DNA from: Sphingopyxis sp. OPL5
Lineage (GTDB): Bacteria; Pseudomonadota; Alphaproteobacteria; Sphingomonadales; Sphingomonadaceae
Reading direction: 5' to 3'
Length of the DNA: 64,000 nt
NCBI RefSeq assembly: GCF_003797775.2
Contig: NZ_CP060725.1
Span: 1,550,001-1,614,000 of the forward strand
Below are positions 1 to 64,000 of this stretch, piece after piece. The translations under genes and the position numbers were made by a program. Positions within the stretch are counted from its first letter, which is position 1. The number at the start of each line of letters is the position of its first letter. The notes beneath the pieces were generated by a model. That model had not been told where the DNA came from and did not search any database. It saw only the letters and a program-made list of their open reading frames with translations.

Positions 1-1424
1 ATTTCCAGGGTGCACCGGGTTACGAGGGCTATCTCAACGACAGCGTCGCGGCGCTTCCCGAACTGCTCCGCGACGCGGGCTATCGCACGATCCTGTCGGG
101 CAAATGGCACCTCGGCCACACCCTCGACCGCGCCCCGCACGCACGCGGGTTCGAACGCAGCTTCGCGCTACTACCCGGCGGTGCCGACCATTTTGGCGGC
201 GGCCCGATCGACCGCATCGCGGTGCGCGGCCCGATCTATGCCGAGGACGGCGAATGGGTCACCGACCTGCCGACGCCCTTTTACTCGACCGACTATTTCA
301 CGACGCGGCTGATCGAATTTTTCGAGGAGGCGGATACTGCAAAAGACGACCGTCCCTTCTTCGCCTATCTTCCCTTCTCGGCCCCGCACTGGCCGCTGCA
401 AGCGCTCGACGCCGACATCCAGAAATATCGCGGCGTCTATGACGACGGGCCCGACGTCTTGCGCGAACGCCGGCTCGATCGGCTGAAGAAACTCGGCCTT
501 GTCGCGCCCGACACGACGATCGCGCCGGTCGTTGCCGAGGGCGAGGCCGAATGGGCCGACCAGACCGCCGAGCAGCGCGCGCATTCGGCGCGCACGATGG
601 AAATCTATGCCGCGATGGTCGACCGCATCGACCAGAATGTCGGACGGGTGATCGGCCATCTCAAGCGCACCGGCCAATATGACAACACGCTGGTCATCTT
701 CCTCTCCGACAATGGCGCCGAGGGCGCGATCGTCGAAGCGATGCCGATCATGGGGCCGGTGTTCGCCAGGCTGATCGCCGAGCATTGCGACAACAGCCTC
801 GACAATCTCGGCCGCCCCGGCTCCTATGCCTGGTACGGCCCGCGCTGGGCGCAGGCGGCGACCGCGCCGTCGCGGCTGGTCAAGACCTATACGACCGAGG
901 GCGGCATCCGCGTCCCGACGATCATCCGCGCGCCGGGCGGCCAGCGCGCCGGCGAGATTTCGGAGGTGTTCGGGACGGTCAAGGACGTCACGCCAACCTT
1001 GCTCGAACTCGCCGGCATCCGCCATCCGGGTACGAGCTACAAAGGCCGCGCGATCGCCGAGCCGTCGGGGCGCAGCTTCGCCGCCTGGCTCGATGGCGCC
1101 GAGGCGATCCACCCCGCGGGCACGACGACCGGCTGGGAATTGTTTGGCCGCCGCGCGCTGCGCAAGGACGACTGGAAGGCGGTCTATGTCCCCGGCGCCG
1201 ACGGCATTTCGCAATGGCAACTCTACGACCTGTCGAAGGACCGCGGCGAGGTCCACGACCTCGCCGAAACCCATCCCGACAAGCTCGCCGAACTGCTCGC
1301 CCACTGGCGCGACTATGTCCGCGACAATGGTGTCATCGCGGAAGCGATCAGCTTCTTCGATTCCGATCCCGCGGCGTTCGAGGCGGGTTGGATTTCGGAT
1401 CCGCGCGAACGGGAGACCGCATGA
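1..1424 (+). CDS. Sulfatase family hydrolase, 5' truncated by window edge
   Basis: C-terminal part (about 473 residues visible) of a type I sulfatase/alkaline-phosphatase-fold enzyme that hydrolyses sulfate (or phosphate) esters. The reading frame is open from the first base, so the start and the CxPSR formylglycine motif lie outside the window. Visible are the family signature GKWHLG (visible residues 33-38), the metal-site segment LSDNGAEG, and the C-terminal block with TPTLLELAG followed by a WQLYDLSKD strand, as in arylsulfatase A-like enzymes. It ends 16 bp from the end of the convergent serine acetyltransferase gene. A second, different sulfatase lies at the other window end, suggesting sulfated substrates for the island. 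Whether the true substrate is an aryl or alkyl sulfate cannot be told. Confidence 0.88.
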   Translation, partial: FQGAPGYEGYLNDSVAALPELLRDAGYRTILSGKWHLGHTLDRAPHARGFERSFALLPGGADHFGGGPIDRIAVRGPIYAEDGEWVTDLPTPFYSTDYFTTRLIEFFEEADTAKDDRPFFAYLPFSAPHWPLQALDADIQKYRGVYDDGPDVLRERRLDRLKKLGLVAPDTTIAPVVAEGEAEWADQTAEQRAHSARTMEIYAAMVDRIDQNVGRVIGHLKRTGQYDNTLVIFLSDNGAEGAIVEAMPIMGPVFARLIAEHCDNSLDNLGRPGSYAWYGPRWAQAATAPSRLVKTYTTEGGIRVPTIIRAPGGQRAGEISEVFGTVKDVTPTLLELAGIRHPGTSYKGRAIAEPSGRSFAAWLDGAEAIHPAGTTTGWELFGRRALRKDDWKAVYVPGADGISQWQLYDLSKDRGEVHDLAETHPDKLAELLAHWRDYVRDNGVIAEAISFFDSDPAAFEAGWISDPRERETA

Positions 1425-1439
1425 CCCCGCGTGGGCCTT

Positions 1440-2438
1440 CTACGCGCCGCTTATGCTGTTCTGCTCGCGCGCCTGAATGACACGGCTCTTCGGCGGGACG
1501 TCATGCGTCAGCCACACATTGCCGCCGATTTCGGATCCCGCGCCGATCGTGACGCGGCCGAGGATCGTCGCGCCGGCATAGATCACGACATCGTCCTCGA
1601 CGATCGGGTGGCGCGGAATGTTGCGCACCATCACCCCCGCCTCGTCGGCGGCGAAGCTGCGCGCGCCGAGCGTCACGCCCTGATACAGTCGGACGTTGCG
1701 CCCGAGGATCGCGGTTTCCCCGATCACCACCCCCGTGCCATGATCGATGAAGAAGCTGTCGCCGATCTGCGCGCCGGGGTGGATGTCGATCCCCGTCTTG
1801 TCGTGCGCCACCTCAGCGATGATCCGGGCGACCAGCCTTGCGCCATCGACATGCAATTGATGCGCGAGCCGGTGATGAATGATCGCCAGCATCGAGGGAT
1901 AGCAGATCAGCACCTCGTCGACGCTGCGCGCGGCGGGATCGCCGCGCCACGCCGCCTCGACGTCGGTATCGAGCAGGCGGCGGAGCGCCGGTAGCCGCTC
2001 GGTGAAGGTCCGCACGATCGCGGCCGCGCGCGCATCGACGGCATGGGTCGTTTCGTCGGCCATGGCGTAGATGAGTTCGAGCCGCACCTGTCCGTAAAGC
2101 CGCGCGAGCGTCGTCTGCAGCGTCTGTTCGACGAACACATGCTCGTTGTGCGGCCGCACGAAATCGGGACCGAGCCGCAGCGGATAGAGCGCGCCACACA
2201 GCGCCCCGACGATCTTCAGCAAATCGCCGCGCGACGGGAAGCCCTCACTGCCATATTCCGCATTGTGGCCATAGGCGTCGCGCCATTCGCGGCGAATCTC
2301 GGCAAGTTCGGATGCGATCGCCGCGACACCATCGGTCAGTTCGGGCCGATCGGCGTCGGCTGTCCCGATCACAGGCCGAGCCGCTGCCAGAATTCCTGCG
2401 CGCTCACGCGCCGCCTGTCCGCCGGATGCGGCAGCCAT
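1440..2438 (-). CDS. epsC: Serine O-acetyltransferase (EpsC/CysE-type)
   Basis: 332-residue protein of the hexapeptide-repeat (left-handed beta helix) acyltransferases; serine acetyltransferase makes O-acetylserine from serine and acetyl-CoA for cysteine synthesis. The N-terminal 200 residues form the helical SAT domain; the helix repeats run from about residue 216 to 310 and include the diagnostic DHGTGVVIGET and YQGVTLGA segments with the catalytic Asp-His pair. The length and long N-terminus match the EpsC subgroup better than short CysE. No other cysteine gene is near; it may serve sulfate released by the neighbouring sulfatase, or simply be a flanking housekeeping gene. The ATG at 2438 is the outermost start in frame. 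Confidence 0.88.
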   Translation of the reverse strand: MAAASGGQAARERAGILAAARPVIGTADADRPELTDGVAAIASELAEIRREWRDAYGHNAEYGSEGFPSRGDLLKIVGALCGALYPLRLGPDFVRPHNEHVFVEQTLQTTLARLYGQVRLELIYAMADETTHAVDARAAAIVRTFTERLPALRRLLDTDVEAAWRGDPAARSVDEVLICYPSMLAIIHHRLAHQLHVDGARLVARIIAEVAHDKTGIDIHPGAQIGDSFFIDHGTGVVIGETAILGRNVRLYQGVTLGARSFAADEAGVMVRNIPRHPIVEDDVVIYAGATILGRVTIGAGSEIGGNVWLTHDVPPKSRVIQAREQNSISGA

Positions 2439-2701
2439 GACGGATGCGGGAGGGGCTGCGACAGGGTCGATTGACGGCGACGGGGACCTTCTTGGCGCCG
2501 GACTCTCATATTCGTATCTCCTTTACAGAAGCACGAATCCGACGTGTCGCCAGGTCTTCGTGCGCTTTAGCCGTTGGTGACGCGGAGCAAGCTGACAGCT
2601 ATCAAAAGCCGCGAGATCCGAAGATCTGCAATTTATCTACTTATTTGATTGAGATATGTCGCGCGAAGCTTTCTTGGCCGCGCGAAAGCAAAAGTTTCGC
2701 C
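2439..2701. other. Intergenic region upstream of serine acetyltransferase
   Basis: 263 bp without a convincing gene. It should hold the promoter of the leftward acetyltransferase gene. The stretch about 2628-2657 is distinctly AT-rich compared with the surroundings. I see no strong -35/-10 pair and no clear terminator; a 6-bp inverted repeat (GCGAAA/TTTCGC) lies near 2680-2700 but without a T run. Confidence 0.4.
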
Positions 2702-3895
2702 TCAGCGAAGCCCCGCGCCATCGGCCCCTTCGGCCGCCAGCCCGTCACGAAAGCGCGCGAGCCGCTCCACCGCCTCGTCGAGGATGGCGGCGTCCTTTGC
2801 GAAGCACAGCCGCACGATATGGCGCGGCCCTTCGCCCTCGAACAAGGCGGAGACCGGAATCGACGCCACGCCCGCCTCGCGGACCGCCCGCTCGCTGAAG
2901 CTCCGGTCGTCGGTCGCGATCCCCGACGCCGCGAGGTCGATGCAAAGGAACCAGGTCGCCGCGCTCGGCAGCACCGCAAAGCCGGCATCGGTCAAACCCC
3001 TGGCAAGCCGTTCGCGCGACGCTGCCCAAGCCGCGCGTTGCGGTGCGAACCAGCTGTCGGGCCGATCCAGCCCCTCGGCGACCGCCCACTGCAAGGCCGG
3101 CGGCGTGGTGAAGGTCAGAAACTGGTGTGCGCGGCCGATGGTCCGGGCGAGGTCGGGTGACGCGCAGAGCCAGCCCGTCTTCCATCCCGTCAGTCCGAAT
3201 ATTTTTCCTGCCGAGCCGATCTTCACCGTCCGGTCTTCCATGCCGGGCATCGACCAGAGCGAGCGATGCGACACACCGTCGAACCGGACATCTTCCCAGA
3301 CCTCGTCACAGATCGCGACGAGGTCGTTGCGCCGACACGCCGCGGCGATGAGGGCGAGTTCGGGCCCGGAAGCGACCTTGCCTGCCGGATTGAGGGGATC
3401 GTTCAACAGGATCAGGCGGGTGCGAGGCGTCACCGCGCGATCAAGGGCAACGGCATCATAGCCCCAATCGGGTGGGCTGAGGTGGACGGACACCGGCATC
3501 CCGCCCGCGCGCCGGATCATTGGCGCATAGCTGTCATAGGCGGGCTGGAACAGGATCACCTCGTCGCCGGGCCTGACGAGAGCCAGGATCGAAGCCGCGA
3601 GCGCCTCGGTCGCGCCCGACGTTACGACCACCTGGTCGCGGGCGATACGCAGCCCCTGCCGGCGCCCATAGAAACGACCGATCGCGTCGCGCAGCTCCGG
3701 CAGACCGAAAGCAGGCGGATATTGGTTCGATTTCTCGCGCATGGCCCGCGCCGCAGCCTCGATCATGTCCGGCGACTGGGCCTCGTCCGGAAAGCCTTGC
3801 CCGAGGTTTATCGCGTCATGCGCAATGGCGAGGCCCGACATATATTCGAATATCGTCGGTTCCATCGCTTCGTAAATGGGATTCAGGCGGGTCAC
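2702..3895 (-). CDS. PLP-dependent class I/II aminotransferase
   Basis: 397-residue fold-type I aminotransferase that transfers an amino group from an amino acid to a 2-oxo acid. The PLP lysine sits in SAGKIFGLTGWKTGW; the NDPLNPAGK and CDEVWED segments supply the cofactor-binding Asn and Asp, and the family C-terminal Arg is in HIVRLCFAK. The sequence style resembles the kynurenine/methionine aminotransferase branch. I choose the GTG at 3895 because GGAG lies 6 nt upstream; an in-frame upstream extension to 4009 would overlap the preceding gene. It lies 67 bp behind the nitronate-monooxygenase-like gene and is probably cotranscribed with it. Role in the island is unknown. Confidence 0.85.
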   Translation of the reverse strand: MTRLNPIYEAMEPTIFEYMSGLAIAHDAINLGQGFPDEAQSPDMIEAAARAMREKSNQYPPAFGLPELRDAIGRFYGRRQGLRIARDQVVVTSGATEALAASILALVRPGDEVILFQPAYDSYAPMIRRAGGMPVSVHLSPPDWGYDAVALDRAVTPRTRLILLNDPLNPAGKVASGPELALIAAACRRNDLVAICDEVWEDVRFDGVSHRSLWSMPGMEDRTVKIGSAGKIFGLTGWKTGWLCASPDLARTIGRAHQFLTFTTPPALQWAVAEGLDRPDSWFAPQRAAWAASRERLARGLTDAGFAVLPSAATWFLCIDLAASGIATDDRSFSERAVREAGVASIPVSALFEGEGPRHIVRLCFAKDAAILDEAVERLARFRDGLAAEGADGAGLR

Positions 3896-3962
3896 GACAC
3901 ACTCCGGCAGCGCATTGGGCACGGATTGTCGCGCATCGGAGCCATCGCTGTAAAGGCGGATG

Positions 3963-4970
3963 CTAGTCCTCGGCGGCGTCCAGCGCCTGATCGACGAGCC
4001 GCGCGACATCGGCGAAACTGGGTTGCGCGCAGGCCGCCAGATATTCGGCGCGCAACCGGCGCACGAGATCGCCGATCGCCGGAACGTCGCCGATCAGGTC
4101 GATGCCCTGACCCGCCGACCACAGATTTTTCCAGGGTTTCACGCCTTCGGGCAAATGATCGTGACTCATGCCGGGACCGGTGGGTGCGGGCAGATTTTTG
4201 GGATCGAGCCCCAGCCTTTCCATCGAAGGCCGCAGCCAGTTCGCCGCCACGCCGGCGATCTTGGGCGTGAACATCAAATCCTCCGAATGGCATTCGACCA
4301 GCATGCGGGCATATTCGGGATCGACGCCGGCCTCCTTCGTCGCGATGAATCGGGTCCCCATATAGGCGAGGTCGGCGCCGAGTATCTCGGCCGCGCGGAT
4401 GGCCGCTCCCGTCGAGATCGACCCCGCCATCAACAGGGTGCCATCGAATATCTGCCGAATGCGGGGGATCAGCACGAGGTGACCGACGCCGCCCGAATGG
4501 CCGCCGCCGCCCGCGCCGACGCAGGTCAGCCCGTCGACCCCCGCCGCGATCGCCTTTTCCGCGTAGCGGAACGACACCACGTCGTGGAAGATTTTCAGTC
4601 CTTCGTCATGAACCCGGCGCGTCAGTTCGGCGGGGTTGCCGAGGGCGCTGATGATGATGTCGACGCCATAGCGTTTGGCGACTTCGAGATGCCGCTCCGC
4701 CTCTGCGGGGTCCATCCGCGAGGCGAGGTTCACCGCCAGCGGACCGACCCGCGCACCGGGATGGGTCTCAGCATGACGATCGAGGTCTTCGCGAATCTCC
4801 TTCAGCCAGGATTCGAACATTTCGAAGCTGCGGGCGTTCTGGCGCGGGAGGGCGCCCATGATCCCCGCCTTGCACGCTTCGCGGACCATCGTGGGGTTGC
4901 TGACCAGAAACATCGGGGCGCAGACCGCCGGAAGGACCATCCGGTCGCGCAGTGCAGGTTCAAGCGCCAT
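3963..4970 (-). CDS. Nitronate monooxygenase / 2-nitropropane dioxygenase-like flavoprotein
   Basis: 335-residue FMN-dependent TIM-barrel protein of the NPD family. Seen: the N-terminal LPAVCAPMFLVSNP loop, the CVGAGGGGHSGG segment with the family catalytic His, and the phosphate-binding MAGSISTGAAIRAA turn followed by LGADLAYMGTRF. Members oxidise nitronates or act as NAD(P)H:quinone/enoyl reductases, and many annotated in catabolic islands have unknown substrates. ATG 4970 is chosen over the upstream in-frame start at 4985 because GGGAGG lies 7 nt before it. A promoter candidate lies at 5029-5058. It heads a two-gene operon with the aminotransferase. Confidence 0.85.
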   Translation of the reverse strand: MALEPALRDRMVLPAVCAPMFLVSNPTMVREACKAGIMGALPRQNARSFEMFESWLKEIREDLDRHAETHPGARVGPLAVNLASRMDPAEAERHLEVAKRYGVDIIISALGNPAELTRRVHDEGLKIFHDVVSFRYAEKAIAAGVDGLTCVGAGGGGHSGGVGHLVLIPRIRQIFDGTLLMAGSISTGAAIRAAEILGADLAYMGTRFIATKEAGVDPEYARMLVECHSEDLMFTPKIAGVAANWLRPSMERLGLDPKNLPAPTGPGMSHDHLPEGVKPWKNLWSAGQGIDLIGDVPAIGDLVRRLRAEYLAACAQPSFADVARLVDQALDAAED

Positions 4971-5028
4971 AAGAAATCCTCCCACCCCGTCGCCTCTGCG
5001 ACATTTACAGTTTAATTATATATATGTT

Positions 5029-5058
5029 TTTAGAACCGCAAGCGCGAGCGCTTGTCAA
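5029..5058 (-). promoter_or_regulatory. Candidate sigma-70 promoter for the NPD/aminotransferase pair
   Basis: On the minus strand a consensus TTGACA (5053-5058) is followed after 18 nt by TCTAAA (5029-5034), inside a strongly AT-rich stretch (5008-5034) that stands out from the GC-rich surroundings. The -35 box overlaps the stop codon region of the upstream regulator gene. Positions are read directly; promoter activity is inferred. Confidence 0.4.
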
Positions 5059-6038
5059 GCGCCCTCTAGCCGCGCCGCGCGATGCGCGCGGCGATAGGCG
5101 GCAGGCGACATGCCGACCGCCGCGAAGAAAACGCGGCGAAAGGACGGGATGTCTGTGTAGCCGACCAGCTGCGCGATTTCGGTCACCGAACGGCGGGTTT
5201 CGGTGAGCATGATCATCGCCGAATCGACCCGGGTGCGTTGAACGAATTCGCGCGGCGTCGCCGACCCGACGGCCCGAAAGCGGCGGATCAGCGACTGGTG
5301 GCTGACGCCGAGGTCGCGCGCCAGGTCGCCGATCCGGAACCGGCGGGTGAAGCGGTCACGGATCCACAATTGCGCGCGGGCGACGAAGGGGTCGGCGGCG
5401 GACGCGAGTGCCGCAGCCAGCGGACCCGGCGGTTCGCGCGCCGCGATGCCGCGCCCCACTGCAATCGAATAGGATTCGGCGAACAGGCGCGCCACCAGCG
5501 CGGCGCTGTCGGCGTCGCGGCTGCAGGTCCAGATGTTGCCTGCGTGGGTGATAACATTGTCGGGATCGACCGCCACACGCGGAAACAGCCGCCGCATCGC
5601 CGGCACCAGCCGGGCGCCCACGGCGCCGGCGCGGCCGTCGAGAAGCCCCGCCGCGGCGAGATGGAACACGCTCGCCCCGCAGGCGCCGATATCGACGCCT
5701 TTGGCATTCTGCTCGCGGAGCCACGCATGCAGGGGTGCGAAGCCCGACAGCAGCCCCGCCATCGCATCGGGGTCGACCAGCTGGAACGAGGGCAGGAAGA
5801 TGAAGCGCGGGTCGTCGGTTTCCGCGAGGGTCGCGTCGGCGGCGAAACGCCGCCCGCCGACCAGCGCGATCGGACCGGGTTCGGCCGCGAGAAGCCGCAG
5901 CTCGGTCTGCATCCGGGCATAATCGCCGAGCGCCGGATTGGTCGCAAAAACCTCCCCGAGCCGCGCATGCGCGTCGATGATCGCGCCGAGGGTGGCGATA
6001 TAGCTGGGGGAGGTGACGACCGCGGCGATGTAAGACAT
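5055..6038 (-). CDS. GlxA-family transcriptional regulator (DJ-1/PfpI-like + AraC HTH)
   Basis: 327-residue regulator. Residues about 1-190 form a DJ-1/PfpI (glutamine-amidotransferase-like) sensor domain with the nucleophile-elbow-like segment DIGACGASVFHLA; residues about 215-320 form the AraC double helix-turn-helix, with IGDLARDLGVSHQSLIRRF as the first and SVTEIAQLVGYTDIPSFRRVF as the second helix pair. GlxA-type proteins usually activate a nearby catabolic operon. It is transcribed away from the PhyH-like gene across a 138-bp gap holding a 22-bp-spaced direct repeat, so that gene is the likeliest target. Confidence 0.9.
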   Translation of the reverse strand: MSYIAAVVTSPSYIATLGAIIDAHARLGEVFATNPALGDYARMQTELRLLAAEPGPIALVGGRRFAADATLAETDDPRFIFLPSFQLVDPDAMAGLLSGFAPLHAWLREQNAKGVDIGACGASVFHLAAAGLLDGRAGAVGARLVPAMRRLFPRVAVDPDNVITHAGNIWTCSRDADSAALVARLFAESYSIAVGRGIAAREPPGPLAAALASAADPFVARAQLWIRDRFTRRFRIGDLARDLGVSHQSLIRRFRAVGSATPREFVQRTRVDSAMIMLTETRRSVTEIAQLVGYTDIPSFRRVFFAAVGMSPAAYRRAHRAARLEGA

Positions 6039-6051
6039 GCTCGGCTTTCGG

Positions 6052-6083
6052 AAAAATGCCCTCCTATACTGGCAAAAATGCCC
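6052..6083. promoter_or_regulatory. Direct repeat, candidate AraC/GlxA operator
   Basis: AAAAATGCCC occurs at 6052-6061 and again at 6074-6083, exactly 22 bp apart start to start (two helical turns), as expected for an AraC-family protein binding two direct half-sites. A TATACT hexamer lies between them (6065-6070). It sits in the divergent gap between the GlxA-type regulator and the PhyH-like gene. A second short repeat, CCGGTCG twice at 10-bp spacing, is at 6133-6149. Confidence 0.4.
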
Positions 6084-6176
6084 CTTGTTGTCGAGACGGG
6101 CTTTCGCTCAAATCATCGGCGATGCTGGAGAGCCGGTCGATACCGGTCGCGGCGGAGAGGATCAGAAAGGAAGCTC

Positions 6177-7160
6177 ATGGCCGTGCAATCCATCTCGATG
6201 CCCGATGCGAAGGATCTCGATGTCCTGAGCGTCAAGCCGGTGCAGGAACTGCAATCCTGCAACCATCTGCTCGACGATCATGCCGCGCTGATCCGCTTCC
6301 ATGACGAGGAGGGTTATATCCTGCTGCGCGGCGTCCTCGACGCCGCTTCGGTCGAAGAGGCACGCCAGGCGATGTTCGCGGTGATGGAGAAGCACGGCCT
6401 GATCGAAGCCGGCGCGACCGAACCGGTATGGACCGGGACGCCATCGCCGGGCGGGATGGAAGAGAGCCCCGAATTTTCGGGCATCGCGCGCAAGCTGATC
6501 GAGCATCCGACCAATATGCGGCTGATGGAACAGATCCTAGGCGAACCCGCGTGCATCATCCCGATCGTGCAATATCGCGCCTATCCGCCGGGCGGATCGG
6601 TCACCGGCGTCCATCAGGACGGATTTTTCAGCCCCGGAATCAAGAATTACAAGCCGGTGTGGACCCCGCTGACCAATTGCGAACGCGAGGTCGGCGGGCT
6701 GATGCTGGCGGTGCGCCAGTGCAACCGGGGATTTTTCCACAATATCGCCAAGACGCCGAGTTCGATCCCCGAAGGTGTGATCCCCGACGACAGCTGGGCG
6801 ACGACCGATTATTTCCCCGGCGACGTGCTGATCCTCAATCCCTGCACCCCGCACGCCAGCATGCCCAATGTTTCGAACCGCTGCCGCGTGACGATCGACA
6901 CGCGGGTCCAGTCGGCGGCCGACCCGCGCGTACTGATGGCCGATATCGTCGAAGCGACCCCCGATTCAATCCGCGTGCGCACCTTGGACGGCAAGGAACG
7001 CGGCTTCGCGGTCGACGACCAGACCTTCATCCGCATCGAAAACCCCGGGGTGCGCCAGAAGCGGTCCGACTATGTGCCGAGCGCGGCGCCCGGCAAGCGG
7101 ATCGTCGTGGTGTTCGACGGCGACCATGCCGAAACGCTGCGCCGCGCGTCCGAAAACTGA
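6177..7160 (+). CDS. Phytanoyl-CoA dioxygenase (PhyH) family protein
   Basis: 327-residue Fe(II)/2-oxoglutarate-type dioxygenase. The double-stranded beta-helix metal triad is visible as H146-x-D148 (GVHQDGFF) and H226 (NPCTPHAS), with R235/R237 downstream as the likely 2-oxoglutarate ligand. PhyH enzymes hydroxylate branched acyl-CoAs or free terpenoids; the substrate here is unknown. The true start is the ATG at 6177 preceded by AAGGAA; the frame is open far upstream but the divergent regulator occupies that DNA. It is alone in its transcription unit, converging with the DUF7064-like gene 17 bp on. Probably controlled by the adjacent GlxA-type regulator. Confidence 0.87.
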   Translation: MAVQSISMPDAKDLDVLSVKPVQELQSCNHLLDDHAALIRFHDEEGYILLRGVLDAASVEEARQAMFAVMEKHGLIEAGATEPVWTGTPSPGGMEESPEFSGIARKLIEHPTNMRLMEQILGEPACIIPIVQYRAYPPGGSVTGVHQDGFFSPGIKNYKPVWTPLTNCEREVGGLMLAVRQCNRGFFHNIAKTPSSIPEGVIPDDSWATTDYFPGDVLILNPCTPHASMPNVSNRCRVTIDTRVQSAADPRVLMADIVEATPDSIRVRTLDGKERGFAVDDQTFIRIENPGVRQKRSDYVPSAAPGKRIVVVFDGDHAETLRRASEN

Positions 7161-7177
7161 CGCGGTCGGTGCGCTGG

Positions 7178-8125
7178 CTAGGGCGATCGTCGGCTGAGGC
7201 CGTCGGCCGCATTGGACCCCAGGGTGCACAAGGGCGCGGCATGGCCGCCAGCGGCGTTGGTGCTGACCTCAAGGTTCGACATGCCGCGCCGTCCATCCAG
7301 CGTCGCGGTGCCGATCGTCTCGACCGCGGTATAGCCGCGCACCTGCATCAAGATGGCGTCGGCGCGGTCGCACGCGACGCGCAACACCTCGCCGGTCGCC
7401 AGATGCAGCACCGCGTCGCCATGCCGCGGCGTCAGCGCGTCCGATTCGAGCCCGACCACCAGGTCGCTGTCGACGATCGGGATCGTCGTCCCGTCGCGCC
7501 AGACATAGCCGACCTTCATCACCCGTCCCGCGTGAACGAGATGGATGATGTGGGTCGTGAGGTTGGGACCGAAGACGCAGGGCCACCAGCGGGTGCCGCG
7601 GCTCTGCGACCAGTCGCGCCGCCCCCACGAGCGGTCGCGATAGCCGAGCGCGTCGATCGCGATCTCGCGGTCGCCGATGCGGACCGTCCCGGTCATCCGC
7701 CCCGACACCTCGAAATGATGCGCCGCACCGGTCAGTTGGCGCCCCGGCATGGCGACCGCATGATAGTCGAAACGCGGGTGGAAGTCGGTGAAACGCAGCG
7801 CCGCTTCGCAGTCGGCGAAATCGGCGACGATCGCCGCGTCGCCGTCGAACGATACGCGAAGATGCGGACCCCAGCCCATATGCGCCTCGCCCCGGTCGGC
7901 AGGATCGAGCGCCGTGCCGGTGACATTCGATCGAAAGCGCAGTCCGTCATGGGTGAAGAGGCCGAAACAGCTGTTGACCGCGCCCGCGACGGGTTCCTGG
8001 CCCAGGCGCCAGAAGCCGCCGACGCCGGCATCGAGGTCGTGCCAGACGAACAGGCTGCTTTCCTGCCACAGCGGATCGTCATCGGGCCGGTGGGGGCGGT
8101 CGTCGGCTTCGGAAAAGATATGCAT
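7178..8125 (-). CDS. DUF7064-like (AttH/lipocalin-type) protein, partner of a kinase gene
   Basis: 315-residue protein without a known catalytic motif. It reads as an all-beta protein rich in Trp, Phe and Asp, and contains GYRDRSWGRRDWS, the G[YF]RDRS[FW]G signature also present in the longer protein encoded at 46727-47851. Such sequences belong to the DUF7064/7065 (AttH-like) group usually annotated as hypothetical. I chose ATG 8125, preceded by AAGGA; upstream in-frame codons would run into the divergent kinase gene. It lies divergently 46 bp from an APH-fold kinase, and the second family member also adjoins such a gene, which suggests a joint role. Function unknown. Confidence 0.8.
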   Translation of the reverse strand: MHIFSEADDRPHRPDDDPLWQESSLFVWHDLDAGVGGFWRLGQEPVAGAVNSCFGLFTHDGLRFRSNVTGTALDPADRGEAHMGWGPHLRVSFDGDAAIVADFADCEAALRFTDFHPRFDYHAVAMPGRQLTGAAHHFEVSGRMTGTVRIGDREIAIDALGYRDRSWGRRDWSQSRGTRWWPCVFGPNLTTHIIHLVHAGRVMKVGYVWRDGTTIPIVDSDLVVGLESDALTPRHGDAVLHLATGEVLRVACDRADAILMQVRGYTAVETIGTATLDGRRGMSNLEVSTNAAGGHAAPLCTLGSNAADGLSRRSP

Positions 8126-8171
8126 GGCGCTATCCTTGTTGGCGTCGTGACGAGCGCGAAAGGGCCACGCG

Positions 8172-9215
8172 ATGCCGCACGCTGAGCGCAGCCCGGACGA
8201 CCTGCGCCGGCGCCTCGGCGACTGGGCGAAGCGCCGACTGGCCCGATTGGGAGGCGTCGAAATCGGGACGATCATCGCGGCGCAGGGCGGGGCGTCGAGC
8301 GAAACCTGGCTGATCGACGCCTTGGTCGGCCCCGATCATCGGCCGGCCCATTGGGTCCTGCGGATCGAGCCGCGAGGCCATCAGGTCTATCAGGACCCGT
8401 CGGTCGCGCGCCAATATCGGGTGATCGAGGTGCTGGCGGGCGAATCCGGCCTGTCGATCCCGACGCCGATCGCGCAAGAGGACGACCCCGACATTCTCGG
8501 CGCGCCCTTTTTCCTGATGGCGCGCGCGCCGGGGGTAGCGCCGCCGAACGACTATCATCGCGAGGGACTGCTGGCGACCGCCACGCGCGCCGAGCGCGAG
8601 GCGATGTGGGCGCAGGGCATTGCGTTGATGGCGCGGCTCCACCGCCTCGATCCCGCGCCGTTCGCCTTTCTCGCCCCGCCGGGAAACGCGCCGGGTGTCG
8701 ACGGCGTGGCGCAGGAACTGGTGCGGTGGGACCGCTATCGCGGCTGGGCTGCCATCCCCCACCTGCCGCTCTATGACCATGCGCGGCGGTGGCTGGAGGA
8801 TCATCGCCCCGCGCCGCGCCCGCCGGGCTTTGCGTGGGGCGATGCGCGGCCACCCAATTTGCTGTTCGCCGATGGCCGCTGCACCGCGCTGCTCGATTGG
8901 GAAACCGCCTCGCTCGGCGGCGCCGAGACCGACCTTGGCTGGTGGCTGTTTTACGACCGGATGATCTGCGAAGCCGCCGGCGTGCCGCGGCTCGACGGGA
9001 TCGGCGACGCCGAACGGACCGTGGCGCTGTGGGAAGCCGAGGCCGGGCGCAAGGCGCAGGCGATGGAATGGCACATCGTCTTCGCCGGCTATCGCTTCGC
9101 ACTGATCAGCGAGCGCGCCCGCGCGCTGGCGATCGCCGCCGGTCGCCTGCCCCCCGAAGCCTGCGGCGCGGCCAATCCGGCGGTGCAACTGCTCGGCGAA
9201 CTGATCCCCGGCTAG
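8172..9215 (+). CDS. APH-fold phosphotransferase (ACAD10/LvaA-like)
   Basis: 347-residue protein of the aminoglycoside-phosphotransferase/choline-kinase superfamily. The catalytic loop WGDARPPNLLF keeps the Asp and Asn of HGDxxxxN (His replaced by Trp), and LLDWETA supplies the Mg-binding Asp. Relatives fused to or next to acyl-CoA dehydrogenases phosphorylate hydroxyacyl-CoAs, as in mammalian ACAD10/11 and in LvaA of the levulinate pathway; extending that role here is inference. It is transcribed away from the DUF7064-like gene, and its 3' end adjoins a truncated SDR start belonging to the opposite operon. Confidence 0.85.
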   Translation: MPHAERSPDDLRRRLGDWAKRRLARLGGVEIGTIIAAQGGASSETWLIDALVGPDHRPAHWVLRIEPRGHQVYQDPSVARQYRVIEVLAGESGLSIPTPIAQEDDPDILGAPFFLMARAPGVAPPNDYHREGLLATATRAEREAMWAQGIALMARLHRLDPAPFAFLAPPGNAPGVDGVAQELVRWDRYRGWAAIPHLPLYDHARRWLEDHRPAPRPPGFAWGDARPPNLLFADGRCTALLDWETASLGGAETDLGWWLFYDRMICEAAGVPRLDGIGDAERTVALWEAEAGRKAQAMEWHIVFAGYRFALISERARALAIAAGRLPPEACGAANPAVQLLGELIPG

Positions 9216-9218
9216 GCG

Positions 9219-9251
9219 CACGACGCCCGTCTTGCCCTCCAGGGAAAACAT
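9219..9251 (-). pseudogene. Remnant: ribosome-binding site and first 11 codons of an SDR gene
   Basis: Downstream of the SDR that ends at 9269, the minus strand has AAGGAG seven nt before an ATG (9251) that opens MFSLEGKTGVV, a standard beginning of an SDR (the NAD-binding TGxxxGIG should follow immediately). Instead homology stops at about 9219, four bases from the stop codon of the kinase gene on the other strand, and the frame continues as nonsense antisense to that gene. This looks like the scar of a rearrangement that cut off a fourth SDR of the operon. The fragment is short, so chance resemblance is possible. Confidence 0.5.
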
Positions 9252-9268
9252 CGCGCGCTCCTTCGGTT

Positions 9269-10009
9269 TCAGGTTCCCGCCGCGCCGTCGACCAAAACGA
9301 CCGACCCGTTGACGAAGCTCGCCGCGTCGCTCGCCAGAAAGTAGATCATCGCGGCGATTTCGTCGGGCCGGGCGATGCGGCCCTGCGGGATCATCGCGAC
9401 GATCTGATCGAGATGCGCCTTGGGCAGGCCGTCGAGGATCGCGGTGTCGGTGACCCCCGGCGCGACCGCGTTGCAGCGGATGCCGTCGGCGGCATATTCC
9501 TTGGCGGTCTGCTTGGTCAGCATGATCATCCCCGCCTTGGAGATGCTGTAGGGGCCGACGCGCGGCACCGCGTGCATGCCGGCGGGCGACGCCAGATTGA
9601 CGATCGCGCCGCCACCCTGCGCGATCATCAGCGGCAGCGCCGCGCGCGTCAGCGCCAGCGGCGCGCGCAGGTTCGCGCCCATGACCGCGTCATATTCGGA
9701 AAGGTCGAGCTCGTGCAGCCGCTTGGTGCGCGGGCCGCCGATGCCGGCGTTGTTCACCAATATGTCGATCCGCCCAAAGGCCGCATCCAGCGCGGCGAAC
9801 AGGCTTGCGACGCCCTCGGGCGACGTGATGTCCGCGGCGTGGACCCGCACGCCCGATATGTCCGCCGCCAGTCGTTCGAGCCCCGGCCCATCGACGTCGG
9901 TCCCGAGCACGCGCGCGCCGTCGGCGACGAGGCGGCGGACGACCGCGCCGCCGATACCCCCGGCCGCCCCGGTAACCAGCGCGACCTTGCTGTCCAGCGC
10001 ACCGCTCAC
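9269..10009 (-). CDS. SDR family oxidoreductase
   Basis: 246-residue classical short-chain dehydrogenase/reductase for alcohol/ketone interconversion with NAD(P). TGAAGGIG (13-20), NNAG, a Ser in IVNLASPAG and the YSISK active-site pair are all present. An Asp-rich GTDVDG after beta-2 suggests NAD rather than NADP. The GTG at 10009 overlaps the preceding gene's stop as GTGA, so translation is coupled; an apparent 516-residue read-through frame is ignored. Last intact gene of the minus-strand operon 9269-14637. Confidence 0.9.
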   Translation of the reverse strand: MSGALDSKVALVTGAAGGIGGAVVRRLVADGARVLGTDVDGPGLERLAADISGVRVHAADITSPEGVASLFAALDAAFGRIDILVNNAGIGGPRTKRLHELDLSEYDAVMGANLRAPLALTRAALPLMIAQGGGAIVNLASPAGMHAVPRVGPYSISKAGMIMLTKQTAKEYAADGIRCNAVAPGVTDTAILDGLPKAHLDQIVAMIPQGRIARPDEIAAMIYFLASDAASFVNGSVVLVDGAAGT

Positions 10010-10791
10010 AGGCGCGCGGCCATCGCATAGCTCGACATGTCGGGCAGCATATGGCCGCCATCGACGACCAGCGCCTGCCCGGTCACGAATTGCGAGGTCG
10101 GCGAACAGAAGAACATCACCGCATTGGCGATATCGCTGGGCAGGCCGGCGCGTTGCAGCGGGATGTTCGGCACAATCTTGTCGCGCGTGACATCGTCCAT
10201 CTTGGGGCTGCGATCGTCGATGACGAGGCCCGGTTCGATGACGTTCACCGTCGCGCCATGCTTCGCGAATTCGAGCGCGAGGTTGCGCGCGAGGCCGTTC
10301 ATGCCGCCCTTCGATGCGGCATAGCTGTCGAGCCCGGCGAGCCAGGCGTGGTTTCCGATCAGCGAGGAAATGCCGACGATGCGGCCGTTGCCGCATGTCT
10401 TCACATACGGCAGCGCGGCGCGGCTCAGCCACATGAAGCTGTAAAGATTGGTCTTGAGGACGCTGTCGAACTCCTCGTCGGTGACCTGCTCGAACGGGGT
10501 GAACGGAAAGATCGCGCTGTTGTGGACGACGATGTCGAGCCCGCCAAAGGCATCGACCGCCGCCTGCACCGCGGCATCGCAAGCCGCGCGCGTCGAAAGG
10601 TCGAGCGCGACCAGTTCGACCTCGCCGCCCATCGCGCGCAGCTCGTCGGTGACCTCCTGCCCGCTGGCTTCGGTGCGGGTGGCGATCATCACGCGCGCGC
10701 CGTTCTGGACGAGCTGCGTCGCGATGACGCGCCCGATGCCGCGCCCGCCGCCGGTGACCAGTGCGACTTTTCCGGCAAGATCGATCTTCAT
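10006..10791 (-). CDS. SDR family oxidoreductase
   Basis: 261-residue classical SDR. It has TGGGRGIG, the HNSA variant of the NNAG motif, Ser in IVGISSLIG and YAASK. The start is taken at ATG 10791, preceded by AAGGGA; a GTG at 10806 overlapping the upstream gene is possible but has no ribosome-binding site. It overlaps the next SDR by GTGA. It likely oxidises a hydroxyacyl intermediate made by the dehydrogenase pair at the head of the operon (inference from position). Confidence 0.88.
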   Translation of the reverse strand: MKIDLAGKVALVTGGGRGIGRVIATQLVQNGARVMIATRTEASGQEVTDELRAMGGEVELVALDLSTRAACDAAVQAAVDAFGGLDIVVHNSAIFPFTPFEQVTDEEFDSVLKTNLYSFMWLSRAALPYVKTCGNGRIVGISSLIGNHAWLAGLDSYAASKGGMNGLARNLALEFAKHGATVNVIEPGLVIDDRSPKMDDVTRDKIVPNIPLQRAGLPSDIANAVMFFCSPTSQFVTGQALVVDGGHMLPDMSSYAMAARL

Positions 10792-10802
10792 GTCCGTCCC
10801 TT

Positions 10803-11744
10803 TCACTTACTGGCCGCAATGGCGTTTTCGGTCCATGACCAGAGCCGCGCGGCGGCTTCCGGGTCGCGCGCCCAGGCTTTGACCCCGTCGCGCCGGCCCT
10901 CCCGATTGGGCAGCGCTTCGTTGCAATCTTCGAGATAGAGGCCGCCGCTGCCGTCGAGTTCGCGACCGAGCGCCGCCCAGACTGTCGTCGCGCTGCCCTG
11001 TTCGACGGTCTTCCACCTATATTGGCTCGCGCTCGCCGGATCGACGCCGAGCCGCTGGCGGATTTCGTCGGTCATGTGCCGCCCGAGCGAGGTGTGAATG
11101 CCGCCGGGCATCAGCGAAAAGGCGCGGATGCCATCGCCCCGATGGCGACGATCGAGTTCGAGCGCGAACAGCGCGTTGGCGGTCTTCGACCGGCCATAGG
11201 CGGCGAGCGGATCATAGTCGGTGCGTTCAAAATTGGGGTCGTCGAAGTCGAAGCCGCTCCACAAATGCCCGCTCGACGCCACCGCGACGACGCGCGCGCC
11301 GTTCGCGGCCTTGAGCGCCGGGAGCAGCAGGCTGGTCAGGTCGAAATGGCCGATATGATTCACGCCGAGCTGCATTTCGAACCCCTGCGCGGTGCGCATC
11401 AACGGGCAGGCCATGATCCCGGCATTGTTGATCAGCAGGTGCAGCGGCGCGCCGCTGTCGGCGACGGCAAAGGCCTCGACCGAGCGAAGGTCGGCGAGAT
11501 CGAGCGCGGCGGCGCTGGCCTTGCCGCCTGCGGCCTCGATCTCGGCGACCAGCGGCGCGGCGGCAGCGGTGTCGCGGACCGCGAGCACGACCTCGGCGCC
11601 GCGGCTGGCCAGCACGCGCGCGGTTTCGACGCCGAGTCCGGCGGTCGCCCCGGTGATGATCGCGCGCTTGCCCGACAAATCATGGCCGGCGGCGACGTCG
11701 GCGGCGGTCGATTCCCAGCCGAAGGGGGAGGTTATGCGGCTCAT
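10803..11744 (-). CDS. SDR, retinol dehydrogenase/WWOX-like
   Basis: 313-residue SDR of the longer retinol-dehydrogenase-like type: it starts with SPFGWESTAADVAAGHDLSGK, a typical lead-in for this branch, then TGATAGLG, NNAGIM, the VNHIGHF strand and YGRSKTAN with the catalytic Tyr/Lys. Members reduce or oxidise lipophilic alcohols and aldehydes. ATG 11744 overlaps the thioesterase stop as ATGA. Third SDR of the operon as listed, second in position being the 10006 gene. Confidence 0.88.
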   Translation of the reverse strand: MSRITSPFGWESTAADVAAGHDLSGKRAIITGATAGLGVETARVLASRGAEVVLAVRDTAAAAPLVAEIEAAGGKASAAALDLADLRSVEAFAVADSGAPLHLLINNAGIMACPLMRTAQGFEMQLGVNHIGHFDLTSLLLPALKAANGARVVAVASSGHLWSGFDFDDPNFERTDYDPLAAYGRSKTANALFALELDRRHRGDGIRAFSLMPGGIHTSLGRHMTDEIRQRLGVDPASASQYRWKTVEQGSATTVWAALGRELDGSGGLYLEDCNEALPNREGRRDGVKAWARDPEAAARLWSWTENAIAASK

Positions 11745-12532
11745 TCACTTTTCCTTTTGTCCAGGAACAGGGTCTGGTGGGCGTGGCCCAGTTCGCCCTG
11801 TTCGTCGGCGAGTGTGGAATGGACGATCGCGATGCCGTTGCCCGCGCTTCTGGTTTCGGCGGCGATCCGTACCCATTCGCCCTGCGGCATGCGCGTCAGG
11901 TGCAGGCTGATGTCGACATTGGCGAAGCTCCATTCGCGCCAGTTGACGAAGCTCGACGTGCCGCTGCCGAAATCGGCCGCCATCGCGAGCTGGACGAAGG
12001 GCGATATCGGCACGCCGGGAAGGATTTCGCCCGTCATCCGAGCCCACACGACCCCCGGCCCTGGGACTTCGAGCCCGCCCGATTCGAGCCGCGTCTCGTT
12101 GATATGCTGAAGCGGCGAGCGGCCGCCGTTGAGGCTCGGCAGGTCGATGGACGGCAGCAGGTGGCGCGGCGCATCGGTGGCCGGGGACTCGCCCGCCCGG
12201 ATTCGCAGGGCCGAGGCGCGCGCCGTGGTGGCGCCGTCCTGCACCAGTTCGACGTCGAGCAATTGCAGCCGCTTGCCCTCGCGTAGCACCGAGACGCGCG
12301 TCTCGATCGGTGCCATCAGCGTCGGTTTCATCATGTCGAGGAGCAGCCGGCTGGTGACCATCGGCACCGGGCTGGGCGCCTGTTCGATCAGGTGCGCGAT
12401 CAGCGCGTTGAGCACGACCCCGCTTTGCAGGCGGCGGTCCCAGGGCCCGGTCGCGAGCGCGGTCGGCGCATAGGCTCCGTCGACCAGGTCGTAGATATGG
12501 CGCACCAACGGGCGCGAGACTTCGGCGTTCAT
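11741..12532 (-). CDS. Thioesterase family protein (double hotdog, TesB-like)
   Basis: 263-residue acyl-CoA thioesterase-like protein. The N-terminal half has the hotdog helix region LQSGVVLNALIAHLIE followed by a strand with TSRLLLDMMKPTL; a second hotdog half follows after about residue 140, including ADFGSGTSSFVNW and the terminal HAHQTLFL strand. Such proteins cleave acyl-CoAs or, in some cases, have lost activity. ATG 12532 overlaps the dehydrogenase stop (TGATG), showing translational coupling. A longer frame to 13270 is a shadow of the dehydrogenase gene. Confidence 0.8.
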   Translation of the reverse strand: MNAEVSRPLVRHIYDLVDGAYAPTALATGPWDRRLQSGVVLNALIAHLIEQAPSPVPMVTSRLLLDMMKPTLMAPIETRVSVLREGKRLQLLDVELVQDGATTARASALRIRAGESPATDAPRHLLPSIDLPSLNGGRSPLQHINETRLESGGLEVPGPGVVWARMTGEILPGVPISPFVQLAMAADFGSGTSSFVNWREWSFANVDISLHLTRMPQGEWVRIAAETRSAGNGIAIVHSTLADEQGELGHAHQTLFLDKRKSE

Positions 12533-13488
12533 CAACCCGCCTTCTTCGGCGCGTCGGGCCACGCCAGTTCGGAAATTTCGGCCACATGAGTACGAAAGCC
12601 GCCCATTTCGCCGACCAGCCAGCGCAGGCGAAAGGTCCACAGATGCAGCGCATGCTCGAGCGTCATGCCGAGCGCGCCGTTGAACTGGTGGACGTCGTAA
12701 TTGACCTGCGTGATCGCGCGCTGCGCGTGCAGCGCCGCCAGCGCCGCGTCGAGCGGATTTCTGCTCCACGCCGCCTTCATCGCGAGCCAATAGCTGCCCC
12801 GGCATTTTTCGGCATCGGCGGCGAGGCGATGCTGCACCGCCTGGAACGAGCCGACGGGGCGGCCGAACACATGGCGCTGTTTCACATAGTCGGTGGTGAA
12901 GTCGGTCGCCGCCTGCATCGCCGCGGCGATTTCGAGCGCCAGCGCGAGGCGCCACAGCCGCCGCAGTTCGACCGCCTTGCCGGCGCCGAGCCGCCGCGCC
13001 GCCGCGAGATCGGGGAGCGCCGCGAGCTTGCCGAGCGGATAGGCATAAACACCGTCGAGTTCGGTAACCGCCAGCCTGGCCATGTCGACCACCGCGACGT
13101 CGTCGCCCAGATCGACGAGCAACGTTCGCGCGTCGCCGAGGAAACGGATCCCTCGGGTCAGATCGGCCAGCCGCCCGATCGCGATCGGGCGCGGCAACGC
13201 TTCGCCGGTCAGCAGCGGTCCGACCAGCGCCGAGGCGCCGACCTCGAGCACCAGCGGCGACAGCGCGCATTCATAGACGAGCGCCGCCGCATCGACGGCG
13301 CCGCAGCCCGGTTCGAGCGCGACATCGAAAAAGCCGCCGGCTGCGAGCGACGCATCAAGCGCGACAGCACGGTGGAAGGTCTTTGGTTCGACGACATTGC
13401 CGGTGCGCGGCAGGTCGCGGTTGTCGGCGACCATCCGCATGATCGTTTCGCGCAGCGCCCGCTGGTCGGCGGAAAAATCGAAGTCCAT
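12532..13488 (-). CDS. Acyl-CoA dehydrogenase family protein, small subunit type (pair 1)
   Basis: 318-residue acyl-CoA dehydrogenase-fold protein, shorter than the usual 380. The N-terminal helical domain and the C-terminal four-helix domain are recognisable, the latter by YVKQRHVFGRPVGSFQAVQHRLAAD. The stretch normally reading HGGxGxT is here FNGALGMT, so the His-Gly pair that contacts FAD is changed. It abuts (3 bp) the larger dehydrogenase gene; such unequal pairs form alpha2beta2 FadE heteromers in steroid side-chain degradation, so this is probably the partner subunit rather than a stand-alone enzyme. Confidence 0.85.
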   Translation of the reverse strand: MDFDFSADQRALRETIMRMVADNRDLPRTGNVVEPKTFHRAVALDASLAAGGFFDVALEPGCGAVDAAALVYECALSPLVLEVGASALVGPLLTGEALPRPIAIGRLADLTRGIRFLGDARTLLVDLGDDVAVVDMARLAVTELDGVYAYPLGKLAALPDLAAARRLGAGKAVELRRLWRLALALEIAAAMQAATDFTTDYVKQRHVFGRPVGSFQAVQHRLAADAEKCRGSYWLAMKAAWSRNPLDAALAALHAQRAITQVNYDVHQFNGALGMTLEHALHLWTFRLRWLVGEMGGFRTHVAEISELAWPDAPKKAG

Positions 13489-13491
13489 CGC

Positions 13492-14637
13492 TCAGGCTCC
13501 CCGCGGCAGGCCGAGGTAGCGGCCCGAAATCATGTTGAGCTGAACCTCCGCCGCCCCCGCCGCGATGCCGGCGGTGATCGCCGAGTTGAACTGCGCGCGC
13601 AGATGACCGTCGGCGCCATCGACGAGCAGGTCGGGCAGATAGGTCGAGGTGAGGTTGGCGACCGCATGGTCGGCCTGGATCATCGCGTAGCGCGCAAGAT
13701 AGGTTTCCGCGCCGGGGTCGCTGTCCTTCGCGCGGCCGTCGATGACCAGATAGGTCTGCAGGCGCGCCGCCTCGACCGCGGCGAGCGCGATCGCGCAATC
13801 GGCGCGCACCACCGCATCGTCGAAATCGCCGCGCGCTTTCAGCACATCCACGATATGCGCGAGGCCGCGCGCCGCCTTTTCATAGCGCCCGGCGCCGATC
13901 CGTTCATAATGGATGATCGCCTGGACGATCTTCCAGCCATGGCCTTCGTCGCCGAGCAGCGCATCCGCCGGCACGCGCGCGTCGGTGAAGAAGATTTCGT
14001 GAAAATCGTGGCGCGAATGGACGCCGGGGATCGGACGGATTTCGATGCCCGGGGTGTCCATCGGCACGATGAAGCAGCTCACCCCGCCCTTGCCCTTGCC
14101 GCCGACGCGCGCGAGCAGGAACATGATGTCGGCGCGCGCCGCGTAGGAGGTCCAGATCTTCGACCCGTTGATGACATAATCGCCGCCATCGGGCTCGGCG
14201 CGCGTCTGCATATTGCCGAGGTCGGTCCCCGCTTCGGGCTCGGAAAAGCCCTGGCACCACAGAAGTTCGCCCGCCGCGATCGCCTGCAGATAGCGTTGCT
14301 TCTGGGTCTCGGTGCCGAATTTCATGATCGCCGGACCGGCCCAGTTGGTCCCGAGGTAGAGCGACGAGCGCGGTTCGCCGATCGACCACATTTCCTCGCT
14401 GATGATGATTTGTTGCCACGCACTGGCATCGGAGCCGCCATAGTCTTTTGGCCAGTGCCGGACGATCAGGTCGCGTTCGGCGAGCCGTGCATTGAAGGCA
14501 CGGGCATGCTCCATCAGTTTGGGGCTGGACGGCCCGTGCGGCGCATAATTCTCCCACCAGTCATCGGGCAGGGTCGCCAGTACCTCATGGAGTTCGGTCC
14601 GATACGCCGCCTCCGAATCGCTCCAGGCAAATTCCAC
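13492..14637 (-). CDS. Acyl-CoA dehydrogenase, large subunit type (pair 1)
   Basis: 381-residue acyl-CoA dehydrogenase that introduces an alpha,beta double bond using FAD. Seen: WCQGFSEPEAGTDL (FAD/substrate loop), GSKIWTSYA, the beta-domain and a C-terminal ISGRYLGLPRGA. It is the first gene of the minus-strand operon running to 9269, behind a good promoter at 14664-14691 that overlaps the shared TAACTGGTATAC motif. It is likely to form a heteromer with the adjacent 318-residue protein. Substrate unknown. Confidence 0.9.
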   Translation of the reverse strand: MEFAWSDSEAAYRTELHEVLATLPDDWWENYAPHGPSSPKLMEHARAFNARLAERDLIVRHWPKDYGGSDASAWQQIIISEEMWSIGEPRSSLYLGTNWAGPAIMKFGTETQKQRYLQAIAAGELLWCQGFSEPEAGTDLGNMQTRAEPDGGDYVINGSKIWTSYAARADIMFLLARVGGKGKGGVSCFIVPMDTPGIEIRPIPGVHSRHDFHEIFFTDARVPADALLGDEGHGWKIVQAIIHYERIGAGRYEKAARGLAHIVDVLKARGDFDDAVVRADCAIALAAVEAARLQTYLVIDGRAKDSDPGAETYLARYAMIQADHAVANLTSTYLPDLLVDGADGHLRAQFNSAITAGIAAGAAEVQLNMISGRYLGLPRGA

Positions 14638-14652
14638 ATCGCTCTCCTCGCT

Positions 14653-14691
14653 TAACTGGTATACTTATTCTGCGCATCGTTCGCTTGTCAA
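14653..14691 (-). promoter_or_regulatory. Promoter and candidate GntR operator of the 14637-9269 operon
   Basis: Minus strand: TTGACA (14686-14691), 16-nt spacer, AATAAG (14664-14669) as the -10. The -10 directly abuts and shares a base with the motif TAACTGGTATAC (14653-14664 on the plus strand), which recurs inverted and exact at 16659-16670 before the next plus-strand operon. The TGGTATAC core fits the TNGTnnnACNA pattern of FadR-type GntR regulators. The double-GntR regulator gene begins 20 bp away on the other strand, making repression by it the simplest reading. Confidence 0.55.
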
Positions 14692-14710
14692 ACGAGAGGA
14701 AAATCACGAA

Positions 14711-15904
14711 GTGTCGGAAGGCGAGAGGGGACGTAGCGTCCCGGGGGGCAGATCGAAGATGGTGGGCGCGAGCAAGCGCAGACGAAAATTGGGGGAGATT
14801 GTCGCCGAACGCATCATCGGCGAGATCATCCGGCGCGGCTGGAAAGAGGGTGAGGTGCTGGGCACCGAAGCCGATTTCATGGAGATGTTCCGCGTCTCAC
14901 GCGCGACCTTCCGCGAAGCGGTGCGCCAACTCGAATGGCATGGCGCGGCGGGGATGCGGCGCGGCGTCTATGGCGGCCTCGTCGTCAAGGCGCCGCCGCG
15001 CCACGCGATCGTCTTTGCCGCCAAAACCTATTTCGAGCTGACGAAGGTCGAACGCCCACTGCTCGACGACACGGCCGCGATCCTGCGCGCCGCGCCGCGA
15101 CTGCACGCCGACGCGGACAACCTGGCGATCGAACTTTTCCTCGAGGCGGTCGACCGGCGGACGATCACCGATCTCGCCAACGAGCGCATGGTCGCCGGCT
15201 CGGTGCCCAAGCTCAGCGAGACGATCGCGCTGCGGCTGGTCCAGGATATCGAAAATGCCGGGGCGAAGCGCGGCACCAACCTGGGCAACGAAGGCGAACT
15301 CCAGCGGCGCTATGGCACGAGCCGCGCTGTGATGCGCGAGGCGCTCCGGCCGCTCGAACTTCACGATATCGTGCGGGTCAAGACCGGCGCGCAAGGCGGC
15401 GTCATCATCCGCGAATGCGACCCGGCTTATACGATCGAACTGACCTCGATCTTCCTCACCTACTCGCGCATCCCGCTGTCGCATCTGTGGGAGGCGCAAA
15501 GCTGTCTCGAGATCGCGGCGGTCGAGAAATTCGTCCGCCGCGCCGACGCCGAATCGCTTGGCGCGCTGCGCAAGGCGCTGGTGCGGCTCGACCAGGCGTC
15601 GGCGGGTCACTATCTCGCCTCGGCGTGCGAGTTTCACCAGATCATCGCCGATCACAGCGGCAACCGCGCGCTCGCGCTGTTTGTCGGCGTGGCGCTCCGA
15701 TACGGCCTGACGGTGATGCCGATGCCCGACGAGAATTTCCTGCCCGAACTCAAGATGCAGCACGGCCACATGGTCGATGCCATCGCGGCCGGCGATCGCG
15801 ATGGCGCGATGGCGTCGATGCGGGCGATGTTCGATCATGCCCGTCGCTGGATCGCGCGAATCGAACGCAAGCAGGAACGCCGGGCCGCCGAATTGTCAGA
15901 CTGA
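14711..15904 (+). CDS. Transcriptional regulator with two GntR wHTH domains and a FCD domain
   Basis: 397-residue regulator with an unusual layout. A first GntR winged helix spans about residues 26-95 (recognition segment EADFMEMFRVSRATFREAVR), an 70-residue linker follows, a second winged helix spans about 165-235 (NEGELQRRYGTSRAVMREALR, then the GAQGGVII wing), and a FadR C-terminal (FCD) ligand domain covers about 258-385 with EFHQIIADHSGN and a late His (MQHGHMVDA). Ordinary FadR proteins have one wHTH and about 240 residues. The start is GTG 14711 (GAGG upstream) or ATG 14759. It is transcribed divergently from the dehydrogenase operon and likely controls both flanking operons through TGGTATAC sites. 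Confidence 0.88.
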   Translation: MSEGERGRSVPGGRSKMVGASKRRRKLGEIVAERIIGEIIRRGWKEGEVLGTEADFMEMFRVSRATFREAVRQLEWHGAAGMRRGVYGGLVVKAPPRHAIVFAAKTYFELTKVERPLLDDTAAILRAAPRLHADADNLAIELFLEAVDRRTITDLANERMVAGSVPKLSETIALRLVQDIENAGAKRGTNLGNEGELQRRYGTSRAVMREALRPLELHDIVRVKTGAQGGVIIRECDPAYTIELTSIFLTYSRIPLSHLWEAQSCLEIAAVEKFVRRADAESLGALRKALVRLDQASAGHYLASACEFHQIIADHSGNRALALFVGVALRYGLTVMPMPDENFLPELKMQHGHMVDAIAAGDRDGAMASMRAMFDHARRWIARIERKQERRAAELSD

Positions 15905-16588
15905 GCCAAGGCAAATGCCGTCGACCGCGAAGGGCGCAGCGGCGACCCCGGACCGGTCGAGCGTCGGCGACAGGACCATGCGTTCGGTCCCGGCCCGCGC
16001 CGCGAGTTCGGCGAGCGCGGCATCGGCCTCGCCCGCCGCGACTTCACAGATCGCCAGATAACGATAGGGATAGGGGCGCAGCGCCGGATGATCGACCAGC
16101 CGAAAACGCTGGGCCGCAACGAAGCCCGGCACCGCGAGGACGTCGGGGAGATGGGTGTGATTGTACCAGTGGTTGAAGACGTCGTCGTCGCCGGGCGTGG
16201 CGTTGGTGAGGACGATATAGAGCAATCGGTCCTTGCCCCCGGCGTCGGGCGTGACGGTAGACCGCCGGCGTTCGGTCAGCGCCTCGGCGATCGCCATCAT
16301 CATCGATTCGCCGTCGAGCGTGTCGCTCATCGTCCAGTCGCCGCTGCCGGCGCGGGTGAATATTTCCGTCAGGATCGCCGCCGGGTCGCCGTCCAGCCAA
16401 TAGGTCGCGGCGTTCGACCATCGCGGGCTTTCCTCACCCTCGGCAACGCACGAAAATTCGCCGCGCAGCACCCCGGGGACGCGGCAGACATCGGGAAGAT
16501 GATGCGCCAGATACCAGTCGCGGTGCGCCGTTTCCCGGCCTGATTTCGGGTTCTGCAGCACGAGCATCATCCCCTTGGCTTCGGTCAT
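15896..16588 (-). CDS. Tandem dimeric alpha/beta-barrel (EthD-like) protein
   Basis: 230-residue protein built of two similar ferredoxin-like halves: residues about 1-110 contain WYLAHHLPDVCRVPGV and residues about 115-220 contain WYNHTHLPDVLAVPGF, an evident internal duplication. This is the EthD/dimeric alpha-beta barrel fold found beside many catabolic operons, often with no proven reaction; some relatives are ring-opening or isomerase enzymes. Its 3' end overlaps the convergent regulator gene by 9 bp. Single-gene unit whose promoter region shares the 94-bp gap holding the TGGTATACCA palindrome. Confidence 0.75.
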   Translation of the reverse strand: MTEAKGMMLVLQNPKSGRETAHRDWYLAHHLPDVCRVPGVLRGEFSCVAEGEESPRWSNAATYWLDGDPAAILTEIFTRAGSGDWTMSDTLDGESMMMAIAEALTERRRSTVTPDAGGKDRLLYIVLTNATPGDDDVFNHWYNHTHLPDVLAVPGFVAAQRFRLVDHPALRPYPYRYLAICEVAAGEADAALAELAARAGTERMVLSPTLDRSGVAAAPFAVDGICLGSV

Positions 16589-16656
16589 ATTCGCTCTCCG
16601 TCACGCGCCATATCGAAATGGGGCTTGCCGCGAACCGCCGTTCGATGCAAGGAATA

Positions 16657-16670
16657 TGGTATACCAGTTA
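16657..16670. promoter_or_regulatory. TGGTATACCA palindrome, candidate GntR/FadR-type operator
   Basis: A perfect 10-bp palindrome TGGTATACCA (16657-16666) extended to an exact inverted copy of the 12-mer TAACTGGTATAC seen at 14653-14664. It lies 16 bp before the GTG start of the crotonase gene and directly ahead of its GGAGG ribosome-binding site, in the gap between that gene and the divergent EthD-like gene. Binding here would block the rightward operon 16683-24011. Confidence 0.6.
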
Positions 16671-16682
16671 GGAGGATTGAGG

Positions 16683-17483
16683 GTGCCAGCGCGATACGCG
16701 AATTATTCGGCCATCAAGGTCGGGCAGGACGGCCATGTCCTGACGATCACACTCGACAACCCGCCGCTCAACGGCATGACGCCCGAGGCGCATGAGGAGT
16801 TGACGCGCATCTGGACCGACGCCGGGGCCGACCCCGGCGTGCGTGTCATCATCTTCACCGGTGCGGGCGAACGCGGCTTTTGCGCCGGCGGCGATCCCAA
16901 AAGGATGATCGACAATTGGGGCAATCGCGAGCGCTGGCATGTCGGAATTTTCGAAGCGCGCGCGATCATCGTCGGCATGCTCGAATGCCCGAAGCCGGTC
17001 ATCGCCCGGATCAACGGTCATGCGATGGGCATGGGCGCCAGCCTCGCGCTCGCGGCCGACATCACCATCGCGGTCGAAGACGCGCTGATCGGCGACCCGC
17101 ACGTCAGCGTCGGTCTCGCGGCGGGCGACGGCGGTTCGCTGCTGTGGCCCAATCTGGTCGGACTGGTCGAGGCGCGCCGCCATTTGCTGAGCGGTGATCC
17201 GCTGCGCGGCAAGGACGCCGCCGCCAAGGGGCTGATCACCGAATCGGTGGCCCGCGACGATCTCGATGCCGCGGTCGCCAAATGGGTCGCCACCTTCCTC
17301 TCCAAATCGCCGAGCGCGCTGCAGACGACCAAGCAGGCACTGAACCTCGACATCCTCGACAAGGCGCGGCGCCACATGGGGGAGATGCTGCGGCTCGAAA
17401 CCCGGTCATGGGAATCGCCCAATCACCGCGAGGCGGTGCAGGCGATGATCGACAAACGCCCGCCCGATTTCATCGACGAGTGA
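16683..17483 (+). CDS. Enoyl-CoA hydratase/isomerase family protein
   Basis: 266-residue crotonase-fold protein; the fold hydrates or isomerises enoyl-CoAs. The first oxyanion-hole strand reads GFCAGGDPKRM and the second is GHAMGMGASLALAADI. The position of the first catalytic Glu (PEV in classical hydratase) is PHV here, with an acidic residue instead in AAGDGGS, so hydratase activity is not certain. GTG 16683 is chosen because a perfect GGAGG lies 7 nt before it; an in-frame ATG at 16656 falls inside the operator palindrome. First gene of the plus-strand operon to 24011. Confidence 0.85.
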   Translation: MPARYANYSAIKVGQDGHVLTITLDNPPLNGMTPEAHEELTRIWTDAGADPGVRVIIFTGAGERGFCAGGDPKRMIDNWGNRERWHVGIFEARAIIVGMLECPKPVIARINGHAMGMGASLALAADITIAVEDALIGDPHVSVGLAAGDGGSLLWPNLVGLVEARRHLLSGDPLRGKDAAAKGLITESVARDDLDAAVAKWVATFLSKSPSALQTTKQALNLDILDKARRHMGEMLRLETRSWESPNHREAVQAMIDKRPPDFIDE

Positions 17484-17501
17484 ACAGAAAGCCCCCGCAC
17501 C

Positions 17502-18575
17502 ATGTCCGATGACATCGACCTCGGCGTCCTCGCCGAAAGCTTTGCCGAAATGCTCGGCGCCGAATGGCCGCGCGAACGCGCGGTCGCCTGGTCGCGCGCG
17601 CCCGCGCTGATGGCCGACACCTTATGGGAACAGATGGCAGCGCTCGGCTGGACCGCGCTGACCATACCCGAAGCGCATGGCGGGCTGGGACTCGGCACCG
17701 AGGCCGCCGCGGCGCTGCATTCGGCGCTCGGCGCCGCGGCGGCCCCCGTCCCCATGCTCGGAACGACACTCGCCGCGGCGCTGGTCGCGGCGGCGGGCAG
17801 CGCCGCGCAGCAGGCCGCGCTGTTGCCGCGGTTCGCCGACGGATCGCTGCGCGCCGCCGTGGCACAGCCGGGCGATGCTATCGTGGCGACCGACGGAAGG
17901 ACCGCGAGCGGCACGGTGACGGACATGGTCGACGCGCCGTCGGCGACCATCCTTTTCCTTCGCGGCGAAAGGGCGGGCCGCGCCTGCTGGCTCGCGATCC
18001 CAGGCGACGCGGCGGGGGTGACGATCGCCCGCGACGCGCTGACCGACGCGACCCGCACGCTGGGCACCGTCACGCTCGATGGCGTGGCGCTTGGCGATGA
18101 TGCCGTCATCCTGGCCGGCGATCCCGGCGCGCTCGACGATCTGTTGCTGCGCACGGCGGCGGTGGCGATCGCCGCCGACGCGATCGGTGGCGGCGAAGTC
18201 GCGCTGGCCGGCACGATCGACTATATGAAGATCCGCGAGCAATTCGGCGTCGTCATCGGGTCGTTCCAGGCGCTGAAGCACCGGATCGCCGATCATCAGG
18301 CGGCGCTGGTCGCGGCGCGCGGACTGGTCGAGCATGCGGCGGGACTGGCGGCGGACGACCCCAACGCGCTGCTCAACGCGCTGTCGGCGAAACAGCATGT
18401 GACGCGGATCGTCGCGGAGATCGCGCGCGATTGCATCCAGCTTCACGGCGGGGTCGGCTTCACCGCCGAATATTTCCCGCACATCTATCTGAAGCGCGCC
18501 AAGCTCAACGAGGCGCTGTTCGGCACCCGGGTGGTCCTGCTCGACCGCATTGCCGACATGCTGGAGGCCGCGTGA
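17502..18575 (+). CDS. Acyl-CoA dehydrogenase, small subunit type (pair 2)
   Basis: 357-residue acyl-CoA dehydrogenase-fold protein. The C-terminal domain has YMKIREQFGVVIGSFQALKHRIAD and the intact LHGGVGFTAEY FAD-contact motif. The middle beta-domain is shortened and very Ala-rich. The start codon of the 400-residue partner overlaps its stop (TGATG), so the two subunits are made in step, as expected of an alpha2beta2 heteromer. Confidence 0.88.
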   Translation: MSDDIDLGVLAESFAEMLGAEWPRERAVAWSRAPALMADTLWEQMAALGWTALTIPEAHGGLGLGTEAAAALHSALGAAAAPVPMLGTTLAAALVAAAGSAAQQAALLPRFADGSLRAAVAQPGDAIVATDGRTASGTVTDMVDAPSATILFLRGERAGRACWLAIPGDAAGVTIARDALTDATRTLGTVTLDGVALGDDAVILAGDPGALDDLLLRTAAVAIAADAIGGGEVALAGTIDYMKIREQFGVVIGSFQALKHRIADHQAALVAARGLVEHAAGLAADDPNALLNALSAKQHVTRIVAEIARDCIQLHGGVGFTAEYFPHIYLKRAKLNEALFGTRVVLLDRIADMLEAA

Positions 18576-19777
18576 TGGGCCGGACATTCGACATCGTTTC
18601 CAAGGTCGGCGACGAGGCGGCTTTCCGACAGGAAATCCGCGACTGGCTGGCCGCTACCGTGCCCGCCGACTGGCGCCGGCAATGGCAGGCGGTACGCGAA
18701 TCCGAACTGAAAGCGATCGTTGTCGAATGGCTCGATGAACGCCGCAAGGTCGGGCTGGCGACGCCGCATTGGCCGCGCGAGTGGGGCGGCCCCGGTATTC
18801 CCTTCGCGTATCAGATCATCGTCTATGAAGAATTCGCGCGCGCCGACGCGCCCGAACTCGACATGTTCACCATCTCGCTGTTCCACACCCCGGCGACGCT
18901 GTTCGAACATGGCACGCAGGAACAGAAGGACCGCTATATCGGCGGGGTCGCCCAGGGCGCCGACATCTGGTGCCAGGGCTTTTCGGAACCCGGCGCGGGG
19001 TCCGACCTCGCCTCGCTGCGCACCGCGGCGCGGCGCGAAGGCGATCATTATGTCGTGAACGGACAGAAAATCTGGTCGTCGGCGGCGATGCACGCCGACT
19101 ATTGCCTGCTCCTCGCGCGCACCGACCCGCACGGCAAGCGCAAGCATGACGGCATCTCCTATTTCATCATGGACATGAAATCGCCGGGGGTCGAGGTCCG
19201 CCCGATCCTGCAGATCACCGGCGAATCCGAGTTCGCCGAAATCTTCCTCGACGATGTGAAAATCCCGGCCGAAAATCTGATCGGCGCCGAGGGCAATGGC
19301 TGGAACATCGCCCAATCCACCCTGTCGACCGAGCGCGGCCTGCTGATCTTCGGCGCGGTCGAACGGCTCGCGCGGTCGTTCGAGCTCGACGCCGAGGAGG
19401 CCAAGGACAGCTGGATGAAGGACGTCCAGCTGCGCCGCGAATATGCGGCCTTCCATGCCGAGCTTCAGTCGTTGCGGTTGATGATCCGCAAGCTGTTGAT
19501 CGAACTCGAGGCGAATCCTGACAAGGCGTCGCCGACGCTGCCGACCTATATCAAGCTGATCTGGGGCCCGTTCCTGCAGCGATATACCGAATTCCTGCTG
19601 CGTGCCGATGGCATCGCGGCGCTGAAGTGGCAGCCGTCGATTCCGGGCACCGGGCACAGCAGCCGGCTGCGCATGAATGATTTCCTGAAAAGCTATGGCT
19701 GGACGATCGCGGGCGGATCGAACGAGGTCATGCGCAATATCGTGTCGGAACGCATCCTCGGCATGCCGCGCGGCTGA
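18575..19777 (+). CDS. Acyl-CoA dehydrogenase, large subunit type (pair 2)
   Basis: 400-residue acyl-CoA dehydrogenase. WCQGFSEPGAGSDLASLRT and NGQKIWSSAA mark the FAD/substrate cleft, and AGGSNEVMRNIVSERILGMPRG the C-terminal helix that packs on FAD. The ATG at 18575 (overlapping the previous stop) is the start; a longer frame from 18431 is inside the preceding gene. Forms the second small/large pair of the island, downstream of a crotonase and upstream of the transporter. Confidence 0.9.
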   Translation: MGRTFDIVSKVGDEAAFRQEIRDWLAATVPADWRRQWQAVRESELKAIVVEWLDERRKVGLATPHWPREWGGPGIPFAYQIIVYEEFARADAPELDMFTISLFHTPATLFEHGTQEQKDRYIGGVAQGADIWCQGFSEPGAGSDLASLRTAARREGDHYVVNGQKIWSSAAMHADYCLLLARTDPHGKRKHDGISYFIMDMKSPGVEVRPILQITGESEFAEIFLDDVKIPAENLIGAEGNGWNIAQSTLSTERGLLIFGAVERLARSFELDAEEAKDSWMKDVQLRREYAAFHAELQSLRLMIRKLLIELEANPDKASPTLPTYIKLIWGPFLQRYTEFLLRADGIAALKWQPSIPGTGHSSRLRMNDFLKSYGWTIAGGSNEVMRNIVSERILGMPRG

Positions 19778-19814
19778 CCCGAAGGCAGAATGATCGTGCG
19801 GGAGAGAGAATAGA

Positions 19815-21236
19815 GTGACCGAAGCATTGCCCGCCCGATCGGAGGCTTCGGCCTTTTACCGGCTCATCGTTCCGCTGATGATCGCCGAGGTCGTCGCGGC
19901 GCTCGAACTGACGATGATCTATGCCGCGATGCGCAGCCTCGTCGCCGACTTCGGCGGCACGTCGTCGGCAGGCTGGCTGGTCACATCCTTCATGCTGTCG
20001 TCGGCGGCGGGCGCGGCGCTGTTCGGCCGGCTCGGCGATCTTTTGGGGCGGCGGCGCATCCTGCTCTGGGTCGTCGCGCTGTCGACGGCCGGATCGCTGA
20101 TCAGCAGCGTCACCAGCGACCTTGGCTGGCTGATCACCGGGCGCGCGATGCAGGGCCTGGCCGGCGCGATCATCCCGCTGTGTTTCGGCCTGATCCGCGA
20201 ACGGGTCGCGGCGGACCGCGTGCCGCTGGGGATCAGCCTCATCGCGTCGTCGGCCAGCATCGCGGCGGCATCGGGGCTCGTGATCGGCGGGCTGATCGTC
20301 GATTATGCCGACTGGTCGATGATCTTCAAGGTTTCGGCGGCGATGGGGGCCATCGCCTTCGTCGCGGTGCTGACCCATGTCGCCCCCGACAAGCGATCCA
20401 ACCTGGGCGGCGTGCGCGACGATCTGGTCGGCGGCCTGCTGTTCATCCCGGCGGCGGTGGGCCTGTTGCTCGCCATCGATAACGGCGGCCACGCCGGTTT
20501 CACCGATCCGATGACCATGGTCTATGCGGCGGTCGCCATATTGTCGCTGATCGCCTGGATCTGGCGCGAACTGAGCGTCGAAAATCCGCTGATCGACGTC
20601 CGGCTGCTGGCGAAGCCGCAGATCGCCTGGGCCAACATATTGTTCGTGACGATCGCGCTCGGCGTGTTCCAGGGCGGGCAGATCATGGCGCTGTTCGGCC
20701 AGCAATCGCCCGCGACCGGCGCCGGACTGGGGCTCAGCGCGACGCTCGCCGGCTTCTTGTTGCTGCCGGCGAACATCCTCACCGGGCTGATCTATCCGCT
20801 GGTGGCGCGCGCGAACCAGAATTTCGGTCCGCGCCGCGTCGCGACGACGGGGTGCCTGATGGTGGTGGCGTCGTTTCTCGCGCTGGCCGCCTGGCACGAG
20901 GATATCGTGACCGTGATGCTGCTGCTCGTCGTGCAGGCGGTCGGCCTCGGCATCGTGTACGTCACCATCCCGATCGTCATCGTCGGCGCGGCACCGATGG
21001 ACCGGGTCAGCGAAGCAACCGGGATGATGGCGGTGATCCGGTCGACCGCGATGGCGATCGGCGCGCAGACCGTCGCGACGATGCTGTCGACGGGGGGACA
21101 CCACGGGGCGTCCACCGGCGTCTTCCCGACCGAGGCGGCCTATGAGAATGTCTTTCTGTTCGTCGCCGCCACCGCGCTGATCGGTGCCCTTGTGGCACAG
21201 AGACTCCCGCGCAGCCTTGCGGCCCCGTCGCAATGA
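19815..21236 (+). CDS. MFS transporter (DHA2-like, about 14 TM segments)
   Basis: 473-residue inner-membrane permease of the major facilitator superfamily, probably the DHA2/EmrB group. The loop after TM2 carries the family motif A as GRLGDLLGRRRILL; long hydrophobic segments continue to the C-terminus and fit 13-14 helices. Most DHA2 members export drugs or toxic compounds by proton antiport, so it may expel or import an intermediate of the pathway. GTG 19815 has GGAGAG upstream. It is the only transporter in the window; uptake of a hydrophobic substrate may otherwise need no permease. Confidence 0.88.
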   Translation: MTEALPARSEASAFYRLIVPLMIAEVVAALELTMIYAAMRSLVADFGGTSSAGWLVTSFMLSSAAGAALFGRLGDLLGRRRILLWVVALSTAGSLISSVTSDLGWLITGRAMQGLAGAIIPLCFGLIRERVAADRVPLGISLIASSASIAAASGLVIGGLIVDYADWSMIFKVSAAMGAIAFVAVLTHVAPDKRSNLGGVRDDLVGGLLFIPAAVGLLLAIDNGGHAGFTDPMTMVYAAVAILSLIAWIWRELSVENPLIDVRLLAKPQIAWANILFVTIALGVFQGGQIMALFGQQSPATGAGLGLSATLAGFLLLPANILTGLIYPLVARANQNFGPRRVATTGCLMVVASFLALAAWHEDIVTVMLLLVVQAVGLGIVYVTIPIVIVGAAPMDRVSEATGMMAVIRSTAMAIGAQTVATMLSTGGHHGASTGVFPTEAAYENVFLFVAATALIGALVAQRLPRSLAAPSQ

Positions 21237-22414
21237 CCCAAGCGAAAGAACACCCCATGGACGAGCGGATCGCTCCCCTCTTCTCTCCCTTCGCACTGCG
21301 CTCGCTGCGCCTCGCGAACCGTATCGTCATGGCGCCGATGACGCGGGGCTTTTCGCCGCGGGGCGTCCCCGGCGCCGATGTCGCCGACTATTATATGCGC
21401 CGCGCCGACACCGGGCTGATCATCACCGAAGGCGTCGGCGTCGACCACCCCGCCGCGCTCGGCGGAAGCGGCGTCGATGGCGACAATGCCCCGCATATGT
21501 ATGGCCAGGCAGCGCTGGGCGGCTGGCGCGCGGTGATCGATGCCGTCCACGCCGCCGGCGGCGTGATCATGCCGCAATTATGGCATCAGGGGGTGATGCG
21601 CGAAATGGGCACCGGCCCGCATCCCGACACCGAATCGGTACGACCCTCGGGCGTCTGGGGACCACTCGACCGGACCGCGATGGTCTCGCCCGACTATATC
21701 GAACGGGTCGCAGCCAAACCCGGCCGGGCGATGACCGACAGCGAGGTCGGTGACGTGATCGAGGGCTTTGCCCGCAGCGCGCGCTGGGCCATGGAGGCGG
21801 GCTTCGACGGGATCGCGATCCACGGCGCCCATGGTTATATGGTCGATAATTTCCTGTGGGAGGGCACCAACGGCCGCACCGACCGTTGGGGCGGCGACCA
21901 TAAGGGCCGGACCGCCTTCGCCGGCGCGCTGGTCCAGGCCGTGCGCCGCGAGATCGGCCCCGATCCGGTGATCAACTTCCGCTTCTCGCAATGGAAACAG
22001 CAGGACGTCCGCGCCCGCCTCGCCGATACGCCACAGCAGCTGGAAGAGGTGCTTGGCCCGATCGCCGATGCCGGGGTCGATATCTTCGACGGCAGCCAGC
22101 GCTATTTCGACAAGCCCGAATTCGAAGGCTCGCCGCTCAACCTGGCGGGCTGGGCCAAAAAGCTGACCGGCAAGGCGTCGCAGACCGTCGGCGGCGTCGG
22201 CCTGTCGTCGGGGGTCTATGATTCGAAAAAGACCGGCGGGTCCGACGCGGCGCGCGACAATGTCCACAAGGTAGCCGAACGGCTCGCGCGCGGCGAGTTC
22301 GACTTGGTCGGGGTCGGCCGGGCGATCATGCACGATCCGCACTGGACGCGCCGCATTCGCGAGGGCGAGGACCTGTTGCCGTTCGACGAAAATTCGCGGC
22401 TGGTGCTGACCTGA
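21233..22414 (+). CDS. NADH:flavin oxidoreductase, old yellow enzyme family
   Basis: 393-residue FMN-binding TIM-barrel ene-reductase. Seen: VMAPMTRGF after the first strand, LWHQG, and the substrate loop HGAHGYMVDNFLWEGTNGRTD ending in RWGG. It lacks the C-terminal Fe-S/flavodoxin extension of dienoyl-CoA reductases. The unusual segment FSQWKQQD is shared with the second OYE at 24662, marking the two as close paralogs. ATG 21233 overlaps the transporter stop as ATGA; ATG 21257 is an alternative. Probably reduces an activated C=C bond of an intermediate. Confidence 0.88.
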   Translation: MTQAKEHPMDERIAPLFSPFALRSLRLANRIVMAPMTRGFSPRGVPGADVADYYMRRADTGLIITEGVGVDHPAALGGSGVDGDNAPHMYGQAALGGWRAVIDAVHAAGGVIMPQLWHQGVMREMGTGPHPDTESVRPSGVWGPLDRTAMVSPDYIERVAAKPGRAMTDSEVGDVIEGFARSARWAMEAGFDGIAIHGAHGYMVDNFLWEGTNGRTDRWGGDHKGRTAFAGALVQAVRREIGPDPVINFRFSQWKQQDVRARLADTPQQLEEVLGPIADAGVDIFDGSQRYFDKPEFEGSPLNLAGWAKKLTGKASQTVGGVGLSSGVYDSKKTGGSDAARDNVHKVAERLARGEFDLVGVGRAIMHDPHWTRRIREGEDLLPFDENSRLVLT

Positions 22415-22437
22415 CGCGGCGAGCGAGGAGAGCAAGC

Positions 22438-23229
22438 ATGGCGGGATTGCTGGACGGCCGCACCGCGATCGTCACCGGCGCCGGGCGCGGGATCGGGCGC
22501 GGCATCGCGGTCGAACTGGCGCGCGAAGGCGCGAATGTCGTCGTCGCCTCGCGATCGCAGGGCAGCATCGACGAAACCCTCGCCGAAATTGGCGCCGCGG
22601 GCGGCACGGGCGTCGGGATGGTCTGCGATGTCGGCAATCAAGGCCATATCGCCGCGACCGTCGCCGGCGCGGTCGAGCGCTTTGGCGCGCTCCATATCCT
22701 CGTCAACAACGCGCAAAGTTTCGGCACCGCCGAGCAGCCGGCGCCGACACCGGTGATCACGCCGCTGGAGGATTTCAACGACGGCGAGTGGGACCGCACC
22801 TTTGCGACGGGTCCGACCGCAACCTATTATTTCATGAAGGCGGCCTTTCCCCATCTGAAGGCTTCGGGCGCCGGACGGATCATCAACTTCGGCTCCTACT
22901 GGGGGCAGGTCGGCTATGAAGGATCGGCGGCGTACAACGCGGCGAAAGAGGCGATCCGCGGGCTGACGCGGACCGCCGCGCGCGAATGGGGCAAGTACGG
23001 GATCACCGCCAATGTGATCAATCCGGCGATCGCCTCCGACGCGCTGCAGAGCTTCGTCCGCAACCAGCCCGACCATGCCCGAAAGGCGGTGGAGACGATC
23101 CCGCTGCGCCGCTATGGCGACATCTATGCCGACGGCGGCCGCCTCGCGGTGTTCCTCGCGGGCGACGATGCCGCCTTCCTGACCGGCATGACCTTCCAGG
23201 CCGATGGCGGCCTGTTCATGTCGCCCTAG
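22438..23229 (+). CDS. SDR family oxidoreductase
   Basis: 263-residue classical SDR: TGAGRGIG near the N-terminus, NNAQ in place of NNAG, Ser in INFGSYWGQ and the YNAAK catalytic pair. AVVASRSQ after beta-2 suggests NADP (Arg rather than Asp). Part of the plus-strand operon, 23 bp after the OYE gene with GAGGAG-type ribosome binding. Confidence 0.88.
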   Translation: MAGLLDGRTAIVTGAGRGIGRGIAVELAREGANVVVASRSQGSIDETLAEIGAAGGTGVGMVCDVGNQGHIAATVAGAVERFGALHILVNNAQSFGTAEQPAPTPVITPLEDFNDGEWDRTFATGPTATYYFMKAAFPHLKASGAGRIINFGSYWGQVGYEGSAAYNAAKEAIRGLTRTAAREWGKYGITANVINPAIASDALQSFVRNQPDHARKAVETIPLRRYGDIYADGGRLAVFLAGDDAAFLTGMTFQADGGLFMSP

Positions 23230-23246
23230 GCGAACGGGAGCATGTC

Positions 23247-24011
23247 ATGACCCAGGGGTTCGCAGGCCATGTCGCGCTCGTCACCGGCGGCGCATCGGGG
23301 ATCGGCGAAGCGATCGTGCGGCGCCTGGTCGCCGATGGCGCACAGGTGCTGTTCACCGATATCGACGAAGCCGCCGGTGCGCGGATGGTGGCCGAAATGC
23401 CCGGGGTCGCACGCTTCCTCCGCGCCGATGCGACCGTCGAGACGGATGCCGAACAGAGCGTCGCGGCGGCGCTCGCCGCCTTTGGCCGCCTCGATATCGC
23501 GATCAACAATGTCGGCAATTTCGGCGCCGGCGATGCCGCGGGAATCGGGCTGGAAGACGTCGCGCTGGATGCTTGGGACAACACCCTGCGCCAATGCCTG
23601 ACGAGTTGCATGCTCGGCATGAAATATGCGCTGCCGCCGATGCTCGCCGCCGGGTCGGGCAGCATCGTCAACGTCGCGTCGCTCGCGGGCATCCGGGTGA
23701 CGCGCTTTGCCTCCTATGCCTATCATGCCGCGAAGGCCGGGGTCGTGCACCTCAGCGAAGCGGCGGCGGTGCTCTATGCCGATCGCGGCATCCGCGTGAA
23801 TGTGGTGGCGCCCGGCCTGACGCTGACCCCCAATATCGCGCGGGCGATGACCGAAGAGGCGCGCATCGCGCTCGTCGGCGAATTCCACCCGTCGCGGCAG
23901 ATGGTGTCGCCCGAACAGATCGCCGATGCGGTCGCATGGGCTGCTGCACCGGGCGGCGCGCACGCGACGGGGCTGACGATCCCGATCGATGGCGGCTGGT
24001 CGGCGCGCTGA
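23247..24011 (+). CDS. SDR family oxidoreductase
   Basis: 254-residue classical SDR with TGGASGIG, FTDIDEAAG (Asp, hence NAD), NNVG, IVNVASLAG and YHAAK. The ATG at 23247 follows GGGAG and is preferred to a longer frame from 22986 that is a shadow of the previous SDR. Last gene of the operon starting at 16683. Its 3' end is 6 bp from the convergent SnoaL-like gene, with no room for a terminator hairpin. Confidence 0.88.
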   Translation: MTQGFAGHVALVTGGASGIGEAIVRRLVADGAQVLFTDIDEAAGARMVAEMPGVARFLRADATVETDAEQSVAAALAAFGRLDIAINNVGNFGAGDAAGIGLEDVALDAWDNTLRQCLTSCMLGMKYALPPMLAAGSGSIVNVASLAGIRVTRFASYAYHAAKAGVVHLSEAAAVLYADRGIRVNVVAPGLTLTPNIARAMTEEARIALVGEFHPSRQMVSPEQIADAVAWAAAPGGAHATGLTIPIDGGWSAR

Positions 24012-24017
24012 GGCCGT

Positions 24018-24587
24018 TCAGGGGAGGCTGGTCACGTCCGCCCGCGCATCGGGATGCCCGTCCCAATACTGACCCCAACTCTCGTCCGATTGCGGCAATT
24101 CGCAGCGGAAGCGGTCCTCGCGCCCCGGCCATTGGTTGAAATCGATCGTGCGCGGCGCGGTGCGCGGGTCGCCGACGAACAGGAAACGCGGCCGCCGCCC
24201 GAGAAAATACCAGCGCCCATCGACGCGGCAATAGCGGTCGAAATAGACCATCAGGTTGACGATCCAATGGTCGCCATCCTCATGCTCGGCGCGGCAATAA
24301 ACCGTCCCGCGCGCGCTGTCGGTGGCGATATCGGTGATGACATGGCCCGCGACCTGGTGAAAGCTGCGGTAAAAGCCGGCGAGCACGCGGCCGTAAAAGG
24401 CGCGCGCGCCGGCCGCCCCCAGCCCGTCGTCGCCGAAGCGCGTCTGCGGCGCGAACAACGCGCCGAGATCGTCCAGGTTTCGGCTGTCGACCGCGCGCGC
24501 ATAGCGCGCGGCAAGTTGCTGGATCGCGAACTGCGCCTCGATCTTCTCCAACCGCTGCACCCAGTCCTCCGTCGCACCGTCCGCCAT
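24018..24587 (-). CDS. Nuclear transport factor 2 / SnoaL-like protein
   Basis: 189-residue cone-shaped alpha+beta-barrel (SnoaL/NTF2) protein. It has the N-terminal helix pair IQQLAARYARAVDSRNLDDLGALF, the FYGRVLAGF helix, and beta strands with HVITDIATDS and WYFLGRRPRF. The fold includes ketosteroid isomerase, scytalone dehydratase and many uncharacterised catabolic proteins. It reads divergently from the second OYE gene across a 74-bp promoter gap. Confidence 0.8.
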   Translation of the reverse strand: MADGATEDWVQRLEKIEAQFAIQQLAARYARAVDSRNLDDLGALFAPQTRFGDDGLGAAGARAFYGRVLAGFYRSFHQVAGHVITDIATDSARGTVYCRAEHEDGDHWIVNLMVYFDRYCRVDGRWYFLGRRPRFLFVGDPRTAPRTIDFNQWPGREDRFRCELPQSDESWGQYWDGHPDARADVTSLP

Positions 24588-24597
24588 CGACTCCCCC

Positions 24598-24625
24598 TTG
24601 TCACCTGATTATATCAGTATACTAT
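24598..24625 (+). promoter_or_regulatory. Candidate promoter with overlapping palindromes for the second OYE gene
   Basis: Plus strand TTGTCA (24598-24603), 16-nt spacer, TACTAT (24620-24625). Inside lie an inverted repeat CTGAT-TAT-ATCAG (24605-24617) and the 8-bp palindrome AGTATACT (24616-24623), whose GTATAC core matches the TGGTATAC sites at 14657 and 16657. The gap is shared with the divergent SnoaL-like gene. Confidence 0.45.
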
Positions 24626-24661
24626 TTAAAAGACGTCAGACGAACAAGGGGAGAGTGAGCT

Positions 24662-25972
24662 ATGCTGCAAACCGCTACGATCGCTGTAACCGATGATACC
24701 GGCCCGACGGAGCCTGAGCGCGGGCAAACCACCGGCGCGACAGCCGGAAACGGCGCGCAGCCGCTGGACGTTTCGCCGCTTTTCACGCCGCTGACGATCG
24801 GCCGGCTGACGCTGCAAAACCGCTTCGTCATGGCGCCGATGGGGCGCGGTTCGGCAAGCGACGGGGTGTTGTCGCCGGGCTATGCGCCCTATTATGCCCG
24901 CCGCGCCGAAGGCGGAGCAGGATTGGTCATCGGCGAAGCGACCGCGATCGACCATCCGACCGCTATGCATATGCGGACCAGTTCGACGATATATGGTGCG
25001 GGCGCCGAAGCCTGGGCGAAGGTCGCGGATGCCGTGCATGCCAAGGGCGGCGCGTTCATGCCGCAGATCTGGCACGCCGCGCTGATGCGCTCGCCGTATC
25101 CGGCCGACGACCCGAAACTGGAAATGGCCAACCGCGATAGGAAATCGATGGGGCCGTCGGGGCTTTACATGCCGGGACTGATCGATCCGTCGCTGACCCC
25201 GCCCGAACCGGTGCAGGTCGAGGAGCCGATGACGGTCGCCGAGATCGACGATTGCATTAAATCCTATGCCCGGGCCGCGGCGACCGCGATGGCGATCGGG
25301 TGTGACGGGATCAACATCCACGGCGCGCACGGCTATCTGATCGACGAATTCCTCTGGTCGCGCTTCAACCGCCGCACCGACGCCTATGGCGGCAGCCTGG
25401 TCAACCGCGTCCGCTTCGCCGCCGAGGTGGTCGCCGCTTGCCGCGCCGCAACCGCGCCCGGCTTTCCGATCATGCTGCGCCTGTCGCAGTGGAAACAGCA
25501 GGACTATCGCGCGCGGATCGCCGAGTCCGCCGACGAGCTGGCCGAAATCGTCGAACCGCTGGCGGCTGCCGGCGCCGACCTGTTCGACTGTTCGACGCGG
25601 CGGTTCTGGGAAGCCGAATTCGCCGGATCGGACCTCAGCCTGTCGGGCTGGATCAAAAGGCTGACGCGAAAGCCGACGATGATGGTCGGCTCGCTGGGGA
25701 TCGCCAAGGAGGTGCTGGAAAAGGACGCGATGGCCGCGCTGCGCGCCGTCGCGGCAGGCGGCAAGGCAGCGGCTCCGACCGACGTCGCGACGATCGACGG
25801 CCCGCCGCATATGCTCGAAGAGGCGCTGCGGCGCTTTGCGCGGGGCGATTTCGATCTATTGGGGGTCGGGCGGATGATGATCGCCAATCCCGATTTCGCG
25901 AACCGCGTCCGCGACGGCGACTACGCCGCGCTGCAGGTTTACCGGACCGAGCATCTGATGAAGCTCGAATGA
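24662..25972 (+). CDS. NADH:flavin oxidoreductase, old yellow enzyme family
   Basis: 436-residue OYE-type flavoprotein, paralog of the protein at 21233 but with about 35 extra N-terminal residues and a short insert near residues 355-375. VMAPMGRGS, IWHAA, IHGAHGYLIDEFLWSRFNRR and YGG are present, as is the shared LSQWKQQD segment. It stands alone in its unit, with its 3' end 1 bp from the convergent crotonase gene. The ATG at 24662 follows GGGGAGAG. Likely an ene-reductase acting on a ring or side-chain enone. Confidence 0.87.
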   Translation: MLQTATIAVTDDTGPTEPERGQTTGATAGNGAQPLDVSPLFTPLTIGRLTLQNRFVMAPMGRGSASDGVLSPGYAPYYARRAEGGAGLVIGEATAIDHPTAMHMRTSSTIYGAGAEAWAKVADAVHAKGGAFMPQIWHAALMRSPYPADDPKLEMANRDRKSMGPSGLYMPGLIDPSLTPPEPVQVEEPMTVAEIDDCIKSYARAAATAMAIGCDGINIHGAHGYLIDEFLWSRFNRRTDAYGGSLVNRVRFAAEVVAACRAATAPGFPIMLRLSQWKQQDYRARIAESADELAEIVEPLAAAGADLFDCSTRRFWEAEFAGSDLSLSGWIKRLTRKPTMMVGSLGIAKEVLEKDAMAALRAVAAGGKAAAPTDVATIDGPPHMLEEALRRFARGDFDLLGVGRMMIANPDFANRVRDGDYAALQVYRTEHLMKLE

Positions 25973-25973
25973 T

Positions 25974-26792
25974 CTAACTCTCGCTTATTGGGGGCGCGAA
26001 GGTCGCGGTGACGGGCGTGAAGCGCGCCGGCCGCCCTTCGCGTTTCGCCGCCAGCGCCTCACCGAAATCACTGCCATGAAGGGTTTCGCGCGCCAGCTCT
26101 GCCGCATTCGCGCGCGCCGTTTCGAAATCCTCGCCGCTCGCATCGCCAAGCTGGCGCTTGATCAGCGCGAAACTCGACGGCGCGCCTTGCGCCAGTTCGA
26201 CCGCATAGGCCAAGGCCGCATCGTGAAAACCCGCGAGCGGCAGCAGGCGCGAAACAAGCCCCTTGGCATAGGCTTCGTCGGCGGCGATCCTGCGCGCGGA
26301 GAGCAGCATTTCGGCGGCATTGCCCGGGCCCATCAATCGTGACAACAGCCACGCCAGCCCGCCCTCGGCGCACAGTCCAAGCTTGGCGAACGGAGCAACG
26401 AAAACCGCATCGTCGGCGGCGATGCGAATGTCGGCCGAACAGGCAAGCGCGAGGCCAATCCCCGCGCAGGGACCATGGATCGCGGCGACGACGGGCTTTG
26501 GCATCGACATCAGTCCGTCATAGCGCAGGCCGCCCGACCCCGAATTCTGCGCCGCCGGATTATCGGAAAGTTCGTCGAGAACCTGCAGATCGGCGCCGGC
26601 GCAAAACGCCCGCCCTGCCCCCGTCAGCAGCACGACCCGCACCGCGGGATCGGCGGCGGCGCGGGTGAAAGCGGCGGTCAGGCCGCGCGACAATAAACCG
26701 TTGGACGCGTTCAGCCGGTCGGGACGGTTGAGGGTGATCCGCGCAACGCCCCGCTCAACCGCATAGAGAACGACATCCTGCACTTGGTCCAT
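25974..26792 (-). CDS. Enoyl-CoA hydratase/isomerase family protein
   Basis: 272-residue crotonase. Oxyanion-hole strands are RAFCAGADLQVL and HGPCAGIGLALACSADI. The segment VAPFAKLGLCAEGG has the PF..LG..xE pattern typical of Delta3,Delta2-enoyl-CoA isomerases, which use one Glu, rather than of two-Glu hydratases; so isomerase is as likely as hydratase. Its ATG directly follows the stop of the dehydrogenase gene (TAG then ATG), the last gene of the minus-strand operon 29035-25974. Confidence 0.85.
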   Translation of the reverse strand: MDQVQDVVLYAVERGVARITLNRPDRLNASNGLLSRGLTAAFTRAAADPAVRVVLLTGAGRAFCAGADLQVLDELSDNPAAQNSGSGGLRYDGLMSMPKPVVAAIHGPCAGIGLALACSADIRIAADDAVFVAPFAKLGLCAEGGLAWLLSRLMGPGNAAEMLLSARRIAADEAYAKGLVSRLLPLAGFHDAALAYAVELAQGAPSSFALIKRQLGDASGEDFETARANAAELARETLHGSDFGEALAAKREGRPARFTPVTATFAPPISES

Positions 26793-27869
26793 CTACCAGC
26801 CCGCCAGATCCGCCGCGCGAAGCCGATGGCGGCCGGGCGAACCCAGCCATGCCCAATCGAGCATGGCGCGCTTCATATAGATGTGCGTGTCATGCTCCCA
26901 AGTAAAGCCGATGCCGCCATGCGCCTCGACCGTGTCGCGCGTCACCTGGAGATAGGTGTCGGTCAGATGCGCCTTTGCCTGCGCTGCGGCATGCGCGGCC
27001 TTCTCGGGCAGCGCATCCCACGCATGCGCCGCATACCAGTACAACCCACGCGCCGGTTCGGTCGCCAGCGCCATTTCGACGAGTTGGTAGCGCAGCCCCT
27101 GAAAGCCCGCGACCGGCTGGCCATATTGTTCGCGCACCCGGGCATAGTCGACCGACATCGTCACGCACCGCTCGGCGCCGCCAAAGGCATCGGCGGCGAT
27201 CAGGACCGCGGCGGCGTCGATCAGACGGTCCCGCACCGCCAGCCCGTCCGTGAGCAGCTCGATCTCGGCGCCGTCGAAAACCACTGTATCGACCGGACGC
27301 GTGCGATCGCCGCTGTCGATCCGCTGCGTGCTATAGGCCGCGCCCTTCTCGACCAGCGCCAGCCCTTCGGCCACGCCGACGACGATGAGATCGGCTTCCG
27401 CGGCATTGGGCACCAGCAATTTGGTGCCGATCAGTCCGCCAGCCGCCGACAATTGCCATTCCCCCGGGAGCCAGGCGCCCTTGCCTTCGCCGAAAGCGAC
27501 GGTGGCCAAAATCTCGCCTGCCGCGAGCCGCGGCAGCCACTTGGCCTTTTGCGCATCGCTGCCGCCCAATGCGATCGCGACAATCGCCAGCGCATGGCCG
27601 AGCCAGGGCACCGGCGCGGCATAGGCGCCGAGCAGTTCGGCGACGATCGCGAGGTCGACCATGCCCAGCCCGAGGCCGCCCTGCTCCTCGGGTACGAAGA
27701 TCGCGGGCAGGCCCATATCGGCGAGCGCGGCCCATAGCTCGGAATCATATTGCGCCTCGCCCTCGACGTCGAAAATCTTGTGGACGCGAAGCGAATCGCA
27801 GCGGTCGCGCAGCAGATCCTCGATCGAGGTGAGCAGCGCGAGCTGGTCGTCGGAGAGCAGGAAGTTCAT
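26793..27869 (-). CDS. Acyl-CoA dehydrogenase, small subunit type (pair 3)
   Basis: 358-residue acyl-CoA dehydrogenase-fold protein. Contains PEEQGGLGLGMVDLAIV, YARVREQYGQPVAGFQGLRYQLVE and an intact HGGIGFTWEHD near the C-terminus. ATG 27869 overlaps the large-subunit stop by ATGA; a longer frame to 27995 is not used. Third small/large pair of the island. Confidence 0.88.
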   Translation of the reverse strand: MNFLLSDDQLALLTSIEDLLRDRCDSLRVHKIFDVEGEAQYDSELWAALADMGLPAIFVPEEQGGLGLGMVDLAIVAELLGAYAAPVPWLGHALAIVAIALGGSDAQKAKWLPRLAAGEILATVAFGEGKGAWLPGEWQLSAAGGLIGTKLLVPNAAEADLIVVGVAEGLALVEKGAAYSTQRIDSGDRTRPVDTVVFDGAEIELLTDGLAVRDRLIDAAAVLIAADAFGGAERCVTMSVDYARVREQYGQPVAGFQGLRYQLVEMALATEPARGLYWYAAHAWDALPEKAAHAAAQAKAHLTDTYLQVTRDTVEAHGGIGFTWEHDTHIYMKRAMLDWAWLGSPGRHRLRAADLAGW

Positions 27870-29035
27870 GCGCCCGCCCCCTGCGACCGGTCGCGCGGCA
27901 GGCCGAGCCCCCGTTCGGCGATGATGTTGCGCTGGATGTTCGAGGTGCCGCCGGCGATCGACATCGACAATGAGATCATGAAACGCTCGATCCATTTCAG
28001 CCGCGCGCCGCCCATGTCGGTGAAATCATCCTCGATGATATCGCGCGCGAGCCTGGAAATCCGCCCGGCGAGCTCGGTCATATAGAGCTTCGGCATCGTC
28101 TGAAACGGTCCGATGTCGCGGTCGTGCATGTCGTGCGATGTCGCGCGATAGGTCGAATAAGTGAGCGACATCAACTGGCCCTCGATCGCGGCGAGTTCCT
28201 CGCGAATGCGGGGATCCTTGATCGCGGGCGCCCCGTCGCGCTCAACCTCCTTCGCCATCTTCACCAGGTCGCGGAACATCGACAGGCTCCACGTCATCGA
28301 CGAAATGCCCGACCGTTCGTGTTTCAGCGTCGAGCGGGTCACGTTCCAGCCGCGACCGCGCTCGCCGACCAACATGTCGGCGGGGGTCTCGGCATTGTCG
28401 AAGAACACTTCGTTGAATTCCTTCTGGCGTGTCATCTGGACCAGCGGCCGCACGGTCACGCCGGGCTGCCGAATATCGATGAGCAGATAGGAAATACCGG
28501 CATGTTTCGGCGCATCGGGTTCGGTGCGCACGAGGCAGAACATGTGCGTCGCCTTGTGCGCGTGGGTGGTCCAGATTTTCTGACCATTGATGATCCATTT
28601 GTCGCCAACGAGTTCGGCCTTGGTGCGCAGCGATGCGAGGTCCGACCCGGCATTGGGTTCGGAAAAGCCCTGCGCCCAGACGATGTCGCCGCGCAGCGTC
28701 GGCGCGATGAAGCGGTCCTTCTGGTCCTCGGTGCCCCATTCGAGCAGCGTCGGGACGACCAGCCCATTGCCCGGAATGCGGCCCGCCGGCGCGCGCGCCT
28801 TGGTCAGTTCCTCGCGAATGATCTCGGCCTTGCCGATGTCGGCTGCCTGTTCGCTGCCGCCGAAACGCTTGGGGATCGCACGGTGCAGATATCCACGCTC
28901 GGTCGCCGCGATCACGAACGCCCGCTCGTTCTCGCGCGATTTCAGATTGCCGTCGGCGGGCGGCCAATGCTGGCCGATGAAGTCCCGCACCTCCTGACGA
29001 AAGGCGTCATACTCCGCCCCGAAGCCCAGTTCCAT
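27866..29035 (-). CDS. Acyl-CoA dehydrogenase, large subunit type (pair 3)
   Basis: 389-residue acyl-CoA dehydrogenase: WAQGFSEPNAGSDLASLRT, NGQKIWTTHAHKATH, the beta-domain FNEVFFDNAETP, and C-terminal GGTSNIQRNIIAERGLGLPRD. ATG 29035 is chosen because AGAGGA lies 6 nt upstream; an in-frame TTG at 29041 is less likely. First gene of a three-gene unit with the partner subunit and a crotonase, facing away from the P450 operon across a 326-bp regulatory gap. Confidence 0.9.
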   Translation of the reverse strand: MELGFGAEYDAFRQEVRDFIGQHWPPADGNLKSRENERAFVIAATERGYLHRAIPKRFGGSEQAADIGKAEIIREELTKARAPAGRIPGNGLVVPTLLEWGTEDQKDRFIAPTLRGDIVWAQGFSEPNAGSDLASLRTKAELVGDKWIINGQKIWTTHAHKATHMFCLVRTEPDAPKHAGISYLLIDIRQPGVTVRPLVQMTRQKEFNEVFFDNAETPADMLVGERGRGWNVTRSTLKHERSGISSMTWSLSMFRDLVKMAKEVERDGAPAIKDPRIREELAAIEGQLMSLTYSTYRATSHDMHDRDIGPFQTMPKLYMTELAGRISRLARDIIEDDFTDMGGARLKWIERFMISLSMSIAGGTSNIQRNIIAERGLGLPRDRSQGAGA

Positions 29036-29361
29036 CCTCAATCCTCTATATGATTAGCGCTTACCCTCCTTCAAATGCTGCGGCCGCCAAGAGTCAATCG
29101 AAAACGTGATAATCAGATAACTAAGTCACTTGATTATGCAGCAGCCTAGGCGCAGGTTTGTCGGCGCCGGATTCGGGGAAAGCCAGACAGGCCGCCCTTG
29201 CCCCTTCGGCAACCGATGGCCACCCCGGGAGCGGCCAAAAACGAATTGACAAATTATGTCCAAACGTCAGAACTGTGGATGACCCGCCTCTTTGGGCGCC
29301 ATAAGACTTAGAACAAACGACGGTCTCCAGGACCGTATCAATGGGATGAGGAGAGCGAGCG
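29036..29361. other. Divergent regulatory gap between dehydrogenase and P450 operons
   Basis: 326 bp, the longest non-coding stretch of the window. Near the dehydrogenase side it is AT-rich and carries the inverted repeat ATAATCA (29109-29115)/TGATTAT (29131-29137) with a 15-bp spacer, plus a further TGATTA at about 29051. A consensus TTGACA lies at 29246-29251 (plus) but without a good -10 at 16-18 nt. Small open frames here have no ribosome-binding site and are not called. No RNA gene is recognised. Confidence 0.6.
29109..29137. promoter_or_regulatory. Inverted repeat ATAATCA...TGATTAT, candidate operator
   Basis: Perfect 7-bp arms separated by 15 bp in the gap between the divergent dehydrogenase and P450 operons. 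The TGATTA/TAATCA unit also occurs in the promoter gap at 24606-24611. Its size and location fit a regulator-binding dyad; which regulator is unknown. Confidence 0.35.
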
Positions 29362-30564
29362 ATGCCGCAGACAGTCGCGGTCCCCGACAATGTGCCGCCC
29401 GAACTGGTGGTCGATTTCGACTTCTACACGCTCGCCGGCAAGGCCGAGGATATCCAGCTCGCCTGGGCCGAACTCCACAAGGGTCCCGACATCGTCTGGA
29501 CCCCGCATTATGGCGGTTATTGGATCGCGACGCGCGCCGCCGACATCCAGGTGATGCAGGTCGATCACGAACATTTCAGCCACAATGAGTTCGACATCCC
29601 GCTCAACCCAGGCCGGATGAAATCGATCCCGCTGTCGCTCGATCCGCCCGACCACACCCCCTATCGCAAGCTGTTGATGACCGGCTTCACCCCGCAGAAG
29701 GTCCGCCAATATTCCGAAGTCGCGCGCGAGACCGCGCAGGAACTGGTGGCGACACTCAAGCCGCGCGGCGAATGCGAATTCATCGACGATTTTGCCAAGG
29801 TGCTGCCGATCAACGTCTTCCTGACGATGATGGGCCTGCCGCTGAGCGATCGCGACTTCCTGTTGCCGCGCGCCGAAATCGCGGTCCGCAGCAACGACAT
29901 CGAGCTCAAGGCCCGGACCCAGGGCGAACTCGCCGGCTATCTGATGGGGCATATCGAGGACCGCAAGGCGAACCCGCGCGAAGACCTGCTCGGGATGATC
30001 GTAAACGGCGAGGTCAGCGAACGGGCGCTGACCCCGCACGAGATCATGGCGATGTCGCTGCTGGTGCTCGTCGGCGGGCTCGATACGGTCGCGTCGCAGA
30101 TCGGTTTCGTCGCGCATTTCCTGGCGAAGAACCCCGGCCATCGGCGCGAACTGGTCGAAAATCCGAAGCTGGCGCAGGTCGCCTGCGAGGAATTCCTGCG
30201 CCGCTACGGCCTGCCGAACACCGCGCGGCAGCTAACCGAAGACTATGACTATAAGGGCCTGAAATTCAAAAAGGGCGATATGATCCAGATGCCCAAATGC
30301 CTCTATGGCCTGGACGACCGGATCAATGCCAACCCCGAGGTCGTCGATTTCCACCGCAAGCCGTCGGAGATCAAGCACGCCGCATTCGGCGCGGGGCCGC
30401 ACGTCTGCCCCGGCAATGTGCTGGCACGGCGCGAACTGATCATCTTCCTCGAGGAATGGCTGCCCGCGATCCCCGATTTCGAGATCGACCCCGACCGTCC
30501 GCCGGTCTTTGCCGCCGGCAGCGTCAACGGCGTCGACAAACTCTATCTGAAATGGGCGGTGTGA
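29362..30564 (+). CDS. Cytochrome P450 (P450cam-like)
   Basis: 400-residue soluble bacterial P450 that inserts one oxygen atom into a C-H bond using electrons from a redox partner. Heme-ligand Cys is C349 in FGAGPHVCPG; the I-helix oxygen-activation segment is VGGLDTVAS (about 237-245) as in CYP101 P450cam, and the ExxR helix is CEEFLRR. It is a clear paralog of the P450 at 57364 (shared VPxELVVDxD N-terminus, SxDPPDHxxYR). First gene of a nine-gene operon. ATG 29362 follows GAGGAGAG. Confidence 0.93.
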   Translation: MPQTVAVPDNVPPELVVDFDFYTLAGKAEDIQLAWAELHKGPDIVWTPHYGGYWIATRAADIQVMQVDHEHFSHNEFDIPLNPGRMKSIPLSLDPPDHTPYRKLLMTGFTPQKVRQYSEVARETAQELVATLKPRGECEFIDDFAKVLPINVFLTMMGLPLSDRDFLLPRAEIAVRSNDIELKARTQGELAGYLMGHIEDRKANPREDLLGMIVNGEVSERALTPHEIMAMSLLVLVGGLDTVASQIGFVAHFLAKNPGHRRELVENPKLAQVACEEFLRRYGLPNTARQLTEDYDYKGLKFKKGDMIQMPKCLYGLDDRINANPEVVDFHRKPSEIKHAAFGAGPHVCPGNVLARRELIIFLEEWLPAIPDFEIDPDRPPVFAAGSVNGVDKLYLKWAV

Positions 30565-31703
30565 TGGCCATCGACGACAGCGGCGTCCGCGCCGCGATCC
30601 GCGCTGCGATCGATGCGGGGCATGAAGAGGCGGTGCATGTCGTCGCCTATCACAAGGGCGCCAAGGTGCTGGACCTGTGGGATGGCCTCGCCGACCCCGC
30701 GTCGGGGCGCAAGGCCGACGCCGACACCTTGTACAATGTCTATTCGGTAACGAAGGCGGTCGCCGCGACCGCGCTGCATATCCAGGCCGAGCACGGCCAT
30801 ATCGATTATGACGCGCCGATCGCCGATTACTGGCCTGAATTCGCGCAGAACGGCAAGTCCGCAGCGACGGTGCGCCACGCTCTCACCCACCGCGCCGGCG
30901 TCCCGCTGATGCCCGAAGGCGTGACCCCCGAGGCGATGTGCGACTGGGAGTATATGACTGGCGCGATCGCCGCGATGGAGCCGCTCGCGCCGCCGGGCGA
31001 GAAGACACTCTATCAATCGATGACCTTCGGCTGGATCATCGGCGAGATCGTCCGACGCAGCGACCCCCAAGGCCGCGACTTCCGCCAGTTCGTGCTTGAC
31101 GAGATCAACGCGCCGCTCGGCCTGAAGGACCTGTGGATCGGCATCCCCGACACGGTCGCCGATCGCGTAGCCGTCATGTCGAACCGCAACGAGAATGATC
31201 CCCCGCCCCCCGCCGCGACGCTTTATGCCCGCTCGATGCCCGCCTCGGTCGACCTGGTGCCGCCGGTGTTCGCGCGGCCCGAGGTGCAGCGGGCGTGCAT
31301 CGCCGGGGTCGGCGGCATCTTCAACGCCCGCGACGAAGCGCGCTTCTGGGCGATGCTGGCGGGCGGCGGCGCACTGGACGGGGTGCGCCTGCTGTCCGCC
31401 GACCGCGTCGCGGGCTTCTCCACGATCCGTGACAATGGCGACGAACCCGACCCGGTGATGTTCGGCATTCCGATCCCGATCAGCACCGGCGGATACTGGC
31501 TGGGCGGCCACCGCGTCAGCGGCCCGCGCGCGATCTGGCATCCCGGCGCCGGCGGCTCGATCGGCTGGGCCGACCCCGACCAGCACCTCGCCGTGGCGAT
31601 CTGCCACAACCGCATGTTCAACGCGCGCGACCCGCAGGACGACCCGATCCTGCCGATTTCCAAGGCCGTGGTCGCGGCGCTCGGCCTGGAGTGGAAATCA
31701 TGA
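30564..31703 (+). CDS. Serine hydrolase, beta-lactamase/esterase (class C) family
   Basis: 379-residue serine hydrolase of the beta-lactamase superfamily (EstB/LACTB type). The catalytic S61-x-x-K64 is in YSVTKAVAA; the C-terminal HPGAGGSIGWADP corresponds to the third active-site element. No signal peptide is visible, so it acts in the cytoplasm, likely as an esterase or lactone hydrolase rather than on beta-lactams. Its ATG overlaps the P450 stop (TGATG), indicating coupling with oxygenated products of the operon. Confidence 0.87.
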   Translation: MAIDDSGVRAAIRAAIDAGHEEAVHVVAYHKGAKVLDLWDGLADPASGRKADADTLYNVYSVTKAVAATALHIQAEHGHIDYDAPIADYWPEFAQNGKSAATVRHALTHRAGVPLMPEGVTPEAMCDWEYMTGAIAAMEPLAPPGEKTLYQSMTFGWIIGEIVRRSDPQGRDFRQFVLDEINAPLGLKDLWIGIPDTVADRVAVMSNRNENDPPPPAATLYARSMPASVDLVPPVFARPEVQRACIAGVGGIFNARDEARFWAMLAGGGALDGVRLLSADRVAGFSTIRDNGDEPDPVMFGIPIPISTGGYWLGGHRVSGPRAIWHPGAGGSIGWADPDQHLAVAICHNRMFNARDPQDDPILPISKAVVAALGLEWKS

Positions 31704-32950
31704 CCGCGATGCCCCGTCTCGAAGATCTCGAGGACAAGAGTTTCGACCCGTTCCTGGTCGAGAAATTGTCGACGGGCAACTGCCCCGATCCCTACCCGCG
31801 CATCCACGAGCTGATGGCGCAGGGCGCGGTCGTCGAGGGCAGCTATCGCATGCAGTTCACCGACGTTCCCGACGCGCAGATGGGGCATCTGCCGCAGGTG
31901 ATGGTGCTGGGGTACGACGCGGTGATGAAGGTGCTGACCCAGCCCGAAATCTTCACCAACAAGGAAGCGTTCCGGCGCAACCTCGGCCGCTCGTTCGGCA
32001 ACACGGTGACGGTGATGGATGCGCCCGAACACACCCATTACCGCAAGATATTCCAGAAGGCGTTCCTGCCGCAGATCGTCACCCAATGGGGCGAGACGGT
32101 GGTCGATCCGGTGGTCAACCGGCTGATGGGCGAGTTCGTCGGGCGCGGCGAAGCCGATTTGATCGAGGAATTCACCCACCATTATCCGTTCCAGGTCATC
32201 TATGCGCAGGTCGAGCTGGAACCCGATCAGGCGCCGGTGTTCCACAAGCTGGCGATCGCGCAGATCCTGTCGTCGATCGGCCTGCCGCAAGGTCCCGAGG
32301 CGAGCACGAAACTCGGCACCTTCTTTGGCGCGCTGCTGGCGCGCAAGCGCGAGAATCCCGGCACCGACCTGATCAGCCACCTCGCCACGGTCGAGGTCGG
32401 CGGCGAGCGGCTGCCCGACGATGTGCTGATCTCCTTCCTTCGCCAGCTGATGAACGCCGGCGGCGACACCACCTATCGCGGCACGAGCGTGTTGTTGACC
32501 GGCCTGCTAACGCATCCCGAGCAACTGGCCGCGGTCGCCGCCGACCGCAGCCTGATCCCGCAGGCGATCGACGAGGCGCTGCGCTGGGAAGGGCCCGTGA
32601 CCTCGACCTTCCGCTATGCGGCGCAGGATAGCGAGATCGACGGCATAACGATCAAGGCGGGGACCTTCATCAACCTGGTGCTTGCCTCGGCCAACCGCGA
32701 TCCGCGCAAGTTCGAAAATCCCGACAGCTTCGACATCTTCCGCAACCGCAGCACGCGCCACATCGCCTTTGCGAGCGGCCCGCATCTGTGCATCGGGCAG
32801 CATCTGGCGCGGGTCGAAATGACGCGCGCGCTCAATGCGATCTTCGACAGGCTGCCGGGCCTCCGGCTCGATCCCGACAAGCCCGGCCCCGATATCCGGG
32901 GACATTTGCTGCGCGTACCCGAGCATCTGTGGGTCAGGTTCGACAGCTAA
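31700..32950 (+). CDS. Cytochrome P450
   Basis: 416-residue soluble P450 of a different branch from the other two: I-helix NAGGDTTYRG, ExxR in IDEALRWEG, and heme Cys C364 in FASGPHLCIGQ. The acid-alcohol DT pair is intact. ATG 31700 overlaps the hydrolase stop by ATGA; a GTG nine nt upstream is less likely. The rubredoxin gene follows 12 bp downstream, suggesting this P450 or the flanking oxidoreductases receive electrons from it. Confidence 0.93.
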   Translation: MTAMPRLEDLEDKSFDPFLVEKLSTGNCPDPYPRIHELMAQGAVVEGSYRMQFTDVPDAQMGHLPQVMVLGYDAVMKVLTQPEIFTNKEAFRRNLGRSFGNTVTVMDAPEHTHYRKIFQKAFLPQIVTQWGETVVDPVVNRLMGEFVGRGEADLIEEFTHHYPFQVIYAQVELEPDQAPVFHKLAIAQILSSIGLPQGPEASTKLGTFFGALLARKRENPGTDLISHLATVEVGGERLPDDVLISFLRQLMNAGGDTTYRGTSVLLTGLLTHPEQLAAVAADRSLIPQAIDEALRWEGPVTSTFRYAAQDSEIDGITIKAGTFINLVLASANRDPRKFENPDSFDIFRNRSTRHIAFASGPHLCIGQHLARVEMTRALNAIFDRLPGLRLDPDKPGPDIRGHLLRVPEHLWVRFDS

Positions 32951-32962
32951 CGGAGACGGCCC

Positions 32963-33127
32963 ATGAAGAAGTGGATGTGCATGAACTGCGGCTGGATTTA
33001 CGAGCAGGAACACGGCGACCCGGCGGGCGACATCGAACCCGGCACGGCGTGGGAGGATATTCCCGACGACTGGAAATGCCCCGACTGCGGCGCGGTGAAG
33101 GCCGAATTCGACATGGTCGAGATCTGA
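32963..33127 (+). CDS. Rubredoxin
   Basis: 54-residue iron protein. Two Cys pairs, C6-x-x-C9-G and C39-P-D-C42-G, bind a single Fe; GDIEPGTAWEDIPDDWKCPDCG is cut here to its key parts: the GTAWEDIP loop and the Trp-Lys before C39 match rubredoxins almost exactly. It is a one-electron carrier, known mainly as donor to alkane hydroxylase AlkB. Here it sits between a P450 and a GMC oxidoreductase in a tight operon (12 and 3 bp gaps). Because no [2Fe-2S] ferredoxin occurs in the window, it is the only visible candidate donor for the P450s. ATG 32963. Confidence 0.93.
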   Translation: MKKWMCMNCGWIYEQEHGDPAGDIEPGTAWEDIPDDWKCPDCGAVKAEFDMVEI

Positions 33128-33130
33128 GCG

Positions 33131-34711
33131 ATGGGACCGTTCGACTATATCATCGTCGGCGCCGGATCGTCGGGCTGCGTGCTCGCCGAACGCCTCAGCC
33201 GCAGCGGCCGCCACAAGATTTTGGTGATCGAGAGCGGCCCGGTCGATTCCAGCCCGCTGATCGACATGCCGCGCGGTTTCGGCAGGACGCTGATGGATCC
33301 GAAGCTCACCCATGCCTATGTCGCGAAGAAGACCGGCGGCCATAACGAGCCCGAATATTGGGTGCGCGGCAAGGCGCTCGGCGGATCGAGTTCGCTGAAC
33401 GGCATGGTCTATGTCCGCGGCCAGCCGAGCGACTATGACGAGTGGGATTGCGAAGGCTGGCGCTGGGCAGACCTCAAGCCGCATTTCAAGGCGCTCGAAA
33501 ATCATGAACTGGGCGCATCCGATATGCGCGGGACCGGCGGTCCGCTGAACATCACCGTCCACCCGACAAAATTGCCGGTGCTCGAGGCGATGATCGCGGC
33601 CGCCGCCGAAATGGGGGTGCCGACCGTCGACGACCTCAATTCGCTCGACAGCGCAGGCTTCGGCTATCAGCCGCGCAACATCTGGAAGGGCAAGCGCCAG
33701 AGCGCGGCGAAAGTCTTTCTGCGCCCCGCGATGCAGCGGCCCAATGTCACGGTCGTGACCGACACCGATGTGCTGCGGCTGACGCATGAGGGCAGCCGGA
33801 TCACCGGCGTGCGCATCCGCGACGCTTCGGGCGAACGGGATATCGCCGCGCGCGAAGTGATATTGAGCGCCGGCGCGCTCAACTCGCCGACACTGCTCCA
33901 GCGGTCAGGCATCGGCCCCGCCGCCCATCTGAAAAGCGTCGGCATGGAGGTGCTCCACAACGCGCCGGGGGTCGGCCACAATATGCGCGAGCACCGCCTG
34001 CTCCGCGCGCAATACCGGCTGCGCGGCGGCAGCGAGAATTCCTCCTTTCAAGGCCTCGGCCTCTATCTCAGCGCGCTGCGCTATTTCCTGTTCAAATCGG
34101 GACCGTTGACGTCGGCGGCGTTCGAGGTCGGCGGCTTCATTCGCACCGAGCCCGGCAGCGGGCGACCCGACGCCCAGCTCGGCATGGGGCCGATGTCGAT
34201 CGACAGCCGCACCCCGGGCCTGTCGCTCCACGATTTCCACGGCGCGATGTGCGGCGGTTATGTGATGCGCCCCGAAAGCCAGGGCAGCATTTTGATCGCG
34301 GGGCCGGATATCGCGACGCCGGCGATCATCGATCCCAATTATCTGGCGACCGATTACGACCGGCGCGTGTCGGTCGCGCTGTTCCGCGCGATCCGCAACC
34401 TCTTCGCCCAGCCGGCGCTCGCGCCGTTCGTCGTCGCCGAGGTCGACCCGAGCGCCGGCATCGAGACCGACGACGAGATCATCGACGCCTATCACCGGAT
34501 CGGCGGCAGCGGCTATCACGCGGCGGGCACCTGCCGGATGGGCACCGACGACGCGTCGGTTGTCGACACCAGCCTGCGCGTTCGCGGTGTGTCGGGGCTG
34601 CGCGTCGTCGATATCTCGGTGATGCCGTCGCTGGTGTCGGGCAACACCAATGCGCCCGCGATGGCGATGGCGTCGCGCGCCGGTGAGCTTATCCTCGCCG
34701 ATGCCGGCTAG
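33131..34711 (+). CDS. GMC family oxidoreductase (choline dehydrogenase-like)
   Basis: 526-residue FAD-dependent alcohol dehydrogenase/oxidase. GAGSSG (10-15) binds the ADP of FAD; ALGGSSSLNGMVYVRG is GMC signature 1, LSAGALNSPTLLQRSGIGP signature 2, and the catalytic His is in GGSGYHAAGTCRMG near the C-terminus. It oxidises primary or secondary alcohols, plausibly those made by the P450s upstream. Gap to rubredoxin is 3 bp; the next gene starts inside its 3' end. Confidence 0.92.
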   Translation: MGPFDYIIVGAGSSGCVLAERLSRSGRHKILVIESGPVDSSPLIDMPRGFGRTLMDPKLTHAYVAKKTGGHNEPEYWVRGKALGGSSSLNGMVYVRGQPSDYDEWDCEGWRWADLKPHFKALENHELGASDMRGTGGPLNITVHPTKLPVLEAMIAAAAEMGVPTVDDLNSLDSAGFGYQPRNIWKGKRQSAAKVFLRPAMQRPNVTVVTDTDVLRLTHEGSRITGVRIRDASGERDIAAREVILSAGALNSPTLLQRSGIGPAAHLKSVGMEVLHNAPGVGHNMREHRLLRAQYRLRGGSENSSFQGLGLYLSALRYFLFKSGPLTSAAFEVGGFIRTEPGSGRPDAQLGMGPMSIDSRTPGLSLHDFHGAMCGGYVMRPESQGSILIAGPDIATPAIIDPNYLATDYDRRVSVALFRAIRNLFAQPALAPFVVAEVDPSAGIETDDEIIDAYHRIGGSGYHAAGTCRMGTDDASVVDTSLRVRGVSGLRVVDISVMPSLVSGNTNAPAMAMASRAGELILADAG

Positions 34712-35762
34712 TATTGCGATGCGGGTTCCTGACAATCTTGCGGAGGTGACGCCCGCCTGGCTGAGCGAGGCGCTCGCGCCGCGCTTTCCCGGAGTACGGA
34801 TCGACCGGGTCGATACTGTCGATCTGATCCACGGCGCCTGCACCAAGATACGACTGGCGGTCCATGGCGACCGCCCCCACCTGCCCCCGACGATGCTGAT
34901 GAAGGCGGGGTTCGAGCCGCACAGCCCCGCCATGCGCAAGATGCACGTCAACGAATATCACGCCTATCACGACCTGATGCCGACGACCGGGCTCAACGTC
35001 CCCGATTGCCTGGCCGCGGTCATCGACGACGAAGGCAAGGCGCTCGTCATCCTCGAGGATCTGTGCCGGCGCGACGTGCGTTTCCTGTCGTTGCAAGAGC
35101 CGGTCGGCTTCGACCTGGCGAAGGCGTTTCTGTCGGGCCTCGCCAAGCTCCACGCCCGATGGTGGAATGCGCCCGAGCTCGCGACGCGCTTTTCGTGGGT
35201 GCCGGGCACCAGCGAAGAATCGATGGCGCATTATTTCGGCCTGTTGCTGACGCCCGACCAGTTTCAATCCTATGCCACCGCACCGCGCGGGGCGGCGATG
35301 CCGCGCATGCTACTCGATCCGCCGCGCATCCGCGCCGCGCACCGGGCGATGCGCGCGGCGCACGAAACGCAGGCGCGGGTCATCAATCATGGCGATATGC
35401 ACCTCGGCAATCTCTACGTCGATGCCGACGGCACTGCTGGTTTCCTCGATTCACAGCCGCGTCTCGGCGCCTGGTCGATCGACGTCAGCTATTTCCTGAT
35501 CGCCGGGCTCGACCTCGTCGACCGGCGACGCTGGGAAGCCGCGTTGCTCGACCATTATCTCAATTGCCTGAAGGATCATGGCGTGGCTCCGCCGTCGTTC
35601 GACGACGCGTGGGCCGCCTATCGCCGCGACGTCGTGTGGGGCTTGCTGATCTGGATGCTCAACGGATCGCATTTCCAGACCGAGGCGAACAATACCGCCG
35701 CCGCGACGCGCTTCGCGATGGCGATGGTCGATCTCGACAGCTTCGGCGCGCTCGGTGTTTAG
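34701..35762 (+). CDS. APH-fold kinase, ecdysteroid/CHK-kinase-like
   Basis: 353-residue phosphotransferase. The catalytic loop INHGDMHLGNLYVD is fully intact, followed by FLDSQPRLGAWSIDVSYFL where a Gln replaces the usual Glu/Trp, a feature of the ecdysteroid-22-kinase-like (EcKL/CHK) branch; ILEDL in the N-lobe also fits. Proteins of this branch phosphorylate hydroxyls of steroids and other lipophilic alcohols in insects; bacterial members are uncharacterised. ATG 34701 overlaps the GMC stop by 11 bp; ATG 34719 is an alternative. Next to a 3-alpha-HSD-like SDR, it hints at a sterol- or terpenoid-like substrate. Confidence 0.83.
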   Translation: MPASIAMRVPDNLAEVTPAWLSEALAPRFPGVRIDRVDTVDLIHGACTKIRLAVHGDRPHLPPTMLMKAGFEPHSPAMRKMHVNEYHAYHDLMPTTGLNVPDCLAAVIDDEGKALVILEDLCRRDVRFLSLQEPVGFDLAKAFLSGLAKLHARWWNAPELATRFSWVPGTSEESMAHYFGLLLTPDQFQSYATAPRGAAMPRMLLDPPRIRAAHRAMRAAHETQARVINHGDMHLGNLYVDADGTAGFLDSQPRLGAWSIDVSYFLIAGLDLVDRRRWEAALLDHYLNCLKDHGVAPPSFDDAWAAYRRDVVWGLLIWMLNGSHFQTEANNTAAATRFAMAMVDLDSFGALGV

Positions 35763-36528
35763 GGCACAGCGCAATATTCTGGTGACCGGTTCGGCGCGCG
35801 GCATCGGCGCGGCCACCGTCCAATGGCTGCGCGAGGAAGGGCACCACCCGATTGGGCTCGATCTCGACGATGCCGACATCATCGCCGATCTCGCGACACC
35901 CGGCGGCCGGGCGGCGGCGCTGAAGGCGGTGGGCGAGCGGAGCGAGGGGAAATTGCACGGCGTCATCGCCTGCGCGGGACTGGCCGGTGCCGACACCGCG
36001 GCGATGGTCGGGGTCAATTATTTCGGCACGATCGCCTTGCTCGAAGGCGTGCGCGAACTGCTCGCAGCGGCCGAAGCCCCGCGCGCGGTTGCCGTCTCCT
36101 CGTCCTCGATCATCCTCGGCCATGATGAAGACTTGGTGGAAGCCTGCCTTGCGGGCGACGAGACGCACGCCCTGCATCTGGCGGCGAAAGAACCGCGGCT
36201 GGTCTATGCCTCGACGAAGGTCGCGTTGAGCCGCTGGGTCCGACGTCACGCGATCCGTCCCGAATGGGCAGGCGCGGGCATCCTGCTCAACGCGGTGGCG
36301 CCCGGCACGGTGCTGACCCGGATCACCCGGCCGATCCTCGCCACCGAAGAGGGGCGCGCAATGCTGGCCGAAGCGACGCCGATCGCGGTCGATCGCTATG
36401 CCGAAGCCGAAGACATCGCGCCGCTGCTCAGCTTCCTTTCCGGTCCCGACAATCGCTATATCGTCGGGCAAACGATCTTCGCCGACGGCGGCAAGGACGC
36501 CATCCGGCGCGGCGACCGATTGCCGTGA
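35755..36528 (+). CDS. SDR, 3-alpha-hydroxysteroid dehydrogenase/carbonyl reductase-like
   Basis: 257-residue SDR that resembles Comamonas 3-alpha-HSD/carbonyl reductase more than ordinary SDRs: the short beta-2 to beta-3 region LDLDDADIIADLATPGGR, the CAGLAG turn, VNYFG strand, SSSSIIL with the catalytic Ser and YASTK with Tyr/Lys, ending in DGGKDAIRRG. That enzyme oxidoreduces the 3-hydroxyl of steroids. Identification is by recall of the family sequence, so the substrate is an inference. GTG 35755 overlaps the kinase gene by 8 bp. Confidence 0.85.
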   Translation: MFRAQRNILVTGSARGIGAATVQWLREEGHHPIGLDLDDADIIADLATPGGRAAALKAVGERSEGKLHGVIACAGLAGADTAAMVGVNYFGTIALLEGVRELLAAAEAPRAVAVSSSSIILGHDEDLVEACLAGDETHALHLAAKEPRLVYASTKVALSRWVRRHAIRPEWAGAGILLNAVAPGTVLTRITRPILATEEGRAMLAEATPIAVDRYAEAEDIAPLLSFLSGPDNRYIVGQTIFADGGKDAIRRGDRLP

Positions 36529-37013
36529 CCGGCGAGGCGCAGCGCACGGGTCATCGCCGCATCGTGACCGGGCTCGATCCGACGGGGCGGTCGTGCATCC
36601 TGTTCGATGGCCCCGGGGGCTTCGTCACCGCAGCGGCAGGTGTCCGCGTCACATCGCTGTGGCAGAGCGACCGGTCGCCGGCGGACAACAGCAGCGACAC
36701 CGACGCAGCCGACGCCGCCTATTCTTTCGCCTTTGCTCGGGGCGGCACCAAGTTCCTGATCGTCGAATTCGATCCGGGCGACGGACTGCTCGGACCCGGC
36801 ATGCACGCGACCGACACGCTCGACTATGGCGTCATGCTGGCGGGCCGGATCACCCTGGTCACCCAGACCGGCGAAGTCGATCTGGTGCCCGGCGACCTGA
36901 TCGTCGACCGCGGCGTCCTGCACGCGTGGCGCAATCGCGGGCCAGAGATCGCAAAGATGATTTTCGTCAATATCGACGCGGCGCCGGTCGGCGCCGGCGC
37001 AACGGTGGATTAA
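36525..37013 (+). CDS. Cupin domain protein
   Basis: 162-residue single-domain cupin. The two conserved motifs are visible as HATDTLDYGVMLAGRI and PGDLIVDRGVLHAWRN, with the His residues that usually bind a divalent metal. Its N-terminal 60 residues form an extra beta region. Function is unknown; cupins beside dehydrogenases may be isomerases, dioxygenases or storage sensors. GTG 36525 overlaps the SDR stop (GTGA). Confidence 0.82.
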   Translation: MTGEAQRTGHRRIVTGLDPTGRSCILFDGPGGFVTAAAGVRVTSLWQSDRSPADNSSDTDAADAAYSFAFARGGTKFLIVEFDPGDGLLGPGMHATDTLDYGVMLAGRITLVTQTGEVDLVPGDLIVDRGVLHAWRNRGPEIAKMIFVNIDAAPVGAGATVD

Positions 37014-37016
37014 GCA

Positions 37017-37718
37017 ATGGAAGACAGAGCAGCGCTGGCGCAGGCGTATAGCGAGGTGGTCAACGGGCGGCGGAGCATTCGCGGCTACAAGCCCGATCCG
37101 GTACCCAGGTCGCTCATCGTCGAGATATTGGAGCTGGCGATGCGCTCGCCTTCGTCGCTCAACACCCAGCCGTGGAATTTCTATGTCGTGACGGGCGAGC
37201 CGCTGGCGCGGATTCGCGCCGGGAACACCCAGCGCAATCTCGATCGCATTCCGCACACCCGCGAATTCCGCAGCATGGAGAATTACGACGGCGTCCACCG
37301 CGAACGCCAGGTCGGGGTGGCCAAGCAATTGTTCGGCGCGATGGGGATCGAACGCGACGACAAGCCGAAGCGCAAGGATTGGGTGCTGCGCGGCTTCCGG
37401 CAATTCGATGCACCGGCCTGTATCGTCGTCACCTATGACCGGGTGCTGGTGGGGAGCGACATCGCACCCTTCGATTGCGGCGCGGTCGCGACGGCGATCG
37501 TCAATGCCGCCTGGTCGCGCGGGCTCGGCTGCGTGATCAACAGCCAGGGCATCATGCATTCGGCGGTGGTGCGCGCCGAGGCCGGGATCGCCGACGACCA
37601 GACGATCATGATCTGTATCGCGATCGGCTGGCCCGACGAGAGCTTCCCCGCCAATGCCGTGGTCTCGACGCGCAAAGCCGTCGAGGACGCGGCGACCTTC
37701 GTCGGGTTCGACGACTGA
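37017..37718 (+). CDS. Nitroreductase family flavoprotein
   Basis: 233-residue FMN-dependent reductase of the nitroreductase superfamily. RRSIRGYKPDPVP supplies the FMN-phosphate contacts, SPSSLNTQPWNFYVV the second FMN loop, and GIADDQTIMICIAIGWPD the C-terminal strand with the conserved GxP. Members reduce nitro groups, quinones or activated enoyl/iodo compounds. It is the ninth and last gene of the operon from 29362, 13 bp from the convergent lipoyl-protein gene. Confidence 0.88.
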   Translation: MEDRAALAQAYSEVVNGRRSIRGYKPDPVPRSLIVEILELAMRSPSSLNTQPWNFYVVTGEPLARIRAGNTQRNLDRIPHTREFRSMENYDGVHRERQVGVAKQLFGAMGIERDDKPKRKDWVLRGFRQFDAPACIVVTYDRVLVGSDIAPFDCGAVATAIVNAAWSRGLGCVINSQGIMHSAVVRAEAGIADDQTIMICIAIGWPDESFPANAVVSTRKAVEDAATFVGFDD

Positions 37719-37731
37719 GCGCCGCGCCCCG

Positions 37732-37962
37732 CTAGCCGATCTCCGCGATCAGATCGCCGACCTCATAGGTTTCGCCGACTTCGCCGATGATCCGGATCTT
37801 GCCGCTCGCGGGACTCTCGACCTCGTTCGTCGATTTGTCGGCCTCCAGCGCATAAAGCGGCTGGCCTTCGGTCACGTCGGCACCGTCCTCCACCATCCAT
37901 TCGGCGAGAATGCCTTCGTTCATTGAAAAGCCGATTTTCGGTATGGTCACTTGCACAGCCAC
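37732..37962 (-). CDS. Free-standing lipoyl-domain protein
   Basis: 76 residues that form just one biotinyl/lipoyl domain. The modified Lys is K43 in LEADKSTNEV, at the hairpin tip as in E2 lipoyl domains, and GxxVxxGxxL spacing (GADVTEGQPL, GETYEVGDLI) is intact. It has no peripheral-subunit-binding or acyltransferase domain, so it can carry the acyl group made by the E1 pair upstream but cannot by itself pass it to CoA. It lies 12 bp after E1-beta. E3 and E2 catalytic parts are not in the window. Confidence 0.9.
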   Translation of the reverse strand: MAVQVTIPKIGFSMNEGILAEWMVEDGADVTEGQPLYALEADKSTNEVESPASGKIRIIGEVGETYEVGDLIAEIG

Positions 37963-37974
37963 TTGGGGGCCTCC

Positions 37975-38985
37975 TTAGCTGACGATGTCTTTGATGGCGG
38001 CGAGGATCGTGTCGGTATCCGGCGCATAGGCGGTTTCGAGCGGCCGCGAATAGGGCACCGCGCTGAACGCGCCGCCGAGCCTTTTGACGGGTTTCTTGAG
38101 CGCGCCGAACAGTTCCTCGTTGATCACCGAGGCGATTTCGGCGCCGGCGCCATGCTGCTTGACCGCTTCATGGACGACGATCACCCGACCGGTCTTGCGC
38201 GCCGATGCCAGCACCGTCTCACGATCCCACGGCGCGATGGTGCGCAGATCGACCACCTCGACCGAAATCCCCTGTTCGGCCGCCTGATCGGCGGCGGCGC
38301 GAGCCAGCACCGCCATGCGCGCATAGGTGACGATCGTCACGTCGCTGCCCTCGCGCTGCACCGCGGCCTTGCCCAGCGGGACGCGGTGGCTGCTGTCGGG
38401 CAGTTCGAACGCCATCGGGGTCCGGTATGTCGGCAGGTTCTCGATGAAGATCACCGGATCGGGATCGTCGATCGCCGCGCGGAGCAGGCCATAGGCGTCC
38501 GCCGGCGTCGACGGCGCGCAGACCTTGATTCCCGGCGTGTGCGCGAACCAGGCCTCCAGATAATCGCAATGCTGGCCGCCCGAACCGAAGCCCAGCCCGG
38601 TCATCGTCCGGATGACGATCGGCACGCTCGTCTGCCCGCCCGACATGAAGCGCAGCTTCGCGGCATGGTTGACGATCATGTCCATCGCGACGGTCGTGAA
38701 GTTCATCAGCATGATCTCGGCGATCGGCTTGTAGCCGCCAAGGCTCGCGCCGATCGCGGCGCCCATGATCGCCTGTTCCGAAATCGGCGTCGAACGGACA
38801 CGGTCGTCGCCGAAGGTCGTGGAAAGCCCCTTGGTGATCTTGGCGATGCCGCCGCCCTCGGGATCGGCGAGGTCTTCGCCCAGCGTGATCACCGTCGGAT
38901 CGTCGGCAAAGGCGTCCTGATAGGCTTTCGAAATCGCCTCGATGATGGTGACTTTCGGCTTCGCCGCCTTTTCCGCCGCGCTCAT
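37975..38985 (-). CDS. 2-oxo acid dehydrogenase E1 component, beta subunit
   Basis: 336-residue transketolase-like E1-beta (pyruvate/acetoin/branched-chain 2-oxo acid dehydrogenase family). LGEDLADPEGGG, STPISEQAIMGAAIG and the C-terminal transketolase domain with VVDLRTIAPWDRETV are typical. Together with E1-alpha it decarboxylates a 2-oxo acid with thiamine diphosphate and acylates a lipoyl domain. ATG 38985 overlaps the E1-alpha stop (ATGA). Substrate is not evident; the operon fits acetoin-type dehydrogenases in order alpha-beta-lipoyl but lacks the E2 core. Confidence 0.9.
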   Translation of the reverse strand: MSAAEKAAKPKVTIIEAISKAYQDAFADDPTVITLGEDLADPEGGGIAKITKGLSTTFGDDRVRSTPISEQAIMGAAIGASLGGYKPIAEIMLMNFTTVAMDMIVNHAAKLRFMSGGQTSVPIVIRTMTGLGFGSGGQHCDYLEAWFAHTPGIKVCAPSTPADAYGLLRAAIDDPDPVIFIENLPTYRTPMAFELPDSSHRVPLGKAAVQREGSDVTIVTYARMAVLARAAADQAAEQGISVEVVDLRTIAPWDRETVLASARKTGRVIVVHEAVKQHGAGAEIASVINEELFGALKKPVKRLGGAFSAVPYSRPLETAYAPDTDTILAAIKDIVS

Positions 38986-39971
38986 GCTGCGATCTCCTGC
39001 GCGAATACGTCGAAGCGCAAGGAGTCCCGTTCGGGCCAGGGCGAGGCAAGCGCATATTCGATCGCATCGTCGATCTGTTTCTCGATATCCGCCTCGATCG
39101 CCGCCAGTTGATCCTCGCTCGCGATTCCGTCGGCGAGCAGGCGCGCACGGAGGCGGGGAACGGGATCGGCCTCGATCGCCTCGGCTTTCTGCCCCTTGGG
39201 CATATAGCTGTCGTCGTCGCCGAAGGTGTGGCCATGGAAGCGGAAGGTCATGCATTCGAGCAATGTCGGACCTTCGCCGGCGCGGGCGCGCGCAACGGCT
39301 TCGGCAAAGGCCGAATACATCGCCTCGGGATCGTTGCCGTCGACGCGGACGCCCGGGATGCCATAGCCTTCGGCGCGGCCGGCGATATTGCCGCCGGCGG
39401 TCATCTTTTCGAAGGTGGTATGCTCGGCGAACAGATTGTTCTGGCAGACGAAGATCGTCGGCAGTTTCCAGACCGCCGCCAGATTGAGCGCCTCATGGAC
39501 GGCGCCGATATTCGACGCGCCATCGCCGAAGGTGCAGACCGAAACCCGGTCGCTCTTGTCGAGTTGCGCCGCCCAGGCGAGACCGTTGGCGATCGGCGCC
39601 GACGATCCGACGATGCCGGTGGTGACCATGATCCCCTTCGGCGGATAGGTCAGGTGCATCGGCCCGCCCTTGCCCTTGCACGAACCGGTGGTTCGCCCAG
39701 CCAGTTCGGCCCAGAGTTCGCGTAAGGGAAAGCCCTTGCCGAGCATGTCGTGGATGCCGCGATAGATGGTACACAGCTTGTCGTCGTCGCGCAGCACCTG
39801 CCCCATCACCGAGGGAATGATCTCCTGCCCGCGATAGGAATAATAGACCATCGCGATCTGACCCGAGAGAATCACCTTCCGTGCACGCTCGTCGTTCGCT
39901 TTCAGCAACGCGGCGCGTTGATAAATCTCCAGCAATACCGCTGGATTCGCCACAAACTGCTTGCTGGCCAT
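38982..39971 (-). CDS. 2-oxo acid dehydrogenase E1 component, alpha subunit
   Basis: 329-residue thiamine-diphosphate enzyme. The ThDP motif runs from G149-D-G to N179 (GDGASNIG ... VCQNN), H73 in YRGIHDML is the conserved active-site His, and FRFHGHTFGDD is the phosphorylation-loop region. Length and style fit AcoA/PdhA of alphaproteobacteria. It is first in a three-gene unit and its upstream gap contains a 26-bp dyad (40002-40027). The FadR-type regulator gene upstream on the same strand is the probable controller. Confidence 0.9.
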   Translation of the reverse strand: MASKQFVANPAVLLEIYQRAALLKANDERARKVILSGQIAMVYYSYRGQEIIPSVMGQVLRDDDKLCTIYRGIHDMLGKGFPLRELWAELAGRTTGSCKGKGGPMHLTYPPKGIMVTTGIVGSSAPIANGLAWAAQLDKSDRVSVCTFGDGASNIGAVHEALNLAAVWKLPTIFVCQNNLFAEHTTFEKMTAGGNIAGRAEGYGIPGVRVDGNDPEAMYSAFAEAVARARAGEGPTLLECMTFRFHGHTFGDDDSYMPKGQKAEAIEADPVPRLRARLLADGIASEDQLAAIEADIEKQIDDAIEYALASPWPERDSLRFDVFAQEIAA

Positions 39972-40001
39972 CGATCACACTCCCTGAGACAGTCGTTTAT
40001 C

Positions 40002-40027
40002 AGTGCAATCAGTTATATAATTACACT
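40002..40027. promoter_or_regulatory. Imperfect 26-bp dyad, candidate operator for the E1/lipoyl operon
   Basis: AGTGCAAT at the left and ATTACACT at the right frame an AT-rich core (one mismatch in eight between arms). On the minus strand a TATAAC (40012-40017) lies 15 nt after TCGACA (40033-40038), so a promoter may be embedded. The dyad sits 30 bp before the E1-alpha start and 31 bp after the regulator stop. Confidence 0.4.
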
Positions 40028-40057
40028 GCTTCTGTCGAGAGTGATATGCGAGGAATT

Positions 40058-40942
40058 TCAGTCGATCAGATCGACCACCGAATTGGGGCCGACCTGCGCC
40101 AGCCACACTTTGCCCGCCGCGACCATATGCGCCTTCCAATGTTCTTCGGCGCCGGCGCCATCCCTGGCTTCGATCAGATCGACAAGCTTGGTATGCGATT
40201 TCAGGCCGAACCGGAGCTGTTTCAGCGAAATTTCCGGGTCGACCGAATTGCGCCGCTGCGCCAGGTTCAGATGTTCATTCACCAGACCGCTGAGCGCGTG
40301 CGAGAACATGATCAGCGTCTTGTTGCCGGCGAGGTCGATCATCGCCCGGTGAAATTCGGCGATCATCGACGTGATCGCGAACCGGTCCTTGATATGGCTC
40401 ATTTCGCCTTCGATCATCGCGCGCAGGATCGGCACCGCTTTTTCGCTGTTGCGCTCGGCCACCAGCCGCGCCGCGGGCGGTTCGATCAGGGTGCGCATCT
40501 CGTAAAGGTCGCCGATGGTGACGCCCGTCGCCTGCAAGGTGATCCCGGCGGCGCGTTCGATCATCACATAATTGGGCGAACTGACGCGCGCGCCGCCCCG
40601 CGCGCCGCGCGCGACGGTCACCAGCCCCTCCGATTCGAGAATACGCACCGCCTCGCGGATCGTCGGGCGCGACACTTCGAATTCGGCAATCAGATGCGAT
40701 TCGGCGGGAAGCGTATCGCCATCGACGAGTTCGCCGCGAATGATGGCGTTGCGGATTTGTTTCGCGACCAGTTCGGCGGTCTTGGGAACGCGAACGGCCG
40801 CCGCATTGCTTCGATTGCCGACGGGTATTGCGACAAAAGCGTTAGACAAGTTTAATTCCTTTATGGGGTTGGGCGCCTTTTGCCCCGAAACCGCGCGCCG
40901 CGCAAGCTTAGCCGGATCGACTCGCCTCTTGCAAACAGTCAT
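40058..40942 (-). CDS. GntR-family (FadR subfamily) transcriptional regulator
   Basis: Regulator of up to 294 residues. The winged helix spans about residues 52-122 (AESHLIAEFEVSRPTIREAVRIL and the GARGGARV wing), and the FCD ligand domain follows with DLYEMRTLIEPPAARL, EFHRAMIDLAGN and a late His (HWKAHMVAA) for metal or acid ligand. The start is uncertain: ATG 40942 has a weak ribosome-binding site, whereas TTG 40849 has AAGGAA at good spacing and would give a 263-residue protein of normal size. It lies between the E1 operon (same strand) and the divergent Rieske operon and may control both. Confidence 0.9.
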   Translation of the reverse strand: MTVCKRRVDPAKLARRAVSGQKAPNPIKELNLSNAFVAIPVGNRSNAAAVRVPKTAELVAKQIRNAIIRGELVDGDTLPAESHLIAEFEVSRPTIREAVRILESEGLVTVARGARGGARVSSPNYVMIERAAGITLQATGVTIGDLYEMRTLIEPPAARLVAERNSEKAVPILRAMIEGEMSHIKDRFAITSMIAEFHRAMIDLAGNKTLIMFSHALSGLVNEHLNLAQRRNSVDPEISLKQLRFGLKSHTKLVDLIEARDGAGAEEHWKAHMVAAGKVWLAQVGPNSVVDLID

Positions 40943-41000
40943 ATTACCTAGTTAGATGATAAGGTGCACGTCGGCGCGCGATCGGCATTGCGGAACGCGA

Positions 41001-41024
41001 GCCCATTCAGTACACTGAATGGGC
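41001..41024. promoter_or_regulatory. Perfect 24-bp palindrome before the Rieske gene
   Basis: Arms GCCCATTCAGT and ACTGAATGGGC (11 bp each) flank a 2-bp AC centre. It ends 18 bp before the ATG at 41043 and only 2-3 bp before the GAGGAGAGGA ribosome-binding site. There is no T run, so it is not a terminator. It may be a repressor operator or an RNA hairpin next to the ribosome-binding site. Confidence 0.6.
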
Positions 41025-41042
41025 ATGAGGAGAGGAATTTCG

Positions 41043-42386
41043 ATGAACGTTCAGACCAAGGACGGACTGCAGCAGGATGGCGCGGGCTATGTCGTTGCCG
41101 CCGATCACTATATTTCCCCCGAATTCGCGAAAATCGAGGCGGAAAAGCTGTGGTATCGCGTCTGGCAGATGGCCTGCCGCGAGGAGGAAATTCCCAACGT
41201 CGGCGATTATTATACTTATGACATCGTCGACCAGTCGATCATCGTGATCCGCGTCGCCGCCGACGAGATCAAAGCCTATTACAATGTCTGCCCGCATCGC
41301 GGCCGCACGATTACCGAGGGATGCGGCCACGCCGCGCGCCTGTTCTGCAAATTCCATGGCTGGTCGTGGAAGCTCGACGGGACGATCGCCAAGGTCGTCG
41401 ATCGCCATGAATGGCCCGAAGAATCGCTGACCGACGACGACCTCAACCTGGTCCCGGTCAAGGTCGGACGCTGGAGCGGCTGGGTCTATATCAACATGGA
41501 CCCCGACAGCATCAGCCTGGAGGAGCATCTGGCGCCCGCGAAAGCCTATCTCGACCCCTATGATATCGGCGGGATGAATTATCACTGGCGCAAATCGACG
41601 ATTTTCGACTGCAACTGGAAGGTCGCGCTCGAAGCCTTCAACGAAGGCTATCATGTCCAGACGACGCACAACCAGATGCTGCGCTACATGGACGACTGGA
41701 CGCAAAGCTATGCGCGCGGGCGCCATTCGCACTTTGGCTATTGGGAATCGATGCCGATGGGTTCGCGTTCGGCCCGACTGACCGATGGCAAGCCGACCGA
41801 GGATATCCGCCCCGGCATCCGCGACTATATGGAAGATATGGCGGCGACGCTGAATGCCGGTTCGTCGGTGCAGACCGTTTTTGCCGCGCGGCGTGTCGAA
41901 CAGGAAGTGCCGCCGGGCACCCCGCCGATGGAGGTGCTCGCCAAATTCGGCCAGTATATATACGAAAATGCCGCCTCGCAGGGCCTGCAATGGCCGAGCA
42001 TCACGCCCGAGCAAATGTATGCCGCAGGCGTCGACTGGCATCTGTTCCCGAACCAGATCATGCTGATGGGTCCCACCGGCCTGCTCGGCTATCGCGCGCG
42101 TCCGTTCGGGAACGACCCCGACAAATGCGTCTGGGATGTCTATTCGCTTCAGCGCTACCCCGAAGGGCAGGTGCCGAAGGTCGAGCATGAATGGAGCCAG
42201 GATCATAGCGACGTCGATTTCTGGGGCCTGATCCTGACCCAGGACTATCAGAATATGGGCCAGGTCCAGAAGGGCATGAAGTCGAAGGGCTTCAAGGGTG
42301 CCAAGCCCAATCCGCGCCAGGAAATTGCGGTCATCAACTTCCACCGCAGCCTCGACGACTTCGTCGAGAATGGATACGCCCAGTGA
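41043..42386 (+). CDS. Rieske non-heme iron oxygenase, alpha subunit
   Basis: 447-residue ring-hydroxylating oxygenase large subunit. The [2Fe-2S] site is C83-P-H85-R-G and C102-x-x-H105; the catalytic domain begins about residue 180 and has N200-E-G-Y-H204 and H209 as metal ligands in FNEGYHVQTTH. It adds oxygen to an aromatic ring or hydroxylates/demethylates a substrate, using electrons from a reductase and ferredoxin that are not in this window. No beta subunit follows, so it is of the homotrimeric type (as KshA or carnitine oxygenase). ATG 41043 follows GAGGAGAGGA; the palindrome 41001-41024 lies just upstream. Confidence 0.92.
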   Translation: MNVQTKDGLQQDGAGYVVAADHYISPEFAKIEAEKLWYRVWQMACREEEIPNVGDYYTYDIVDQSIIVIRVAADEIKAYYNVCPHRGRTITEGCGHAARLFCKFHGWSWKLDGTIAKVVDRHEWPEESLTDDDLNLVPVKVGRWSGWVYINMDPDSISLEEHLAPAKAYLDPYDIGGMNYHWRKSTIFDCNWKVALEAFNEGYHVQTTHNQMLRYMDDWTQSYARGRHSHFGYWESMPMGSRSARLTDGKPTEDIRPGIRDYMEDMAATLNAGSSVQTVFAARRVEQEVPPGTPPMEVLAKFGQYIYENAASQGLQWPSITPEQMYAAGVDWHLFPNQIMLMGPTGLLGYRARPFGNDPDKCVWDVYSLQRYPEGQVPKVEHEWSQDHSDVDFWGLILTQDYQNMGQVQKGMKSKGFKGAKPNPRQEIAVINFHRSLDDFVENGYAQ

Positions 42387-44029
42387 GCGGGTGGGACGAG
42401 AGTGCCGATTTCATCGTCGTCGGCAGCGGCGGCGGCTCGATGCTCGCCGCGATCGCCGCGGTCGATGCCGGAAAGAAACCGCTGATCCTCGAAAAGACCG
42501 ACCGGGTCGGCGGCTCGACCGCGCTGTCGGGCGGGGTTTTCTGGATTCCGAACCACCCCTTACAGGCGCGCGAAGGCATCGACGACAATGCGGACAAGGC
42601 GCGCACCTACCTCGATTCGGCGGTCGGCGACGTCGGCCCGTCGACGTCGCGCGAGCGCAAGGACATGTTCCTGAAAATGGGTCCGCGAATGGTCGACTAT
42701 CTCGAAGCAAAGGGCATGCCCTTCGTCCGCTACGGCGGCTGGTCGGACTATCATGACGATCTGCCTGGCGGGCTGGCCGAGGGCCGCTCGCTCGGCGTCG
42801 AAATCTTCAACATCAAGACGCTCGGCAAGGAATGGTATCCGAAGCTTCGCCGCGGCGAATTCGGCATTCCCGCCAAGCGCACCGAAACCAAGCATCTGAC
42901 GCTGATGAAGGTGACCTGGGCCGGCAAGCTCGCGATGGTGAAGATCGGCCTGCGCCTGATACGCAACAAGATCCTCGGCATCCACCAGGTCGGCTCGGGC
43001 GCCGCGATCCAGGGGCGGATGCTGAAAATGGCGCTCGACCACAAAGTCGATATCCGCACCGATTCGGGGGTCAGCGATCTGGTCGAACAGGACGGCCGCA
43101 TCGTCGGCGTGGTGACCGAAAAGGATGGCAAGCCCTGGCGGATCGAGGCGCGTGACGGCGTGCTGATCAACGCGGGCGGCTTTGCCCACAACGCCGAGCT
43201 CCGCAAGAAATATGGCCCGCAGCCCTCGTCGACCGCCTGGACCAACGCCAATCCCGGCGACACCGGCGAAATGATCGAGATCGCCCGCGCGCATGGCGCG
43301 GCGCTCGACCTGACCGATCAGGCGGTGTGGATTCCGACCTCGGTCCCGCCCGACGGCGCGCCGTTGATGAATGTCCCCGACCTGCCCAAGCCGCATTGCA
43401 TCCTGGTCGACAAGCTGGGCAAGCGCTTCCTCGACGAAGCGCAATCCTATATGGCGAACGGGCAGGACTTTTACGCGCATGGCGCGGTGCCCGCTTATGC
43501 GATCATGGATGCGTCCTATTTCAAGAAATACAGCTGGGGCTTTCGCATGGGCGCGATTCCGCAGGTCTGGTACGACAGCGGCTTCCTCAAACAGGCGGCG
43601 AGCCTGCGCGAGCTCGCGGCGCTGCGCGGGATCGATCCCGACGGCCTCGAAGCGACGGTCGAGCGCTTCAACGGGTTCGCCCGTGTCGGCAAGGACCCCG
43701 ATTTCGGCCGCGGCGACAAGGCCTATGACCTCGTCTATGCCGACCGCACCCACAAGCCGAGCCCGACGCTGGGCGTCATCGAACGGGCGCCCTTTTATTC
43801 GATCGAGGTGTTTCCCGGCGATGTCGGCACCTTCGGCGGCATATTGACCGACGAATATGCGCGCGCGCTGCGCGACGACGGCAGCGTGATCCCCGGCCTC
43901 TATGCGACCGGAAACTCGACCGCCTCGGTGATGGGCAAGACCTATCCCGGCGCGGGCGCGAGCATCTCGCCGTCGTTCATCTTTGGCTGGGTGGCGGCGC
44001 AGCATGCGCTGAACCGCCTGCCGAACTGA
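42383..44029 (+). CDS. FAD-dependent oxidoreductase, 3-ketosteroid Delta1-dehydrogenase (KstD)-like
   Basis: 548-residue flavoprotein of the succinate-dehydrogenase/fumarate-reductase superfamily. VVGSGGG (12-18) and GGSTALSGGVFWIPNHP bind FAD; the C-terminal YPGAG (Y521-G525) matches the Tyr and Gly that polarise the C3-ketone in KstD, and the segment ends in SPSFIFGWVAA as in that family. Relatives dehydrogenate 3-ketosteroids or reduce/oxidise other polycyclic ketones. GTG 42383 overlaps the Rieske stop by 4 bp (GTGA), so the two enzymes are probably made together, as the ring-opening Ksh/KstD pair would be. Confidence 0.88.
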   Translation: MSGWDESADFIVVGSGGGSMLAAIAAVDAGKKPLILEKTDRVGGSTALSGGVFWIPNHPLQAREGIDDNADKARTYLDSAVGDVGPSTSRERKDMFLKMGPRMVDYLEAKGMPFVRYGGWSDYHDDLPGGLAEGRSLGVEIFNIKTLGKEWYPKLRRGEFGIPAKRTETKHLTLMKVTWAGKLAMVKIGLRLIRNKILGIHQVGSGAAIQGRMLKMALDHKVDIRTDSGVSDLVEQDGRIVGVVTEKDGKPWRIEARDGVLINAGGFAHNAELRKKYGPQPSSTAWTNANPGDTGEMIEIARAHGAALDLTDQAVWIPTSVPPDGAPLMNVPDLPKPHCILVDKLGKRFLDEAQSYMANGQDFYAHGAVPAYAIMDASYFKKYSWGFRMGAIPQVWYDSGFLKQAASLRELAALRGIDPDGLEATVERFNGFARVGKDPDFGRGDKAYDLVYADRTHKPSPTLGVIERAPFYSIEVFPGDVGTFGGILTDEYARALRDDGSVIPGLYATGNSTASVMGKTYPGAGASISPSFIFGWVAAQHALNRLPN

Positions 44030-44039
44030 GGAGCCGGAT

Positions 44040-44612
44040 ATGGAACCCTCCGTCGAAGCGATGGTGCGCGAACTCTACGACAAGCAGAAGATCCGCGAGG
44101 TCGTGACGCGCTATTGCCGCGGGGTCGACCGCATGGACCGCGACCTGTTCCTGTCGGCCTATCACCCCGACGCGGTCGACGACCATGGCTTCGTCGTCGC
44201 CGGGCCGGAGGAATTCTGGGCGTGGGTGAACCATTATCACACCACCGCCCAGGCGACCCACCAGCACATCATCACCAACCACAGCTGCGAGCTCGACGGC
44301 GACACGGCGCATTGCGAAACCTATTGGATGTTCGCCGCGCTCGATCCGAACGGGCAGAATCTGACGATCGGCGGCGGGCGTTATGTCGACCGCATGGAAA
44401 AGCGCGGCGGCGAATGGCGCATCGCGGCGCGCAAATGCGTCCCCGACTGGGGCGGCCAGCCGGTGGCGACGCAGATCAGCCCGGCGGCGCGCGCGATGCT
44501 GGCCGAGAGCGGCACGACCGCGCGCGATGCCAGCGACTGCTCGTACGAGCGGCCGCTGACGATCCCCGAGGAGCGGATCGGCATCAACGTCGATATTCTC
44601 GCCGGCACCTGA
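44040..44612 (+). CDS. SnoaL-like (NTF2-fold) protein
   Basis: 190-residue cone-barrel protein. DKQKIREVVTRYCRGVDRMDRDLFLSAY is cut to its core: the helix with RYCRGVDRMD is characteristic of the bacterial SnoaL_4 group, followed by YHPDAVDDHG and HIITNHSCEL. Its Asp/His residues suggest an isomerase or dehydratase, but none is proven. It belongs to the Rieske operon (10 bp after the KstD-like gene) and is a distant relative of the 189-residue protein at 24018. Confidence 0.82.
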   Translation: MEPSVEAMVRELYDKQKIREVVTRYCRGVDRMDRDLFLSAYHPDAVDDHGFVVAGPEEFWAWVNHYHTTAQATHQHIITNHSCELDGDTAHCETYWMFAALDPNGQNLTIGGGRYVDRMEKRGGEWRIAARKCVPDWGGQPVATQISPAARAMLAESGTTARDASDCSYERPLTIPEERIGINVDILAGT

Positions 44613-44633
44613 CGCAGCGGCCGGGTCCCAGCG

Positions 44634-45641
44634 ATGAAAGTCTATCGCCTCCGCGATCACGGGTCGCTCGACAATCTGGCGATCGAGGACGCGCCGGTTC
44701 CCGAGATCGGGTCCCACGATGTGCTTGTCCGCATCCGCGCCGTCGCGCTCAACGCGCGCGACCTGATGATGGTGTTCGGCCCCTCGCCCTACGGCCCCAA
44801 GCCGGGAATCATCCCCGGGTCCGACGCCGCGGGCGAGGTCACCGCCTGCGGATCGGCGGTCACCGACGTCGCGATCGGAACGCGGGTCGTCATCCCGTTC
44901 CGGCCGGGCTGGATCGGCGGTCCCTTCAATCCTGCGGCGATCGCGACCGACCTCGGCGGCGCGGTCGACGGCGTCCTTGCCGAGCAGGTCGCGGTGGCGG
45001 CGCGCACCGTGGTTCCGATCCCCGCTTCGATGTCGTTCGAACAGGCCGCGACGCTACCGTGCGCCGGCGTCACCGCCTGGGCCGCGCTCGATCGCGGCGC
45101 GCCGGTCGGCCCCGGTCACAGCGTCCTCGTCATGGGCAGCGGCGGGGTTTCGCTGTTCGCGCTGCAGATCGCGCGCGCCAGGGGATGCCGGGTGATCGCC
45201 ACGACATCGAGCGAGGCCAAAGCCGCGCGCCTGCTCGGCATGGGCGCGAGCGACGTCATCAATTATCGCGAATGCCCCGACTGGGACCGGCGGGTTCTGG
45301 AACTCACCGACGGGCGCGGGGTCGATCGTGTGGTCGAGGTCGGCGGCGCGGGCACCCTGCCCCGCTCGATGGCGGCGCTGGCGCCCGAGGGCGAGATTGC
45401 ACTGGTCGGCCTGCTCGACAATCCGATGAGCGCGATCAGCCCGCTGCCGCTGATGCGGACGATGGGCACCATCCGCGGCATTTCGGTCGGATCGCGCGCC
45501 GATCTCGTCCGCCTCGTCGATTGCGCGGCGCAAAATTTCGCGCCGGTGATCGACCGCGTCTTCGATTTCGATCAGGCTCGCGCGGCGCTGGCTCATCTCG
45601 CATCGCGAACCCATTTCGGAAAAGTGGTGATCCGGGTCTGA
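44634..45641 (+). CDS. Medium-chain dehydrogenase/reductase (quinone oxidoreductase-like)
   Basis: 335-residue NAD(P)H-dependent MDR protein. GSDAAGEVTACGS in the N-terminal GroES-like domain, ATLPCAGVTAWAAL and the nucleotide loop VMGSGGVSLFALQIARARG are visible. The zinc ligands of true alcohol dehydrogenases are missing, so a quinone- or enone-reductase role is likelier. Final gene of the Rieske operon, 24 bp from the convergent SDR gene. Confidence 0.86.
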   Translation: MKVYRLRDHGSLDNLAIEDAPVPEIGSHDVLVRIRAVALNARDLMMVFGPSPYGPKPGIIPGSDAAGEVTACGSAVTDVAIGTRVVIPFRPGWIGGPFNPAAIATDLGGAVDGVLAEQVAVAARTVVPIPASMSFEQAATLPCAGVTAWAALDRGAPVGPGHSVLVMGSGGVSLFALQIARARGCRVIATTSSEAKAARLLGMGASDVINYRECPDWDRRVLELTDGRGVDRVVEVGGAGTLPRSMAALAPEGEIALVGLLDNPMSAISPLPLMRTMGTIRGISVGSRADLVRLVDCAAQNFAPVIDRVFDFDQARAALAHLASRTHFGKVVIRV

Positions 45642-45665
45642 GCGACGCGGACCACCTTTTCCTCC

Positions 45666-46589
45666 CTATTTCCCGGTAAATCGGTTGCGGATGTCCCACG
45701 TCAGCGCGCGCGTCGTGCCTTCGCTGCACAGGCCCTCGAAGGTCCAGCCGTCGACCGCGAACTGGCTGCGGACATATTCGGGTTCCTGCACCAGCGCGAC
45801 ATGGCCACCGTTGATGAAGAGTTCGCGTCCGTTGAGGTTTTCCGACAGGTCGGAACAGAGCCAGGCCGCGACCGCGGCGACATTCCACGGGCGGCCGTCG
45901 GGGCCGCTGTTGCCGATCCAGTGGTTCGACAGCGGCGGAATCTTGAGCGTGTTCATCGCATAGCCGAGCGTCTCGTACACCTCGGGGATATTCATGTTGC
46001 TCGGCCCCGAAATCGGGCGGATGACGTTGGTGCGCACCCCATATTCGGCCAATTCGCGCGCGACGGTGCGCGACATGCCGACGACACCCTCTTTCGCGGC
46101 GCTGTAATTGGCCATGCCATAATGGCCAAAGCCCGAGGGGGAGGCGAAGTTGACGATCGCGCCGCCCTGTTTCTTCAGATGCTCGGCCCCGGCGCGGATC
46201 GTCGCGAAATAGCCCTTGAGGTTGACCGCGATGACGATGTCGAAATCCTCCTCGCTCATCTCGGTGATCCGGCGCGGACGGATGATGCCGGCGTTGTTGA
46301 TCAGATAATCGAGCCGCCCGAAATGGTCGATCGCGCAATCGACGACCGCCTGGCCGCCCGCCATCGACGCGACGCTCGAGGTGTCGGCGACCGCCTCTCC
46401 ACCTGCGGCCTTGATCTCGTCGACGACCTGCTGCGCGAAACTGGCATCGCCGCCGCCGCCCTGCGGCCCGCCGCCCAGATCGTTGACGACGATCTTTGCC
46501 CCCTCGCGCGCCATCAGCAGCGCGGTTTCGCGCCCGATTCCGCGCCCGGCGCCGGTGATCACGGCCACCCGGCCGTCATATTGTCCCAT
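45666..46589 (-). CDS. SDR, peroxisomal MFE-2/17-beta-HSD4-like 3-hydroxyacyl-CoA dehydrogenase
   Basis: 307-residue SDR with an insert after beta-2: VNDLGGGPQGGGGDASFAQ, the pattern of MFE-2-type 3-hydroxyacyl-CoA dehydrogenases, then AVADTSSVASM, NNAGIIRPRRI, FASPSGFGHYGMANYSAAKEG with Ser, Tyr and Lys. The C-terminal 60 residues extend beyond a normal SDR. It would oxidise a 3-hydroxyacyl-CoA, the step after hydration by the MaoC or crotonase proteins. Single-gene minus-strand unit; its 137-bp upstream gap is shared with the DUF7064-like gene. Confidence 0.88.
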   Translation of the reverse strand: MGQYDGRVAVITGAGRGIGRETALLMAREGAKIVVNDLGGGPQGGGGDASFAQQVVDEIKAAGGEAVADTSSVASMAGGQAVVDCAIDHFGRLDYLINNAGIIRPRRITEMSEEDFDIVIAVNLKGYFATIRAGAEHLKKQGGAIVNFASPSGFGHYGMANYSAAKEGVVGMSRTVARELAEYGVRTNVIRPISGPSNMNIPEVYETLGYAMNTLKIPPLSNHWIGNSGPDGRPWNVAAVAAWLCSDLSENLNGRELFINGGHVALVQEPEYVRSQFAVDGWTFEGLCSEGTTRALTWDIRNRFTGK

Positions 46590-46726
46590 ATCCTGCTCCC
46601 TACTTGTGTTCTGTATCGATTCCCGATTAAAGGTATATAGGTTTTATACGATTGTGAGCATGATTCAACCGGACTCACGATCGCCGGACGGCCTCATATG
46701 ACAGGGGCTGCCGATGGGAGAGATGC
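46590..46726. other. Divergent promoter gap
   Basis: 137 bp between the SDR and the DUF7064-like gene. The part about 46618-46655 is AT-rich with GGTATATAGG and TTTATACG, reminiscent of the GTATAC elements elsewhere, and GTGAG/CTCAC arms lie at about 46653-46676. No clear -35/-10 pair was assigned. The downstream gene has GGGAGAGATGC before its ATG. Confidence 0.35.
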
Positions 46727-47851
46727 ATGCTGAGCGCGTTCGACGATTACCCCTATCACCAGATCGCCGACCATTTCGACTGTGCCGGCAGCAGCGACCA
46801 TCGCTTTTTCGACCGCTATTGGTGGGTCGCCTATGATCCCGAGAATCGCGCGCAGGTGAACTCGGGCCTCGGCGTCTACAAGAATATGAATGTGCTCGAC
46901 GGCTTCGGGACGATCCTGCTCGACGGGCAGCAGCATAATCTGCGGACGTCGCGCGCCTGGCGCCCGAATGTCGGCCGGATCGGCGCGGGGCCGCTCGACT
47001 ATATCGTCAAGGAGGGGCTCAAGAGCTTTCGTCTGCTGCTCGAGCCGAATGATTTCGGCGTGTCTTTCGACATGCATTGGGAAGCGACGCTGCCGGCGTT
47101 CGACGAGCCGCATCACCGCCGCCATATCAACGGGGTGCTGCACGAGGACTATCGGCGCTATTATCAGTTCGGGAGGGTCAACGGCTGGGCGGAGGCGCAG
47201 GGGACGCGGATCGAGATCGTCGACTGGTTCGGCTTTCGCGACCGATCCTTCGGCGTCCGCCCCTCGGTCGGCGGTCCGCCGCCGCCGACTCCGCCCGCGC
47301 CGGTCGCGGGCGGCCGCGTGACGTCGGTGATTTCGGGCATGGCTTTCGCCTGCGACGACGGAACCCATGGCAGCGTCCAGATCCAGGAGGACGATAGCGG
47401 CCGCACCGTCTATTCGGGCGGCAAGTTGGTGCGGCGCGACGGCGACGGATGGCGCGAGATGACCATCGACGGCGCGACGGTCGATATCGGCCTCGTCCCC
47501 GGCACGCTGAAACCGACGGCGCTGAATTTCGATTTCACCGCCGGCGGCGACCGGTATGAACTGCGCGGCACGCCGCTCTCGGACGGTTTCGTCTATCAGG
47601 GCTATGGCTATTACAACGGCTATTGGGACCAGCGCGGGCTCGGCGCGTGGCGCGGCGACGGCATCGTCGAAGGCGAGACCTATGATGTCAGCGATCCGTC
47701 GAGCGTGCGCGACATCAGCGGTCGTGTGACCTTTCCGGCCGTCCTGCCGCACGAATATCCGCTGGCGATCACCCTCAACGGCGCCGCCGGCATGGCCGAT
47801 TCGATGGTCGGCTTTACCGGCCCCCACCCGCGCTACCGGCCGCAGGGATAA
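46727..47851 (+). CDS. DUF7064/7065-like protein, longer member
   Basis: 374-residue protein of unknown function, predicted mostly beta. It contains DWFGFRDRSFGVRPS, which carries the G[FY]RDRS[FW]G signature also seen in the 315-residue protein at 7178, so the two are homologous although overall identity looks low. A Pro-rich linker (GGPPPPTPPAPVAGG) separates two halves at about residue 187. It is 3 bp from an APH-fold gene, the same partnership as at 7178/8172. Heads a seven-gene operon to 53915. Confidence 0.8.
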   Translation: MLSAFDDYPYHQIADHFDCAGSSDHRFFDRYWWVAYDPENRAQVNSGLGVYKNMNVLDGFGTILLDGQQHNLRTSRAWRPNVGRIGAGPLDYIVKEGLKSFRLLLEPNDFGVSFDMHWEATLPAFDEPHHRRHINGVLHEDYRRYYQFGRVNGWAEAQGTRIEIVDWFGFRDRSFGVRPSVGGPPPPTPPAPVAGGRVTSVISGMAFACDDGTHGSVQIQEDDSGRTVYSGGKLVRRDGDGWREMTIDGATVDIGLVPGTLKPTALNFDFTAGGDRYELRGTPLSDGFVYQGYGYYNGYWDQRGLGAWRGDGIVEGETYDVSDPSSVRDISGRVTFPAVLPHEYPLAITLNGAAGMADSMVGFTGPHPRYRPQG

Positions 47852-47854
47852 TCG

Positions 47855-48883
47855 ATGCCCCTCTATCAACCCCTCAACGAGCCGCAGATGACGGCCTATT
47901 TCCAACAGCTTTTCCCGGATCGGTCCAAGGCGCGCCTCGAAACGGTCAAGCGCTCCTATCCCGGCATGTCGCGCGAAACCTGGTGGGTCACGCTCGCCTG
48001 GGACGCCGACGGCGAAAAGGGCCGCGAGAAATTCGTCGTCCGCCTCGATCCGCCCGGCGGCTGCATGTCCGACAGTCCGCTCCGCGACGAAAGCGAAGTG
48101 TATCGCCTGCTCCATGGCACCGCGGTGCCCGTGCCGCGCCTGGTGGTGCACGAGGACCGTCCCCAATGGCTGCTTGAGGGACGCGAATTCACGATCCGCG
48201 AATGGATCGATGGCGAGATCGAGCCAGCCTGTCTTCGCGAGACCGGCGACGAAGCCGAAGCGGCGAAGATCGGCATCGTCAAGGAACAGATGGACAAATT
48301 GGCCGCGCTCCACGCACTCGACTGGGACGCGATGGGCTTCGGCCAGCTGCTGCCCATTCCGTCCGACCCCGAGAATTGCGGTAAGGACGATGTCGTCCGG
48401 CATCTCGAGATGCTCGACCGCCACGCGCAGGAGCCGCTTCCGGGCCTGCGCGAAATCGGTCGCTGGCTGCTCGACAACCCGCCCCCCGCCCCGGCGCGTA
48501 TCGTCCTGCGCAAGGAGAACAACGGCATCGGCGAAGAGATTTGGCAGGACGGCAGGATCGTCGGCATGTGCGACTGGGAGGGCGCGAGCCTGGGCGATCC
48601 GGCGCTCGACCTGGCCGTCGCGATGGGGACGACCGCCAAATTTTGGGACGAGGATGCCGCGCTCGCCTATTACAACAGCGTCGCGCCGCACCCGGTGACG
48701 CAGGAGGCGGTCGGCTGGTACCGGCGCTTCTGGGGCTACAAGGGCGCGTGCGCGTTGCACTCGGCCTTGCGCAACTACAATGACGGCCGCGACCGCCGCG
48801 TCCAACTTCTTACGCTCGGTTGCCTCTATCCGGTGATGATCCAGGCCAACCTGTCCGCCGCCGCACAGTTCGGGAAGGGTTGA
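47855..48883 (+). CDS. APH-fold phosphotransferase-like protein with altered catalytic loop
   Basis: 342-residue protein of the APH/ACAD10 kinase family by overall pattern: N-lobe with FVVRLDPPGG, hinge ILEGREF-like region, and CDWEGASLGDPALDLA supplying the Mg-binding Asp. However, where HGDxxxxN should stand (about nt 48505-48545) it reads RKENNGIGEEIW, so the catalytic Asp and the Asn ligand are absent. It may be a pseudokinase or use other residues. It is followed 4 bp later by a small helical protein, the order seen for LvaA-LvaB in levulinate catabolism, where LvaB is needed for LvaA activity. Confidence 0.8.
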   Translation: MPLYQPLNEPQMTAYFQQLFPDRSKARLETVKRSYPGMSRETWWVTLAWDADGEKGREKFVVRLDPPGGCMSDSPLRDESEVYRLLHGTAVPVPRLVVHEDRPQWLLEGREFTIREWIDGEIEPACLRETGDEAEAAKIGIVKEQMDKLAALHALDWDAMGFGQLLPIPSDPENCGKDDVVRHLEMLDRHAQEPLPGLREIGRWLLDNPPPAPARIVLRKENNGIGEEIWQDGRIVGMCDWEGASLGDPALDLAVAMGTTAKFWDEDAALAYYNSVAPHPVTQEAVGWYRRFWGYKGACALHSALRNYNDGRDRRVQLLTLGCLYPVMIQANLSAAAQFGKG

Positions 48884-48887
48884 GGCG

Positions 48888-49340
48888 ATGAATCCTTCAG
48901 CACAGGACATTCTTCGCGGTTGCGTCGAGAATCTCGAAGAGCTGGTCGCACCCGAAATCAGCAGTCCGCATGCGAAAAGCGCGATGATGTGCGCGCGCAT
49001 GCTGATCAACCATGTCATCCTGCGCCTCGATCAGGAGGGCGCCGCGCTGGTCGAGGATTGCCGCGAGAAGCGCCGCCTGCTGGCCACGCTGGCCGAAGCG
49101 GGAGAATTTCCGCCGGCGCTCGCCGCCGAGGTTCGCACCCTCGCCGCCGACGCCGAACCCGGTCATATCGCGATGGCCGATCTCACCGCGCGCAACGACG
49201 CGTGGAAACGCCTGTTCGAACGGGCGCTCGCCGAGCCGCTCGCCCCCGCCGTCCGCACCAGCCTGCGCGCGCAACTGGCGGCGCAGATCGGCCGCGAAGC
49301 CGCCTATTGCGTTCCCGCGCTCGACGGACCGATGTTTTGA
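48888..49340 (+). CDS. Small helical protein, LvaB/DUF6285-like partner
   Basis: 150 residues, almost entirely predicted helix with no Cys-pair or nucleotide motif. The opening SAQDILRGCVENLEELVAP and the following MCARMLINHVILRLDQEG resemble the small helical proteins (DUF6285-like) encoded beside APH/acyl-CoA-dehydrogenase genes, including LvaB of Pseudomonas. Assignment rests on this resemblance and on position directly after the kinase-like gene. Likely a non-catalytic partner subunit. Confidence 0.65.
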   Translation: MNPSAQDILRGCVENLEELVAPEISSPHAKSAMMCARMLINHVILRLDQEGAALVEDCREKRRLLATLAEAGEFPPALAAEVRTLAADAEPGHIAMADLTARNDAWKRLFERALAEPLAPAVRTSLRAQLAAQIGREAAYCVPALDGPMF

Positions 49341-49350
49341 GGAGCCCCCT

Positions 49351-50160
49351 ATGACCGACACTATCCTTGAGTCCGCCGCCCTCGCGCCCTTCACCCTGAC
49401 CGGAAAGGTCGCGCTGATAACCGGCGCCGCGTCGGGGCTCGGCAAGGCGACCGCCGGGCTTTTCCTCGACGTCGGCGCCAGCGTCGTGATCGCCGACCTG
49501 AATGCCGAGGGCGCCGCCGCGGTTGCCGCCGAACTCGCGGCCAAGGGGCCGACGCTCGGCATCGGCATGGACGTGTCCGACGAGGCCGCGGTGCAGGCGG
49601 GTTTTGCCACCGCGGCCGAGCGGTTCGGCGGCGTCGATGTGCTGGTCAACAACGCCGCCTATCGCGGCAAGGCGAACACGATGGACATGTCGGTCGCCGA
49701 ATGGGACATCATGCACGCCGTGTGTACGCGCGGCAGTTTCCTGTGCCTGCGCGAGGCGGTCAAGCAGATGCGACGGCGCGGCGGTGGATCGGTGGTCAAT
49801 GTCTCGTCGATGAGCGCGCAGCATCCGACGATCTTTCCCAACATGCATTATGACTCGGCGAAGGCCGGGGTCGACGCGATCACCCGGCTGGCGGCGGTCG
49901 AGTTCGGCAAGGACGGGATACGCGTTAATTCGGTGCTGCCCGGCGGCATGGCGACCCCCGGACCCGACAAGATGCGCGCGGCGCAGGCGGCGGGCGGCGC
50001 GGTCATCGCGGGGCCGGCGACGATCCCGGGGCGCAACCCGATGGGGCGCATCGCCGATCCCATCGAAATGGCGCGCGCGATCCTGTTCCTCGCCAGCGAC
50101 GCGGCGAGCTATATCACCGGCGCCGAACTGCTCGTCGACGCCGGCTTCACCAAGGGTTGA
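49351..50160 (+). CDS. SDR family oxidoreductase
   Basis: 269-residue classical SDR: TGAASGLG, IADLNAEG (Asp, NAD), NNAA in place of NNAG, VNVSSMSAQ and YDSAK with catalytic Tyr/Lys. An insert of about 20 residues before the C-terminus (AQAAGGAVIAGPATIPG) is unusual. ATG 49351 follows GAGGAG; 10 bp after the helical-protein gene, 4 bp before the ALDH gene. Confidence 0.88.
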   Translation: MTDTILESAALAPFTLTGKVALITGAASGLGKATAGLFLDVGASVVIADLNAEGAAAVAAELAAKGPTLGIGMDVSDEAAVQAGFATAAERFGGVDVLVNNAAYRGKANTMDMSVAEWDIMHAVCTRGSFLCLREAVKQMRRRGGGSVVNVSSMSAQHPTIFPNMHYDSAKAGVDAITRLAAVEFGKDGIRVNSVLPGGMATPGPDKMRAAQAAGGAVIAGPATIPGRNPMGRIADPIEMARAILFLASDAASYITGAELLVDAGFTKG

Positions 50161-50164
50161 TGGC

Positions 50165-51613
50165 ATGACCGACCTGCTCTCCGACAGCCGTCCCCTGATC
50201 GGCGATACGCGCCCGGCGACGACCGGTCTCGGCGCCCGCGATCATGTCAATCCCGCCACCGGACAGGTTCAGGCACGCGTGTTGATCGGCGGCGCCAGCG
50301 AGATCGATGCCGCGGCGCGCGCCGCGGTTCTCGGCCAACGGGCGTGGCAGGCGCTCGGCCCCGAAAAGCGGCGCGATAGCCTGCTGCGCCTCGCCGACCT
50401 GATCGAAGCCGACGCGGCCAAGCTCCTGCGGATGGCGGCGCTCGAATGCGGCACGCCGCTGTCGAGCAATTCGAGCGGCCTCGCGCTGTCGTGGATCCGC
50501 TATTATGCCGGCTGGGCCGACAAGATCGAGGGCAGCTACAGCGAACCCTTCGGCATCGCCGGACTAGCTTATTCGCGGCACGAGCCGATCGGGGTGATCG
50601 GCGTCATCATCCCGTGGAATTCGCCGCTGGTGGCGATCGCGATGACCGCGATCCTGGCGATGGCGGCGGGCAATGCCGTCGTCCTCAAGCCGCCGACGCA
50701 GACCCCGTTCGTCGCGCTGCGTTTTGGCGAACTGGCGCTTGAGGCGGGGATTCCGGCAGGGGTGCTGAACATCGTTCCTGGCGATGCCGAAGCGGGCGAG
50801 GCACTGATCGCGCATCCGGCGGTAGGCAAGATCAGCTTCACCGGCGGCGACATCGTCGCCAAGGCGGTGATGCGGACCGCCGCCGAACATCTGAAACCCG
50901 TCGCGCTGGAACTCGGCGGCAAGTCGGCGAACCTGATCTTCGCCGATGCCGATCTCGATGTCGCGGCGGCGATGGCCGCCGGTTGCAGCCTGGTCCCGCT
51001 GGCGGGGCAAGGCTGCGTCCTGCCGACGCGCGTCTATGCGCATGGCGCGATCTTCGACGAGTTCGTCGACCGGGTGCGCGCGCATGCCGAAAGCTACGCG
51101 CTTGGCGATCCGCTCGACCCTGCCACCATCATCGGACCCGTCATCAACGAGGCCGCCGCGCAGCGGATCATCGGGGTGATCGACCGCGCCAAGGCCGAAA
51201 GCGGTGGCCGGCTGGTCACCGGCGGTCGACGCGGACAGGGCGACCTAGCCGCCGGCAGCTTCGTCGAGCCGACGGTGTTCGCCGGCGTCGCGCACGACAG
51301 CCACCTCGCCCGCGAGGAAGTCTTCGGCCCGGTGCTGTCGATCGTACGGTTCGACGATGACGCCGACGCGGTGGCGATGGCCAATGATTCGCGCTTCGGC
51401 CTCGGCGCCTATCTCCACACCCGCGACCTGTCGCGCGCGCACAAGGTCGCCGCCGCGCTCGAGGCCGGATGCGTCGCGGTCAACGGCATGTTGCCGATGG
51501 CCCCCAACCAGCCCTTCGGCGGCGTCAAGCAAAGCGGCTTCGGACGCGAGGGCGGCCGTGCGGGGCTCGAGGAATTCATGCAGATCAAGCAGGTGCTGAT
51601 GCACCTGCGCTGA
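50165..51613 (+). CDS. Aldehyde dehydrogenase
   Basis: 482-residue NAD(P)-dependent ALDH. IPWNSP and ILAMAAGNAVVLKPPTQTP form the NAD site, LELGGKSAN holds the general-base Glu, GQGCVLPTR the catalytic Cys, and EVFGPVLS and FGGVKQSGFGREGG the C-terminal signatures. It oxidises an aldehyde to the acid, which the CoA ligases downstream could activate. In the same operon as a GMC alcohol oxidoreductase, so alcohol to aldehyde to acid is a sensible sequence. Confidence 0.92.
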   Translation: MTDLLSDSRPLIGDTRPATTGLGARDHVNPATGQVQARVLIGGASEIDAAARAAVLGQRAWQALGPEKRRDSLLRLADLIEADAAKLLRMAALECGTPLSSNSSGLALSWIRYYAGWADKIEGSYSEPFGIAGLAYSRHEPIGVIGVIIPWNSPLVAIAMTAILAMAAGNAVVLKPPTQTPFVALRFGELALEAGIPAGVLNIVPGDAEAGEALIAHPAVGKISFTGGDIVAKAVMRTAAEHLKPVALELGGKSANLIFADADLDVAAAMAAGCSLVPLAGQGCVLPTRVYAHGAIFDEFVDRVRAHAESYALGDPLDPATIIGPVINEAAAQRIIGVIDRAKAESGGRLVTGGRRGQGDLAAGSFVEPTVFAGVAHDSHLAREEVFGPVLSIVRFDDDADAVAMANDSRFGLGAYLHTRDLSRAHKVAAALEAGCVAVNGMLPMAPNQPFGGVKQSGFGREGGRAGLEEFMQIKQVLMHLR

Positions 51614-51624
51614 GGGGATGAGGC

Positions 51625-53229
51625 GTGGACGACGAGGCGGACTTTGTCATTGTGGGCGGGGGCAGCGCGGGCTGCGTCCTGGCCGCGCGGCTGAGCGAAA
51701 ATCCCGGGCATCGGGTGATCCTGCTCGAGGCCGGGGGCGAAGGCCGCGATTTCCTCGTCCGGATGCCCGCCGGCACCGCGAAACTGATGGGGCACAAACA
51801 GTTCGACTGGTGCCTGCCGACCGAACCCGACCCATCGATCAACGACCGCACGATGCAATGGGCGGCGGGCAAGGCGCTCGGCGGCAGTTCGGCGATCAAC
51901 GGCCAGGTCTATATGCGCGGCGAACGGTCGGACTATGACCATTGGGCCGCCGCCGGATGCACCGGCTGGGGCTATGACGATGTCTTCCCCTATTTCCTGA
52001 AGGCCGAGGAATTCCACGGGCCGCCGATGCAATCGCATGGCCGGCACGGCCCGCTCAGCGTCTCGCCGATCCAGGATCCGCAACCGGTCGGCCAATATGT
52101 CATCGACGCCTTCACCCAGGCCGGGATTCCGCTGAACGAGGATTATTGCAACGGCAGCCAGAGCGGCGTCTACCGGATCTTCGCGACCCAAAAGGACGGC
52201 CAGCGCTGTTCGGCGGCGCGCGCCTATCTCGATCCGGTGCGCGGCCGCGCGAACCTGACCGTCGTCACCCAGGCGCATGTCGACCGGATCGTCATCGAGG
52301 GCGGCCGGGCGACCGGGGTGGAGGTGCGCGTGGCCGGCGAGCGCCGCGTCATCCGGGCGCGCGGCGAAGTGCTGCTGTGCGCCGGCACCTTGTTGTCGCC
52401 CACCCTATTGATGCGGTCGGGTCTCGGTCCGGCGGCGGGGCTGGCCGCGCACGGTATTGCGGTGCAGCGCGACCTGCCCGGCGTCGGGCGGAATTTGCGC
52501 GAGCACAACAGCGTCAGCCTGGCGAAGCTCGTCAACATCCCGACGATGAGCGCCGAGCTCGGCCCGTTCAAGCTCGCACGCCACATGCTGAATTACATGC
52601 TGTTCCATCGCGGGCTGCTGACGACCCCGGCGGTGCAGGTCATGGCGGCATTCCGCACCGATCCCGACCTCGCCGACCCCGACATCATCCTGTCGATGCT
52701 GCCCGTCGCGGTCTCGTTCAACGACAAGGGCGATGCGGTGGTGGAGAAGCGTCCGTCCTTCTCGTTCGGATTCCATGTCGCGCGCCCGCAGAGTCGCGGC
52801 GAAATCCGGCTGCGCAGTGCCGATCCCGATACCAAGCCGGTGATCGACCATCGGCTGCAAAGCGCGCAGAGCGACGTCGACAAGCTGGTCGCGGGGCTGA
52901 AGATCGTCGAAAGCCTTTGCCGCACGCCGGCCTTGGCCGCGATCATCACCGGAACGCTGCGACCCGATCCCATGCCGTCCGATGACGACCAGTGGGAAGC
53001 CTATGTGCGCCAATGGGGCGGCATCGGATATCATGCGGTCGGCACCTGCCGCATGGGCGCTGATGGCGACCCTATGGCGGTGCTCGATCCGCATTTGCGG
53101 GTCCGGGGCATCGCGGGACTGCGGGTGGTCGATGCGTCGGTGATGCCCGAACCGGTGTCGGCGAACACCAATGCGCCGACGATCATGATCGCCGAACGCG
53201 CCGCCGAATGGATCGGGAGAGGGATATGA
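51625..53229 (+). CDS. GMC family oxidoreductase
   Basis: 534-residue FAD-dependent alcohol dehydrogenase/oxidase. VGGGSAGCVLAARL binds FAD; ALGGSSAINGQVYMRG and CAGTLLSPTLLMRSGLGP are the two GMC signatures, and GGIGYHAVGTCRMG holds the catalytic His. About the same length as the GMC protein at 33131 but clearly a separate branch. GTG 51625 has GGGGATGAGG upstream; the next gene's ATG overlaps its stop (ATGA). Confidence 0.92.
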   Translation: MDDEADFVIVGGGSAGCVLAARLSENPGHRVILLEAGGEGRDFLVRMPAGTAKLMGHKQFDWCLPTEPDPSINDRTMQWAAGKALGGSSAINGQVYMRGERSDYDHWAAAGCTGWGYDDVFPYFLKAEEFHGPPMQSHGRHGPLSVSPIQDPQPVGQYVIDAFTQAGIPLNEDYCNGSQSGVYRIFATQKDGQRCSAARAYLDPVRGRANLTVVTQAHVDRIVIEGGRATGVEVRVAGERRVIRARGEVLLCAGTLLSPTLLMRSGLGPAAGLAAHGIAVQRDLPGVGRNLREHNSVSLAKLVNIPTMSAELGPFKLARHMLNYMLFHRGLLTTPAVQVMAAFRTDPDLADPDIILSMLPVAVSFNDKGDAVVEKRPSFSFGFHVARPQSRGEIRLRSADPDTKPVIDHRLQSAQSDVDKLVAGLKIVESLCRTPALAAIITGTLRPDPMPSDDDQWEAYVRQWGGIGYHAVGTCRMGADGDPMAVLDPHLRVRGIAGLRVVDASVMPEPVSANTNAPTIMIAERAAEWIGRGI

Positions 53230-53915
53230 CGCTCGAACGCATTTTTGGAGTGACCGACCGCAAGATACTGGTCATCGGCGCCACCCCGATCGGCGAGGCC
53301 ACCGCCGCGCTGTTCAACGAACTGGGGGCCACTGCCGAAATCGCCGATATCGTGCCGGGCGAGCAGGTGATCGCCGACGCGGTTGCGGATTTTGCCGCGC
53401 GTCATGGCCGGATCGACGTGATGGTCTATGCGGTCACGCGCATCGGCACCTATGCGCTGCCGACGATGTCGCTCGACCAATGGGATCAGGTGCATGATGC
53501 CAATCTGCGCGGTGCCTTTCTGGCCATGCGCGCGGTGATTCCCGCCATGCAGCAACAGGGCGGCGGCGCGATCGTCGCGGTGTCGACTATGGGATCGGTC
53601 CATCCGGTGCTGAAGGGCAATGGCGCCTATGGCGCGTCGAAGGCGGGGCTCAACGGCCTCGTGCGCGCGGCGGCGCTCGACCATGCCGATGACGGCATTC
53701 GCGTCAACGCGGTGTTGCCCGGCGCCGTGCCCGTCGGCGACCCGCCCGCCGATATGGAGCGGCTGGGCGGACCGGCCACCCAGCCCGGCCGGTTGATGCT
53801 GGGAATGGGGCGTGCCGAGGATGTCGCCAGCGCCATCGTCTATCTCGCCTCCCCGGCGGCGCGCTTCGTCACCGGACAGATGCTGGCACTCGACGGCGGC
53901 TTCCTGATTTCATGA
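53226..53915 (+). CDS. SDR-fold protein with degenerate cofactor site
   Basis: 229 residues, short for an SDR. The C-terminal half is normal (Ser in VAVSTMGSV, YGASK pair, NAVLPGAV), but the glycine motif is VIGATPIGEATA rather than TGxxxGIG, and the region between beta-2 and beta-4 is shortened with YAVT replacing NNAG. It may have weak or no NAD(P) binding, or a changed reaction. ATG 53226 is used; the upstream in-frame start at 53208 lies inside the GMC gene. Last gene of the operon begun at 46727. Confidence 0.78.
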   Translation: MTLERIFGVTDRKILVIGATPIGEATAALFNELGATAEIADIVPGEQVIADAVADFAARHGRIDVMVYAVTRIGTYALPTMSLDQWDQVHDANLRGAFLAMRAVIPAMQQQGGGAIVAVSTMGSVHPVLKGNGAYGASKAGLNGLVRAAALDHADDGIRVNAVLPGAVPVGDPPADMERLGGPATQPGRLMLGMGRAEDVASAIVYLASPAARFVTGQMLALDGGFLIS

Positions 53916-53923
53916 GGAATGGC

Positions 53924-53951
53924 TTGCAAAGCGAGGGCATATACATATAAA
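53924..53951 (+). promoter_or_regulatory. Candidate sigma-70 promoter for the CoA-ligase genes
   Basis: TTGCAA (53924-53929), 16-nt spacer, TATAAA (53946-53951), followed by a further AT-rich stretch ATCAGATAGACATTAAT; 45 bp before the ATG at 53996. The local AT content contrasts with coding DNA on both sides. Also carries an ATCAG element like those at 24613 and 40008. Confidence 0.45.
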
Positions 53952-53995
53952 TCAGATAGACATTAATTTCCACCGCTCGCAAGGATTACGGCAGC

Positions 53996-55492
53996 ATGCC
54001 CACGCTCAATTCGATCGTTCGCAACGTCATGGCGATCGACCCTGCCGCCCCGGCGCTCGAATATCAGGGGCAGTGGCACAGCTGGGGGGACCTCAGCGGA
54101 GTTATCGATGCGGTCGAGGCGCTGTTGCAGCAGCATCGAATCGGTTCGGGCACCCGCATCGGCGGTATATTGCGCAACACCCCGCCCATGGCGGCGGTGA
54201 TCATCGGCACGATCACCTCCGACCGCTGCGTCGTCACCCTCAACCCCGCGCTGCCCGACGAAAAGCTGGCGAGCGATATCATCGCGCTGAAGACTCCCGT
54301 CATCATCGCCCAGACCGAGGACTGGCAGCGCGCGCCGGTGCGCGACGCGGTCGCGCAAAGCGGCGCATTGGGGATCGAGATTACCGGCGACAAGGATCAG
54401 CCCGCGCGTCTGATCATGGCAAGCACCGGGACCGATTTCCACAGCGATGCCGCGGGGATCGGCATCGAGATGCTGACCAGCGGCACGACCGGCGCGCCGA
54501 AGCGGGTGCCGCTGAAAGCCGCCAATTTCTCGAAGATGGTGCTCGACGCGGCGGTGTTCGAAAAGCGCGATATCGATGCGCCGCCGACCTTGTCGCGGGC
54601 GGTGAGCATTTCCAACACCCCCTTCTCGCACATCGGCGGCATATTCAGCCTGTTCGTTACGCTGTCCGCGGGTCGCAAGTCGTGCATGCTCGACCGCTTC
54701 CGGGTCGATGAATTTGTCGACGCGGTGCAGCGGCACCGGCCCAAGGTCGCGGGCGCGCCGCCGTCCGCGCTGCGGATGATCCTCGACGCCGGGGTGCCCA
54801 AGGAGGCGCTGTCGAGCCTCGTCGCCTTTCGCACCTCGACGGCGCCGCTCGATCCGGCGCTGGCGGACCAGTTCTACGAGCATTTCGGCATCCCGGTCCT
54901 GCAAAATTATGGCGCGACCGAATTTGCGGGCGGGGTCGCGGGGTGGACGCTCCCCGATTTCCTGAAATCGGGCGCCCAGCGGCGCGGCAGCGTCGGCAAG
55001 ATGAACCCCGGCGTCGACGGCCGCATCGTCGATCCCGAAAGCGGCGAGCCGCTGGCCTATGGCGAAAAGGGACTGCTCGAACTGCGCGCCAAACATCTTG
55101 GCGATGGCCGGAACTGGGTCCGGACGACCGACCTCGCGCGCATGGACGAGGAACAATTTCTTTGGATTCTCGGCCGCGCCGACAATGCGATCATCCGCGG
55201 CGGGTTCAAGATCATCCCCGACGACGTCGTCAAGGCGATGGAGACCCATCCCGCCGTCCTCGAAGCCTGTGTCGTCGCGCTGTCCGATCCGCGGCTGGGA
55301 CAGGTCCCCGCGGCGGGATATCGCGTGAAGGCGGGACAGTCGGTCGCCGCCGACGAACTGCGAGCGTATCTGCGCGAACGGCTGACCGCCTATCAGCTGC
55401 CGACGAAGCTGCTCGAAGTGCAGGATTTCCCGCGGACGCCATCGATGAAACCCAGCCAGCCCGAACTCAGGAAGCTGCTCGAAGCGGCTTGA
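53996..55492 (+). CDS. AMP-dependent acyl-CoA synthetase/ligase
   Basis: 498-residue adenylate-forming enzyme. The P-loop-like motif is TSGTTGAPKR (161-170), the adenine motif QNYGATEFAGG follows, then TTDLARMDEEQFLWILGRAD at the hinge, and the catalytic Lys is K485 in TPSMKPSQPE. It converts an acid to its CoA thioester at the cost of ATP. It is the shortest of the three ligases here and lacks strong resemblance to a characterised one. Starts a new transcription unit; next ligase 31 bp downstream. Confidence 0.9.
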   Translation: MPTLNSIVRNVMAIDPAAPALEYQGQWHSWGDLSGVIDAVEALLQQHRIGSGTRIGGILRNTPPMAAVIIGTITSDRCVVTLNPALPDEKLASDIIALKTPVIIAQTEDWQRAPVRDAVAQSGALGIEITGDKDQPARLIMASTGTDFHSDAAGIGIEMLTSGTTGAPKRVPLKAANFSKMVLDAAVFEKRDIDAPPTLSRAVSISNTPFSHIGGIFSLFVTLSAGRKSCMLDRFRVDEFVDAVQRHRPKVAGAPPSALRMILDAGVPKEALSSLVAFRTSTAPLDPALADQFYEHFGIPVLQNYGATEFAGGVAGWTLPDFLKSGAQRRGSVGKMNPGVDGRIVDPESGEPLAYGEKGLLELRAKHLGDGRNWVRTTDLARMDEEQFLWILGRADNAIIRGGFKIIPDDVVKAMETHPAVLEACVVALSDPRLGQVPAAGYRVKAGQSVAADELRAYLRERLTAYQLPTKLLEVQDFPRTPSMKPSQPELRKLLEAA

Positions 55493-55523
55493 TCGGGCCT
55501 GTCGGCTGAAGCATGGCCTGACG

Positions 55524-57353
55524 GTGGATTATGCGCCTTTGCCTTTCGAACCGCATCGCTGCCGCTTTGAGGATCGTGACGACGGCTCGACGCTGATCAC
55601 GCCGGGCTACCGCCTGCCCGATCTGTGGCCGTCGATCCCGCACCTGTTCATAGACCGCGCCGAGCGTTTTCCGGATCGCCCGCTGGTCGCGCGCCGCGAA
55701 TTGCTGCCCGACGGCGGCCGCGGCGAATGGCGGCGGCTGTCGTTCGGCGACGCTTTGCGGCAGGTGCGCGGGCTGGCGCAGGCGCTGATCGATCGGGGGA
55801 TAGGTCCCGACGCGTCGGTCATGGTCCTGTCGGGGGGCAGTCCCGAGCATCTGGTCGTCAACCTCGCCGCGCAGATGGCGCGCGCGCCTTATGCGCCGGT
55901 GTCGGTCAATTACTCGCTGGCCGGCGGCGATTTCGCGCGGCTGCGGCACTGCTTCGCGATATGCCGGCCGCGGCTGGTCTACGCCGACGACTGGCGCATC
56001 TTCCTGCCCGCAATGTGCGCGCTCAACGAACGGGGCGACCTGATCCTCGTCACCGACGAGGCCGCTCCCGATGGCGAAACGCTGGCGCTGGGCGATCTGA
56101 TATCGGCCGTGCCGGCCGATGCGGTCGATGCGTCGCTCGCCGCGATCACCCCCGACACCCACGCCAAGACGATCTTCACCTCGGGTTCGACCGGCAAGCC
56201 CAAAGGCGTGATCCAGACCCAGCGTATCCTGACCGGCATCGTCGCGCAGCATCAGGCGATGTATGCGCATGAAGAGGAAGAAAGCCCGGCCAAGGCCTTT
56301 CTGTCGTGGGTGCCGTGGAGCCATGTCGGCGGCAACAACACCCTGCCCGCCGACATCTTCAACGAGGCCGCCTGCTTTTACATCGACGACGGACGCCCCC
56401 TGCCCGGCCAGTTCGCCGAATCGATCCGCAACCTGCGCGAGATATGCCTGACCGAATATAATTCGACCCCGATCTTCTTTTCGGAACTGGTCACCGCGAT
56501 GGAGGCCGACGACGAGCTACGCGACCATTTTTTCCGCGACCTGCGCTTCCTCAGCTATGGCTCGGCGGGATTGTCGGAGGATGTGTTCCGCCGCCTGCAG
56601 GCGCTGGCGGTCGCGGCCACCGGGCGCCGGATTCCGATCATCACCAAATATGGGACGACCGAGACGCAGGGGACGACGATCGTCGGCTGGCCGCTCGAAA
56701 CCACCGGCCCGATCGGGCTGCCCTTTGCCGGCAATGTGGTGAAGCTGGCGCCCGCCGGCGGGCGGCTCGAGATCCGCGTCAAGGGACTGACCGTCACCCC
56801 CGGCTATCTGAGCGATCCCGAGGCCACCGCCGCCGCCTTCGATGACGAGGGCTTTTATCGCACCGGCGACGCCGCCCGCTTCGTCGATCCCGAACGCCCC
56901 GAACTCGGCCTCGTCTTCGACGGCCGGGTCACCGAGAATTTCAAGCTGTCGTCGGGCACCTGGGTCCATGTCGGGGCGCTCCGCATGGCGCTGCTCGATG
57001 CGCTCGATCCGCTGTTGCAGGATGTCGTGATCGCGGGCGAAGGACGCAGCGAGGTGCGCGCGCTCGGCTGGATGCGGATCGCCGATGCGCGCAAACTGGC
57101 CGGGGACGATCTCGACGCCGCGGCGCTGGCCGGTCATCCGGCGATCACGGCGCATGTCGCGGCGCGGCTCGCGCGCCACAATGCCGCGGCGGGCGGCCAG
57201 TCGCGCCGCGTTGCCGCGCTGCGCCTGCTCATCGCGCCGCCCGCCGGCGACGAGATCGCCGACAAGGGCTATGTCAACCAGCGCGAAGTGCAGCGCCAGC
57301 GCGTCGCCGATGTCGAGGCGCTCTATCGCGGCGAGGCGATCGCCGCCGGCTGA
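55524..57353 (+). CDS. Feruloyl-CoA synthetase-like acid-CoA ligase
   Basis: 609-residue adenylate-forming enzyme of the length and style of feruloyl-CoA synthetases: N-terminal PHLFIDRAERFPDRPLVARR, FTSGSTGKPKGVIQT (218-232), PWSHVGGNN, KYGTTETQGTT, and the diagnostic GRVTENFKLSSGTWV hinge. In that family the C-terminal catalytic Lys domain is divergent, and here the tail ends DEIADKGYVNQREV. Substrates of relatives are cinnamic and other aromatic or unsaturated acids; here it could activate a bulky acid. GTG 55524 lacks a good ribosome-binding site, so coupling to the upstream ligase is likely. Confidence 0.88.
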   Translation: MDYAPLPFEPHRCRFEDRDDGSTLITPGYRLPDLWPSIPHLFIDRAERFPDRPLVARRELLPDGGRGEWRRLSFGDALRQVRGLAQALIDRGIGPDASVMVLSGGSPEHLVVNLAAQMARAPYAPVSVNYSLAGGDFARLRHCFAICRPRLVYADDWRIFLPAMCALNERGDLILVTDEAAPDGETLALGDLISAVPADAVDASLAAITPDTHAKTIFTSGSTGKPKGVIQTQRILTGIVAQHQAMYAHEEEESPAKAFLSWVPWSHVGGNNTLPADIFNEAACFYIDDGRPLPGQFAESIRNLREICLTEYNSTPIFFSELVTAMEADDELRDHFFRDLRFLSYGSAGLSEDVFRRLQALAVAATGRRIPIITKYGTTETQGTTIVGWPLETTGPIGLPFAGNVVKLAPAGGRLEIRVKGLTVTPGYLSDPEATAAAFDDEGFYRTGDAARFVDPERPELGLVFDGRVTENFKLSSGTWVHVGALRMALLDALDPLLQDVVIAGEGRSEVRALGWMRIADARKLAGDDLDAAALAGHPAITAHVAARLARHNAAAGGQSRRVAALRLLIAPPAGDEIADKGYVNQREVQRQRVADVEALYRGEAIAAG

Positions 57354-57363
57354 CGCGCGGCTC

Positions 57364-58569
57364 TCAGTCCCAGCGAAGATAAAGCTCGTCGAAGCCGGGC
57401 ACCGATCCGCAATGTTCGACATTCTTGCGGTCCGGATCGAGCCGGAATTCGGGCAGGCGGCCGACGAACTCCTCGAGGAATATCTCGATCTCGGCGCGCG
57501 CCAGCCCCTGACCGACGCATTTGTGCGGGCCATTGCCGAAGGTGTTGTGCGCGGGCGCGTTGCGATCGAAATCGACGTCCATCGGACAAGCATATTCGCG
57601 ATCGTCGATCCCCGACAAATTGTTCGGGACCATGATCATCTCGTCCTTCTTGAACAACACACCCTTATATTCGAAATCGCGGGTCAGGATGCGGCCGGTG
57701 TTCGACAGGCCGAAACGGCGCAGGAATTCCTCGCAGGCGGCGGGAATGATCTCGGGCTCTTCGCGCAGGCGCCGCTGCTGCTCGGGATGCTGGGCAAGAT
57801 AATGGGCGATATAGGCTATTTCCGACGCCACCGTGTCGAGTCCGCCGAAGAAGAGCAGGCTCGCCATCGACAGCACCTCCTCTTCCGACTGGAAACGCGG
57901 GTTGCGGCGCCACGCCGCGACGCGGGTCAACAGATCGTCGCCGTCGCCATTGTCGCGCTCGTCGAGCACGGTCTTCAGATAGTCGCGGACGCGGATCTGC
58001 GCGGCGAGCCTTTCGGCGGGGTCATAGGAGGACATCAGCGCGATGCCCCATTCGACAAATTCCTCGCGCCGGTCGAGCGGCAGGTCGACGATACGCAGGA
58101 ACATCGTCACCGGCATTACCCGCGCAAAATCGCCGAGCAGTTCGCAGTGCCCTTGCGGCAGCAGCTTTTCGACAAGTTCGATCGTCAACTCGCGGGCATC
58201 GTCGCGCATTTTGGCGACCTTGCCGGGCATGAAGCCGGGGTTGATAACCGCGCGATAGCGCGCGTGATTGGGGGGATCGACCGCGAGCGGCAGCGGTTTG
58301 AGCGGCATCAGCGTGCGCGGGATCATGAATTCCTCATGGCTGAAAATCTCGTAATTCAGCTGGACGAATTTGACGTCCTCGGCGCGCGTCACCATCCAAT
58401 GACCACCATGGCGCGGCGACCAGATGATGTCGGGGCCATCGTGCAGGCGCTTCACCGCCTTATACACCCCCACCTCTTCCAGGCCGTCGGGACGGATATA
58501 ATCATAATCCACCACCAGCTCGGCCGGGACATGGTCCGGCTTCGGGGTAAGAGGGACGGGGTTGTTCAT
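57364..58569 (-). CDS. Cytochrome P450 (P450cam-like)
   Basis: 401-residue soluble P450, paralog of the one at 29362. Heme Cys C351 in FGNGPHKCVGQ, I-helix FFGGLDTVAS with the DT pair, ExxR in CEEFLRRFG. Shares the N-terminal VPAELVVDYD element and AVDPPNHARYR with its paralog, implying duplication with divergence of substrate. ATG 58569 follows AGGAG; an upstream in-frame start at 58605 is not needed. Single-gene unit, read away from the ligase operon across a 183-bp gap. Confidence 0.93.
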   Translation of the reverse strand: MNNPVPLTPKPDHVPAELVVDYDYIRPDGLEEVGVYKAVKRLHDGPDIIWSPRHGGHWMVTRAEDVKFVQLNYEIFSHEEFMIPRTLMPLKPLPLAVDPPNHARYRAVINPGFMPGKVAKMRDDARELTIELVEKLLPQGHCELLGDFARVMPVTMFLRIVDLPLDRREEFVEWGIALMSSYDPAERLAAQIRVRDYLKTVLDERDNGDGDDLLTRVAAWRRNPRFQSEEEVLSMASLLFFGGLDTVASEIAYIAHYLAQHPEQQRRLREEPEIIPAACEEFLRRFGLSNTGRILTRDFEYKGVLFKKDEMIMVPNNLSGIDDREYACPMDVDFDRNAPAHNTFGNGPHKCVGQGLARAEIEIFLEEFVGRLPEFRLDPDRKNVEHCGSVPGFDELYLRWD

Positions 58570-58752
58570 ATCCTGCTCCTGATAGGCTTTTGTTGTATAT
58601 ATCATCTATCTGTTTATACCGATGATGCAAGCGATGGCGCGCGGATGCGCGACATGGGAAAAGAGGCTTGCCGGGGAGAGCGGCGTGGAACCAAAGGTCT
58701 GGATCGGTCAGATCATCAGCGATGATTTCGGTCAGCGGGAATTCCGCCTGCC
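58570..58752. other. Divergent gap with AT-rich promoter zone and a 23-codon mini-ORF
   Basis: 183 bp. The stretch 58590-58625 is AT-rich; TTGTAT (58593-58598) and TATACC (58615-58620) with 16-nt spacing are a weak rightward promoter candidate. A mini-ORF (GTG 58685 to TGA 58756, 23 codons) is preceded by GGGGAGAG and overlaps the ligase ATG as ATGA, so it could couple translation; nothing like it is recognised, and it may be chance. Confidence 0.4.
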
Positions 58753-60435
58753 ATGAGCGCGATGATCCCCGAACCCGATTTCCGATCCACGATCCCCGGC
58801 CTGATCCGAAATTTTGCGGCGCGCTATGGCGAGGCCGATGCGCTGGTCCGCGATGGCCGCCGGGTGACCTTCCACGACCTCGACCGGCAATCGGCCGCGG
58901 TCGCGAAATCGCTGCTGGCGCTGGGGGTCGGCAAGGGCGCCCGGATCGGCATCATGGCCCCGCCCTGCCCCGAATTCGTCGTCGCGGTCCTCGCCGCCGG
59001 ACGGATCGGCGCGATCGTCGGCCCGCTGAGCACGCTGTATCAGGCGCCCGAATTGCGCTGGGTGCTCGCCCATGCCGAATTCGACCATCTGATCATTGCC
59101 GATGCATTCCTGCGGCACGACTATCTCGCCCGGCTCGAAGAGGCGCTGCCCGGCCTCGCCGGTCAGGCCGCCGGGGCGCTCCAGCTCGAGGCGGCGCCGC
59201 GGCTGCGGCATATCCATGTCATCGGCGGCGGATCGCGGCCCTGGTCGCGCCCGTTCGATGCCCTGCTCGACGGCAGCGATGCGATCGGCGACGCGATGCT
59301 CGAACAGGTCGAAGCGCTAGTGACCCCCGCCGACCCGGCGTGCATCATCCACACCTCGGGCAGCACCGCGACCCCCAAGGGTGTCGTCCACGGTCACGGT
59401 CCGCTCATCCGCCACAGCTGGCAGATGGGCATGGACTTCACCCCGTTCGGCCATGGCGACCGGGTGGTCACGACGCGCGCGATGTTCTGGGTCGCCGGCT
59501 TTGTCGCGACCCTGTTCTACAGCCTCAACAATGGTGCCTGCCTGATCACCACCAGCGACGGGTCGCCGGCGAATATAGTGACGCTGATCGAAACCGAACG
59601 CGCCAACGCGCTCGCCGGCGATTCGGGCTGGTTCGACGTGCTGCGCGACTCCGCCGAATTAAAGGCTGCGGGTTATGACGTGGTGCGGCTCAATATGGAC
59701 AGCGCCGGGCTGGCGCACGGCGGACGCTTTGTCAGCGATCATCTGTCCGAACGGTTCGGCGCGCCGGTTTCCCATCCCAACGGTCGCTTCGCCCGCACCT
59801 TTGGCATGACCGAGGCGCTGGGCGGGCATACGTCGGCGCGCTACGACGAACTGCTGCCCGAAGACCGGCCGTTCTGGCAGGGCCGCGCCGTTCCCGGGGT
59901 CGAATTGAAGATCGTCGATCCCGAAACGCGTATCCCGTTGCCGCCGGGCGAGGTCGGCGAACTGCTGGTGCGCGGCTATTGCCTGATGCTCGGATTGAAC
60001 GGACGCGAACGGCACGAGACCTTCGATCCCGAGGGCTATTATGCGACCGGCGATCTCTGCCTGCTCGACGCCGATGGCTATCTGAAATTCGAGGCGCGAC
60101 TGGGCGAGATGATCAAGGTCCATGGCGCCAATGTCGCACCGATGGAGGTCGAACTCGCGCTCGCCGGCCTGATGGGAATCGAAAAGGCGGGCGTCGTCGG
60201 CGTCCCCGGCGCCGGTGACACCTTGCTCGTCGCGGCGGTGCTGATGGCGCCGGACCGCGTCCTCGACGAAGCCGCGGTCATCGCCGACCTCAGGGGCAAG
60301 CTCTCCTCGTTCAAGGTCCCGAAGCATATCATCGCGCTCGACGAAGCGACGCTGCCGGCGACCGGATCGGGCAAGATCAAGAAAGCCGAACTCGCCGCGC
60401 TGATGACCAAAATGCTCGATGAGCGATCATTCTAA
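58753..60435 (+). CDS. AMP-dependent acyl-CoA synthetase/ligase
   Basis: 560-residue adenylate-forming CoA ligase. HTSGSTATPKGVVHGH (200-215) is the ATP motif, TFGMTEALGGHT the adenine motif, GYYATGDLCLLDADGYLKFEARLGEMIKVHGANVAP the hinge (cut to its ends GYYATGD and IKVHGANV), and ATGSGKIKKAEL the C-terminal Lys. It resembles the cyclohexanecarboxylate/medium-chain ligase group. First gene of a unit with a MaoC-type hydratase and a crotonase, so activation is followed directly by hydration steps. Confidence 0.9.
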   Translation: MSAMIPEPDFRSTIPGLIRNFAARYGEADALVRDGRRVTFHDLDRQSAAVAKSLLALGVGKGARIGIMAPPCPEFVVAVLAAGRIGAIVGPLSTLYQAPELRWVLAHAEFDHLIIADAFLRHDYLARLEEALPGLAGQAAGALQLEAAPRLRHIHVIGGGSRPWSRPFDALLDGSDAIGDAMLEQVEALVTPADPACIIHTSGSTATPKGVVHGHGPLIRHSWQMGMDFTPFGHGDRVVTTRAMFWVAGFVATLFYSLNNGACLITTSDGSPANIVTLIETERANALAGDSGWFDVLRDSAELKAAGYDVVRLNMDSAGLAHGGRFVSDHLSERFGAPVSHPNGRFARTFGMTEALGGHTSARYDELLPEDRPFWQGRAVPGVELKIVDPETRIPLPPGEVGELLVRGYCLMLGLNGRERHETFDPEGYYATGDLCLLDADGYLKFEARLGEMIKVHGANVAPMEVELALAGLMGIEKAGVVGVPGAGDTLLVAAVLMAPDRVLDEAAVIADLRGKLSSFKVPKHIIALDEATLPATGSGKIKKAELAALMTKMLDERSF

Positions 60436-60517
60436 TCATATAACGAATTTACTTGATTCGACCCGCCGACATCTGCATGGATTCGGGAACAAACAATGGT
60501 GGCGGAGCGAGAGGCAA

Positions 60518-61771
60518 ATGGCGGAAACCCAAAAAAAGAACGTGCCGGACAATTACGGCATTCTGACCGACGAAGGCATCGACAAGCTGCGCGAGCGGAT
60601 CGGTATTCAGGTCAACAAGCCGACCCCGCCGCACAATTATGAAGTGACATGGGACGGCACCCGCCACTTCGCGGTGGGGTATGGCGACGACAATCCGCTG
60701 TGGTGCGACAAGCATTATGGCGACAAGACCCGCTGGGGCGGCCTGATCGCGCCGCCGAACTTCCTCTACACGATGGGCGTCTCGGACGCGCCGCCGATCA
60801 CCCCCGAAGTGAAGGCGATGATGAAGGGCGATCCGCTCGCCGGCCTCGGCTCGTATCAGGCGCAGATGGAATTCGAATGGTGGCGTCCGCTGCGGCTGGG
60901 CGACCAGCTCAAACAGCGCTTCGCGCTGATCGGCGTCCAGGTGAACGACAAGAGCGGCTTTGCGGGCCGCACCGTGTCCGAAGTGAACGGCTATATCTAT
61001 CGCAACCAGGACGATGAATTGCACGCGATCCAGCGCGGCACCTGGATCCGCGCCGAACGCCACGCGTCGAAGGAGAAGAAGAAGGAATATGACCTTCCGA
61101 CCCCCTACACCGACGCGCAGCTCGCCGAGATCGACGCCTGCTACGCCGCCGAAAAACTGCGCGGCGCCGAGACGCGCTACTGGGAAGATGTGATCGAGGG
61201 CGAGGACATGCAGACGATCGTGCGCGGCCCGCTGCGCACCAGCGACCTCGTCGTCTGGCACGTCGGCTGGGGCATGCAGTTGACCCCGCCGGGCGCTTTT
61301 CGCCAGAGCTGGAAAATCCGCGCCAAGGTGCCGGGGCTTTACACCCCGAACGAACTCAATGTCCCCGACACGGTCCAGCGCCTGCACTGGGAAAAGGCAT
61401 GGGCCAATGAACTCGGCATTCCCATTCCCTATGATTATGGCGGGCTGCGCGAGACCTTCCTGACCAACACCGTCACCAACTGGATGGGCGACGACGGCTG
61501 GCTGTGGAAGCTGTCGTGCCAGCACCGCAAGTTCGTCTACACCGGCGACACCTATTGGATCAAAGGCAAGGTCCGCAAGAAGGTGCAGGAAGAAGGCCGC
61601 AACGAGGTGCACCTCGACATCTGGGTCGAGAATCAGCACGGCACCGTCGTGTCGCCGGGCAATGCCGTCGTCCTCCTGCCGACCCGCGATGCGCCGGTCG
61701 AGCTGCCGAAACCGGCGAAGGAGAATATCGACGAGATGTACGCTTATGAAGTCGAGCGGCTGAAGCAATAA
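60518..61771 (+). CDS. MaoC-like two-domain hydratase (FAS1-like dehydratase + MaoC)
   Basis: 417-residue double-hotdog protein. Residues about 15-170 form a FAS1-like dehydratase half (RWGGLIAPPNFLYTM and FEWWRPLRLGDQLKQR), and the C-terminal half from about 215 has a second hotdog with YWEDVIEGEDMQTIVRGPL and the tail NQHGTVVSPGNAVVLLP. The fold hydrates enoyl-CoAs as the ChsH/MaoC proteins of steroid side-chain degradation do. ATG 60518 after GAGAGG is used; a start at 60419 would overlap the ligase gene. It is followed by a crotonase. Confidence 0.85.
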   Translation: MAETQKKNVPDNYGILTDEGIDKLRERIGIQVNKPTPPHNYEVTWDGTRHFAVGYGDDNPLWCDKHYGDKTRWGGLIAPPNFLYTMGVSDAPPITPEVKAMMKGDPLAGLGSYQAQMEFEWWRPLRLGDQLKQRFALIGVQVNDKSGFAGRTVSEVNGYIYRNQDDELHAIQRGTWIRAERHASKEKKKEYDLPTPYTDAQLAEIDACYAAEKLRGAETRYWEDVIEGEDMQTIVRGPLRTSDLVVWHVGWGMQLTPPGAFRQSWKIRAKVPGLYTPNELNVPDTVQRLHWEKAWANELGIPIPYDYGGLRETFLTNTVTNWMGDDGWLWKLSCQHRKFVYTGDTYWIKGKVRKKVQEEGRNEVHLDIWVENQHGTVVSPGNAVVLLPTRDAPVELPKPAKENIDEMYAYEVERLKQ

Positions 61772-61826
61772 TCTCGGCTTTGACCGCGGCGCCGGCGTGC
61801 GCCGCGGTCCAGACATGGACCGCAGG

Positions 61827-62597
61827 ATGACATACGACCATATCCGGTACGAAAAGCGTGGGGCCGTCGCGGTCATCACCTATGACAAGCAGGAGCGGCG
61901 CAACGCGTGGAGCCCGCCGCTCTATCGCGAAACCGAGCGCGCGATAGAGACCGCCAACGCCGACGATGCGATCGGTGCGATCGTGCTCACCCACGAAGGG
62001 CCGATCTTCTGCGCCGGGACCGATTTCAAGGCGGGGCCGGAGGTCGATCCCGACACCGGCAAGAAGCTCAACATCGCGCAGATCTGCATGATGCAGGATA
62101 GCGGCTGGATCCATCTGCTCGCGCGCTCGAAGCCGATGATCGGCGCGGTGCATGGTGCGGCGATCGGGCTGGGCGTCACCCAGTTGCTGCCGATGGACAT
62201 CCGGATCGGCGGCGCAAGTTCGACCTGGAGCTTTCCTTTCCTCTCGCTCGGCTACATGCCCGAACTCGGCTGTACGGCGCTGTTGCCGCGGCTGGTCGGT
62301 TATGGCCGCGCGCTCGACATCTGCCTGACGTCGCAAAAACTGACCGCGCAGGAGGCGAAGGAGATCGGCCTGCTCACGCGCGTCGTTCCCGACGAACAGC
62401 TTCTGGACGAAGCCATCAAGGTCGGCGAAACGCTCGCCGCCGCACCACGCCTTCAGATGCGGCTGACACGCGAATTGTTCCAGAAGAACGCCCTCGAACC
62501 CGACACCAACGCCTATCTCCGGCGCGAGACCGACGCCTTCATCGAGATGCTGCGCGCCATCAAGAAAGCGCGCGACGCGGACGCCGCCAAAAGCTGA
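61827..62597 (+). CDS. Enoyl-CoA hydratase/isomerase family protein
   Basis: 256-residue crotonase. The oxyanion-hole strands are PIFCAGTDFKAG and HGAAIGLGVTQLLPMDI; FPFLSLGYMPELG has the PF..LG..PE pattern that marks isomerase-type active sites with one Glu. Start uncertain: ATG 61827 is taken, with ATG 61815 in frame as an alternative. It ends 12 bp from the convergent sulfatase gene. Confidence 0.85.
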   Translation: MTYDHIRYEKRGAVAVITYDKQERRNAWSPPLYRETERAIETANADDAIGAIVLTHEGPIFCAGTDFKAGPEVDPDTGKKLNIAQICMMQDSGWIHLLARSKPMIGAVHGAAIGLGVTQLLPMDIRIGGASSTWSFPFLSLGYMPELGCTALLPRLVGYGRALDICLTSQKLTAQEAKEIGLLTRVVPDEQLLDEAIKVGETLAAAPRLQMRLTRELFQKNALEPDTNAYLRRETDAFIEMLRAIKKARDADAAKS

Positions 62598-62609
62598 ACC
62601 GTTCCGCCG

Positions 62610-64000
62610 TCAGCGGAGCAGGACGGTCACATCCCGAAGCCCCGCGTCGAAACGGAACGGGACGCGGTAATCCTCGGTAACCGGCGTGCCGGTATCGACC
62701 CCGACATCGAAGGTTTCCGACAAGGGCAGCAGGAGGCGCATCGTCGACGCGATGCGGACCGACCGCGACGGGGCACCATCGACCGACAGGCGCGCGACGC
62801 CGCCCTTGCCGATGCCGCCGCCATCATAGTCGAAATCGAGCCGAATCTGGTGCCGACCGGCGGCAAGCGGGCGGTCCCAGTCCAGCACCGTTCGCTCGAT
62901 CCCCAGCTTGTTATAGACAAAGTGCGGCACGCCATCGCGCATATACAAGGCATAGCCGCCGAACCGCCCGCCCTGCGTCACCAGCATGCCATCGCCCCCA
63001 CCCGTCGCGACATCGACCGTCGCGACCAACGAAAAGGACCGGTTGCGAATGTCCGGCGCGATCGCGTTCGGAATACGTTTCACGCCGGCCGGGTAGGAAA
63101 AGCTTGTCCGGCCTTGATTGATGTCGGGTGCGGGAAGACCGCGCGGCGACCGCGCAATGGGCAACGCATTGTTTCGCTTCGCTTCGCGGTAAAACAGCTT
63201 TTGCATCGCCGCCAGCTTTGCGGGGTTTTGCGCGGCGAGGTCCGCCGACTGGCTGAAATCGGAGGAGAGATCGTATAATTCCCAGGTCCGCTGGTCAAAG
63301 GGCACCGTCTTGATGCCCGTGAACTGCCACGGCATCGCGACCGGCTTGGTGTTGGCAAGCCAGCCGTCGGCATAAATGGCGGCGTCGCTGGACAGTTCGA
63401 AAAACTGAATCTTGCGCGCCGACGGCGCCCCTGCATCGCGCGCGGCGTAAAGCATGCTGACGCCATCGAACGCCATCTGGGTCACGCCGTCGACCCTTGC
63501 CGGCGCCTTGATTAGGGCGGCCTCGAGAATCGTCGGGACGATATCGACGAGATGGTGGAATTGCGTCCGCACCTCGCCATGCGCGTCGGGTGCGCCGCGC
63601 GGCCAGGACAGAACCATCGCGTTGCGCGTCGATCCGAGATGCGAGGCGACGCGTTTGAAATAGGGAAAGGGCGTCGACATCGCATGCGCCCAACCGACCG
63701 GGAAATGGCCATAGGTCATCGGACCGCCGAGCCGGTCGATATTCGCCAACGCGACCGGCAAGTCCTCCGCGCCTTGCTCGTTCAGCCCGGCCAGTTCGTT
63801 GAACAGGCCGTTCTCGCCGCCCTCGGCGCTCGATCCATTGTCACCCTGGACAAAGATGACCAGCGTGTTGTCGAGTTCTCCGCTGCGTTCGATCTCGTCG
63901 AGGACGCGGCCGATCTGGTTGTCGGCATAGCCAAGCGCCCCGGCATAGGCCTCCATCATCCGGGCATAGAGGCGCTGCTTGTCGGGGGTCAGCGTATCCC
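62610..64000 (-). CDS. Sulfatase family protein, N-terminal part outside the window
   Basis: C-terminal 463 residues of an arylsulfatase, open to the right edge. Visible: LYARMMEAYAGALGYADNQIG (cut to its ends LYARMMEAYAG and DNQIG), LVIFVQGDNGSSAEGG with the metal-binding Asp-Asn, the HHLVDIVPTILEAA block and WELYDLSSDFSQSADLA. After about visible residue 320 comes a beta-rich extension (LVATVDVATGGGDGMLV... to the end) found in longer bacterial arylsulfatases. The formylglycine motif lies beyond the edge. It converges on the crotonase gene with a 12-bp gap. Confidence 0.88.
   Translation of the reverse strand, partial: DTLTPDKQRLYARMMEAYAGALGYADNQIGRVLDEIERSGELDNTLVIFVQGDNGSSAEGGENGLFNELAGLNEQGAEDLPVALANIDRLGGPMTYGHFPVGWAHAMSTPFPYFKRVASHLGSTRNAMVLSWPRGAPDAHGEVRTQFHHLVDIVPTILEAALIKAPARVDGVTQMAFDGVSMLYAARDAGAPSARKIQFFELSSDAAIYADGWLANTKPVAMPWQFTGIKTVPFDQRTWELYDLSSDFSQSADLAAQNPAKLAAMQKLFYREAKRNNALPIARSPRGLPAPDINQGRTSFSYPAGVKRIPNAIAPDIRNRSFSLVATVDVATGGGDGMLVTQGGRFGGYALYMRDGVPHFVYNKLGIERTVLDWDRPLAAGRHQIRLDFDYDGGGIGKGGVARLSVDGAPSRSVRIASTMRLLLPLSETFDVGVDTGTPVTEDYRVPFRFDAGLRDVTVLLR

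Follow-up and report, generated by a model that had tools for sequence, protein, structure and literature searches.

The window, as we call the whole 64,000-nucleotide stretch of Sphingopyxis sp. OPL5 analysed here (contig NZ_CP060725.1, positions 1,550,001 to 1,614,000), carries the gene of a two-headed GntR regulator between two operons. The features considered below are the following, in window coordinates:

13492..14637 (-): acyl-CoA dehydrogenase (ACAD), first gene of the left operon (Pfam)
14653..14670 (-): candidate operator site 1, GTATAC core at 14659-14664, between the ACAD gene (-) and the regulator gene (+)
14686..14691 (-): TTGACA hexamer that may be the -35 of the ACAD operon (kept in 9 of 10 loci)
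14711..15904 (+): regulator gene, GntR - FCD remnant - GntR - FCD (ORF of 397 aa, GTG start)
14798..14965 (+): head 1 (H1), GntR winged helix, residues 30-85 (PF00392, 32.2 bits, over the curated cut-off)
14999..15205 (+): remnant of the first FCD, residues 97-165 (aligned to FCD1 of tandem relatives)
15212..15388 (+): head 2 (H2), GntR winged helix, residues 168-226 (PF00392, 35.2 bits, over the curated cut-off)
15485..15835 (+): FCD domain, residues 259-375 (PF07729, 57.4 bits, cut-off 24.3)
15896..16588 (-): EthD-like protein (TIGR02118, 28.2 bits, below the cut-off of 30.5; no Pfam match)
16653..16670 (+): candidate operator site 2 (GTATAC core, 16659-16664), immediately ahead of the enoyl-CoA hydratase gene's AGGAGG
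16683..17483 (+): enoyl-CoA hydratase/isomerase, first gene of the right operon (Pfam)
24611..24628 (+): candidate operator site 3 (GTATAC core, 24617-24622), ahead of the OYE-family gene
24662..25972 (+): old-yellow-enzyme (OYE) family oxidoreductase, downstream of site 3 (PF00724, 189 bits)

The EthD-like gene is divergent from the right operon across site 2 and convergent with the regulator gene, whose 3' end it overlaps. Acyl-CoA dehydrogenases, an enoyl-CoA hydratase, OYE-family enzymes, a dehydrogenase, a transporter and a P450 are found among the neighbours, which makes a CoA-linked degradation intermediate the likely ligand of the regulator. Further along, at about 40050-40940 on the minus strand, the window encodes a single-headed GntR-FCD regulator.

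The first-pass annotation of this DNA had read the 397-aa protein as two complete GntR heads and a single FCD, and profile searches bear this out. Pfam GntR matches it in two stretches (57.1 bits in all, against a cut-off of 27), and both heads exceed the GntR cut-off separately in a genome-wide PF00392 search. No second two-headed paralogue appears among the 18 PF00392 matches listed for the genome, two close matches being found only here. None of the NCBIfam equivalogs for NanR, FadR, LldR and PdhR is over its cut-off, the best being NanR with 96.3 bits against 260. Like other members of the FCD-type family, the regulator has a GntR winged helix and a C-terminal all-helical FCD; in place of one head and one ligand domain per chain, it has two heads, one FCD and a remnant. 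It is a derived variant of the FCD-type GntR family without the standard FadR-type layout. An AlphaFold2 model (pLDDT 84.1, pTM 0.80) was obtained for P0001, the protein also used in the alignment and heads tree below, which differs from the window protein at residue 9. It displays two winged helices separated by four short helices (97-161) and followed by a helical C-terminal domain (238-396), and its H2 and FCD superpose on single-headed GntR/FCD structures, including in Foldseek comparison.

A homologue search returned 42 proteins: 37 of 376-406 aa, which we call the short form and which make up alignment A1, 3 longer ones (445-509 aa) and 2 of single-headed length. A search started from one long relative returned 333 proteins, and 106 of the 120 listed were new entries of 452-594 aa. 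All eight long relatives that were scanned, from Streptomyces and Amycolatopsis among others, contain two GntR and two FCD stretches in the order GntR-FCD-GntR-FCD, and the model of one such tandem protein, P0043, is confident overall (pLDDT 87.9, pTM 0.87). When aligned to 25 tandem proteins, the linker of the short form matches FCD1 in the first helix (TYFELT vs TFFELT) and in the GN..L.LF helix and lacks two stretches; the FCD1 region is 68 residues long in the short form vs 182 in P0043. A tree of 126 heads places the first heads of both forms, from all 37 short and 25 tandem proteins, on one side of a 100/99 branch, the underlying alignment having 73 columns only and the tandem second heads forming no single clade. 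Mean identities run in the same direction, the first heads of the short form being closer to tandem first heads (61.4%) than to tandem second heads (44.8%), and the second heads closer to tandem second heads (51.0%) than to first ones (41.0%). The simplest history, well supported by these sequence comparisons, is that a GntR-FCD gene was duplicated and fused, and that FCD1 subsequently collapsed. The first-pass proposal of a fused tandem duplication with a reduced first ligand domain thus gains intact GntR-FCD-GntR-FCD relatives, a remnant aligned to FCD1 and the 100/99 H1 branch in its support.

The loss appears to have gone further in some relatives. A same-genus genome that also has the short form encodes, in locus L078 (11496-12428, plus strand), a protein of 310 aa that has two GntR domains and lacks an FCD. 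Seven proteins of this kind, 302-356 aa long, came to light; two GntR stretches are present in all seven, and no FCD match was obtained in any of them at E up to 0.1. They have the FCD1 deletion in common with the form of the window and have also lost most of FCD2. The existence of these FCD-less, two-headed proteins suggests that one chain with two heads seems to suffice.

The full regulator is present in 5 of 80 same-genus genomes. At wider scales, where only the best few candidates were scored per genome and the counts are lower bounds, the short form was found in at least 2 of 397 genomes drawn from the family, source genome included (E up to 1e-50), the tandem profile in at least 1 of 385 genomes of the class, namely the source genome (E up to 1e-60), and the FCD-less profile in at least 1 of 396 genomes of the order, the match being the source genome's own gene. 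Among 174 matching plasmid records, one covers at least 80% of the query, and all are below 60% identity.

The first-pass annotation had also placed a 12-mer, TAACTGGTATAC, at 14653-14664 (+) and 16659-16670 (-), and both positions are confirmed. With up to 2 mismatches it has 3 matches in the window vs 0.15 expected from shuffles. The 4,676,975-base genome holds exactly 2 exact matches, both flanking the regulator gene, so that the 12-mer is not common in the genome. Allowing one mismatch adds a single genomic match, whereas the reversed control pattern gives 15. The added match, at 2923419, was rejected as an operator, as it lies inside long overlapping ORFs (L035) and is probably due to chance. 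The window contains three GTATAC hexamers, and all three are candidate operators. The third, site 3, is absent from the first-pass annotation; it is an exact match to TAANTNGTATACNNAT, of which there are only 2 genome-wide. None of 60 dinucleotide shuffles equalled the three GTATAC with a good half-site of the window; the GTATAC shuffles covered the loci other than L023, L024 and L028. The operator form NyGTNxACNy is recognised here, at the level of sequence, in a GTATAC core with TGG/CCA flanks at conserved places. At all three sites the better half faces the catabolic gene and lies between the promoter region and the ribosome-binding site. Outside the window, a one-mismatch match to the extended operator pattern occurs on both strands at C1:1795093-1795110 of the same genome (G000).

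Two descriptions of these sites hold in part. The perfect palindrome TGGTATACCA reported at site 2 does exist, at 16657-16666, but its perfection is not conserved, being seen only in the window and in L027 among the six loci with a site 2. The 'good promoter' claimed at site 1 was not recovered by a consensus scan of 14400-16900, which returned no promoter-like site; nevertheless, the minus-strand TTGACA is found upstream of site 1 in 9 of 10 of the relatives' regions, window included.

Across the genus, TAAYTGGTATAC has exactly two matches in each of the five regulator-bearing genomes, flanking the gene and spanning 2,018-2,033 bp end to end. In the 75 same-genus genomes without the regulator it has one match, in one genome (G069), and its reversed control has 26 matches in 20 of the 80 genomes. 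Fisher's test for the co-occurrence of site and regulator gives p = 2.5e-7, a value that is too strong since related genomes are treated as independent. The lone match in G069, TAATTGGTATAC at C1:3445948-3445959, could be a chance occurrence or a relic.

Ten distinct short-form loci (the window, L022-L029 and L074) were compared. A GTATAC upstream of the regulator, corresponding to site 1, is present in all ten, weakly so in L024. Its presence in L023 and L024, where tblastn detects no acyl-CoA dehydrogenase on the left, is in keeping with autoregulation. Six loci have site 2 (the window, L022, L026, L027, L029 and L074), and the five besides the window are those in which the EthD-like gene and the dehydrogenases of the right operon come next in the locus. 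Both L025 and L028 lack the right operon and site 2, and have one recognisable operator each; the L023 sequence ends inside the regulator, with no site 2 there; L024, with its weak site 1 and no site 2, has one right-operon gene nonetheless. Site 3 was seen in the three loci where this OYE gene was found (the window, L026 and L027). The third GTATAC of L029 and the second of L024 fall inside genes. At site 2 all 6 loci share the gene-side CAGTTAG, whereas their promoter-side hexamers vary; site 1 retains AATAA in 9/10 loci and CARTTA in 6/10. From their genomic rarity, their co-occurrence with the regulator in the genus and their conserved positions, the 12-mers are very likely operators of this regulator, as had been suggested, and action of the regulator through these putative sites is strongly indicated.

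GTATAC also occurs near more distant relatives. The locus of a Novosphingobium tandem regulator (L030) has one copy in 5 kb, 21 bp upstream of a divergent gene (shuffles, 0.14), and that of a Caulobacter tandem regulator (L031) has seven in 21 kb (shuffles, 0.52), of which two lie upstream of genes, at 28 and 42 bp from their starts. At L078, the one FCD-less locus covered, a single weak GTATAC (half scores 4 and 3) precedes the next ORF by 39 bp. No GTATAC is present in L032 and L033, the Pseudonocardia loci of distant tandem-like relatives, and the operator is therefore not universal. In L034, which encodes a single-headed GntR-FCD relative (10025-10774), the only GTATAC (7771) lies inside a near-perfect palindrome, AAACTAGTATACTAGTTA. 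In this single case it is perhaps the symmetric operator of a like-headed dimer.

Mean pairwise identity among the 37 short-form proteins is 81.1% for H1, 66.1% for H2, 53.7% for the FCD and 46.6% for the remnant; the corresponding pN/pS values (15 pairs, 6 loci) are 0.158, 0.290, 0.339 and 0.394. Within the short form, H1 and H2 are on average 38.5% identical. R64, R68 and E53 of H1 and R205 and R209 of H2 are invariant in 37/37 proteins, and E194 is kept in at least 90%. In our alignment both R64 and R205 fall on Arg45 of Atu1419, a residue that, in the excerpt of PMC7797058, contacts the G of GTATAC in ATGTATACAT. With their invariant residues and this match to Arg45, both heads look able to bind DNA.

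The positions of the sites point to repression and, for site 1, also to autoregulation. We infer from these observations an explanation that, taken as a whole, has in our judgement evenly balanced chances of being right. The regulator would act locally, as a repressor of the acyl-CoA-type degradation cluster around it; it would also control its own gene and be released by a ligand. Fusion to GntR-FCD-GntR-FCD and loss of most of the first FCD would have left each chain a pre-fused dimer with unlike heads. R64 of H1 and R205 of H2 would each sit on one G of a GTATAC-centred pseudo-palindrome, the operator being placed between promoter and ribosome-binding site. The remaining FCD would sense a metabolite of the pathway, probably either the substrate acid or an acyl-CoA, upon which the DNA would be released.

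GntR regulators are, in the textbook picture, homodimers that read palindromes. Here the evidence leans to a single GTATAC-centred site read jointly by the unlike heads: the same motif recurs at all sites though the heads are so little alike, site 2 is conserved asymmetrically, and the FCD-less form retains both heads. The asymmetry of site 2 is suggestive of one chain reading one asymmetric operator with both heads. Counting against such pairing, the promoter-side half of site 1 is conserved too (AATAA, 9/10), perhaps because of a -10 element or because the site is read symmetrically. Besides, NanR, whose heads are identical, is also asymmetric on DNA (excerpt of PMC8012715), so that site asymmetry is no proof of H1/H2 pairing.

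An FCD dimer could alternatively place a pair of H1 on one operator and a pair of H2 on another, holding or looping for example sites 1 and 2, 2 kb apart. We regard this as unlikely, even though the four-headed tetramer of Atu1419 loops two GTATAC palindromes 190 bp apart (excerpt of PMC7797058) and site 2 of the window is a perfect 10-bp palindrome. The 2.0-kb spacing of the site pair is kept in 5/5 genomes, but it equals the length of the intervening genes and does not require selection. Heads of 38.5% identity would be expected to prefer different operators, yet a single motif is common to the three sites; in L025 and L028 the regulator comes with only one recognisable operator, and the FCD-less form is without the dimer domain. 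Bridging of sites, as the first-pass annotation had imagined, is possible only via dimerisation of the remaining FCD. More doubtful still is a reading by head 1 alone (H1:H1 across the dimer), with head 2 as a structural or regulatory leftover. H1 is indeed much the most conserved domain (81.1% vs 66.1%) and has the lowest pN/pS (0.158 vs 0.290), but H2 is the second most constrained one, its contact residues R205 and R209 never vary in the 37 proteins, and the FCD-less form retains both heads in 7/7 cases. It is very improbable that the sites belong to another regulator or serve as promoter elements alone. One such regulator would be the single-headed GntR-FCD near 40.4 kb, of which a 76-77% identical relative adjoins the two-headed gene in L025 and L028, and a promoter role could be suggested by the overlap of site 1 with a candidate -10 region. 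Against both, the other 8 short-form loci, L023 and L024 among them, have GTATAC at site 1, and the sequence available for them contains no neighbour of this kind that exceeds the match level of the short regulator itself; GTATAC accompanies the tandem regulators of L030 and L031 beside unrelated genes, and the 12-mer pairs co-occur with the two-headed gene in 5/5 genomes. The adjacency in L025 and L028 also suggests that the single-headed and two-headed regulators may work in one cluster.

The family could represent a lineage of GntR repressors, pre-dimerised within a single chain, whose ligand domains were freed to decay by the fusion and whose DNA reading became independent of the sensor and dimer domain, a broader reading that we hold only tentatively and think slightly more apt to be wrong than right. 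It would run from GntR-FCD-GntR-FCD (about 450-590 aa) through GntR-remnant-GntR-FCD (376-406) to GntR-remnant-GntR-remnant (302-356), the heads reading unlike halves of a GTATAC-centred operator that stays recognisable through the loss; the FCD-less end form would perhaps be without any ligand. Such a natural series, from a fused double through one to no ligand domain, amounts to a step-by-step experiment on how a repressor may turn into a single-chain dimer and on how it may lose its sensor. The candidate operators are short, rare and located, so that one- versus two-chain reading, the division of labour between heads and ligand dependence are directly testable. An uncharacterised degradation cluster gains a regulator and three candidate operators.

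GntR/FCD regulators, the GTATAC core and ligand-domain reduction (YtrA) are already known. Among the matches listed in the open-licence PMC literature, no naturally tandem or two-headed GntR protein and no graded FCD loss surfaced, and the same literature yielded nothing on the cluster or on a pseudodimer; PMC10450161, in its excerpt, concerns GntR mutants and binding sites. NanR, CGL2915, the Streptococcus agalactiae GntR and FadR have one head per chain and form symmetric homodimers, whereas the present regulator has an extra head and a collapsed FCD before it. In the YtrA subfamily the C-terminal domain is cut to about two helices and DNA binding persists (excerpt of PMC4494728). This reduced domain is comparable to that of the FCD-less two-headed form, but YtrA has one head per chain. 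Atu1419, the VanR of Agrobacterium fabrum, has sites that overlap -10 elements and is encoded in a catabolic cluster (excerpt of PMC7797058). The GTATAC core is common to its ATGTATACAT and to the candidate sites described here; Atu1419 differs in its single-headed chains, assembled in a tetramer, and in its 10-bp symmetric palindromes.

A parallel for two heads in one chain is Mce3R of Mycobacterium tuberculosis, a double-TetR repressor in which a single chain uses both of its unlike HTHs to read an asymmetric site (excerpt of PMC11667970). According to the same excerpt, it has one working ligand domain, is autoregulated, and holds two DNAs as a dimer. The likeness, two unlike heads and one ligand domain left in one chain, is one of analogy and not of homology. 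The TetR fold is non-homologous to GntR/FCD, and the Mce3R site is called non-palindromic, in contrast to the palindromic GTATAC core found here. If our explanation is true, the two-headed regulator would be the GntR counterpart of Mce3R.
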